DNA of 35,431 bases from positions 1-35,431 of the forward strand of contig JAITCL010000056.1 of the NCBI GenBank assembly GCA_031283105.1, in the 5' to 3' direction. The translations under genes were made by a program, and so were the position numbers. Source of the stretch: Treponema sp. GTDB lineage: Bacteria > Spirochaetota > Spirochaetia > Treponematales > Breznakiellaceae. The first letter of the stretch is position 1, and each line of letters begins with the position of its first letter. Below, in pieces: positions 1 through 35,431 of this stretch. The notes under the pieces are model-generated. The model saw only the letters and a list, made by a program, of their open reading frames with translations. It did not search any database and had not been told where the DNA came from.

Positions 1-1
1 T

Positions 2-2068
2 TTTCTTGTTATCAGGGACATGGCGCATGAAATGTTTGATGATGTTTCCACAGTGTATGTTACCGGAATGCCTGTTATTTCCGCTTCCATAAACGAGGAA
101 GTAAACGCCGATTTACGCCTTCTGGTTCCGCTTGTAGTGATCGTTGTCCTGACAGTTTTATTTTTTTCGTTCCGGTCATTTACGCCTGTTGTTCTTCCCT
201 TGTTAACGGTGCTTATCGCCGTTATCTGGTCTGTAGGGTCAATGCCGCTTTTCGGCGTAAAACTTTCCGTTATAAGCACTGTGCTGCCTGTTATACTGGT
301 CGCTGTGGGAAGCGCTTACGGTATTCATGTTGTAACCCATTACCTTGGCGAACGGGGAAAGGGCGAATTAAACCGTGAAGAGCATTTTACGCTTGTTATG
401 AGCGTGTTACGCAAAATTATTAAGCCTGTGTTCCTTGCGGCGCTGACTACGTTTGTTTCGTTTTTCTCGCTTTGTTTTTCCTCCGTACTGCCGATAAAGG
501 AATTCGGCGCTTTTTCCGCGTTAGGCGTCATTGCGTCTTTCATTACCGCTGTTACGCTGATACCCGCCCTGCTTATAATACGCGGCCCAAAATCAATTGC
601 GAACCGGAATAAAACAGAGGGCCGCATGGATAATTTCCTTGCGGATAATCTGGTCATTGTTTCCGGTAAAAAAAAGACAGTCATTTTTATTGCTTCATGT
701 TTCCTTATTATTTCCGTGTACGGTCTTACAAAAATTAACGCGGACAACGCCATGATCGAGTATTTTAAGCCTGAAACCGGACTTGCCAAATCCGACCGTT
801 TTATCCGCGAAAATTTCGGCGGCTCAAAAATTGTGAGCGTAGTTATGCAGGCCGGCAGCGATGAAATTATTTTGCGCCCCGATACGCTCGCGGCTCTTGA
901 CGGGCTTGGCGCTTATCTCCAGAAAATCCCGAATGTAGGCAAGATTATGGGTTTTACCGACATGGTAAAAAGAATCAACCAGGTCTTGAACGCCGGTTCG
1001 GATCCTGCCGGACTGGAAAGAACAGAAGATAATTCATCAGCGTTTGGCGATTTCGGTTTTGGTGATTTCTGGGATGATGACGATTATGGGGAAATTACGG
1101 ATACTACAGCGCCAATAATTGAAGAAAAAGTTTTTACCCAACAGGAGTTTTTTGAAATCCTTGATATGGCGTCTTCCGCGTCCCGCGACATGAGCGCGAA
1201 TGAGCTTGTTCGTGAATTAAAACGCAGGGTAAATTATGACGGCGCGGCGTATTATGAAATACCCGCCGATCCCGCCCGTTACGGCAAAGACAGCGATGAG
1301 GAACTTCAAAGGCTGGTATCGAATTACCTTGTCCTTCTTTCAGGTTCAATATCCGGTTACGCAAATGATCCATTGCAGCCAACGGCTATAAAATCAACTA
1401 TACAGCTTAAAACGCTTGGCATGGAAGACTCAAATGGAATAATTGCCGCGATAAACCGTTATCTAAAAATACATACTCCGCCTGATGTAAAAGTAACTGT
1501 AGGCGGCGCTACGCTTGTGGAAGATTCATTGAACCGCCTAATCGTGCAATCCCAGCTAATTTCGGTGCTAATTTCGATTATCTGCGTATTTATTATTGTT
1601 GCCGTTTCAAACAAATCGCTGACAGCCGGCCTTATCGGCATTGCGCCTCTTTCTGTTTCAGTTTTGATTAATTTCGCTGTAATGGGATTCGCCGGTATCA
1701 AACTTAACCTGGGCACGTCAATGGTGGCGAGCGTATCAGTGGGGATTGGAATTGATTACGCCATTCATTATCTTGAAGCGTTTAAGCGCGAATACAGGAA
1801 ATCAGCAGGAATGTCAGACAGCGGTTTTTTATGGCGTACCTTTAACTCAAGCGGTAAGGCGATTATTATTAACGCTGTTTCCGTAGGAGCCGGTTTCGCA
1901 GTGCTGTTATTTTCGCGGTTTAACATGCTTGTGGATTTGGGATTGTTAATCGCCATTACAATGTTCTCAAGCGCGCTCGTAAGCATTACTGTTCTTCCGG
2001 TGCTGCTTGTGCTGTTAAAACCGAAATTTATAACTGAACAGGAGTTGCTTAAGGCAGGTGTTTTGTAA
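2..2068 (+). CDS. RND/MMPL family exporter, C-terminal part (5' end outside window)
   Basis: The frame is open to the left edge, so the gene starts upstream; the ATG at 20 is internal. The visible ~689 residues show a cluster of hydrophobic helices (about residues 40-195 from the edge), a large soluble loop (about 225-510) with an acidic, Phe/Gly-rich patch, and a second cluster of helices (about 520-670). A GIGIDYAIHYLEAF segment in the second cluster and a similar GSAYGIHVVTHYL segment in the first are typical of the sterol-sensing/MMPL fold of RND exporters of the HAE-3 type. The family uses the proton gradient to move hydrophobic molecules such as lipids across the inner membrane; the substrate here is unknown. 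Family assignment is firm, function is not. Confidence 0.88.
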   Translation, partial: FLVIRDMAHEMFDDVSTVYVTGMPVISASINEEVNADLRLLVPLVVIVVLTVLFFSFRSFTPVVLPLLTVLIAVIWSVGSMPLFGVKLSVISTVLPVILVAVGSAYGIHVVTHYLGERGKGELNREEHFTLVMSVLRKIIKPVFLAALTTFVSFFSLCFSSVLPIKEFGAFSALGVIASFITAVTLIPALLIIRGPKSIANRNKTEGRMDNFLADNLVIVSGKKKTVIFIASCFLIISVYGLTKINADNAMIEYFKPETGLAKSDRFIRENFGGSKIVSVVMQAGSDEIILRPDTLAALDGLGAYLQKIPNVGKIMGFTDMVKRINQVLNAGSDPAGLERTEDNSSAFGDFGFGDFWDDDDYGEITDTTAPIIEEKVFTQQEFFEILDMASSASRDMSANELVRELKRRVNYDGAAYYEIPADPARYGKDSDEELQRLVSNYLVLLSGSISGYANDPLQPTAIKSTIQLKTLGMEDSNGIIAAINRYLKIHTPPDVKVTVGGATLVEDSLNRLIVQSQLISVLISIICVFIIVAVSNKSLTAGLIGIAPLSVSVLINFAVMGFAGIKLNLGTSMVASVSVGIGIDYAIHYLEAFKREYRKSAGMSDSGFLWRTFNSSGKAIIINAVSVGAGFAVLLFSRFNMLVDLGLLIAITMFSSALVSITVLPVLLVLLKPKFITEQELLKAGVL

Positions 2069-2136
2069 TATACAGAAATTTGCGGTAAATTACAAACAAT
2101 GCGATTAACTAACGCCTGCGGCATAGAGAATACAAA

Positions 2137-2595
2137 ATGACCGATAGAGAAAAAAATCTTGTAAAAAATTATCCTGAAGCCGATGCTTTTGCCGGAGCGG
2201 CGGCAAGCGTCTGGAATGGCAGTTCTTCGCCGGTAAAAATTGAAATGGTAGTTAAAGGCAGACTATATGACGAATTAAAAAAATTGTTGGACAAAGATAT
2301 TCAAACCGTATTCCTTACGGACAGCGACATACGGCATATTAAGAAAAAACATGGAAGTAATGAAGCGGCAAAAGGTCAGATAGATATAACTCCTGATGAT
2401 TTTGCGCTACTCCCTCTTGTATTAAATGAATTCGACAAAGTAGAACATGATTTAACTGACAAAATGGGATTTAAAAAACTGCTCTTTCAAAAAAACTGCG
2501 GGGGATTAGTTTATCTGGCAGCCGTTGAACGAGGGGAATACAAAATGGAAGTACGAACATTTTGGAAAATGCGCGTCCCAAGTGCCTCGTGCTGA
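2137..2595 (+). CDS. PBECR-like (phage barnase-EndoU-ColicinE5/D-RelE) nuclease domain protein
   Basis: A 152-residue soluble protein. After ~45 variable residues it shows a pattern I associate with the PBECR RNase-like domains found in phage polyvalent proteins and standalone bacterial genes: a TVFLTDSDIRHIKKKHG segment (basic/His motif), ITPDDFALLPLVLNEFDKVEH, a short GLVYLAAVE strand, and a terminal TFWKMR followed by a Ser-rich end. The C-terminal KMRVPSAS is typical of the last strand of these domains. The start at 2137 has only a weak AGAG ribosome site. It follows the exporter by 68 bases on the same strand, and no obvious immunity or antitoxin gene lies next to it. A nuclease or toxin role is inferred from the family pattern and was not tested by a profile search. 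Confidence 0.65.
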   Translation: MTDREKNLVKNYPEADAFAGAAASVWNGSSSPVKIEMVVKGRLYDELKKLLDKDIQTVFLTDSDIRHIKKKHGSNEAAKGQIDITPDDFALLPLVLNEFDKVEHDLTDKMGFKKLLFQKNCGGLVYLAAVERGEYKMEVRTFWKMRVPSASC

Positions 2596-2760
2596 CTGTC
2601 TCCAGTCCCCTTGAGCTTACGTCCGAAACGACCTTGGGCGGCTACTTTTAGTATTATCCCTTAAACCTGAAATGTCAAGGTCAAAAAATTCTTTCTCCCA
2701 CTTTCCCCAAGCCCCTCTCTCACCCTGTAGACATTTTTCTCGCTTTTCCCTTGCGTTAGC

Positions 2761-2789
2761 TTGCGCACCCTGTTTAATAATGATACAAT
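2761..2789 (+). promoter_or_regulatory. Promoter TTGCGC-N17-TACAAT for the small membrane gene pair
   Basis: TTGCGC at 2761-2766 and TACAAT at 2784-2789 are 17 bases apart. The -10 box ends only 6 bases before the ATG at 2796, so the expected transcript start falls at or next to the start codon, suggesting a leaderless message. The rest of 2596-2795 shows no gene or clear structure. Confidence 0.5.
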
Positions 2790-2795
2790 AAAGGC

Positions 2796-3014
2796 ATGGA
2801 GAAAAAAACAATACAGCCAAACCCGGAATTGAGAGATAATCTTGGCAAGTTATTGCTGGATATGGCAAAATTGACGTTTGCCAGTTTCATTTTGGGCGGC
2901 ATATTAAAAGGCGAATTGCCACAGAACATTTTAATAGCGGCAGGCTGTATTGTTTTTCTGATATTTGCGGTCGCTGGCTTGGTATTGACTTCAAGAAAAA
3001 AGAACAGGGGGTAA
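2796..3014 (+). CDS. Small two-helix membrane protein (DUF6722-like)
   Basis: A 72-residue protein with a soluble N-terminus of ~20 residues, two hydrophobic helices (about 22-40 and 45-65) and a basic tail (SRKKNRG). Size, layout and the LLLDMAKLTFASFILGGIL segment resemble the small DUF6722 membrane proteins found in Bacteroidetes and spirochaetes; that link is from memory of the family pattern. A promoter abuts the ATG, and AAAGG just before it could also serve as a weak ribosome site. It is followed after 2 bases by a 37-residue membrane protein, so the two are probably co-expressed. Function unknown. Confidence 0.6.
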   Translation: MEKKTIQPNPELRDNLGKLLLDMAKLTFASFILGGILKGELPQNILIAAGCIVFLIFAVAGLVLTSRKKNRG

Positions 3015-3016
3015 TT

Positions 3017-3130
3017 ATGTGGTTAGTGGTATTTATGGCAATTTGTTCTGTTCCTCTCATTGTTTTGGCTTGTATAGGTATATGGCGTGAAAAACGTTGG
3101 GAAAAATACAACGAAAGCACTGCTGCATAA
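3017..3130 (+). CDS. 37-residue single-helix membrane peptide
   Basis: A short frame that opens 2 bases after the preceding stop. It reads MWLVVFMAICSVPLIVLACI and then a charged tail (GIWREKRWEKYNESTAA). The first ~22 residues form one hydrophobic helix and the tail is basic and aromatic, which predicts an inner-membrane peptide with its C-terminus in the cytoplasm. AGGGGGT at 3006-3012 is placed as a ribosome binding site for the ATG at 3017. The layout of two tiny membrane proteins in tandem is the main support for it being real; no family is recognised. Confidence 0.55.
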   Translation: MWLVVFMAICSVPLIVLACIGIWREKRWEKYNESTAA

Positions 3131-3207
3131 GCAAACGCCTAATCTCAACGCTTGTGTTGAGTATTTTCCTCCCCCCAAAAAAGGAGAAAAAGGCGCTATT
3201 TTGGGAC

Positions 3208-3237
3208 TTGACACCCCCCACCCAAAAGTGCTACAAT
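3208..3237 (+). promoter_or_regulatory. Near-consensus sigma-70 promoter TTGACA-N18-TACAAT with structured leader
   Basis: TTGACA at 3208-3213 and TACAAT at 3232-3237, 18 bases apart. It points to the ATG at 3399, which has a strong ribosome site, leaving a leader of about 155 bases. The leader holds two adjacent GC hairpins, GCCCGTTGGGC (3277-3287) and GCCCGCAAGGGC (3290-3301, GCAA loop), and a weaker ATAAG/CTTAT pair near 3315-3335. No known riboswitch is recognised. The span 3131-3398 has no gene. Confidence 0.65.
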
Positions 3238-3398
3238 AACCCCATAGTCCGTTGGACATCTGTTCGAAGAACACCCGCCCGTTGGGCGCGCCCGCAAGGG
3301 CATACAAGGTTATCCATAAGGAATTCTTTCTTATAGGATACCGCCAAAAACTTCCGGCCAATCAAGTTTGAGACGCCGGACGCACAAGGAGACCCGCC

Positions 3399-3476
3399 AT
3401 GACCAGTAACCCGCACCGGCGCTTAAACAGCACACCGCAGCCCGCATTTTTTCCCCCCCCCCCCCCCCAGATGTAG
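3399..3476 (+). CDS. Short leader reading frame containing the C tract (off-phase start of the lipoprotein)
   Basis: The ATG at 3399 has an excellent ribosome site, AAGGAG at 3386-3391, 7 bases upstream. The frame reads MTSNPHRRLNSTPQPAFF, then five prolines from the C tract, then QM and a TAG at 3474-3476. With one more C in the tract (17) or two fewer (14) this frame runs on without a stop into the lipoprotein, making a 197-residue (17 C) product. In the sequence as given it ends after 25 residues. It is therefore best read as the true start of the downstream gene in an off phase, or as the result of a base-count error in the tract. Confidence 0.5.
   Translation: MTSNPHRRLNSTPQPAFFPPPPPQM
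3453..3468. repeat. Homopolymer tract of 16 C
   Basis: Sixteen consecutive C follow six T, inside the short reading frame that starts at 3399 and upstream of the lipoprotein. Tracts of this length slip during replication. Poly-G/C contingency loci are established in Treponema pallidum and other bacteria. The tract length is also the kind of position where sequencing or assembly often errs. Confidence 0.95.
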
Positions 3477-3532
3477 TCGCTAAATCACTCCAGGTCATCC
3501 AGATATTTAAGAATATTCTCATCATAGCGTTT

Positions 3533-3991
3533 TTGCCGCTGGCTATATTAAGCGGGTGCGCGGGATCTGATTCGCCGTCCGGGCCAACTAAGGTGACGGT
3601 GACGAAGGATGTGACCGTAAGTTTTCCGGCGTTTAGTGTTGCCACTAGTATAAATTTTGCACCTACATACACACCTGACGGCGGTTGGGGAGAACATTTT
3701 AATGCTTCTGATATTACGTATACCGTAACAGTAACAGGTACAGGAGTATCCAAAACTTATGATAGCGGTACCGGGTTTGTTGCAAAAATAAGCGAAGACG
3801 GGTATCCCGATGGTATATACACTTTTACACAGACTTTCACGGCAAATGGCAATACAGTAGGCAATCAGATTATTAAAGTAGAGGTGGCATTCAATTGGTT
3901 TGGGCAATTACAAAATGCTACTGGAATCCCTTTATCCCCTCAAGCTATTCCTTCTGTGACTTTGAATCTTAGCAAGACGGTAAGTAAATGA
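3533..3991 (+). CDS. Putative lipoprotein, paralogue of the one at 23772, start out of phase
   Basis: The frame gives FKNILIIAFLPLAILSGC, a basic residue, a hydrophobic stretch and an LSGC lipobox, then a secreted domain of ~145 residues. The TTG at 3533 cuts the signal peptide short, and no ATG lies in frame before the C tract, so the natural start is probably the ATG at 3399 through the tract. The mature part shares the block TVTKDVT, SFP, FSVATS, NF and a later DGIYTFTQTF with the lipoprotein at 23772-24275, so the two are paralogues of a beta-rich surface or periplasmic protein. No function is recognised. Confidence 0.6.
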   Translation: MPLAILSGCAGSDSPSGPTKVTVTKDVTVSFPAFSVATSINFAPTYTPDGGWGEHFNASDITYTVTVTGTGVSKTYDSGTGFVAKISEDGYPDGIYTFTQTFTANGNTVGNQIIKVEVAFNWFGQLQNATGIPLSPQAIPSVTLNLSKTVSK

Positions 3992-4004
3992 GTTGTACAC
4001 GCCT

Positions 4005-4038
4005 GGTGACAGTCACCTTCTTAACGGTGTCAGTCACC
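4005..4038. repeat. Two 13-base palindromic motifs, 21-base spacing
   Basis: GGTGACAGTCACC (4005-4017, GGTGAC-A-GTCACC, a perfect dyad) and GGTGTCAGTCACC (4026-4038, one base different). Their 21-base spacing equals the period of the tandem repeat that follows. They lie just after the lipoprotein stop. Role unknown; a dispersed repeat or a protein site is possible. Confidence 0.6.
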
Positions 4039-4051
4039 ATTTTGGGGGGTT

Positions 4052-4210
4052 CATGGCGCATAGGTCAGAGAACATGGCGCACGGGTCAGAGAACATGGCG
4101 CATGGGTCAGGGAACATGGCGCACGGGTCAGAGAACATGGCGCACGGGTCAGAGAACATGGCGCATGGGTCAGAGAACATGGCGCATGGGTCAAAGAACA
4201 TGGCGCATGG
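4052..4210 (+). repeat. 21-bp tandem repeat, seven full copies plus a partial one
   Basis: Units start at 4052, 4073, 4094, 4115, 4136, 4157, 4178 and 4199 (partial), of the form CATGGCGCAYGGGTCAGAGAA with few substitutions. Because 21 is a multiple of three, all frames stay open: one plus frame encodes MAHGSEN repeats and ends with a TAA at 4233-4235 that touches the ribosome site of the next gene; another encodes RTWRTGQ repeats. Every unit carries an ATG. Whether any of this is translated is uncertain. The block sits in the leader region of the 4248 gene. Confidence 0.9.
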
Positions 4211-4247
4211 GGCATTTGCCCTGGCCGCCAACTAAAAGGAGGAAACG

Positions 4248-4898
4248 ATGAGTCACGATTGGCTGCCGAAAAGGCGCGAAGAACAGTTGGCTATGGCGAA
4301 TAAATGGGTGACCGAGCTGCCCAACCACAAGGGGGCGTGGACGGTCACTTCCGCCGAAATCACCGAGTTGAAGGAGCTTGCCGACACCGCGCAGGAAGCG
4401 CTGAACCGGCTGGTGTCGGGCAGCGCGGTGGACGTGGCGCGGGCGCGCGAGACCTTTGCCGCTCTGGTGCGCCGCATGCGCTTTCTGCACAGCCGCAAGT
4501 TTTTCAGCCCTCCTATGGAAGACCCCGACTACGTGCGCCTGGGGCTGCGTCCGCCCGACCGCGTCAGAACCGAACATACGGTGGTGAATGAGCTTGTCGA
4601 GTTTGATTTAAGTCTGCGCGGTATCCGCGAGATTGTTGTTAATTTTTGGGTGAAGGGAACTGACCACCGCGCGAAGCCCGCCGGTTACGACGGCGCGGTG
4701 CTGGTCTGGGACACGCTGGACGCCCCGCCCGAACGCCCCACCGATCTTGCCGAACACACTATGGCGAGCCGCACTCCGCACATCATCGAGTTTGATGAAG
4801 CCGACCGCGGCAAAACCGTTTACATTGCCCTGTGCTGGCAAAATGAGCGCGGTATTCGCGGCCCGTGGAGCGAGACGCAAACGGCGGTGGTGCCGTAG
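4248..4898 (+). CDS. Conserved hypothetical protein, helical N-terminus plus Fn3-like C-terminus
   Basis: A 216-residue protein with a strong ribosome site (AAAGGAGG ending at 4242) before the ATG. The N-terminal ~100 residues (starting MSHDWLPKRREEQLAMANKW) are predicted helical and contain a conserved-looking block ALVRRMRFLHSRKFFSPP followed by a short acidic turn. The C-terminal ~100 residues look like one beta-sandwich of the fibronectin type III kind, ending in GKTVYIALCWQNERG and GPWSE. I recognise this as a family common in gut Treponema and other gut anaerobes, often found next to repeats, but no function is known to me. It has higher G+C than the accessory genes upstream. Confidence 0.75.
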   Translation: MSHDWLPKRREEQLAMANKWVTELPNHKGAWTVTSAEITELKELADTAQEALNRLVSGSAVDVARARETFAALVRRMRFLHSRKFFSPPMEDPDYVRLGLRPPDRVRTEHTVVNELVEFDLSLRGIREIVVNFWVKGTDHRAKPAGYDGAVLVWDTLDAPPERPTDLAEHTMASRTPHIIEFDEADRGKTVYIALCWQNERGIRGPWSETQTAVVP

Positions 4899-4973
4899 GG
4901 TAAACGCATGGTGCCGTGGTACTCCGTGGTAAAAATTATTAAGTTAATATGGCATATGCCTCACGGACGCCTT

Positions 4974-5630
4974 TCAAGACAAATTCCGCATTTGCTGCAC
5001 AAAAGCCGCTTTGTCGGGGGTGTTGAAAAATGCCGAACCGGTTACCAGTATGTCTGTTCCGGCGGCGACAGCGGCGGCGGCGTTATTGGCGCGTATGCCG
5101 CCGTCAACGGAAAGCAGGAAGTTAAGGCCACGCTTCTGCCGTTCAGCCGCCAGAAAGTGAACCTTCTCCAGACATTCGGGTAAAAACTCCTGCCCGCTAA
5201 AGCCGGGGTCTACCGTCATTACCTGTATCAAATCCACGCACGGCAGTAATTCGCTGAGCATGGCGGCAGGAGTGGAGGGGACAATGCTGATACCCGCTTT
5301 TTTGCCCATGCCCCGAATATCACCAAGAAGCCGGTGGGAATGGACTGCCGCCTCAAGGTGGAAGGTAATGGAATCCGCGCCCGCTGCCGCAAAGGCGGCA
5401 ACGAGTGAATCAGGCGAACGAGCCATCAAATGGACGTCAAAAAAGGCGGAACTGCGCCGTCTAAGGTCTTCCACCAATTTGAAGCCGAAGGTCAGAGTCG
5501 GCACAAATTGCCCGTCCATTACGTCCAGATGAACCCAATCCGCCCCCGAAGCCTCAATTTGAGCAACCGCTTCGCCCAGATTGGCAAAATCCGCTGCAAG
5601 AATCGACGGCGCAACTATAGTTTTTCCCAT
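4974..5630 (-). CDS. rpe: Ribulose-phosphate 3-epimerase
   Basis: A 218-residue TIM-barrel protein of standard length for the family, which interconverts D-ribulose 5-phosphate and D-xylulose 5-phosphate in the cytoplasm (pentose phosphate pathway). Visible motifs are APSILAADFANL at the N-terminus, HLDVMDGQFVP (metal-binding and catalytic Asp), FFDVHLM (metal-binding His), the MTVDPGFSGQ phosphate/substrate loop and LSVDGGI (second catalytic Asp). Its promoter lies at 5648-5676 and it is transcribed away from the TPR gene. gnd, another pentose phosphate gene, lies far away at 32284. Confidence 0.97.
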   Translation of the reverse strand: MGKTIVAPSILAADFANLGEAVAQIEASGADWVHLDVMDGQFVPTLTFGFKLVEDLRRRSSAFFDVHLMARSPDSLVAAFAAAGADSITFHLEAAVHSHRLLGDIRGMGKKAGISIVPSTPAAMLSELLPCVDLIQVMTVDPGFSGQEFLPECLEKVHFLAAERQKRGLNFLLSVDGGIRANNAAAAVAAGTDILVTGSAFFNTPDKAAFVQQMRNLS

Positions 5631-5647
5631 ATTAATCTCTATCCATC

Positions 5648-5676
5648 AGCATAGCCCTGAAAGGCGGTATTGTCAA
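5648..5676 (-). promoter_or_regulatory. rpe promoter TTGACA-N17-TATGCT
   Basis: On the minus strand TTGACA (5676-5671) and TATGCT (5653-5648) are 17 bases apart, with the ATG of rpe at 5630. Its -35 box overlaps the -35 box of the divergent plus-strand promoter, so the two may compete for polymerase. Confidence 0.65.
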
Positions 5677-5697
5677 ACCGTCAATAAATGGTATAAT
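5670..5697 (+). promoter_or_regulatory. Promoter TTGTCA-N16-TATAAT for the TPR-greA pair
   Basis: TTGTCA (5670-5675) and a consensus TATAAT (5692-5697), 16 bases apart, 20 bases before the ATG at 5718. No clear ribosome binding site is seen before that ATG. Confidence 0.6.
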
Positions 5698-5717
5698 ATA
5701 GGGGTATATTCTAAAGT

Positions 5718-6662
5718 ATGATGAACGCGGAACAGCCGGTAGAGGGGCTTATTCAGAAAGCCTATAACAAACTGAAAGCCTCAGACGCCGAGGGCGCGGC
5801 GGCATTGCTTGATAAAGCATTGCAGATTGACTCTGACAATAAAGAAATCAAACACGCCCTGAAGTCGGTTAACTGGTGGCTTGAACATACTGCGCGGGTT
5901 AATGAGATAAAGAACCCTTATGAAAAGGGCGGCTTTATCCTTTCCCAGCTTAAACAGTACTACAGTTTTCTGGACATTGTTGCGGATAACTATGATTTGT
6001 GTCAGTATGCAGTGCGGCGTTATGTGTTTTCCAGCGCCCTCAGTTGTTTTCAAGACCTGCTGGGAGATGGGGTAAACCAGCACGACCCCGGTTTGTTGCT
6101 GTTGGTGGGGCGCTGTTACAAAGGCGTAGGCAATTACGATGAGGCGCTGAAATACCTTGAACAGGCGGTGCGTTTCAAACGTGAGGACGGTGAGACCCTG
6201 GCCGAATTGGCGGATGTAAACGCCCTGCTGGGCGAGGCCAGTACGGCAAAGGCCCTGTTCCGCGAAGCGTTTTTTCTGAACCCCGAAAAGATTGATTTAC
6301 GGGCGATGGAATCGGAGATGGTAATCCGGCTGCGAGACAGGCTGGCCCAGGAGAAAAACTACCGGGAAGAAGAATTGCGCGAATGGATACCGGTATACGG
6401 CAGATTATGGGGGGTATTTTCGGTCAAGCGGGAGCTAAAACCCATTGAATTCGGCAGGCTCAAGCAGTCGATTTTTACCCTGGAAACCGAGTGCCGGGGC
6501 AATCCGAAGCAAAGCGCCCTGCTCAAACCGCGGCTGATTAACCGGTACTTTTGGCTGATAGATTATTATGAAAACAAGCGGGAAGACCCCGAACTTATCG
6601 AAGAGGTCTTGTTGAAAATAAAAGTTACCGATCCGGAAATTTATGAACGGTATATCAGATAA
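5718..6662 (+). CDS. TPR-repeat protein upstream of greA
   Basis: A 314-residue cytoplasmic protein without a signal peptide. The first ~45 residues look like one TPR helix pair (AYNKLKASDAEGAAALLDKA), and residues ~125-195 contain two more, including YDEALKYLEQAVRFKREDG and STAKALFREAFFLNPE. The rest is helical and charged. The ATG at 5718 is followed by a second ATG, and either may be used. The greA-like gene follows 20 bases after its stop with a good ribosome site, so the two probably form an operon; this pairing suggests a shared role with the transcription factor, but that is inference. Confidence 0.85.
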   Translation: MMNAEQPVEGLIQKAYNKLKASDAEGAAALLDKALQIDSDNKEIKHALKSVNWWLEHTARVNEIKNPYEKGGFILSQLKQYYSFLDIVADNYDLCQYAVRRYVFSSALSCFQDLLGDGVNQHDPGLLLLVGRCYKGVGNYDEALKYLEQAVRFKREDGETLAELADVNALLGEASTAKALFREAFFLNPEKIDLRAMESEMVIRLRDRLAQEKNYREEELREWIPVYGRLWGVFSVKRELKPIEFGRLKQSIFTLETECRGNPKQSALLKPRLINRYFWLIDYYENKREDPELIEEVLLKIKVTDPEIYERYIR

Positions 6663-6682
6663 GGAATTATGAGGAGAAAAAA

Positions 6683-9418
6683 ATGGCAGAAACAGAAACG
6701 GCAGAAGCAGTGCAGACAGAGGGCGGATTACCGGAAGAATCATTAACCCTGCTCAAGAATATACGGGAAATGCTTAATGAGGAAAAATGGACACGGGCCG
6801 CCCTGAGCAATTATTCGACCAGCCAGTTCAAGGATTTCGACGCTCTGCTCAAGGAAGCCAAAGACCTGCGGGTAATTGACGAGATGAAAAAAGACTGCGA
6901 CGAGCATCTTTCCCACTCCAAGAACAGCATCATCGCCCTGTACCTTTCCGGCATGGTAGCGCTTTCCCGCCAGATAATTGACGATGCGGCAATGATCAAT
7001 CTGGTAACAATTTTCGCCGACAACCATAAATGGGGCATCGTAAAATACCTCTGCGAGCGTATTCTTGATTACGGTGAATCAAAATTTGCCCTGCGAACCC
7101 TCATTGACGGCTACAAGAACGAGAACGAAGAAACAGTTATATACGACATCTGGGAACGCCTGATAAAAGTCGATTACGAAGAAGCGGATATTGCCAAGTC
7201 TCTTGCGGAACATTATGAAAAAGAGGGCAATAACGAGGCGGCGGTTGATTACTACAAAAAGGCGCTGCACCGTTATATTAACAAGGGGCTTTTTGCCAAT
7301 GTCAAGGAAATTTGGGAAAAACTTCTTCTCTATTGTCCTGAAGACATTCACTTTTTCCTTCATGTGCAAAAAAAAGTTGCAAAAAATATCAGCGAAGAAA
7401 GGGCGATTGATCTTCTGAAAGCCGTATACAGTTTCTGCAAGGATCAGGATGTTGATATGGCTATCACCATTCTTAAAATTGTTCTGCAGTACGATGAAAA
7501 AGATTACCCCGCCCGCAAAGAAATTGTTGAATGTTATAAAAAGAAATATGCCAGCCACAGCCAGCTTGAAGACTACATTCGCATTTCCAACCTTTCCCAA
7601 AGTTACCGCAATGTTCATGAGGCCATTACCGATTTTGAAAAACACATTGCCTTTGACAAGGGGAATTTTGTATTTCACCGCACATGGGGAGTGGGCAGAA
7701 TAGCGGGTATTCAAGGCGACGAGATCAAAATTGACTTTGCCAAAAAGAGCGGCCACACCATGTCGCTTAAAATGGCGGTGGGGGCGCTGCAAACTCTGGC
7801 AAAAGATCATATATGGACGCTGAAAGCCACATGGAAAAAAGAAAAACTTTTGGAAAAGGTAAAGGGGGACATCCCCTGGACGCTGCGAACAATCATAAAA
7901 AGTTTTGGAAATTCCTGCGATACCAAGCGGATAAAAGCCGAACTTTGCCCCAGCGTACTTTCAGAAAAAGAATGGCCTTCGTGGAATGCCAAAGCGAGGG
8001 ATATTCTCAAGTCTGATCCGGGTTTTGGCGTAAGTCCCGACAATATCGACATCTTTACCGTCCGCGAACACCCGATAAAAGTATCGGAAAAACTCTACAA
8101 TGAATTCAAGGCCGAACGGAATTTCTTTGGCCGCGCCGCCACCATCCGCAGTTTCGTCAACCAGAAAGACGCAGAGTTGGATTCTGAATACTTTGCCGAA
8201 ATGTTTTCATACCTCACTTCTTTTCTGAAAACTTCAAATCAGGCAGGCGAGCAGTCAATAGCGGCTTACCTCCTGATCAAGGAGCTGGCGGTTAAATATC
8301 CCCATCTGGGGGCAAATCTCCCGCTCAACTTTGCCGACATCATCAGGGGGATAAGCGATATTCCCGGACTCTTTCAAAATCTCAAGGATAACCGGTTCAA
8401 GGAAGAATTTCTTCATCACCTCCAAATGTTTATTCCCGGCTGGGCGGACATTTTTGTGGAGTTGTTCCCCCGTACCATGATCACCGCAATTATTAACCAG
8501 CTTGAAAAAGAAGGTTACCATGAAAAACTCACCGCCATGACGCTTGACTGTTTTGACCACTTCAGAGACCGGCGCGAAGCGGTAGTATGGCTGATTAAAA
8601 ACGCGACTTCTGCCGACTGGTTCAAAGCGGCGAATATCAACCTTGAGCGGCAGCTTATCGTTCTGATCCACATTCTTGATCTGACTTACCGGGACATTGA
8701 AAACCAGCGGGAAACCACCGAGGCCCGCAAGATTAACAAACAGGCATACACGATTCTCTTTAAGGAAGACGTTCTTGGATCATTCATTGACAATGCCGAC
8801 GATGATACCATTACCCGTCTTTATACTTTTATCAACGATGTAAAGAACCTTGACCCGCAGGACAAGATAAACCTGAAAAGCAGGATACAAGACCGGCGCC
8901 CGGACTTCAAGTTTTCTGAAAGCGTGGAAAAACGGATTTCCCAGGGACTTACCGTTACCAGAATCAAATTTGATGAAAAGCAAAAACAGCTTGCCCATAT
9001 TATGGATGTTGAGGTTCCCGCCAATTCCCGGGAAATTGAAGCCGCCCGGCTGCATGGCGACTTAAAGGAAAATGCAGAGTATATCGCCGCAAAGGAAAAA
9101 CAGGTTCTGCTCAATACGGCGGCGGAAAGACTCAAGGAAGATATAGACCGTTCCCAGATATTTGATCCGGCAACTATTGATACCTCCAGGGTATCTTTTG
9201 GAACCGTTGTTGTTTTACACAACGAAAGCAAGGACAGGAAGGAAGAGTACACCATACTCGGCCCCTGGGAGTCAGAGCCTGAACACAACATTATTTCCTA
9301 TCAAACTCCCTTTGGAAAAGCAATGTTGAGCAAAACGGTAGGGGAACATTTTAATTTCCTCAGCGACGGCGAAAAGAACCTGTATACGGTAGAGGCAATA
9401 AAGGCCGCCAATATATAG
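6683..9418 (+). CDS. greA: Transcription elongation factor GreA with very long N-terminal extension
   Basis: A 911-residue protein. The C-terminal ~160 residues are GreA: the coiled coil with EIEAARLHGDLKENAEYIAAKEKQ pattern (GDLKENAEY at ~792-800, carrying the acidic tip that reaches into the RNA polymerase secondary channel) and the C-terminal FKBP-like domain (SFGTVVVL to the end). GreA rescues backtracked polymerase by stimulating transcript cleavage. Ordinary GreA is ~158 residues; the extra ~750 residues are helical, with TPR-like pairs near 160-220 (EHYEKEGNNEAAVDYYKKAL) and an SH3-like GNFVFHRTWGVGRIAGIQGDEIKIDF segment near 330. Such long GreA proteins are characteristic of spirochaetes. 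GAGGAG just before the ATG supports the start. Confidence 0.93.
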   Translation: MAETETAEAVQTEGGLPEESLTLLKNIREMLNEEKWTRAALSNYSTSQFKDFDALLKEAKDLRVIDEMKKDCDEHLSHSKNSIIALYLSGMVALSRQIIDDAAMINLVTIFADNHKWGIVKYLCERILDYGESKFALRTLIDGYKNENEETVIYDIWERLIKVDYEEADIAKSLAEHYEKEGNNEAAVDYYKKALHRYINKGLFANVKEIWEKLLLYCPEDIHFFLHVQKKVAKNISEERAIDLLKAVYSFCKDQDVDMAITILKIVLQYDEKDYPARKEIVECYKKKYASHSQLEDYIRISNLSQSYRNVHEAITDFEKHIAFDKGNFVFHRTWGVGRIAGIQGDEIKIDFAKKSGHTMSLKMAVGALQTLAKDHIWTLKATWKKEKLLEKVKGDIPWTLRTIIKSFGNSCDTKRIKAELCPSVLSEKEWPSWNAKARDILKSDPGFGVSPDNIDIFTVREHPIKVSEKLYNEFKAERNFFGRAATIRSFVNQKDAELDSEYFAEMFSYLTSFLKTSNQAGEQSIAAYLLIKELAVKYPHLGANLPLNFADIIRGISDIPGLFQNLKDNRFKEEFLHHLQMFIPGWADIFVELFPRTMITAIINQLEKEGYHEKLTAMTLDCFDHFRDRREAVVWLIKNATSADWFKAANINLERQLIVLIHILDLTYRDIENQRETTEARKINKQAYTILFKEDVLGSFIDNADDDTITRLYTFINDVKNLDPQDKINLKSRIQDRRPDFKFSESVEKRISQGLTVTRIKFDEKQKQLAHIMDVEVPANSREIEAARLHGDLKENAEYIAAKEKQVLLNTAAERLKEDIDRSQIFDPATIDTSRVSFGTVVVLHNESKDRKEEYTILGPWESEPEHNIISYQTPFGKAMLSKTVGEHFNFLSDGEKNLYTVEAIKAANI

Positions 9419-9424
9419 ATTTAT

Positions 9425-9471
9425 ATTTTTTCGGTTGAAATGTTTACATTTTTTCGGTTGTGTTTTATACT
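9425..9471 (+). promoter_or_regulatory. Promoter TTTACA-N17-TATACT flanked by a 13-base direct repeat
   Basis: TTTACA (9443-9448) and TATACT (9466-9471) are 17 bases apart. The exact 13-mer ATTTTTTCGGTTG occurs at 9425-9437 and again at 9448-9460, 23 bases apart, bracketing the -35 box and filling the spacer, as expected for a regulator binding two turns of the helix. The -10 box ends 12 bases before the ATG at 9484 and no ribosome site is visible, so the transcript leader should be only about 5 bases. Confidence 0.55.
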
Positions 9472-9483
9472 TTTATAAGTACC

Positions 9484-10737
9484 ATGAGCGCTTATTGTAA
9501 CCGTTTTGCCGATAAAATCCTGCAAAACCGTCTTCGCGATGCCGGGGCGGTTTTGATACAGGGCGCCAAAGGCTGCGGAAAAACAGAAACCGCAATCCAG
9601 GCGGCCAAAAGTACCGCACGGCTCGATGTTGATGATGAAATACGAGTCCTTATGGAATTTGATCCAAAATTGGTGCTGGAAGGGCCGGTTCCCCGGCTTA
9701 TTGATGAATGGCAGGAATATCCGCAAATATGGAATTTTGTGCGGCGACAGGTAGATGACCGGAAAAAGAAAGGGCAGTTTATTCTTACCGGTTCGGCAAA
9801 CCCCGAAGAACGGGCACGACTTCACTCCGGCTCGGGGCGCTTTTCCATTATGAGAATGCGGCCCATGTCGCTGTATGAACGGGGCTGGTCAACAGGAGAG
9901 GTCAGTCTTTCCGGTTTGATAAAAGGCCGTATTCCCCGTTCTGAAACGGCAGATTTCAGCCTTGAAACATTGGCGGAAAAACTTACTCTGGGAGGTTGGC
10001 CAAGCCTTCTGGGCGTCGGAGGCCGTAAAGCGCTGCGGTTCATGCAGGATTACATCACGCTCCTTGCGGAAATAGACATAAGCCGGGTTGCCGATAAAAA
10101 AAGAGATCCTCACAAAGTTCTGCGTCTTTTGCAGTCGCTGGCGCGGAATATTGCCACTGAAGCGTCGGTTCTATCCCTTGCAAAGGATACCGCTGGTTCG
10201 GGAAACAAAATGGACGATGAAACGGTAACCGGGTACCTTGATGCGCTTGAACGCCTTATGGCGCTGGAACAGCTTCCCGCATGGACTACCCATATCCGGT
10301 CATCTGATACTCTGCGTAAAGCGCCTAAACGTCATTTTGTCGATCCGTCCATTGCCATAGGGGCATTGGGCCTTTCCATTGACAAGATACTTGCGGATTT
10401 AAACTATTTGGGATTTTTGTTTGAATCACTGGTAATCAGAGACCTGCGAATCTATGCGGAAGTGAATGACGGCAAAGTCTTTCATTACCGCGATTCCCGC
10501 AATATGGAAATTGACGCCATTATTGAATACCCCGATAATACCTGGGCGGCTTTTGAAGTTAAAATGGGGTTCAGCGCCCAGGATGAAGCCGCCGCCAATT
10601 TATTGCAATTTGCCGCCAAAATAAATCAGGAAAAAGCCGGGGCTCCGGCAGCGTTAACAGTAATTACCGCAAATGGGCGCGCCTGCCGCCGCAAAGACGG
10701 CATTAATGTTGTACCTTTATCTGTTTTGACAGCATAA
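9484..10737 (+). CDS. AAA_14/DUF4143 family ATPase with C-terminal nuclease-like domain
   Basis: A 417-residue protein from the ATG at 9484 (a GTG at 9460 would overlap the promoter). It shows Walker A GAKGCGKT (27-34), Walker B LIDEWQ (71-76), a sensor strand FILTGSANP, a GGWPSLL segment and a DUF4143 region. Near the C-terminus EIDAIIEY and FEVK match the fold of PD-(D/E)XK nucleases commonly seen in this family. These proteins are widespread accessory ATPases of unknown role, often acquired horizontally. It converges with the lipoprotein at 10740 with only 2 bases between the stop codons. Confidence 0.9.
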   Translation: MSAYCNRFADKILQNRLRDAGAVLIQGAKGCGKTETAIQAAKSTARLDVDDEIRVLMEFDPKLVLEGPVPRLIDEWQEYPQIWNFVRRQVDDRKKKGQFILTGSANPEERARLHSGSGRFSIMRMRPMSLYERGWSTGEVSLSGLIKGRIPRSETADFSLETLAEKLTLGGWPSLLGVGGRKALRFMQDYITLLAEIDISRVADKKRDPHKVLRLLQSLARNIATEASVLSLAKDTAGSGNKMDDETVTGYLDALERLMALEQLPAWTTHIRSSDTLRKAPKRHFVDPSIAIGALGLSIDKILADLNYLGFLFESLVIRDLRIYAEVNDGKVFHYRDSRNMEIDAIIEYPDNTWAAFEVKMGFSAQDEAAANLLQFAAKINQEKAGAPAALTVITANGRACRRKDGINVVPLSVLTA

Positions 10738-10739
10738 GG

Positions 10740-11666
10740 TTAATCATGCCGCTCGGCCCAGTAGTCTACCGTGAGATTACCATCTGAGAATTTTCCCGAC
10801 ATAATGGATATACTGTCGGTGGACTGTTCTAGCGCATCATCCACTTCTTCCCATGTAAAAAATCCACCCTTATTCGTATTATTTATAATATAAATATCTA
10901 AATCCGTAAAAGTATCATTTCCGTCGTAGGCTTCAATGTCGCTGGGAATGAAAAATGGTAAATTGTAGCGAATTATTTTATACAAAGGCACTTCCGCTTT
11001 TCCGCCGGATATTATCGCAAACTTAATCTTTTCAACTGATAGACGACGCATATTGGTAAAGCCATACACCTCAGCATAACCAGTTTGAGGAATTTTTACC
11101 CAACAAGCCGAAAAGATATACCTGCCATTATATTCTTCCGGAATATTGATGATGGTTACCTTTCCTTTCGCTTCCGGAATTATTTCGCAGTTTACCGTGA
11201 AATTCCCATTTGAGAATTCTCCCCACATAATGGATATACTGTCGGTGGACTGTTTTCGCGCTTCATTCACTTCTTCCCATGTAAAAAACCCACCCTTATT
11301 CGTATTATCTATAATATAAATAGTTAAATCTCCAAAATCATCATTTCCATCGTAGGCTTTAACGTAGCCGGAAAATGATGAAGCCCTGCGATTTATTTTA
11401 TACAAAGGCACTTTCGCTTCTCTGTCGGATATTATCGCTAATTTAATTTTTTCATTCGGGCGGCGCATATCGGTAAAGCCATACACCTCAGCATTACCTG
11501 CACTGCAAGCCGAAAAGATATACATGCCATTATATTCTTCTGGAATACCGCTGATGGTTATCTTTCCTTTCGCTCCCGGAATTATTTCGCTCTCCTCTAC
11601 ATCACACCCGGTAGCCATTATCACCAATACCAGCGTCATTGCCAGCCAGAATTGCCTGTTTGTAAT
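10740..11666 (-). CDS. Putative lipoprotein with two tandem ~130-residue domains; possible ATT start
   Basis: The signal peptide reads TNRQFWLAMTLVLVIMATGC with a lipobox at the Cys. The only ribosome site (AAGGAG, 11678-11673 on the minus strand) is 6 bases before an ATT codon at 11666, where the start is expected; the next ATG (11639) would lose the basic N-terminus. The longer frame up to 11780 overlaps the previous gene and is unlikely. A TATAAT at 11703-11698 may be its own -10 box. The mature part is two copies of one domain: each begins with an EIIP, AKGK segment, continues with IPEEYNG, YIFSAC, AEVYGFT, VPLYKI and ends with TNKGGFFTWEEV and STDSISIM. The copies are also very alike at DNA level, so the duplication is recent. 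Function unknown. Confidence 0.72.
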   Translation of the reverse strand: MTNRQFWLAMTLVLVIMATGCDVEESEIIPGAKGKITISGIPEEYNGMYIFSACSAGNAEVYGFTDMRRPNEKIKLAIISDREAKVPLYKINRRASSFSGYVKAYDGNDDFGDLTIYIIDNTNKGGFFTWEEVNEARKQSTDSISIMWGEFSNGNFTVNCEIIPEAKGKVTIINIPEEYNGRYIFSACWVKIPQTGYAEVYGFTNMRRLSVEKIKFAIISGGKAEVPLYKIIRYNLPFFIPSDIEAYDGNDTFTDLDIYIINNTNKGGFFTWEEVDDALEQSTDSISIMSGKFSDGNLTVDYWAERHD

Positions 11667-11733
11667 AATTTTCTCCTTATACTTTGATATAAAAGGTATT
11701 ATAGCACACAACTCTATTGAATAGTTGTTTTTT

Positions 11734-15305
<3,572 letters not shown>

Positions 15306-15309
<4 letters not shown>

Positions 15310-16619
15310 TTCACTATCTTGATAATAGCCAGAACAAGCCCCGCCGATAAGGCTAAAATATTGGGCATCCATATTGACCAGAAGGGAGAAGTGTTGAATC
15401 GTATTCCCATGGTCTGCCCGCCCACGAGCAGAACCCAGTAAAAAACCGATATGATTAGCCCGAAAATAAAACCAACGGTCTGCCCGCTTCGTTTTGCCAT
15501 AAGCCCCAGAGAAACCGCGAGAAAAATAAAGGAAAATGCCCCAAACGGGATGGAGAATTTTTTGTAGAATTCAAGCCAATACAGGGAAAGACTGCGATCA
15601 TTTCGCAGGGATTGCAGCGCCTGCACTTCCCGCTGAAAAGCGGTAAATTGGCTGGTTCTGCGGTTCCAGCTTTCCGCAGAAGGCCCGGCGCGCAGGGTCT
15701 CCTCAAGGGCAAGGGCCAGAACGGAAACCTTGTTATGTCTTTCATTCAGGCGGACACCAAGATCGGCGGTTTTTATTCGTATTTCCTTGAATACATCAAC
15801 AGAACTCATCTCGCGGGGGCTTATCGTTGACATCGCCTGAATCAGATCCTCCTGCGGCACCCAGTAGCGGAGAGAACCGGCGGAAGCATAGTCGTAATCT
15901 TCACGGGCAATTTCCTTGGAAGACTGGACAAAAACCTTGTTCAAATCCAGACTCAAACCGCTTTTGCCCGCGTCTTTTAACTCGGCGTTATTCGCCATAA
16001 TAACGCGGCGCTCGCCGTCGCTGGTTCTATCCAGTATTAACATATTGTCGATGGCATTGCCGGTGACATTACCGGTGACAATCACCGTGTCTTTAAATTT
16101 TTTAACCGAATTGGCTTCCAGTTCCAGCGCCGGGGTAGAAACAAGAATACGCCGATACAGGCGGGCAAACTGCAACGTTCCCGCGGGAAGGAGTATGTCA
16201 TTGGCAATAAATGAAAACAGGGAAATAACCACTCCGACGGTAATGGCGGGAATAAATACATTCCGGTACGAAAGCCCCGATGACAGCATCACCAAAATTT
16301 CATTGTCGCTGGAAAGCCTTCCAACCGTCATAAGCGTTCCGACAAGGGAAGCAAAGGGGGCGGACATGGCAATAACTCCCGGCAAAGAAAAAAGCACCAG
16401 AAGGGCAACCTGATTAAAGGGAACGTGTTTGGTCAAAATATCCTGGGCCATAAGCAAAAGCTGGTTCACAAAAAAAATGAAAAAGAAAAAAAGAAAAGAG
16501 ATAAAAAAAGAAAAAAAAGCCTCGGTCATAATATACCGGTAAATGGTTAAGGACATGGCGCGGGGGCTTTCCCCTTCCCGTTCTTTCCAAAAAAGTAGTT
16601 TTTCAATGGAAAAACGCAT
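15306..16619 (-). CDS. lptF: LptF/LptG family permease, first of the pair
   Basis: 437 residues from the ATG at 16619, which follows the dut stop by 10 bases with AGGGGAAGGG as ribosome site; a later ATG at 16556 (MSLTIYRYIMTEAFFSF) is an alternative. It has the YjgP/YjgQ plan: N-terminal helices with a very Phe-rich first one, a GRLSSDNEILVMLSSGLS cytoplasmic loop typical of the family, a beta-rich periplasmic domain and three C-terminal helices. The frame continues upstream to 16721 inside dut, which is not credible coding. Confidence 0.88.
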
Positions 16620-16629
16620 CCCTTCCCCT

Positions 16630-17064
16630 TTACATTCCGGTAGAACCAAAACCGCCGCCGCCCCGGCCTGTTGCGGAAAGTTCCGTTGTTTCCTCCGTAG
16701 CCGCGCGGGAAACCGGGGCAATTACCAGTTGGGCAATGCGGTCGCCGTCTTTTATTATAAAAGCCTCTGCGCCCAAATTCACCAGAATAATATCCACATC
16801 GCCCCGGTAGTCGGAATCAATAGTACCAGGCGAGTTAAGTACCGTTACGCCAAACTTAATAGCCAAACCTGAACGGGGCCGCACCTGACCCTCAAAACCT
16901 TCCGGCAGTTCAATTCTTAAACCTGTCGGAATTTTAACCCGCCCCAGCGGTGGAATGGATACATCCGCCGCAAGAAAAGCCCGCAGATCCATGCCAGCTG
17001 CGCCTTCACTGGCATATTCCGGCAGCCGCACCCGCGGGTCAATTTTCGTTATCTTCAGCGTCAT
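16630..17064 (-). CDS. dut: dUTP diphosphatase
   Basis: 144 residues, standard for the trimeric dUTPase that turns dUTP into dUMP and keeps uracil out of DNA. All five family motifs are visible: [24 protein letters not shown] (with the catalytic Asp), GDRIAQLV and the Gly-rich C-terminal arm [10 protein letters not shown]. It begins 6 bases after the pnp stop, so it is in the same operon. Confidence 0.97.
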
Positions 17065-17070
17065 ATACAG

Positions 17071-19278
17071 CTAACGCCGGGGCGGTCGGTTTCCCGGACG
17101 CTCATCACGGCTTCCCTTGTTGAAACCGCCCTTCCCGCCTTCATTATGACCGCCGCTTGAATCCCCGGCAGGCGCGGCGCCATTGGGATCAATAGCGTCT
17201 ATGTACGAAAGATTAAGCCTGCCCATTTTATCAATTTCGGTAAGTTTAACGGGAATCTCCTGCCCTTCTTTTACTACATCGGTAACCTGGGCAATGCGCT
17301 GGCGGGAAAGTTTACTGATATGCACCAGCCCTTCCTTGCCCGGCAGAATCTCCACAAAAGCGCCAAAGTCCATAATCCGTTTTACCGTGCCGTTGTACAC
17401 CCTGCCCACTTCAGGGTCAGATGCAATGCCCATAACGGCGATTTTCGCGTCTTCCGCGTCTTTGGTGTTTTTGCCAAAAATGGTAACAGTCCCGTCATCC
17501 TCGGTGTTGATTTTGACACTGTACTGTTCGCACAGGGCTTTGATATTCTTTCCGCCGGGGCCGATAAGCGCCCCAATTTTGTCAATGTCAATCCGCAGGG
17601 TAACGATTTTCGGCGCATATTCGCTGATATGATCCGCCGGGCGGCTGATGGTTTGATTCATGATTGAAAGAATGTGCAGTCTGCCGCGCTTTGCCTGATC
17701 CAGCGCCTTGCGCATAATCTCCGGGCTGACCCCGGCAATTTTTATATCCATCTGGAATCCGGTTATGCCGTCCTGAGTTCCGGCAACCTTAAAGTCCATG
17801 TCGCCCAGATGGTCTTCCTCGCCGAGTATGTCAGATAACACCGCGTAACGGTCACCGGGACCGCCTTTGCCATCGGTGATAAGGCCCATTGCGATACCCG
17901 CCACCGGTTTTTTCATCGGCACTCCGGCGTGCAGCATGGAAAGAGTTCCCCCGCATACCGAGGCCATTGACGATGAGCCGTTGGATTCCATTATTTCGGA
18001 AACCACCCGCACCGTGTAGGGAAAATCCTCTTTTGAGGGAACCATCGCATCCAGAGAACGGCGGGCTAAATTGCCGTGGCCAATTTCGCGGCGGCCTGTA
18101 CCCATTCTGCCGACTTCGCCCACTGAATAGGGGGGGAAGTTGTAGTGCAGCATGAAATTTTCCCGCTTGTCGCCTTCGATGTCGTCATACACCTGTTCGT
18201 CAAACACCGTACCGAGCGTCGTTACCACCAGCGCCTGAGTTTCGCCGCGGGTAAACAGCGCCGAACCGTGAGTCCGCGCCAGTATGCCCACCTCGCAGGT
18301 AATGTTGCGTATATCCTCGGTTCCCCGCCCGTCAACGCGGCGGCCATTGTTCAGTATTGATGAACGAAGAATCTCGTACTGCATTTCCTCGAACAGCGCG
18401 TTAAAGAACTTTTTCTGGTTTTCATCTTCAAGCTGGACGCAGTGTTGCGCGGCAAGTTCCGACTGTACCGCCTTGATAGCGTCATGCCGTTCCTGCTTGG
18501 TTGCCAGAAAACAGGCCGCTTCAAGTTTCGGGTAGGCGGCGCTTCGGATGGCATCACTGTTTTCCAGAACATACGAAGAAACCGCAAGGGAAAGCTTGGG
18601 CTTGCCGGCAAGCTCGCGGAGTTTTTCCTGCAACGCGCAGAATTCCACAATCATGCTGCGGGCTTTTTCCAGCGCCTCAATCATCAGGTCTTCGCTGACT
18701 TCTTGCGCCCCGCCTTCAACCATCGTTATACCGTCTTTGGTTCCGGCAACAACAATTTCCAGCGTGGAATTTTCAATCTGTTCATAAGTGGGATTGACCA
18801 CCAGTTCGCCGTTCACCTGACAAACCCGCACACCGGCAATGGGGCCGTTAAAGGGAATGTCGGAAATATGCACCGCGGCGGACGCGGCGATAATCGCCAG
18901 CATATCCGGCGGATTCACCTGATCCGTTGAAAGCGTGGTGGGGATAAGCTGTATCTCCCTGCCAAAACTTTTTTCAAACAGCGGACGCATGGGGCGGTCA
19001 ATCAGGCGGCTGACAAGAATTTCCTTGTCTTTGGGACGGCTCTCCCGCTTGATAAAGCCGCCGGGGATTTTTCCCGCGGCGTAATACTTTTCATTGTAAT
19101 CAACCGTGAGGGGGACATAATCAAGGCCCTCCACCGATTCCGATGATGCGCAGACCGTGGCAATAACCGCCGATCCGGCATACTGGGCGAATACCGATCC
19201 ATTCGCCTGTTTTGCAATTCTGCCGGTTTCAAGAACAAGGTCCTTGCCGGCAATTTGGAGTGTTACTTTTTGTATCAT
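17071..19278 (-). CDS. pnp: Polyribonucleotide nucleotidyltransferase (PNPase)
   Basis: 735 residues. It has two RNase PH folds (first ~1-220; second ~310-540 with FTRGETQALV, FPPYSVGEVGRMG, GRREIGHGNLARRSL and the GDMDFKVAGT catalytic region), then a KH domain (IGALIGPGGKNIK) and an S1 domain (GRVYNGTVKRIMDFGAFVEI, LPGKEGLVHIS). The last ~40 residues are Gly/Arg-rich and disordered. The enzyme degrades RNA from the 3' end using phosphate. Its ATG overlaps the rpsO stop (TAATG), the classic rpsO-pnp arrangement. Confidence 0.98.
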   Translation of the reverse strand: MIQKVTLQIAGKDLVLETGRIAKQANGSVFAQYAGSAVIATVCASSESVEGLDYVPLTVDYNEKYYAAGKIPGGFIKRESRPKDKEILVSRLIDRPMRPLFEKSFGREIQLIPTTLSTDQVNPPDMLAIIAASAAVHISDIPFNGPIAGVRVCQVNGELVVNPTYEQIENSTLEIVVAGTKDGITMVEGGAQEVSEDLMIEALEKARSMIVEFCALQEKLRELAGKPKLSLAVSSYVLENSDAIRSAAYPKLEAACFLATKQERHDAIKAVQSELAAQHCVQLEDENQKKFFNALFEEMQYEILRSSILNNGRRVDGRGTEDIRNITCEVGILARTHGSALFTRGETQALVVTTLGTVFDEQVYDDIEGDKRENFMLHYNFPPYSVGEVGRMGTGRREIGHGNLARRSLDAMVPSKEDFPYTVRVVSEIMESNGSSSMASVCGGTLSMLHAGVPMKKPVAGIAMGLITDGKGGPGDRYAVLSDILGEEDHLGDMDFKVAGTQDGITGFQMDIKIAGVSPEIMRKALDQAKRGRLHILSIMNQTISRPADHISEYAPKIVTLRIDIDKIGALIGPGGKNIKALCEQYSVKINTEDDGTVTIFGKNTKDAEDAKIAVMGIASDPEVGRVYNGTVKRIMDFGAFVEILPGKEGLVHISKLSRQRIAQVTDVVKEGQEIPVKLTEIDKMGRLNLSYIDAIDPNGAAPAGDSSGGHNEGGKGGFNKGSRDERPGNRPPRR

Positions 19279-19547
19279 TATTTACGCAGACCCAGTTCCT
19301 TGATCAGCTTTCGGTATCCTTCGAGGTTGGTATGCTGAACGTATTTCAGCAGCCGCCGCCGTTTGCCAACGAGGATTAATAATCCCCGCTGACCGGACTT
19401 GTCTTTCTTGAATTGTTTGCAGTGGCCTGTCAACTGGTTTATCCTTTCAGTGAGCAGGGCAACTTGAACTTCCGATGCGCCGGTATCTTTGTCGTTTTTA
19501 CCGAATTTGGTAATGATAGATACCACACTTTCTTTTGCTAAAGCCAT
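19278..19547 (-). CDS. rpsO: 30S ribosomal protein S15
   Basis: 89 residues, the usual length. Typical blocks are TGASEVQVALLTERINQLTG, HCKQFKKDKSGQRGLL and GKRRRLLKYV. S15 binds 16S rRNA early in small-subunit assembly. The ribF stop codon (TAG at 19560) is part of its ribosome site (TAGGAG), so translation is probably coupled. Confidence 0.98.
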   Translation of the reverse strand: MALAKESVVSIITKFGKNDKDTGASEVQVALLTERINQLTGHCKQFKKDKSGQRGLLILVGKRRRLLKYVQHTNLEGYRKLIKELGLRK

Positions 19548-19557
19548 ATTTTATCTC

Positions 19558-20160
19558 CTATTGGGTACAACTATTAGGTTTTATCGATTCCAAAGGCCAG
19601 CCCAAAAGCCTTTCCGCCTCCGCCCGCCGTCCGGCGGCCAAAGCCTGCCTGATACGGCTGGAACTGACCGGCTGCCCCTCATCCATAACGGGCGGCGCAA
19701 TCCAAACTTCTACTCCCCGCGCCCCGGCAAGACCCTGTATTTCCTCCGCTCCGGTATCCAACTGGTGTCCGCAGCGAAAATTCCGCCCCAAGGCAATCAG
19801 CTTTACCGCCTGACCGCCCAGCAGCAAATCGACAAAATCCCTGCCGCTTATTTTACTGAATTTTGGAGAAAAGTCAATCAGTACGGTCAGTTGTACGCCC
19901 CAAGCCTCCAAAAACGAGAGTTTTTGTTCCAAATTTATAATATCTCCGGTAAAGGCATCAGGTTTTAAGGTTTTTACAGGATTCTCTTTGAATGTTACCA
20001 CGGTGGGGATGTGAGGGCTGGCGCATATCCGTTGAATCAGGGACTGGTGACCTTTATGTACGCCGTCAAAAACCCCGATGGTAAGAGCGAGGGGGAGTGG
20101 GGAGTAGGGAGTAGGGGATGGGGAGATATACTCTTTCCAGTCAATCACGCGCATAGACAT
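19558..20160 (-). CDS. ribF: RibF-type FAD synthetase domain only, no flavokinase domain
   Basis: 200 residues from the ATG at 20160, which has GGAAG 7 bases upstream; ATGs at 20154 and 20166 are near alternatives. The nucleotidyltransferase motifs of bacterial FAD synthetase are present: GVFDGVHKGHQSLI (HxGH-like), VVTFKENP, the FxCGHQ-like GRNFRCGHQ and the ISSSRIR-like VSSSRIRQAL. Ordinary bifunctional RibF is ~310 residues with a C-terminal riboflavin kinase domain; here the protein stops right after the first domain and rpsO follows, so the kinase is absent. A Ser/Pro-rich stretch near residue 13 comes from a low-complexity DNA insertion. It overlaps the truB end by 20 bases. Confidence 0.88.
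   Translation of the reverse strand: MSMRVIDWKEYISPSPTPYSPLPLALTIGVFDGVHKGHQSLIQRICASPHIPTVVTFKENPVKTLKPDAFTGDIINLEQKLSFLEAWGVQLTVLIDFSPKFSKISGRDFVDLLLGGQAVKLIALGRNFRCGHQLDTGAEEIQGLAGARGVEVWIAPPVMDEGQPVSSSRIRQALAAGRRAEAERLLGWPLESIKPNSCTQ
20084..20129. repeat. Low-complexity heptamer-type repeat inside ribF
   Basis: A G-rich plus-strand stretch built from GGGAGTA/GGGGAGT-like units with period near 7 (e.g. GGGAGTAGGGAGTAGGGG). It lies in frame in ribF and encodes the SPSPTPYSPLPLAL segment just before the GVFDGVHKGH motif. It resembles the short tandem heptamer repeats known from cyanobacteria and other bacteria, and a similar insertion sits in truB. Confidence 0.7.
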
Positions 20161-21118
20161 ATCCATACTTCCATTTATCGTTTGATTTCTCAATAACGGC
20201 GACAAAGGTATCGCCTGAAAAAAGAGCGGCGACGGCATTTTCCCCGCCAAATTCCGGCGAACCATCTTTTAGTATCTGCGCCAAAGGCTTGCCCTGAATA
20301 ATTTTTGCGGCATCCGGCGGGGTAATATCAAAACAGGGAATGTCAAGATTTTTGAAAACAGCTTTATTTATGGGTCTAATTCCTAATTCCTCATTCCTAA
20401 TTTCCCCACTCCCTATTCCCTCTTCCCTATTCCCTCCGTGTCCTCCGTGTTCTCCGTGGTTAAAAATTCTTCCCACGCTAACCGCATCTTCCAGCTTAAA
20501 ACCCGCAACCTGAGTGCGAAGCAAAGCGGTCAAATGGGCGCGGCTTCCGGCTGTCAAAGCAATATCCCGCGCCAGCGAACGAATGTAGGTGCCGCCGGAG
20601 CAATGGACGAAAATTTTCGCATGGGGTGGCTCCCATGAAAGAAGTTTCAGACGGTAAATTTCCACCGGACGCTTACGCATTGCGGGGGTCTGTCCCCGGC
20701 GGGCAAGCGCCGAAGCCCGTTCCCCGTCAACATGAATCGCCGAATAAGCCGGGGGGGCCTGTTCAATTTTTCCGCAAAATTGGGAAAGGGCCTGTTCAAC
20801 TGCTTCACGGCCCGGCAGGGGGGCGTTGGCAATGACCGCGCCTTCCGGGTCAAGGGTGTCGGTTTCGGCGCCAAAACAGATTGTGCCTTCATACTGTTTA
20901 TCGCAATGGGTAAACCATTGGCTGAGTTTCAGCGCCCTGCCGGTCAATACCAGCAGCAGCCCCTCGGCAAATTTGTCCAGAGTGCCGGTGTGGCCAGCCT
21001 TGCCGGTTCCCAGAACGCGTTTAATGTCACGTAATGAATCAAAAGAGGTTGTACCGGGTTGTTTGTGCAGTAGAATCAGGCCGGAAGGGGCAGCCTCGTT
21101 ATTTGGTCTTATTTTCAA
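20141..21118 (-). CDS. truB: tRNA pseudouridine synthase B with an in-frame low-complexity insertion
   Basis: About 325 residues from a TTG at 21118 (KIRPNNEAAPSGLILLHKQPG); no ATG lies nearby and the promoter abuts this codon. TruB makes pseudouridine 55 in the T loop of tRNAs. Visible are GLILLHKQPGTTS, GHTGTLDKFAEGLL with the catalytic Asp, YEGTICFGAETDTLD, QAPPAYSAIHVDGERA and GTYIRSLARDI. Between the catalytic domain and the C-terminal part lies an unusual Gly/His/Glu-rich stretch (about FNHGEHGGHGGNREEGIGSG) encoded by a repeat. The far upstream frame to 21253 is not credible. First gene of the operon running to 11734. Confidence 0.93.
   Translation of the reverse strand: MKIRPNNEAAPSGLILLHKQPGTTSFDSLRDIKRVLGTGKAGHTGTLDKFAEGLLLVLTGRALKLSQWFTHCDKQYEGTICFGAETDTLDPEGAVIANAPLPGREAVEQALSQFCGKIEQAPPAYSAIHVDGERASALARRGQTPAMRKRPVEIYRLKLLSWEPPHAKIFVHCSGGTYIRSLARDIALTAGSRAHLTALLRTQVAGFKLEDAVSVGRIFNHGEHGGHGGNREEGIGSGEIRNEELGIRPINKAVFKNLDIPCFDITPPDAAKIIQGKPLAQILKDGSPEFGGENAVAALFSGDTFVAVIEKSNDKWKYGYVYARD
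20374..20459. repeat. Low-complexity short tandem repeats inside truB
   Basis: Three kinds of short unit follow each other on the plus strand: TAATTCC-type, CCCTATTCCCT-type (period about 7) and CCGTGTCCTCCGTG-type. The stretch keeps the reading frame and adds about 29 residues between the catalytic part and the C-terminal part of TruB. Units of this kind behave as dispersed repeats in some bacterial genomes. Confidence 0.75.
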
Positions 21119-21126
21119 TATATGAC

Positions 21127-21156
21127 AGTATACTGCACCGGCTATCCGGTAGTAAA
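21127..21156 (-). promoter_or_regulatory. truB promoter TTTACT-N18-TATACT with internal dyad
   Basis: On the minus strand TTTACT (21156-21151) and TATACT (21132-21127) are 18 bases apart. The spacer contains ACCGG/CCGGT, a 5-bp dyad. The TTG start of truB is 8 bases after the -10 box, so the message would be leaderless or nearly so. It gives the truB operon its own promoter now that rbfA is separated from it. Confidence 0.45.
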
Positions 21157-21168
21157 TATTGAGAGGGC

Positions 21169-21864
21169 TTACGAATGGTGCTTGACACCCGGCGTGATCC
21201 TGAAAAGTGCGTCGATCCGTGCGCCAAGGTGTTTGGTAAAAAAGCCCATGCACTTACCTATTCCGATCATCGAAATGAGCGTTCCTTCCCTTATACCGAC
21301 AATCTTTTTGATGGTGATGAAGGAAATCACCGCCGCCGTAACAACAACCAAAGTATCGAAAGCGACTTTGATATTGTGCAATTTCCAGCCGGTCTTTTTT
21401 TCAATCGCCAGTATAAGCCCTTCCGCAGGCTGTGGCAGAATGTCAGCCCTGAGATAAAGCATTATGCCCAGACCGATTATGCTTATGCCGGCCAGCAGGA
21501 ATAAGACCCGTACCGGATAGAGTTGCGGAACCGGGAACGCAAGGACATGGTTACAGAGGAAGACAAACCAGCCGAACATCAGGGCGGCTCCGGCCTGCAA
21601 CAGGTTATTGATACGGAATTCCTTTCTCAGTATTGCAAGTTGTATCAGTACATAACAGGCGTATACGGCGCCGGTCATGAGACCATGATCTACGGAAAGA
21701 ACCTTGCTCAAAACAAAGGCAATGGAATTGACCGGAGTGATTCCCATATCGGCTTTCACCGCCATCGCCACGCCAAATGCAAGTACGAAGTTTCCCAGAA
21801 GACAAAGCGCGGCGCGGCGGATAAACAGCGGATTGAGAAATTTTTCCTTAATCGCAATTTTCAT
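21169..21864 (-). CDS. YczE/YyaS/YitT-type integral membrane protein (DUF6198-like)
   Basis: 231 residues from the ATG at 21864 (MKIAIKEKFLNPLFIRR). The protein has about five to six hydrophobic helices, an early LLGNFVLAFGVAMAVKADMGITPVNS segment (the G-x-G and TP-x-NS pattern seen in this family) and a second half with GLGIMLYLRADILPQPAEGL, which repeats that pattern. Function of the family is unknown; some members lie beside transport or antibiotic genes. The last residues (ITPGVKHHS) are encoded by a short motif that also occurs beside another gene in this window. Located in the island between truB and rbfA. Confidence 0.82.
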   Translation of the reverse strand: MKIAIKEKFLNPLFIRRAALCLLGNFVLAFGVAMAVKADMGITPVNSIAFVLSKVLSVDHGLMTGAVYACYVLIQLAILRKEFRINNLLQAGAALMFGWFVFLCNHVLAFPVPQLYPVRVLFLLAGISIIGLGIMLYLRADILPQPAEGLILAIEKKTGWKLHNIKVAFDTLVVVTAAVISFITIKKIVGIREGTLISMIGIGKCMGFFTKHLGARIDALFRITPGVKHHS

Positions 21865-21908
21865 ATTATTTCCCAAAATCATTTTAAATTATATAACATA
21901 AAAAACAC

Positions 21909-21946
21909 CATGAGGCAATCCGGTACATTTTTGGCATTGCCTCATG
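21909..21946 (-). terminator. Terminator-like hairpin after the broken regulator
   Basis: An 11-bp perfect inverted repeat CATGAGGCAAT / ATTGCCTCATG with a 16-base loop. On the minus strand it is followed by GTGTTTTTT, as expected for an intrinsic terminator of the regulator fragment at 21959. Confidence 0.7.
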
Positions 21947-21958
21947 TGTCATTGAGCG

Positions 21959-22132
21959 TTATGTTTCTTTTTTTACAACAGGAATGCAAATATCACATAC
22001 ATTCCCTTTTTCGTCCATGCAATATTCGTCGTAAAGTTCATAATCGCACTTCATTCCGTCAAACTCATACCCAAGTAGCGCAAAGGTGCCTGATACCCGA
22101 ATCGCATAAAAAGCAATGGGCAAGGTAAGCAT
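21959..22132 (-). pseudogene. Fragment of a regulator: C-terminal end of a GyrI-like effector-binding domain
   Basis: The minus strand encodes LLGYEFDGMKCDYELYDEYC, then MDEKGNVCDICIPVVKK and a stop at 21961-21959. This is the C-terminal pattern of the AraC-type/GyrI-like small-molecule binding domain. Only ~40 residues of it remain. Upstream, the frame passes into the dispersed repeat at 22091-22176, which supplies an ATG (22132) and the residues MLTLPIAFYAIRV; no DNA-binding domain is present. It is a truncated remnant joined to a repeat. Confidence 0.7.
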
Positions 22133-22176
22133 CCGGGCGTGGAGATTTCATGCTCAGATTGCTTACCGCAACATTG
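22091..22176. repeat. Dispersed repeat, copy 1 (~86 bp)
   Basis: Nearly the same as 24309-24395 with a one-base indel and a few substitutions. It contains an inverted pair GGTAAGCA / TTGCTTACC about 30 bases apart. On the minus strand it can encode LTLPIAFYAI in both copies. Copy 1 lies at the broken end of a regulator gene, which suggests a small mobile or recombinogenic element. Confidence 0.85.
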
Positions 22177-22278
22177 CTCATTGTTCATTTGAAACAGCGG
22201 TTATGGTTGCCGCTAAAAAATAACTTTTTTTCCCAACAGACTAATGCAAAACGCAACTTCTCGCCATATATAGTGTAG

Positions 22279-22300
22279 AGCATAGGAAATATGCTATAAT
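22279..22300 (+). promoter_or_regulatory. -10 box TATAAT with overlapping dyad
   Basis: TATAAT at 22295-22300, 23 bases before the ATG at 22324; the -35 region is weak. An inverted repeat AGCATA / TATGCT (22279-22284, 22290-22295) abuts and overlaps the -10 box and could be an operator. A weak AGCGG/CCGCT hairpin with a T run is at 22196-22228 just upstream; otherwise 22177-22278 holds nothing recognisable. Confidence 0.5.
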
Positions 22301-22323
22301 AACAACACAAACAGGAGTAGATT

Positions 22324-22992
22324 ATGACAACAGTGGTAAATGAAAGGCCAATACCAACCGGAGAAGGACTTACCTTTGAAAAAGTGTGGGTAATGTTTCA
22401 GGAAACTGACCGGAAGTTTCAGGAAACCGAGCGGTTGATGAAGGAAAATGCCAAACAGTTCGAGCGGGAAATGAAGAAAAATGCTGAACGGTTTGAGCGG
22501 GAGATGAAAGAAAAGGCCGAACAGTGGGAAAAACAGCACAAGGAAACCGAGCGGATTGTCGGCAAGCTGGGCAACCGGTTCGGCGAACTGGTGGAACATC
22601 TGGTAGCCCCCAATATCAGGGAAAAATTCAATGAGATGGGCTTTTGTTTTACCAAAACCGCTATGGATATTGAAATAAACGATCCTGAAAACCCGAAAGC
22701 CTATGCCGAAGTGGATGTTTTACTGGAAAACGGCGACATTGTGGTAGCCGTGGAAGTTAAATCAAAGCCGAATGATAAAGACGTAAACGACCATGTACGG
22801 CGAATGGAGATATTGCGCAGTCATGCCGACAAAAAGCAGGACAAGCGGCGGTATCAGGGAGCAATAGCCGGAGCGGTAATGAGCGAGGCAGTACGCCGTT
22901 ATATTCTGAAAAAAGGGTTTTACGTTATCGAACAAACTGGCGACACGGTACAGATAAATATTCCCCAAGGATTCAAAGCCCGCGAATGGTAA
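22324..22992 (+). CDS. DUF3782-type protein with coiled coil and PD-(D/E)XK nuclease-like domain
   Basis: 222 residues with a CAGGAG ribosome site. Residues ~25-80 form a charged coiled coil built on a repeated pattern (FQETDRKFQETER, FEREMKKNAERFEREMKEK). The C-terminal ~130 residues carry the nuclease-like core AEVDVLLENGDIVVAVEVKSK with Asp131, Glu144 and Lys146 placed as D...ExK. Such proteins are common, often multi-copy, in cyanobacteria and gut treponemes; the biological role is not known and nuclease activity is inferred only from the motif. Confidence 0.83.
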   Translation: MTTVVNERPIPTGEGLTFEKVWVMFQETDRKFQETERLMKENAKQFEREMKKNAERFEREMKEKAEQWEKQHKETERIVGKLGNRFGELVEHLVAPNIREKFNEMGFCFTKTAMDIEINDPENPKAYAEVDVLLENGDIVVAVEVKSKPNDKDVNDHVRRMEILRSHADKKQDKRRYQGAIAGAVMSEAVRRYILKKGFYVIEQTGDTVQINIPQGFKAREW

Positions 22993-23003
22993 CCGAAAAA
23001 CAG

Positions 23004-23020
23004 CGCCGCGTTAAGCGGCG
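23004..23020 (+). terminator. GC hairpin after the PDDEXK-like gene
   Basis: CGCCGC-GTTAA-GCGGCG, a 6-bp perfect stem 11 bases after the stop. There is no T run, so it may be a weak or factor-dependent terminator or just an mRNA end. The rest of 22993-23190 has no gene; GTGTCA / TGACAC at about 23155-23176 is a further dyad. Confidence 0.4.
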
Positions 23021-23190
23021 TTGACCAAATAAATGCGACACGTTACCGCGCACAATAAAGGCTCCCGTGTACAGTAATGCCGGCTTGATTTAGGTAGCCG
23101 AGCGCGCGGCGGGTCATCCATAATAACTGTATAAACGGCGGGCAGGCAAATCGAGTGTCAGAAACCAAAAATGACACCCGGCGTGACCCC

Positions 23191-23550
23191 TTATTTTCCA
23201 TAGTTTTTTGAATCAAAGGAAGCCTTGATGTTTTGATTGATTGTGACCAACATCTGCGAAATTATTTCTTTTTTTATATTCTGCGGCATTTTTTGCAGAT
23301 AATCTTTGGTTTTTGGCTTCTTTTCCTGCTTTTTTTCGGCAGTCTCAAACATAAATAGCTCATAAGAAGGTATTTCAAGAGCAAAGGCGATTTTCTCGAT
23401 TTTTTCAAAAGATGGGATTCGTCTGCCCATTTCAATCTGACCGATGTAATTGGATGTTGTATCACATTTTTCAGAAAGAACCATTTGCGAAAAACCGCGC
23501 TCTTTGCGTATTCTCTTTAGATTAGTTATAAAAATCTGCTGTAAAGTCAT
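23191..23550 (-). CDS. XRE-family helix-turn-helix regulator
   Basis: 119 residues. Residues ~5-60 are a Cro/CI-type domain: NLKRIRKERGFSQMVLSEK, then TTSNYIGQIEMGRRIPSFEKI, the recognition-helix pattern of the family. The C-terminal half is Lys-rich and helical. Its upstream region holds three copies of a dyad site, so it probably regulates itself and perhaps the lipoprotein reading the other way at 23772. Phage or plasmid style regulators look like this, but no other phage genes are present. Confidence 0.9.
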   Translation of the reverse strand: MTLQQIFITNLKRIRKERGFSQMVLSEKCDTTSNYIGQIEMGRRIPSFEKIEKIAFALEIPSYELFMFETAEKKQEKKPKTKDYLQKMPQNIKKEIISQMLVTINQNIKASFDSKNYGK

Positions 23551-23557
23551 TACTACA

Positions 23558-23645
23558 GTCTAATAGACGTATTTATTCAAAAATTTTTCACTTGTCATAT
23601 AGACATATTTTAATTTATATATTATTATGTCTTTTAGATATATGT
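23558..23645. promoter_or_regulatory. Three-site operator-like array upstream of the XRE regulator
   Basis: GTCTAATAGAC (23558-23568), GTCATATAGAC (23594-23604) and GTCTTTTAGAT (23629-23639) are dyads of the form GTC-WWWWW-GAC, each followed by RTATTT or a close relative. Centre spacings are 36 and 35 bp. The sites fill the AT-rich space before the regulator's ATG. Even spacing of near-identical dyads is what a self-regulating repressor array looks like. Confidence 0.6.
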
Positions 23646-23659
23646 TAAGAAATTGTTCG

Positions 23660-23679
23660 GTGTATAAAAAAGTATACAC
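23660..23679. promoter_or_regulatory. Perfect 7-bp dyad GTGTATA-N6-TATACAC
   Basis: GTGTATA (23660-23666) and TATACAC (23673-23679) form a perfect inverted repeat with an A-rich centre, between the operator array and the lipoprotein. It could be another protein site or part of the lipoprotein promoter; TATACACTAT could include a -10 box. Confidence 0.45.
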
Positions 23680-23771
23680 TATCTGTTTTACTCAAAAAAA
23701 CCGGATTCCCCGGATGGGAAAATATGCGAGAGAGAATGTATGTGTTTAACAACCAACAAAAAGGAGAAACT

Positions 23772-24275
23772 ATGAAAACCAGAAAAATCAGTTTAGTACT
23801 GGCGGTTGCATTGGCATTTGCCCTTGCATTGGGGGCGTGCGACAATGAATCTGACCCACCGGAAAATAAGCCAACTACGGTGACGGTAACTAAAGATGTG
23901 ACGGCGAGTTTTCCGGTGTTTAGCGTTGCCACAAGTGTAAATTTTACAGCTTCTTACTCTCCTTCTGTCGCTGGTGACGGATTTGAGGCTAACGACGTTA
24001 CATATACCGTATATTGTGCCGAATTAAACCGTACTTATAATAACGGAACTGGATTTACTGCAAACATAAGTGATGGGTATACTGACGGTGTATACACTTT
24101 TACACAGACCTTTAAAGCAAGTGACGGTACAACAATAAACAGTCGGGATATAAAAATATTAATAGATTTTGGTTATTTTACGCAATTACAAGATGCCAAC
24201 GGAACTCCCTTAGTTTATCAATCCATTTCTTTTATGCCTTTACATCTTAGTAAATCGGTAACTGAGGTGAATTAA
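23772..24275 (+). CDS. Putative lipoprotein, paralogue of the phase-variable one at 3533
   Basis: 167 residues from the ATG at 23772, with AAGGAG 5 bases upstream; the in-frame ATG-like codons before it lack such a site. The signal peptide is MKTRKISLVLAVALAFALAL followed by a GAC lipobox. The mature part contains TVTVTKDVTASFP, FSVATSVNF, DVTYTVY and DGVYTFTQTFKAS, matching the protein at 3533-3991 block by block. It looks like a beta-rich secreted domain. No enzyme motif is seen. Confidence 0.8.
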   Translation: MKTRKISLVLAVALAFALALGACDNESDPPENKPTTVTVTKDVTASFPVFSVATSVNFTASYSPSVAGDGFEANDVTYTVYCAELNRTYNNGTGFTANISDGYTDGVYTFTQTFKASDGTTINSRDIKILIDFGYFTQLQDANGTPLVYQSISFMPLHLSKSVTEVN

Positions 24276-24308
24276 CTCCACCAGTCCGGGTGGGCACACA
24301 AAGATGAC

Positions 24309-24395
24309 TGATACCAGAATCGCATAAAAAGCAATGGGCAAGGTAAGCAGTCCGGGCGTGGAGATTTCATGTTCAGATTGCTTACCGCTACATTG
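24309..24395. repeat. Dispersed repeat, copy 2 (~87 bp)
   Basis: Second copy of the element at 22091-22176, in the same orientation, with one extra base in the middle (AGCAGTCCGGG against AGCATCCGGG). It lies between the lipoprotein stop and the duplicated end of rbfA, next to another rearrangement point. Confidence 0.85.
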
Positions 24396-24414
24396 TTTAT
24401 TTCTCTTCTTTATT

Positions 24415-24545
24415 TGCCAACTCTTCAATTTTTTTCACTAAATCAAAACCTTCCCGAATGCTGGTGTCGGCATGAAAACGCAGACGGGGGATTTTTCGTA
24501 TGCGCAGGGCGGTGCCCAGTTGGGACTGGATAAATCCGGCGGCGC
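24415..24545 (-). pseudogene. Duplicated 3' end of rbfA
   Basis: 131 bases identical but for one position (24484) to 24832-24962 inside intact rbfA. It encodes AAGFIQSQLGTALRIRKIPR and the rest of the RbfA C-terminus in frame, then ends ELANKEEK-stop, while intact rbfA ends ELAAGTGS-stop. The 5' part of rbfA is missing. The left copy may carry the original 3' end of the gene. Confidence 0.9.
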
Positions 24546-24757
24546 ATTTCAAGGAAGCTGTCCACAGTAATAGAAGAATCTTTGCAAAGCGCCCATATTT
24601 TTTCCAATGCAGCGTCAAGACTGTTGACCGCTTCTTTTTGAGGAGACCAAAAAAGTTCAAGACGGGCGGTTGTTCCCGCCGGTATCTGCGACGGAATCTC
24701 AAAATCCAAATGCAGAAGGTGGTCAGCCGGGATGGTTACCATTTGTTCAATCGTCAT
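24546..24757 (-). pseudogene. Truncated antitoxin-like gene between the two rbfA ends
   Basis: From an ATG at 24757 the minus strand reads MTIEQMVTIPADHLLHLDFE, continues IPSQIPAGTTARLELF and ends its own sequence at KDSSITVDSFLEMRRR. The pattern MTIEQ-VTIPAD...IPAG...DSS-TVD-FL is that of short antitoxins frequent in gut treponemes. The frame then crosses into the duplicated rbfA DNA out of frame, so the normal C-terminus is lost. No toxin gene follows. Identity as an antitoxin is from pattern memory. Confidence 0.6.
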
Positions 24758-24813
24758 AAGAAAAATATAGCATACAAAAGAACAGAGAACAAGCGGGCGG
24801 CACAATCACCACG

Positions 24814-25173
24814 TCAGCTCCCGGTACCGGCTGCCAACTCTTCAATTTTTTTCACTAAATCAAAACCTTCCCGAATGCTGGTGTCGGCATGAAAACGCAG
24901 GCGGGGGATTTTTCGTATGCGCAGGGCGGTGCCCAGTTGGGACTGGATAAATCCGGCGGCGCTTTGCAGGCCTTCGGCACAGCGTTCTATGTTGGCGTTT
25001 TCGCGGATATTGGAAACATAGACATCGGCAAAGGAAAGGTCGCGTGAAACATTTACCCGCGTTATCGAAACAAACGGTGAAACTCTGGGGTCTTTTATTG
25101 CGCCTTCCAGAACAAGGGCGCTGATCATTTCCTGGATAAGCTGCCCCAGCCGCTCGGTTCTGAATTCCGCCAT
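24814..25173 (-). CDS. rbfA: Ribosome-binding factor A
   Basis: 119 residues, the usual size. It has AEFRTERLGQLIQEMISALV, the conserved DPRV segment, SITRVNVSRDLSFADVYVS and the C-terminal IPRLRFHAD. RbfA binds the 30S subunit for 16S rRNA maturation. It follows infB by 18 bases. The extreme C-terminus (AAGTGS) after the repeated segment may be altered by the insertion that created the second copy of its 3' end at 24415. Confidence 0.94.
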   Translation of the reverse strand: MAEFRTERLGQLIQEMISALVLEGAIKDPRVSPFVSITRVNVSRDLSFADVYVSNIRENANIERCAEGLQSAAGFIQSQLGTALRIRKIPRLRFHADTSIREGFDLVKKIEELAAGTGS

Positions 25174-25191
25174 GCTGTTTCGCCCGCGCCG

Positions 25192-27801
25192 CTATACGGC
25201 GCTGCTGTTAGGTATACTGAGTTTGCGGGCAACCTCAATCATTTCGATGACCTCAAGCTGATCGCCTACCTGTATATCGTCAAAACCTTCAAGCCCGATG
25301 CCGCATTCGTAACCGGCGGCGACTTCGCGGGCGTCGTCCTTGAAACGCCTGAGCGAGGCAATTTTGCCTGAATGAATCACTATCTCGGCGCGGATTACAT
25401 TGACGCTGGCGCTGCGCTTGACCGTGCCGGTTTGCACATAACAGCCGGCAATGGTTCCCGCCTTAGGCACTTTGAAGGTATTCCGCACTTCCACCGTTGC
25501 GATAATTTCTTCCCTGGTGTCGGGTTTGAGCATCCCTTCCATTGCCAGTTGAATTTCCTCAACCGCTTTATAAATGACGTTGTACTTGCGTATGTCAACT
25601 TTTTCCTGTTCCGCCAAAACCTTGGCTTTGGGCAGGGGGCGCACATTAAAGCCGATGATAATGGCCTTGGAAGCAATTGCCAAATCAACATCGCCCTCGT
25701 TGATGGGGCCGGGCAGCGCCTGTATGACATGAAGGCGGATTTCTTTGGTGCAAAGTTTTTCCAGGCTGCTTTTAAGCGCTTCCGCCGACCCCTGCACGTC
25801 GGACTTGATGATAACTTTTAGTTCCTGTATGGTTCCATCGCTGATCATGTCATGAAGATTGTCAACCGTCACTTTCCTGAAATTCTTCGCATCTTCAAAA
25901 CGCTTCAGTTCCTGCCGCTTGGATGAATATTCGCGGGCGACTTTTTCATCCGCCACTACCTGCAATGGGTCGCCGGCATTGGGGATTCCCTCAAAACCGA
26001 GCACTTCAACCGGCATGGAAGGAGTCGCGTGGTTGAGCTTTTCACCCTTGTCGTTAAAGATAGCCCGCACCTTGCCCGGCCAGATGCCCGCCACAAAAGA
26101 ATCACCAATGGCGAGAGTTCCCTTTTCTACCATCACCGTTGCCACAATGCCCCGCCCGTGGTCGATTCTTGATTCAAGAATCTTTCCTTCGGCGCTCCGC
26201 CGGAAATTGGCTTTAAGGTCAAGAAGCTCGGCTTCAAGGAGTATGGATTCAATCAACTTGTCTACACCGGTTTTTTGCAGGGCGGAAAGCTCGACAAACA
26301 TTGTCTGCCCGCCCCATTCTTCGGGCATAAGGCCGATGTCCGAAAGCTGGCTTTTAACGCGGTCGGGATTTGCTTCGGGCTTGTCGATTTTGTTAACTGC
26401 AACGATAATGGGAACTTCGGCTTCCTTGGCGTGGTTGATTGCCTCAATGGTCTGCGGCATAACCCCGTCGTCCGCGGCGACAACCAGCACAACAATGTCC
26501 GTTACCTGGGCGCCCCGCGCCCTCATGCGGGTAAAGGCTTCGTGGCCGGGAGTATCAAGGAAGGTGATGCTGCCGTGGGGGGTGTCCACCATGTACGCGC
26601 CGATGTGCTGGGTAATGCCGCCAAATTCGCCTGACACAACATCGGCGCTGCGAATCGCGTCAAGAAGTTTGGTCTTGCCGTGATCAACATGTCCCATAAC
26701 GGTGACAACCGGCGGCCTCGGCACCATTTCCGCGCCTTCGTCCGTTCCGGTGTCTATAACTGTTTCATCGTAAAGGCTGATAATTTTTACATCGGCGCCA
26801 AATTCACCGGCGAGTATCGTGGCAGTATCGGCGTCTATCTGCTGGTTAATGGTAACCATCATCCCCATCTTCATTAATTTTTGAATAAGGTCTGATGCTT
26901 TCAGGTTCATTTTTTTTGCCAATTCCGATACGGAAATAACTTCCATTATTTCAATGGACTTGGGCACCGGATTGGCAATATAGGTAATTTTCTTTTTGGT
27001 CTGGAGGAGTTTTTCCTCCATCTCAAGTTCTTTTTCCTTGCGGCTGTAGGTGGGCTTTTTGGCCCTAAAACTGCGTTTTGCCGTTTTACCTTCGGGCAGG
27101 GGGCCGGGAAGCGGGGCGCCTTGCCCGCCGCGCCCCATGCCCGGACGGGGCGCAAAGCCTGGCCTTCCGGCTCCGCCTGGCCGCGGGCCTCCGTGCGATG
27201 ATGAACCAAAACCACCAGTGCGGCCTCCGTCATGACCGCCGGCGCCGAAACGTCCGCCGCCTTGCCGGGGAGCGCCTGAAAAATTAGACTGGCCTTGTCT
27301 GCCCCCGGTTCTGCCTGCCGCGCCGGCATGACCGCCGGAACCGGACTTGTTTTGGGGAGAACCGCCCGGCATGGCCGCATCATTATGGAGTTTTCTGCCG
27401 GCCGGCCTGCCCCCTACTCTTCCCGCTACTACCGCAGGCCGCTGGGCAAAGGAAAATGCTCCCGACGAATTTCCGGATGACGGTATGTTTGATGTTTCTC
27501 CGGGGGATGTATCCTTTGACACGCCATCCTGGCTTTCCTCCCTGTGAGACCCGGCAAAGTCAGCCTTCGAATCCTGATGGCTTGAGAGAACAAGTTTGGG
27601 CAATTTTTTCGCCGTTGACGGGGCGCCGCCGGGAGACTTCTTCTTGAGTACAATCTTGTGGCGTTCCCCGGATTTGGCAGTGCCCGCCAAAGGCGCCCCT
27701 GACGGCGCCCCCGGCGGCGCTTTTTCACTGCCGTGATCAGCTTGAGTATGCTTGATCAATTCGGCTTTTGGTTTTTGAGTACCGTCTGTTTCCTCTGCCA
27801 T
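25192..27801 (-). CDS. infB: Translation initiation factor IF-2
   Basis: 869 residues. A long Gly/Ser/Pro/Arg-rich, probably disordered N-terminus (~1-245) is followed by an IF2-N-type segment (~285-345), and the GTPase with GHVDHGKT (370-377), DTPGH (416-420) and NKID (470-473), then the beta-barrel and C-terminal domains. IF-2 places initiator tRNA on the 30S subunit. Its ATG touches the nusA stop (TAAATG). Several antisense frames across its N-terminus reflect the biased base composition. Confidence 0.98.
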   Translation of the reverse strand: MAEETDGTQKPKAELIKHTQADHGSEKAPPGAPSGAPLAGTAKSGERHKIVLKKKSPGGAPSTAKKLPKLVLSSHQDSKADFAGSHREESQDGVSKDTSPGETSNIPSSGNSSGAFSFAQRPAVVAGRVGGRPAGRKLHNDAAMPGGSPQNKSGSGGHAGAAGRTGGRQGQSNFSGAPRQGGGRFGAGGHDGGRTGGFGSSSHGGPRPGGAGRPGFAPRPGMGRGGQGAPLPGPLPEGKTAKRSFRAKKPTYSRKEKELEMEEKLLQTKKKITYIANPVPKSIEIMEVISVSELAKKMNLKASDLIQKLMKMGMMVTINQQIDADTATILAGEFGADVKIISLYDETVIDTGTDEGAEMVPRPPVVTVMGHVDHGKTKLLDAIRSADVVSGEFGGITQHIGAYMVDTPHGSITFLDTPGHEAFTRMRARGAQVTDIVVLVVAADDGVMPQTIEAINHAKEAEVPIIVAVNKIDKPEANPDRVKSQLSDIGLMPEEWGGQTMFVELSALQKTGVDKLIESILLEAELLDLKANFRRSAEGKILESRIDHGRGIVATVMVEKGTLAIGDSFVAGIWPGKVRAIFNDKGEKLNHATPSMPVEVLGFEGIPNAGDPLQVVADEKVAREYSSKRQELKRFEDAKNFRKVTVDNLHDMISDGTIQELKVIIKSDVQGSAEALKSSLEKLCTKEIRLHVIQALPGPINEGDVDLAIASKAIIIGFNVRPLPKAKVLAEQEKVDIRKYNVIYKAVEEIQLAMEGMLKPDTREEIIATVEVRNTFKVPKAGTIAGCYVQTGTVKRSASVNVIRAEIVIHSGKIASLRRFKDDAREVAAGYECGIGLEGFDDIQVGDQLEVIEMIEVARKLSIPNSSAV

Positions 27802-29316
27802 TTATTCCTCTTGTTCCTCTTCTTCCTTCTCATAACTCAATTCCAGCTCCGCGCCGCAGTTGGGACAGCTAATTGTACCGCCGGAATACTCCGCCACATC
27901 AAGGGCAAACTTGGTATGACATTCAGGACATTCTACCTCTTCCCCGGTTTCTTCATCGCCTTCAGCGGAATCATCTTCCGCAGATTCTTCCTCGTCAAAC
28001 TCCGCCTCTTCGCCGGCCTCTACTATTTCAATAGACTCATCAATCAAAGCCCGCAATATCTCAATCTGTTCAGGAGAAATATTTTGCATTGCGTCTAACT
28101 GTTCCTGGCTGAGTTCGAAGAAATCTTCGATATAGTCAATGCCGTTATCAAGCAGCGCCTGCGCGACGGCGGCATCCACGCCGGGAAGTTCCGAAATGCG
28201 GGAAAGTTCTTCCGTTTCGGCATCGCCAAAAAGTTCGGAAACCGCCCGCCGTGATTCGGCGGCAATGTCCATCTCGGCAAACTGGGCGTCGGTTTTTACA
28301 TCGATCATCCAGTCCGTCAATTTATTTGCCAGACGCACATTAAGGCCCTGTTTGCCGATTGCCAGCGACAAAAGGGAATCGCTGACCACCGCCAGCGCCT
28401 TTTTTGATTTGTCGCTGAGAATAATTACGTCTTTGACCTCCGCCGGCGAAAGAGCATTTTTAATAAAACGCCGCGGGTCGGGATCGTACTTGAGTATGTC
28501 GATTTTCTCTCCCTCAAGTTCTTTTATCACCGCCTGTATCCGCACCCCTTTCAGACCCACGCAAGCGCCAACCGGATCAACATCGTCGCGGTTGGAATAT
28601 ACGGCAAGCTTGGTACGGTAGCCCGCTTCCCTGACGATTTTATGTATCTCGACCGTTTTGTCGTAAACTTCAGGAACCTCAAGTTCAAAAATAGCCCGCA
28701 CAAAATCGGGATCGGTGCGGGACAGCACCACCTGAAGGCCGGATGAGGATTTGTTTACCTCTTTGATAAGGGCCTTGATTCGATCATTAACATGATAAGT
28801 TTCGCGGGAAGACTGGTATTTTTTGGGCAGTATGCCCTCGATTTTTCCCAGATCAACATAAATCGTTCCGTTCCGTTCCCGCTGATAATAACCGATGATA
28901 ATTTCGCCGACCTTGTCCTTGTATTCGGAATAGAGGCTGTCCTTTTGAATGTCCCGAATCGACTGATGGGCGGTTTGCTTGGCAAGCTGTATCGACTGGC
29001 GGTTAAATTCCTTGACGGCGTCTATCACCACGAGTATTTCATCGCCGACTTCCGCGTCCGGGTTAAGCTCCCGCGCTTCAAGAAGGTCAATCTCGTCAAC
29101 CGGATTGTACACGTCATCATGTTCGACTACTTTTTTCCGTGACAGCATTGAGACTTCCCCGTCATCGTCAAACCTGACAATAGCGTTTTCATCGGTACCG
29201 AATCGTTTCCGGTAGGCGGCCAAAAGCATATCTTCAATGGTCTTTAGAATAAGCTCTTCCGAGAGGCCGCGTTCCTGGCTTAGCTGGCGGATTGCCTCCG
29301 ACATATCAATGCCCAA
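27802..29316 (-). CDS. nusA: Transcription factor NusA with acidic tail and C-terminal zinc ribbon
   Basis: 504 residues from a TTG at 29316, which has AGGAGG exactly 6 bases upstream; the ATG at 29304 is too far from it. It has the NusA N-terminal domain, an S1 domain, and two KH domains (VGACVGLKGVRIQAVIKEL; LSLAIGKQGLNVRLANKL), then a helix-hairpin-helix-like region (LPGVDAAVAQALLDNGIDYIE). After a very acidic linker comes a zinc ribbon, CPEC and CPNC (Cys 463, 466, 484, 487), then an acidic end. NusA controls pausing, termination and antitermination. The zinc ribbon is not part of standard NusA. Confidence 0.96.
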   Translation of the reverse strand: MGIDMSEAIRQLSQERGLSEELILKTIEDMLLAAYRKRFGTDENAIVRFDDDGEVSMLSRKKVVEHDDVYNPVDEIDLLEARELNPDAEVGDEILVVIDAVKEFNRQSIQLAKQTAHQSIRDIQKDSLYSEYKDKVGEIIIGYYQRERNGTIYVDLGKIEGILPKKYQSSRETYHVNDRIKALIKEVNKSSSGLQVVLSRTDPDFVRAIFELEVPEVYDKTVEIHKIVREAGYRTKLAVYSNRDDVDPVGACVGLKGVRIQAVIKELEGEKIDILKYDPDPRRFIKNALSPAEVKDVIILSDKSKKALAVVSDSLLSLAIGKQGLNVRLANKLTDWMIDVKTDAQFAEMDIAAESRRAVSELFGDAETEELSRISELPGVDAAVAQALLDNGIDYIEDFFELSQEQLDAMQNISPEQIEILRALIDESIEIVEAGEEAEFDEEESAEDDSAEGDEETGEEVECPECHTKFALDVAEYSGGTISCPNCGAELELSYEKEEEEQEE

Positions 29317-29317
29317 T

Positions 29318-29815
29318 TTATTCCTCCTGCGAGGGGTCCAGGCTGGCTTTGGCAACCAATGCGTAATCCAGCCGGAGCTCTCCCTCTTTTCTCCTTATTG
29401 TTATACCCTGCTCGTCAGCCGCTTCCAAAAGACCGGCCGACCAGTCTGAAATATCCGTCCTCCACAAACGCACTCCCCTGCCCCGGTAATGGGCAAGCTC
29501 CGCGCCGTCTTTCACCACGCGGTTTATTCCCGGCGTAGACACCTCCACCGAAAATTCACTTTCGGGAAACGCCTGTTCCAGCCGGGGCAGTATGGCGCGA
29601 TGCACCCTTGAACAGTCATCGGTACCCAAAGACCCCGGTTTGTACACAATCGCCCGAATCTGCACCGCCGAAGGCGCTCCTGGCGGCAATCCTTTACGGG
29701 CCTTGGTCTGAAAAACATGAAGCTCTATAAGAGCCAGCCCCAGCCCCCGCACCACTGCCTCAAGCGACTCTCTGAGAGCGTCAGCCGGTTGATCTGCTTG
29801 TGCGGAATACCGCAT
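29318..29815 (-). CDS. rimP: Ribosome maturation factor RimP
   Basis: 165 residues with the RimP plan: N-terminal alpha-beta domain (ALRESLEAVVRGLGLALIELHV), the SRVHRAILPRLEQ helix, the conserved EFSVEVSTPGINR segment and a C-terminal SH3-like domain. RimP is needed for 30S assembly. First gene of the rimP-nusA-infB-rbfA operon, behind the promoter at 29889-29917 and a hairpin in its leader. The stop TAA is one base before the nusA start. Confidence 0.92.
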   Translation of the reverse strand: MRYSAQADQPADALRESLEAVVRGLGLALIELHVFQTKARKGLPPGAPSAVQIRAIVYKPGSLGTDDCSRVHRAILPRLEQAFPESEFSVEVSTPGINRVVKDGAELAHYRGRGVRLWRTDISDWSAGLLEAADEQGITIRRKEGELRLDYALVAKASLDPSQEE

Positions 29816-29835
29816 TGCCTTTTCCTTACCCTATG

Positions 29836-29862
29836 AAAAAAGGGCTTTTTACAGCCCTTTTT
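29836..29862 (-). terminator. Intrinsic terminator or attenuator in the rimP-nusA leader
   Basis: On the minus strand AAAAAGGGCT-GTAAAA-AGCCCTTTTTT forms a 10-bp stem with a T run. It lies downstream of a strong promoter and only 21 bases before rimP, so it may end tRNA-Gly read-through and also attenuate the nusA operon. On the plus strand it also reads as a terminator-like structure. Confidence 0.75.
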
Positions 29863-29888
29863 ACCCTGATCACTATACTGTCATACCC

Positions 29889-29917
29889 ATACTAACACGT
29901 TATGAAAACAATGTCAA
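29889..29917 (-). promoter_or_regulatory. Promoter of the rimP-nusA-infB-rbfA operon, TTGACA-N17-TAGTAT
   Basis: A consensus -35 TTGACA (29917-29912) and TAGTAT (29894-29889) with a 17-base spacer on the minus strand. The transcript would start near 29882 and carry a leader of about 67 bases with the hairpin at 29836-29862. Confidence 0.7.
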
Positions 29918-29978
29918 TGGGCAGGAAACCGCTGATTACCACATCAACGGCTTCCCAGGGGAAAATACGCCGCACAAG

Positions 29979-30050
29979 AGCGGGAAACGGGAGTCGGACC
30001 CGCGACATCGACCTTGGCAAGGTCGCGCTCTACCACTGAGCTATTCCCGC
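29979..30050 (-). tRNA. tRNA-Gly (anticodon GCC)
   Basis: 72 nucleotides on the minus strand. The acceptor stem is GCGGGAA paired with TTCCCGC plus discriminator T; the D arm contains AGCTCAGTGGTAGAGC; the anticodon loop TTGCCAA has GCC at 30018-30016; the T arm is GCGGGTCCGACTCCCGT-like with the GGTCCGACTCC loop. CCA is not encoded. A tRNA upstream of rimP-nusA-infB is also seen in E. coli (metY), although with a different tRNA. Confidence 0.97.
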
Positions 30051-30064
30051 GCTCAACATCAACC

Positions 30065-30093
30065 ACCCTATCAAAAAAATCAAAACACGTCAA
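30065..30093 (-). promoter_or_regulatory. tRNA-Gly promoter TTGACG-N17-TAGGGT
   Basis: TTGACG (30093-30088) and TAGGGT (30070-30065) with a 17-base spacer on the minus strand, 14 bases before the tRNA 5' end. The -10 box is poor. The stretch 30094-30252 holds only a short CCGC-TTTA-GCGG hairpin near 30221-30236. Confidence 0.5.
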
Positions 30094-30252
30094 GCGCCCG
30101 AAAAGGGCTGCCGGAAAGGCTAAAACTATCCCCCGGCAAGCGGGAAGATGGTTAGCATAGGCAAAATGGTACGGGGTTGTCAATGTACACGCTCCGGTGT
30201 CTGGCATCTTTTTCGCAGCCTAGCCGCTTTAGCGGCGTACAGTTACAGTCCT

Positions 30253-30267
30253 GTTAAGCGCAGTGCC
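30253..30267. repeat. Left inverted repeat of the AT-rich cassette
   Basis: GTTAAGCGCAGTGCC pairs with GGCATTGCGCTTAAC at 31127-31141 in 14 of 15 positions, inverted. The end GTTAAGC fits the integron core pattern GTTRRRY. It lies five bases from the stop codon of the enclosed gene, and the change from mixed to AT-rich sequence happens here. Confidence 0.75.
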
Positions 30268-30272
30268 GTATT

Positions 30273-31079
30273 TTATATATTTACTTCTACATCTATTGGA
30301 AAATGATCAGAAAAAACTTTACACTCAAATTTATTAATATTTATATTATCTATATTAATATTATCATAAAATTGTTTATTTACAAAAATATAATCATTTT
30401 GCATATTATAATCAACCATTGTACTTCTTTCATTTTCATTATTATATTTTGTTTTTATACAATCTATAAAATCTTCTTCTAAATAATCAAATAAATCATT
30501 TCCTATATATTTATTAAAAATACCAATATGTGAAAAATTCCTGTTCATATTAAAATCACCTGCTATTATTATCAAATCATTACAATTTGAATTAATAATA
30601 TTTTTAATGAAGGGAATTGTTTTTTGTTTTAATGTTTTATAATACTCAATATTTTGCCTTTCGCTATCATTTTTTATATATTCCATCATTTTATTGTGAA
30701 TATTAATTACTAATACGTTAATTTTATTGAAATTACATTTTGTAAGTAATAAACCCATACCATAATCAAAATAATAAAAAGGAGTCCCATCGGAATTATA
30801 TTGAAAATGCTCATTAAAATTTGAGATTATAACATTACCCCAATTACAATTACTATACAATGGCATATAAAATATTCCATACTTATCATTAAATATATCC
30901 TGAGATGCTTCCTGTAACAACCATATTTTTTTAACATTTTGATTTAAATTATTAAATTCTCTATTTATAATAGATTGTCCCATATTTATCCACCAACCCA
31001 TTTCGACAGAACATTTTTCATTATTACCCCATCTTTTTTTCCATTGATTTATATTCCATGTTCTAACAAGTAATTTCAT
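30273..31079 (-). CDS. Endonuclease/exonuclease/phosphatase-family protein on an AT-rich cassette
   Basis: 268 residues with the full motif set of the EEP (DNase I-like) superfamily: TWNIN at 7-11, LLQE with the metal-binding Glu57, INIHNK with His128, AGDFNM with Asp175 and Asn177, NDYIFV with Asp229 and SDHFP with Asp258-His259. No signal peptide. Members cut DNA, RNA or phosphoesters; the substrate cannot be told. Base and codon use differ sharply from all neighbours: the gene is very AT-rich and full of Asn, Ile, Lys and Tyr, which points to recent transfer. AAGGAATTATTGA precedes the ATG as a ribosome site. Confidence 0.88.
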   Translation of the reverse strand: MKLLVRTWNINQWKKRWGNNEKCSVEMGWWINMGQSIINREFNNLNQNVKKIWLLQEASQDIFNDKYGIFYMPLYSNCNWGNVIISNFNEHFQYNSDGTPFYYFDYGMGLLLTKCNFNKINVLVINIHNKMMEYIKNDSERQNIEYYKTLKQKTIPFIKNIINSNCNDLIIIAGDFNMNRNFSHIGIFNKYIGNDLFDYLEEDFIDCIKTKYNNENERSTMVDYNMQNDYIFVNKQFYDNINIDNININKFECKVFSDHFPIDVEVNI

Positions 31080-31126
31080 TCAATAATTCCTTTTTTTATT
31101 ATAGCATATTATTATGTAACAATCTA

Positions 31127-31141
31127 GGCATTGCGCTTAAC
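31127..31141. repeat. Right inverted repeat of the AT-rich cassette
   Basis: GGCATTGCGCTTAAC, the inverted partner of 30253-30267. Its end GCTTAAC fits the integron core pattern RYYYAAC. It lies ~48 bases before the ATG of the enclosed gene, leaving just room for a promoter (TATAAT-like ATGCTATAAT on the minus strand near 31100). Confidence 0.75.
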
Positions 31142-31241
31142 TCCACATATACGCCATAAAGCGTCATCTATATCCCAAATTTGCATTATATACGCATTTT
31201 ACTCTTCATTGAAAATAATGGGAGAACAGTAAAAAGCAGAC

Positions 31242-31270
31242 TTTACAGGCCGCCGGTAAATCGTTACAGT
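31242..31270 (+). promoter_or_regulatory. trpS promoter TTTACA-N17-TACAGT
   Basis: TTTACA (31242-31247) and TACAGT (31265-31270) with a 17-base spacer. The -10 box ends 9 bases before the ATG at 31280, so the leader would be about 3 bases; no ribosome site is seen. No T-box or trp attenuator is visible in 31142-31279. Confidence 0.5.
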
Positions 31271-31279
31271 ATCAATATC

Positions 31280-32275
31280 ATGAAAGAAATTTCCCTTACC
31301 GGCATAAAACCTACCGGCGATTTGCACATCGGCAATTATTTTGGCGCGATAAAGCCCGCGCTGGAACTTGCCAAAACATACGACGCCCGCTACTTTATTG
31401 CCGATTACCACGCGCTCAATACCATGAAGAATCCGGTGGAATTGAATTCCACGATTCGGCAGGTGGCGGCGGGCTGGCTTGCCGCGGGGCTTGACCCTGA
31501 AAAGGTGATTTTTTACCGCCAAAGCTCCATTCCCGAAGTGTTTGAACTTACCACCATGCTCATGGCCTTTACTTCCAAAGGTTTAATGAACCGCGCCCAC
31601 GCCTACAAAGCGGCGGTGCAGGAAAATAATGAAAGAGGCACCGACCCTGACGCGGGAATCAACATGGGGCTGTTTACCTATCCGGTGCTGATGGCGGCGG
31701 ATATTATTCTGTTTGATTCCGACGTGGTGCCGGTCGGCAGAGATCAGGTGCAGCATATCGAGATGGCCCAGGACATCGCCCAGGCAATAAACGCCAACTA
31801 TGGCAAGCCCGTGCTGAAGATTCCCCGCGCGGGGGTGCAGGAATATTCCGCCGTGGTGACGGGGCTTGACGGCAGAAAAATGAGCAAGAGTTACGGTAAT
31901 ACGATTCCCCTGTTTGCCCCGGAGAAAACCCTGCGTAAAACAATCATGCAGGTGGTGACCAATTCCCAGGCGGTTGAAGAACCGAAAGACCCCGATACCA
32001 GCCAGATTTTTTTGCTGTATAAACTTTTTTCCGACGCGGAAGAACAGGCCGCTCTTGCCGCACGTTACCGCGCGGGGGGCATGGGCTGGGGTGAAGCAAA
32101 GGAAGAATTGTTTCGCGCCGCAAACCGCGAACTTGCCCCGATGCGGGAACGTTACGATGCAATCATGGCGGACATTCCCGCTTTGGACAAAATCCTTGAG
32201 CAGGGCGCTGAAAAAGCCCGCCCCATTGCCGCCGCCACGGTGAACCGTTTCAGAAAAGCGGCGGGGATAGACTGA
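31280..32275 (+). CDS. trpS: Tryptophanyl-tRNA synthetase
   Basis: 331 residues from the ATG at 31280 (MKEISLTGIKPTGDLHIGNY). This class I synthetase joins tryptophan to its tRNA. The HIGH-type motif HIGN is at 16-19 and KMSKS at 200-204, with GRDQVQHIEMAQDIA between them, as in bacterial TrpS (usually ~330 residues). The frame continues upstream to 31181, but those codons do not resemble the family and overlap the promoter. gnd follows 8 bases after its stop. Confidence 0.97.
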   Translation: MKEISLTGIKPTGDLHIGNYFGAIKPALELAKTYDARYFIADYHALNTMKNPVELNSTIRQVAAGWLAAGLDPEKVIFYRQSSIPEVFELTTMLMAFTSKGLMNRAHAYKAAVQENNERGTDPDAGINMGLFTYPVLMAADIILFDSDVVPVGRDQVQHIEMAQDIAQAINANYGKPVLKIPRAGVQEYSAVVTGLDGRKMSKSYGNTIPLFAPEKTLRKTIMQVVTNSQAVEEPKDPDTSQIFLLYKLFSDAEEQAALAARYRAGGMGWGEAKEELFRAANRELAPMRERYDAIMADIPALDKILEQGAEKARPIAAATVNRFRKAAGID

Positions 32276-32283
32276 AGGTAACA

Positions 32284-33747
32284 ATGGGAAACGCGACGGC
32301 ATTAGCCGACATCGGCCTTATCGGGCTGGCGGTAATGGGTGAAAATCTGGCGCTTAATATGGAGAGTAAGGGCTTTTCCGCGGCGGTGTACAACCGGACT
32401 ACCGCAAAGGTAGATGATTTTGTCCGGGGCAGAGGGGCGGGTAAAAAAATTACCGGCTGTCACAGTATGGCGGAATTGGCGGCAAATCTGAGCCGTCCTC
32501 GCAAGGCTTTCATCATGGTAAAGGCCGGAGCGGCGGTAGATGACACCATTGAGCAGCTTTTGGCGGTTTTTGAAAAAGGCGACATCATTATTGACGGCGG
32601 CAATTCCAATTACGAGGATACCATTCGGCGCACCGCGTATGTTGAATCAAAGGGACTGCTGTATATCGGCACGGGAGTTTCCGGCGGCGAGGAAGGCGCT
32701 TTGACCGGGCCTTCGGTAATGCCCGGCGGTTCTCCCGCGGCGTGGCCTCTGGTAAAGCCCATCTTGCAGGCGATTTCCGCAAAAGTTGAAGGCAGTATCC
32801 CCTGTTGCGACTGGGTGGGCGAAAACGGGGCGGGGCATTTTGTTAAAATGGTTCACAATGGTATTGAATACGGCGACATGCAGCTCATCTGCGAAATATA
32901 CGATTTAATGAAAAATGTTTTGTCTCTTTCTGCCGCCGAGATGGGCGATGTTTTTGATGAATGGAACAAAGGCAGTCTGGGCAGTTACCTTATTGAAATA
33001 ACCAGAGACATATTGCGATACAAAGACAGCGACGGCCAGCCCCTGGTTGAAAAAATTCTTGATACTGCCGGACAAAAGGGAACGGGTAAATGGACGGGCA
33101 TTGCCGCGCTGGATTTGGGAGTGCCGCTCACTCTTATCGGCGAGGCGGTTTTTGGCCGCTGTCTTTCCGCCGCAAAAGCGGAGCGGGTGCGGGCTGCAAA
33201 GGTTTTTTCAGGGCCGCAAGCCGCGTCCCCGGCGGACAAGGCGGGCTTTATCAAAGATTTGGAAAAAGCGCTGTATGCCGCGAAAGTGGTTTCCTACGCG
33301 CAGGGTTATTTGTTAATGCGGGAAGCGGCGAAAGAGTATAAATGGAATCTGAATTACGGCGGCATTGCCCTGATGTGGCGCGGCGGTTGTATCATTCGTT
33401 CGGTTTTTCTGGGCAAAATAAAAGAAGCGTTTGACAAAAAAACGGATTTGGAAAATCTTCTGCTTGATCCTTTTTTTACGGGAATAATTGAAGACGCACA
33501 GGCTTCGTGGCGGCGGGTTGTTTCGGCGGCAGTGCAGAACGGCATTGCGGCCCCGGCATTGTCCAGCGCCCTCGCCTACTTTGACGGCTACCGCAGCGAG
33601 CGGCTTCCGGCGAATCTTTTGCAGGCACAGCGGGATTATTTCGGCGCACATACTTACGAGCGTATCGACAAACCCCGCGGTGAATTTTTCCATACTAATT
33701 GGACTGGGCATGGGGGTACAACGAGTGCGTCTACTTATACGGTGTAA
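32284..33747 (+). CDS. gnd: 6-phosphogluconate dehydrogenase, decarboxylating
   Basis: 487 residues, the size of the long bacterial type. It oxidises 6-phosphogluconate to ribulose 5-phosphate, making NADPH and CO2. The Rossmann motif is GLIGLAVMGENLALN, with YNRTTAKVDDF after it; the substrate site includes GTGVSGGEEGALTGPSVMPGG and the catalytic block GAGHFVKMVHNGIEYGDMQ with Lys and Asn; the C-terminus has the usual HTNWTGHGG. Ribosome site GAAGGT lies just before the ATG. Its product is the substrate of Rpe (4974). Confidence 0.98.
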   Translation: MGNATALADIGLIGLAVMGENLALNMESKGFSAAVYNRTTAKVDDFVRGRGAGKKITGCHSMAELAANLSRPRKAFIMVKAGAAVDDTIEQLLAVFEKGDIIIDGGNSNYEDTIRRTAYVESKGLLYIGTGVSGGEEGALTGPSVMPGGSPAAWPLVKPILQAISAKVEGSIPCCDWVGENGAGHFVKMVHNGIEYGDMQLICEIYDLMKNVLSLSAAEMGDVFDEWNKGSLGSYLIEITRDILRYKDSDGQPLVEKILDTAGQKGTGKWTGIAALDLGVPLTLIGEAVFGRCLSAAKAERVRAAKVFSGPQAASPADKAGFIKDLEKALYAAKVVSYAQGYLLMREAAKEYKWNLNYGGIALMWRGGCIIRSVFLGKIKEAFDKKTDLENLLLDPFFTGIIEDAQASWRRVVSAAVQNGIAAPALSSALAYFDGYRSERLPANLLQAQRDYFGAHTYERIDKPRGEFFHTNWTGHGGTTSASTYTV

Positions 33748-33750
33748 ATC

Positions 33751-35070
33751 ATGAAAATTCTCATAATTGGTTCAGGAGGCCGCGAACACGCCCTTGCCTG
33801 GAAATGCGCCCAGTCATCAAATGTGGAACAGGTGTTTGTCGCGCCGGGAAACGGCGGCACAGCCACGGAAGCCAAATGTAAAAATATTTCACTGGGAGAC
33901 CCCGCCACTGTTGAAGGGCAGGAAGCGCTCAAACAATGTGCCCTGCGGGAAAAAATTGACCTTACCGTGATTGGTCCGGAACTGCCCCTTGCAACGGGCA
34001 TTGCCGATACATTCCGCTCTACGGGGCTTGCGGTTATCGGCCCCGGCAAACAGGCGGCTCAGCTTGAAGCGAGTAAAATTTACTCCAAGGCTTTTATGGC
34101 GAAGTACGGCGTCCGCGCCGCGAAGAGCAGCAACTTTACTGATTTTGAATCAGCCCGAAGTTTTGCTGCTGAACATTTTAACGCCGGTGATGCCGCCGGC
34201 ATGGCCGCCCCGCTGGTGATAAAGGCCGACGGTCTTGCCGCCGGAAAAGGCGTTGTCATTGCGGAAAATTTACCCGAAGCCGAGGCGGCGCTTGTTTCCT
34301 TAATGCGGGACAAGAGTTTGGGCGATGCGGGAAACTCGGTGTTGTTGGAAGAATTTCTTGAAGGAAAAGAAGTCTCGGTACTGGCGGCGGTCAGCGTTAC
34401 CGGCGGCAAAGGTTATATTCTGCCATTCATTCCCGCGCGGGATCACAAGCGCCGTTTTGATGAAGGCCGGGGGCCGAACACCGGCGGTATGGGAGCAATA
34501 GCCCCCGTCCCTGATTTTTCTCAGGCGGCGCACAACGATTTTATGCGATCAATTTTAGAACCGACGCTCAAGGGGATTAAGGCCGAAGGGCTGGACTACT
34601 GCGGTTTTATCTTTTTTGGGCTGATGGTACGGTCAGACCGTTGCTATCTGCTCGAATACAATGTGCGCCTCGGCGACCCCGAAACTCAGGCGGTACTGCC
34701 GTTAATGGATTTTGATTTGGTTGATCTTTGCAACGCCATGCTCACCGGACAGGATTTCTCCGCGTCCTTTAAATGGAAACAAGGCGCTGTCTGCGCCCCG
34801 GTCGCCGTAGCGGACGGTTACCCCGGCTCCTATCGCAAAGGCGATCCCATTGCCATTGACACTGCCACCCTCGAAAAAACCGGGGCAAAAGTGTTTGTCA
34901 GCGGCGCATCAGCCGAAGGCGAAGTCCCCACTCTGCGTACATCAGGCGGCAGGGTGCTGACTGTTTCCGCTTGGGGGGCGGATGCCGCTGAAGCCTACGC
35001 CAACGCTTACCACGGGATTGAAGCGGTCAGTTTTGAGGGTATGGGTTTCCGCAGTGATATAGGGCGGTAA
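33751..35070 (+). CDS. purD: Phosphoribosylamine-glycine ligase
   Basis: 439 residues. This ATP-grasp enzyme joins glycine to phosphoribosylamine in purine synthesis. Visible are the N-terminal ILIIGSGGREHALAWK, the DLTVIGPELPLATGI block, LVIKADGLAAGKGV, the EEFLEGKEVSV loop, GPNTGGMGAI and the metal-binding LEYNVRLGDPETQ. It starts 3 bases after the gnd stop without a clear own ribosome site, so translation is probably coupled. Nothing else of the pur pathway is in the window. Confidence 0.98.
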   Translation: MKILIIGSGGREHALAWKCAQSSNVEQVFVAPGNGGTATEAKCKNISLGDPATVEGQEALKQCALREKIDLTVIGPELPLATGIADTFRSTGLAVIGPGKQAAQLEASKIYSKAFMAKYGVRAAKSSNFTDFESARSFAAEHFNAGDAAGMAAPLVIKADGLAAGKGVVIAENLPEAEAALVSLMRDKSLGDAGNSVLLEEFLEGKEVSVLAAVSVTGGKGYILPFIPARDHKRRFDEGRGPNTGGMGAIAPVPDFSQAAHNDFMRSILEPTLKGIKAEGLDYCGFIFFGLMVRSDRCYLLEYNVRLGDPETQAVLPLMDFDLVDLCNAMLTGQDFSASFKWKQGAVCAPVAVADGYPGSYRKGDPIAIDTATLEKTGAKVFVSGASAEGEVPTLRTSGGRVLTVSAWGADAAEAYANAYHGIEAVSFEGMGFRSDIGR

Positions 35071-35073
35071 GCG

Positions 35074-35105
35074 GTTACGGGTCTGTTATGTGCCGTTATG
35101 CCGTA
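35074..35105. other. Boundary sequence resembling the edge of the first AT-rich cassette
   Basis: From GTTAC (35074) through TGTTATGTGCCGTTATGCCGTA-like sequence this stretch aligns, with short gaps, to 30242-30270 next to the EEP gene; shared blocks are GTTAC, TGTTA and TGCCGTA, each followed by TTTAT-rich DNA. Both lie at the 3' side of a minus-strand AT-rich gene. Confidence 0.5.
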
Positions 35106-35128
35106 CTTTATTTTTATACATCTATTAT

Positions 35129-35431
35129 TTATAAAAATATTTTTTGAAATATTATTTCATAAGGATCATCAAAATACTTAAATCCACCTATTTCTTTATA
35201 TCCCATTTTCCTATAAAAATGTTGTGCTTCTTCATTTGATTGTGTCGATGTCAATACATTTTTATACCCTTTTTGCTTCATTTCATTTTCCCAGTATTTT
35301 ATCAATTTTGTTCCAATCCCCACTTTTCTATATTCTTCCAAAAAATAGATCATATTCATAAATGGTATATTATCCCAAAATAAATTATATCTTAACCAAC
35401 CGATTATTTTACCATTATTTTCAGCAACATA
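35129..35431 (-). CDS. GNAT-family N-acetyltransferase, N-terminus cut by the window end
   Basis: The minus-strand frame is open to the right edge, so the ATG at 35359 is internal. The visible 100 residues are the C-terminal GNAT core: GKIIGWLRYNLFWDNIPF, MNMIYFLEEYRKVGIGTKLI with the acetyl-CoA loop RKVGIGT (normally R/QxxGxG/A), and SNEEAQHFYRKMGYKEIG. Such enzymes acetylate small molecules or proteins. The gene is AT-rich, like the EEP gene, and unlike purD beside it, which suggests transfer. Confidence 0.85.
   Translation of the reverse strand, partial: YVAENNGKIIGWLRYNLFWDNIPFMNMIYFLEEYRKVGIGTKLIKYWENEMKQKGYKNVLTSTQSNEEAQHFYRKMGYKEIGGFKYFDDPYEIIFQKIFL

Follow-up and report, generated by a model that had tools for sequence, protein, structure and literature searches.

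A run of 16 C between a start codon and a lipoprotein signal peptide suggests a phase-variable gene in a treponeme genome

Results

The locus and its two reading frames

The window, by which we mean the whole stretch of 35,431 nt that was analysed, is contig 153 of a 2.79-Mb draft MAG of an uncultured treponeme (94.6% complete, 7.1% contamination). Judged from one conserved neighbour gene, the nearest named relatives look like Treponema sp. MAGs, and their sample names point to the termite gut. One termite survey that yielded MAGs relied on HiSeq sequencing (PMC9137090). The features of the locus are collected in Table 1.

Table 1. Coordinates of the poly-C lipoprotein locus, its neighbours and its tract-free paralogue in the window.
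Feature	Position	Strand	Basis or remark
Sigma-70-type promoter-like site	3208..3237	+	TTGACA 3208, spacer 18, TACAAT 3232-3237; TG before second hexamer; 11/12 consensus
34-nt leader element common to the window and poly-C locus C7	3348..3381	+	94% identity
Shine-Dalgarno-like AAGGAGA	3386..3392	+	sequence
Start codon and 25-codon frame of the OFF phase as assembled, closed by TAG	3399..3476	+	frame reading
Lipoprotein open frame, no ATG/GTG/TTG before hydrophobic core	3410..3991	+	frame reading
16-C run, proposed slip-strand switch	3453..3468	+	in codon register with ATG 3399
Remainder of the signal peptide behind the tract, DVVAKSLQVIQIFKNILIIAFLPLAILSG; LSGC lipobox	3470..3556	+	sequence
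Mature lipoprotein, 144 aa	3557..3988	+	no match in Pfam; all-beta model of low confidence
21-bp tandem minisatellite, 7.6 copies	4052..4211	.	between lipoprotein and 216-aa gene
216-aa gene of unknown function	4248..4898	+	91% nt identity to gene behind C163 poly-C lipoprotein; duplicated cassette
Tract-free lipoprotein paralogue	23772..24275	+	ordinary start; 55% aa identity in mature part

An earlier note on this DNA had proposed a ribosome site before ATG 3399 and a promoter near 3208. Both were confirmed: a gap of 6 nt separates AAGGAGA from the start codon, and the promoter-like site, which ends 215 nt upstream of the C tract, is close to consensus. A 66-nt stretch around this site is 76% identical to a stretch upstream of the poly-C tract on contig C7. 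Translation from ATG 3399 yields MTSNPHRRLNSTPQPAFFPPPPPQM and then stops at 3474-3476, eight bases past the C run, which fills codons 19-23 and extends one base into codon 24. The first ATG, GTG or TTG in the lipoprotein frame is TTG 3533, which falls within the hydrophobic core, and the frame therefore lacks a usable start of its own; a search of the frame behind the tract for an alternative start gave none before that core. Since no start precedes the signal peptide, tract length modulo 3 would decide whether the two frames are joined, one residue class giving the full product and the others an early stop. The run of 16 C between ATG 3399 and the signal peptide is longer than expected by chance inside a reading frame. 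The assembled allele is in the OFF phase, and adding one C or removing two joins the frames, as the note had stated; its description of the 16-C count, the stop just behind it, the start-less lipoprotein frame and the LSGC lipobox also proved exact when sequence and frames were checked.

The joined product would read FKNILIIAFLPLAILSGC followed by 143 aa, a lipoprotein when signal peptide and lipobox are judged by motif. The lipobox Cys is encoded by 3557-3559, and the 53 residues ahead of it make the n-region unusually long. A Pfam search with the window lipoprotein gave no match and hence no conserved family function, and an AlphaFold2 model built from two sequences is all-beta with a pLDDT of only 57. 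Homologues were found in just 2 other species among the 59 searched. As the note had stated, no tract is present in the paralogue at 23772, whose start is ordinary. Upstream of the locus, at 2137-2595, a 152-aa ORF contains a PBECR3 domain (phage-Barnase-EndoU-ColicinE5/D-RelE like nuclease 3; Pfam E 1.7e-12). Downstream, the duplicated cassette on C163 carries a different version of the 21-bp minisatellite, and its lipoprotein is only about 31-41% identical to that of the window, as against 91% for the 216-aa gene.

Long C/G runs are rare by composition and recur in this genome

None of 100 shuffles of the window reached its number of C/G runs of at least 8. For the whole genome, base composition predicts about 0.18 C/G runs of at least 12 and about 0.001 of at least 16. 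We observed 17 C/G runs of at least 12 with a flanking base, plus some at contig ends, so that such runs are about 100 times commoner than composition predicts; at a cutoff of at least 10 the number is about 20. In 236 kb of sequence from the same genome, C/G runs end at 9, the window tract apart.

The layout of the window locus recurs at two further loci, on C70 and C81. At C70 the upstream start gives MNKISSLKAAANYSRNTPPPP and the lipoprotein frame reads YGRLVFLLLTALFLTFAGC, with a promoter-like site just upstream; at C81 the corresponding sequences are MKNSKFVINPPP and LLSLIKIIFTVTLVLFIALASC. Neither lipoprotein frame has a start of its own, and both lipoproteins are unrelated to that of the window. 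At the end of contig C163 a paralogue of the window lipoprotein stands directly behind a poly-C run, before its signal peptide, and the paralogues on C14 and C98 have poly-C upstream. These loci contradict the suggestion of the earlier note that, the paralogue at 23772 having no tract, only the copy at 3399 would switch. A G17 tract at C27:2814 meets a short lipoprotein-like frame, a case that is ambiguous because an ATG abuts the G tract. In a second class of loci (C4, C14, C32, C51, C55, C98 and C116) the tract lies upstream of a lipoprotein with its own start. Across the genome and the genus, some long C/G tracts fall within the first codons of a lipoprotein, and others precede one by up to about 250 nt.

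Six loci (C4, C7, C14, C32, C98 and C116) carry related versions of one 5' module, each ending at the tract. In these (L009, L032, L036, L015, L021 and L022, respectively) the poly-C ranges from 8 to 39, and the module precedes lipoprotein genes where the sequence continues past the poly-C. Within the module, a conserved upstream reading frame (e.g. SVN.CIPP.DRG...LK.ASLYSS) continues into poly-proline.

Several tracts of this genome lie in other settings. On C88 a 23-C tract (L020 1502-1524, tract from 6963) falls in the Pro-rich linker of a sensor histidine kinase, and an Hpt-like C-terminal part (KHQILDTLEQLETML...) is in a different frame from the kinase; this tract could be a switch for attachment of the Hpt-like part. 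On C27 and C139 (L013 931-942 and L024 1502-1514) a common leader peptide frame, MPTAGRTTLTVNSYTTNSVSFRGLKTLNSTVYTL and a relative of it, ends in the C tract, and the sequence behind the tract differs between the two. On C19 (L012 180-200) a 21-G tract occupies the coding frame just behind a secreted-protein signal peptide, MRKLVICAVFICIAALSFAGPAKES-GGG; it is flanked by inverted copies at a contig end and is possibly an assembly fold-back.

The tracts are concentrated at lipoprotein starts

A lipobox was found within 350 nt downstream of the tract, on either strand, at 9 of 19 loci in this genome, against 1.7% of background positions in the 236 kb noted above. Among 81 usable tract flanks from other species of the genus, 14 had a lipobox, against 0.6% of unselected termite-treponeme loci; the coding strand carries the C run in 13 of these 14. 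The excess is about 27-fold. The p-values (binomial, about 1e-11, for the same genome and about 2e-16 for the other species) are optimistic, because the 350-nt window and the lipobox rule were set after examples had been seen and because some of the loci are paralogues. Few tracts were present in the named neighbourhood loci.

Tract-split lipoproteins in related species and selection on the frame behind the tract

The arrangement of start, tract and start-less signal peptide in another frame is also present at two contigs of G010, a member of the same genus (C3 and C16), and at one of G002 (C74), so that at least six tract-split lipoproteins without a start of their own occur across three species. 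In G010 they belong to a paralogue family of very large lipoproteins. In five copies the tract follows ATGAATATG (TTGAATATG in one) and precedes LAGCSDLF; both flanks are conserved, and the tract lengths are 19, 15, 12, 15 and, in L211, an interrupted 8+5 C. One copy, L205, has an in-frame TTG, and another, L217, is independent of its tract because it has its own ATG behind it. Elsewhere in the giant family, both in G010 and in other species, the members lack a tract and start in the ordinary way. A search for orthologues of the C81 lipoprotein that differ in tract length gave only distant matches. Two side observations concern repeats of other kinds: in the giant lipoprotein family in G012 (L227, L228 and L230-L232) the n-region contains 7-mers of the AAAGAAC type, and in G010 (L220, L222) (TC)n lies about 130 nt upstream of lipoprotein starts.

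Behind the tract, three G010 copies remain open for about 970 codons or more. The G010 copy on C3 compared with two copies on C16 gave dN/dS values of 0.42-0.48, and 0.39 was obtained against the interrupted copy. The pair in the window falls in the same 0.42-0.48 range, where the constraint could be mainly on the tract-free copy. By these ratios the frame behind the tract is under purifying selection; the signal peptide region alone, at 33 codons, is too short for such a judgement.

Discussion

The simplest account of these features is that the window locus is, quite probably, a lipoprotein gene subject to translational phase variation by slipped-strand mispairing, and one of a set that may be called a lipoprotein phasome. 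The promoter at 3208 would give an mRNA that is translated from ATG 3399 into the 16-C tract. During replication, slipped-strand mispairing would add C to the tract or remove it. Of the three length classes, one would bring the ribosome out of the tract in the frame that encodes signal peptide and lipobox, so that the lipoprotein is made (ON); the two others would soon lead it to a stop (OFF). The earlier note had read the locus as a phase-variable surface lipoprotein. The pattern of tracts across the genome and the genus strongly favours this reading, while we infer the switching itself with its two expression states, the surface exposure of the product and the benefit to the cell.

A tract of fixed in-frame length, misassembled here, would leave the gene simply expressed. 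Short-read assemblies misjudge long homopolymers, and many tracts of the genus lie at contig ends with messy poly-C. The window tract, however, is internal to a 35-kb contig, the layout of start, tract and signal peptide recurs in unrelated genes and species, and the lengths differ among paralogues. Moreover, long G/C runs are hypermutable in other bacteria, so that a run this long could hardly stay at a fixed length. We therefore regard an assembly artefact as unlikely.

Somewhat less likely still is a decayed gene, that is, a frameshifted pseudogene whose switch is locked off. This would account for the OFF phase of the assembled frame, for the fact that all of the split copies are out of frame and for the interrupted tract of one G010 copy (L211). 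It does not sit well with 144 intact mature codons in the window and about 970 or more codons without a stop in G010, with the dN/dS values of 0.42-0.48, or with the intact promoter-like and ribosome sites.

The phases of the split copies deserve closer attention. All ten (those of the window, C70, C81 and C27, five in G010 and one in G002) are out of frame, an outcome with a chance of about 0.017, or once in some sixty, under random phases. Either these genes are OFF most of the time in the gut, then, or the upstream ATG is not the whole story; each gene may be ON in few cells, or the frame may be corrected on the RNA. The n-region of 53 residues in the joined product likewise fits the switching model poorly. 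The latter would mean constant low expression through transcriptional or ribosomal slippage on the C run rather than switching in the DNA, and ten out-of-frame copies of ten are what such correction predicts. Tract lengths nevertheless drift among paralogues, and both frame offsets occur among the split copies, so that no single slip could correct them all. We give frameshifting at the RNA level a chance as small as that of gene decay. Finally, that the tract tunes transcription or RNA behaviour in the style of T. pallidum tprL and tp0126 or Neisseria opc and porA, with translation starting behind it, is suggested by the closest treponeme precedents, which are promoter tracts (PMC7864442), and by the many tracts here upstream of a lipoprotein with its own ATG, but it is the least probable reading and a promoter-type tract was rejected for the window locus, where no ATG, GTG or TTG lies between tract and hydrophobic core and the near-consensus promoter ends far upstream.

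Translational switching at the window locus would have well-known counterparts. Homopolymer phase variation through slipped-strand mispairing is an established mechanism, and in bapC, tcfA and bvgS of Bordetella and inlA of Listeria, as in the window, a surface or regulatory gene has a run of one base within its coding frame; the length of the run determines whether a full or a truncated product is made, and frameshifted alleles appear in assemblies (PMC1891110, PMC2831843). In contrast to these systems, which belong to other phyla, the run in the window stands between the start codon and a lipoprotein signal peptide that has no start of its own, and lipoproteins dominate the present set. Closer in descent are tprE/G/J, tprL and tp0126 of T. 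pallidum, where G/C tracts at envelope-protein genes vary in vivo (PMC7864442). The earlier note had taken treponeme poly-G/C tracts as its model. The characterised tracts of T. pallidum act at the promoter (7-11 G in tprL; PMC7864442), whereas tracts here measure 11-23 or longer and that of the window, inside a reading frame, would act on translation.

In Neisseria, opc has a poly-C promoter tract and porA a poly-G tract between -35 and -10. With poly-C/G upstream of an envelope-protein gene, these may serve as a model for the tracts described above that lie upstream of a lipoprotein with its own start, although their promoter mechanism is not applicable to the window locus.

For the termite-gut treponemes as a group, the same observations raise a wider claim, to which we assign roughly even chances: a genus-wide and mostly OFF repertoire of switchable lipoproteins in a host insect without adaptive immunity. 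Such a repertoire would be built in two ways, by tracts placed between a start codon and a start-less signal peptide, and by a portable poly-C-bearing 5' module (C4, C7, C14, C32, C98 and C116) copied before unrelated lipoprotein genes. A limited search of the open-access literature gave no report linking termite, Treponema and phase variation, and the topic is absent from a 2026 paper on large termite spirochetes. The mechanism itself, SSR-mediated translational phase variation, is known, and a lipoprotein phasome in insect commensals would be the wider claim, of specialist interest.

Phase-variable surface proteins have been studied mostly in vertebrate pathogens, where the usual explanation is escape from antibodies. 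Termites, being insects, have no adaptive immunity and no antibodies. If real, a large lipoprotein phasome in treponemes of the termite gut would suggest that phages, protist grazers, attachment or rivalry drive it. There is also a practical warning, in that assemblies and annotations of such genomes lose or truncate lipoprotein genes at the tracts. If the proposal is correct, it would suggest that the poly-G systems of T. pallidum are part of a wider treponeme habit, and that these harmless gut treponemes may reshuffle their surface as some pathogens do.

Follow-up and report, generated by a model that had tools for sequence, protein, structure and literature searches.

The gene and its inverted repeat

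The window, which is the whole stretch of 35,431 nucleotides that was analysed, comes from a 2.79-Mb draft assembly of a Treponema species. On its minus strand, a gene taken from the list of open reading frames (30273..31079) encodes a protein of 268 amino acids. The gene is enclosed by a 15-bp inverted repeat with arms GTTAAGCGCAGTGCC (30253-30267, plus strand) and GGCATTGCGCTTAAC (31127-31141), in which 14 of the 15 positions are paired. Both arms fit the R-coded end pattern with 0 mismatches, and they are its sole exact places in the window and in the draft assembly. Between the arms the G+C content falls from about 50% to 16-28%, and this single reading frame fills the space. An earlier note on this DNA had described the repeat with its one mismatch, at the edges of a sharp G+C drop around one gene, and both observations were confirmed.

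The protein probably has an endonuclease/exonuclease/phosphatase (EEP) fold. Since none of its Pfam matches reaches the gathering score (PF14529, E = 1.4e-4; PF03372, E = 0.016), the EEP identity that the note had assigned is likely, not certain. Among the 98 genomes searched, the protein is present in its own genome only. No relatives were found in viral_contigs or plasmids, and a PADLOC search gave no match.

Restriction to one genome is also what plain horizontal transfer would produce. An ancestral AT-rich gene, or one acquired in this way, would then carry the repeat by chance. The 15-bp repeat alone would be doubtful evidence, and it was accepted because attC halves, attI-like sites and paired ends recur throughout the genome. 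The 46 attC halves, 10 attI-like sites and cassette-specific paired ends described below contradict a chance repeat and leave this explanation almost no credibility. The note had proposed that the lack of similar ends elsewhere in the genome would speak against a cassette; such ends clearly exist.

The trpS locus was used for comparison with relatives. The gene was found in 38 of the 39 genomes of the genus, and 30 trpS loci, including that of the window's genome, were compared. In relatives trpS has other neighbours, the flanks differ by eye, and no empty cassette site is apparent. ARAGORN predicted a tRNA at trpS in the genome's own locus only, but the upstream DNA is shorter than 650 nt in four of the 29 other loci. 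The same bin contains another trpS (G000:C119:4337-5329) with 86% identity, a sign of the roughly 7% contamination.

Cassette features in the window

Read on the minus strand, the gene has the parts of an integron cassette. The 5' end (31124..31141) consists of a crossover-type GTTAAGC, with its G at 31141, and an extended arm with A at position 11 (31131). The 3' end (30253..30270) consists of an R''-type GCTTAAC and an extended arm in which a C faces the A of the 5' end. The note had proposed ends of the GTTRRRY and RYYYAAC type; they are those of a cassette, and the reading of the gene as a captured cassette is near certain.

Immediately outside the left arm is the 5' half of an attC site (30218-30252). 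The note had reported no full attC here, which is correct in that the 3' half (L' and R') is missing, but this 5' half was overlooked. It comprises the L'' arm AGGACTGTAACTG (30240..30252, minus strand), made up of an A, GG, one extra base and a 9-nt stem arm and recognised from the 17-mer copies and the structural scan described below, and the first terminal hairpin TACGCCGCTAAAGCGGCTAGGC (30218..30239, minus strand). The order on the minus strand is GGCACTGCGCTTAAC, then AGGACTGTAACTG-TACGCCGCTAAAGCGGC.

At the opposite end, the sequence TAGATGACGCTTTATGGCGTATATGTGGA directly precedes the G of the 5' end. It belongs to an attI-like site whose palindromic core of 29 nt (31142..31170, minus strand) immediately precedes the GTT crossover; the genome has 10 such sites. 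By eye, its upstream arm (31171..31215, minus strand) has weaker similarity to the sites on contigs C166, C101, C110 and C72. The insertion at a 'secondary site' proposed in the note therefore needs changing, as the 29-nt site of the 5' flank is held in common with one beside a recombinase gene on C166. The promoter score near the R' end is low for this cassette, with only 8 of 12 consensus letters.

The note's single cassette describes the EEP gene correctly, but a second cassette is found at the end of the window and dozens of relatives occur in the genome. The second cassette (35072-35431) is AT-rich and lies directly after purD. The L'' part of its attC (35072..35084, minus strand), with four mismatches in the 17-mer, abuts the purD stop codon and is followed by the 3' end (R'', 35085..35102, minus strand) and by a gene for a GNAT-like acetyltransferase, named by eye from its translation and cut by the contig end (35112..35431, minus strand). 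This attC is also shortened, and the 5' end lies beyond the contig.

attC sites across the genome

The 17-mer of the attC 5' half, TAACAGGACTGTAACTG, was found in 46 copies in the genome at up to two mismatches, and the reversed pattern in one. The 400 nt before each copy have 18-43% G+C in 46 of 46 cases. For the 3' half, the partner arm CAGTTACAGCCGGAAC-GTTA gave 25 matches in the genome (control 1). A search for cassette ends at up to two mismatches returned a mixture, with 39 matches against 8 in the control. The pattern TGCCGTAYTTTAT was rejected as chance (28 matches, control 26); one of its matches, at C166:1241, sits inside a transposase.

The two halves form arms in the order R''-L''...L'-R'. 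Their stem has a GG/CC pair and nine further pairs, and the R''-L'' arm carries one extra base. The interior contains a non-complementary spacer followed by a branched terminal structure. This layout is that described for attC in the literature (PMC2727003). Sites were also sought by architecture alone (AAC-N-GG-N-9 paired nt ... CC-5 nt-GTT), which gave 26 matches, compared with 3 in reversed DNA; 25 were kept and L276 was removed as a false match. In the 25 kept sites, both sides have changed at 6 of the 11 stem pairs. The 11-pair L stem, as counted, contains one conserved extra base (A in 20 sites, T in 5). In 22 of the 25 sites the better fold is that of the bottom strand, and in three fold tests the z values were -7.9 for one full site and -4.6 and -1.9 for two other folds. 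R'', L'', L' and R', the extra-helical base, the unpaired spacer and the terminal structure are thus found genome-wide, with the 5' half alone present in the window.

In other genomes, six attC matches were found in G016. Named records with this attC are Treponema sp. and Spirochaetaceae metagenome-assembled genomes (14 stretches, 5 isolates), which, judging from the isolate codes, probably originate from termite guts. The exact attC pattern was absent from viral_contigs, and an Rfam search of loci L070-L072 returned tRNAs only. In recombinase loci of other species (L250, L256, L258, L251 and L157) the L'' arms differ, being ACACGATTAGCGC, AAACGGTAACAGC and others, so that several attC types have one kind of end signature in common.

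Cassette ends and position 11

To define both ends of each cassette, the best upstream GTT-anchored match to the reverse complement of the 3' end was taken for every attC copy. Of 81 candidate rows, 34 reach 14 of 18 paired nucleotides and were accepted as defined cassettes (17 in this genome, 8 in G023, 5 in G016, 3 in G007 and 1 in G031). The other 47 rows were dropped as chance matches or as cases where the 5' end is changed or beyond the contig.

In 33 of the 34 cassettes the ends disagree at position 11, and in every such case the 5' end has A where the 3' end has C. Position 11 had no part in the selection of rows, and other positions disagree in only 0-7 of the 34. The mismatch reported by the earlier note is this conserved disagreement. 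At 14 other positions, the two ends of one cassette agree at 12.7 on average and foreign ends at 6.8, as would be expected if both ends meet in the cassette circle. When folded, the bottom strand has a G.T wobble at this position and the top strand an A.C mismatch, and the A/C difference may be a strand mark. End mismatches away from position 11 have no bottom-strand bias (13 vs 9, p = 0.52). As a control from class 1 integrons, two aadA cassettes only gave end pairing of 11 and 12 of 18 with no disagreement at position 11, and the SIM-2/ereA/catB3 control had no measurable cassette ends.

The behaviour of the ends bears on a further possibility, namely that the 15-bp repeats are the terminal inverted repeats of an insertion sequence or MITE with a passenger gene. 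The EEP unit is AT-rich with an inverted repeat at each end, as such an element would be, but no target duplication abuts it in the sequence. Moreover, the ends are cassette-specific and vary between cassettes with no constant terminal repeat, the conserved L''-hairpin lies beyond one end only, and arrays with shared attC exist. An element of this type is therefore very improbable here.

attI-like sites

The attI-like core pattern was found at 10 places in this genome (control 1) and at 2 in G016 (control 1), while the 9 matches in other genomes are at control level. A GTT follows the core at the same distance in all 12 sites, six of which played no part in building the pattern, and in one of the 9 other matches. 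At C166:23832 the script halted at an earlier GTTA, and the GTT at the fixed distance was seen by eye. An AT-rich cassette follows the GTT wherever the sequence continues; on C101 the contig ends there. The sites on C166, C101 and C110 share about 75 nt and the others the core only, therefore both duplication and the independent choice of similar sites may have contributed.

One site, C166:57685, is located about 0.5 kb downstream of the recombinase gene and before a cassette, and by this position it would be an attI-type site beside the recombinase. A small gene between the two (L072 7158-7469) resembles MNT-type nucleotidyltransferases by eye.

Of 19 attC copies in this genome with a defined 5' end, 12 have a flank that is attI-like or attC. 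The remaining seven, with neither, raise the prospect that an integrase inserts cassettes at many unrelated attG-like sites, the 29-nt site being merely a preferred secondary target. Use of attG sites by an integrase has been described (PMC12901181). Against this, there are 10 occurrences of the attI-like core at a constant spacing, and three of them have at least 75 nt in common, so that we consider such targeting rather unlikely. It would alter the targeting only and leave the cassette reading unaffected.

Gene content and probable fixation of cassettes

In 33 of the 34 defined cassettes the longest reading frame runs from the R' end to attC. A -35/-10 pair of the cassette's own that matches the consensus in 10 or more of 12 letters is found near the R' end in 23 of 34 (shuffles, 11%). 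Cassettes are solitary or in short arrays. In locus L273 (G000:C45, 4320-6742), two cassettes are arranged tail to tail with their attC sites facing; one gene has weak PADLOC matches to DrmC (PLD nuclease) and the other is DUF3800-like by eye. At the start of C166 (L071 1-6500), a stretch of about 4 kb of AT-rich DNA after the transposase encodes an 800-residue protein with P-loop kinase-like repeats by eye, and no attC half was seen there.

The 3' half is missing beside 25 of the 46 attC 5' halves and present beside 19; the other 2 are located at contig ends. A short attC on C94 was counted with the first group, though a GGAACGTTATGC remnant is visible. Copies without the 3' half mostly have ordinary chromosome following, and include the EEP cassette and, by eye, the GNAT cassette of the window. 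The majority of single or terminal cassettes are without it. Loss of the 3' half goes with downstream DNA of normal G+C (16/25 vs 2/19, Fisher p = 0.0005), in a test whose 42% G+C cut was picked after the table was seen and whose attC copies are non-independent. Judged from their sequences, cassettes of this kind, the window's among them, are probably immobilised captures.

A recombinase without I2

The gene beside the attI-like site on C166 (55965-57167) encodes a tyrosine recombinase of 401 amino acids. Recombinases of its family adjoin attC in this genome, G023 and G007. The end signature was found downstream of 10 of 26 loci of the family, and a longer flank added G078, which gives 11 of 26. 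Scans of reversed and opposite-strand DNA gave 0 (in the initial scan with 10 positives). Two of the positive loci, those of G061 and G078, are from outside the family of the window's genome. The signature is missing downstream in 15 of the 26 loci; three of these end within 720 nt, and about 5 kb of other DNA follows in G020, G011, G012, G008, G009, G021a and G021c. No close recombinase was found in G016, where the best match is Xer-like (E = 1.3e-22). In G023 the frame contains an in-frame TGA (L154, G023:C217), though this genome is rich in cassettes; the recombinase may therefore be decayed there.

IntI recombinases contain an additional I2 insertion of about 43 residues, which this enzyme lacks. 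It aligns with IntI4 (2a3v) in two stretches, separated by a gap where IntI has about 42 more residues, and is colinear with XerA with no such gap. A gap of about 43 columns at I2 was found in 16 of 16 family members aligned with IntI1. With model TIGR02249 the recombinase scores 211.5 bits (cut-off 265) in two stretches, compared with 508.6 bits in one stretch for the IntI1 control. The predicted structure is closest to XerA (Z 22.1; IntI, Z 18.6). The recombinase is separate from the genome's own XerC and XerD; the branching of the recombinase tree is poorly defined owing to long branches.

The N-terminal residues, about 90, are predicted to form a small alpha/beta domain (pLDDT 82.6), which by sequence has no match in the PDB. 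Foldseek placed the XPB N-terminal domain among its best matches, weakly (E 0.35-0.37), and VIA gave MutS (domain I, Z 5.9) and XPB (Z 5.7), both weak and below 8. An XPB-DRD or MutS-like fold is thus a lead only, taken from the predicted model. A HARP/SMARCAL1 domain was also considered for this region and rejected: there is no such Pfam match, and the structures are only weakly XPB- or MutS-like.

An ordinary IntI could be missing from the data, which are a draft bin with 94.6% completeness and 7.1% contamination. In that case the cassettes would be canonical ones or orphan attC remnants, and the I2-less recombinase a bystander. The classical attC architecture agrees with this, as does the occurrence of IntI integrons, with integrases transcribed towards attI, in oral, cow and swine treponemes, as reported by Wu et al. 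(2013; PMC3607928). However, no match to IntI was found at E<=1e-40 in the 39 genus genomes, 11 of which have a completeness of 90% or more and a contamination of 5% or less, though the model gives IntI1 its 508.6 bits. In addition, 11 of the 26 loci of the I2-less recombinase have cassettes next to it, including two from another family. A missing IntI is therefore improbable as the explanation. The cassette proposed in the earlier note is borne out by the ends and sites; an integron in the strict sense, with an IntI that has the IntI-specific I2 insertion, was not found in these 39 genomes at that threshold.

Proposed mechanism and significance

The EEP gene very probably belongs, as a cassette, to a system of site-specific recombination that resembles an integron and has an I2-less recombinase from the XerA/IntI branch. 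The system is real and general, integron-like by its sites and no integron by its enzyme. From its position beside the cassettes, it is likely that this recombinase drives their recombination.

We infer the following course from the arrangement of the sites. Once the cassette is a free circle, its two ends would pair over about 18 nt. At position 11, the G.T pair would be tolerated in the folded bottom strand and an A.C mismatch would occur in the top strand, which may help to pick the bottom strand. The recombinase would then join the folded single-stranded attC of the circular cassette to attI-like sites, with the cut at G|TT. This genome has several attI-like sites, with one or a few cassettes behind each, which would account for the scattered distribution of the cassettes. 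Many cassettes have promoter-like sequences of their own and so could function alone at any place. After capture, the terminal attC would usually lose its 3' half, by which the cassette would become fixed and immobile; the EEP cassette would be a fixed one.

A bolder interpretation, which is possible but which we hold only tentatively, is that this is a second solution to cassette capture. Here a Xer-type recombinase without I2 would act on folded attC, its N-terminal domain, weakly similar to the mismatch-recognition fold of XPB-DRD and MutS, would read the bulge or the odd pair, and many dispersed attI sites would replace a single platform. Such a system would occur in two or more families of the order that includes these treponemes. 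If true, it would bear on the puzzle of the origin of attC before I2, as a living intermediate or as an independent answer. According to Escudero et al. (2016), the recognition of attC extra-helical bases by I2 makes the origin of the pair a chicken-and-egg problem (PMC4792948). A natural attC/attI cassette system with an I2-less recombinase would make this origin directly testable, and would offer a rare test case for the working and evolution of integrons. Dispersed cassettes with their own promoters would also provide a route by which captured genes settle permanently in the chromosome. Moreover, integron finders keyed to IntI would miss such systems or score their attC sites as orphans.

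Comparison with known systems

Wu et al. (2013) reported one attI per integron in the treponemes which have them, and none in the two termite-gut species then sequenced (PMC3607928). In the literature searched, with most subscription papers lying outside it, integrons in termite treponemes came up only in that study, and I2-less integron recombinases were not found by title or the start of the abstract.

The system resembles the IntI-based sedentary chromosomal integrons of oral Treponema and Vibrio in its G|TT crossover, in the attI-like site beside the recombinase gene and in the R''-L''...L'-R' order of its attC, which has an extra-helical base and a terminal structure that is long and branched. 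As is described for Treponema integrons elsewhere, the recombinase is transcribed towards the cassettes. It differs from IntI integrons in that the recombinase is without I2, several attI-like sites are found instead of one, the cassettes are dispersed and many have promoter-like sequences of their own, where an integron has a common promoter (Pc) for promoterless cassettes, and the pairing of the ends extends over 18 nt and includes one constant odd position. It may also differ in its extra-helical bases, of which one is visible within the 11-pair L stem and IntI integrons have two or three.

Single cassettes scattered in the genome are also a feature of attG insertions, unlike which 12 of the 19 defined 5' flanks here are attI-like or attC and a conserved attI-like core recurs. 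With XerA, XerC and XerD the recombinase shares a colinear structure with no insertion, XerA being the best structural match, and it is distinguished from them by the extra N-terminal domain of about 90 residues and by its location next to cassettes. Lastly, integration of CTX-phi by XerCD likewise involves an I2-less recombinase using a hairpin (PMC4792948). In contrast to CTX-phi, the recombinase described here is encoded next to its putative sites, and the hairpins are of attC design with an extra-helical base.
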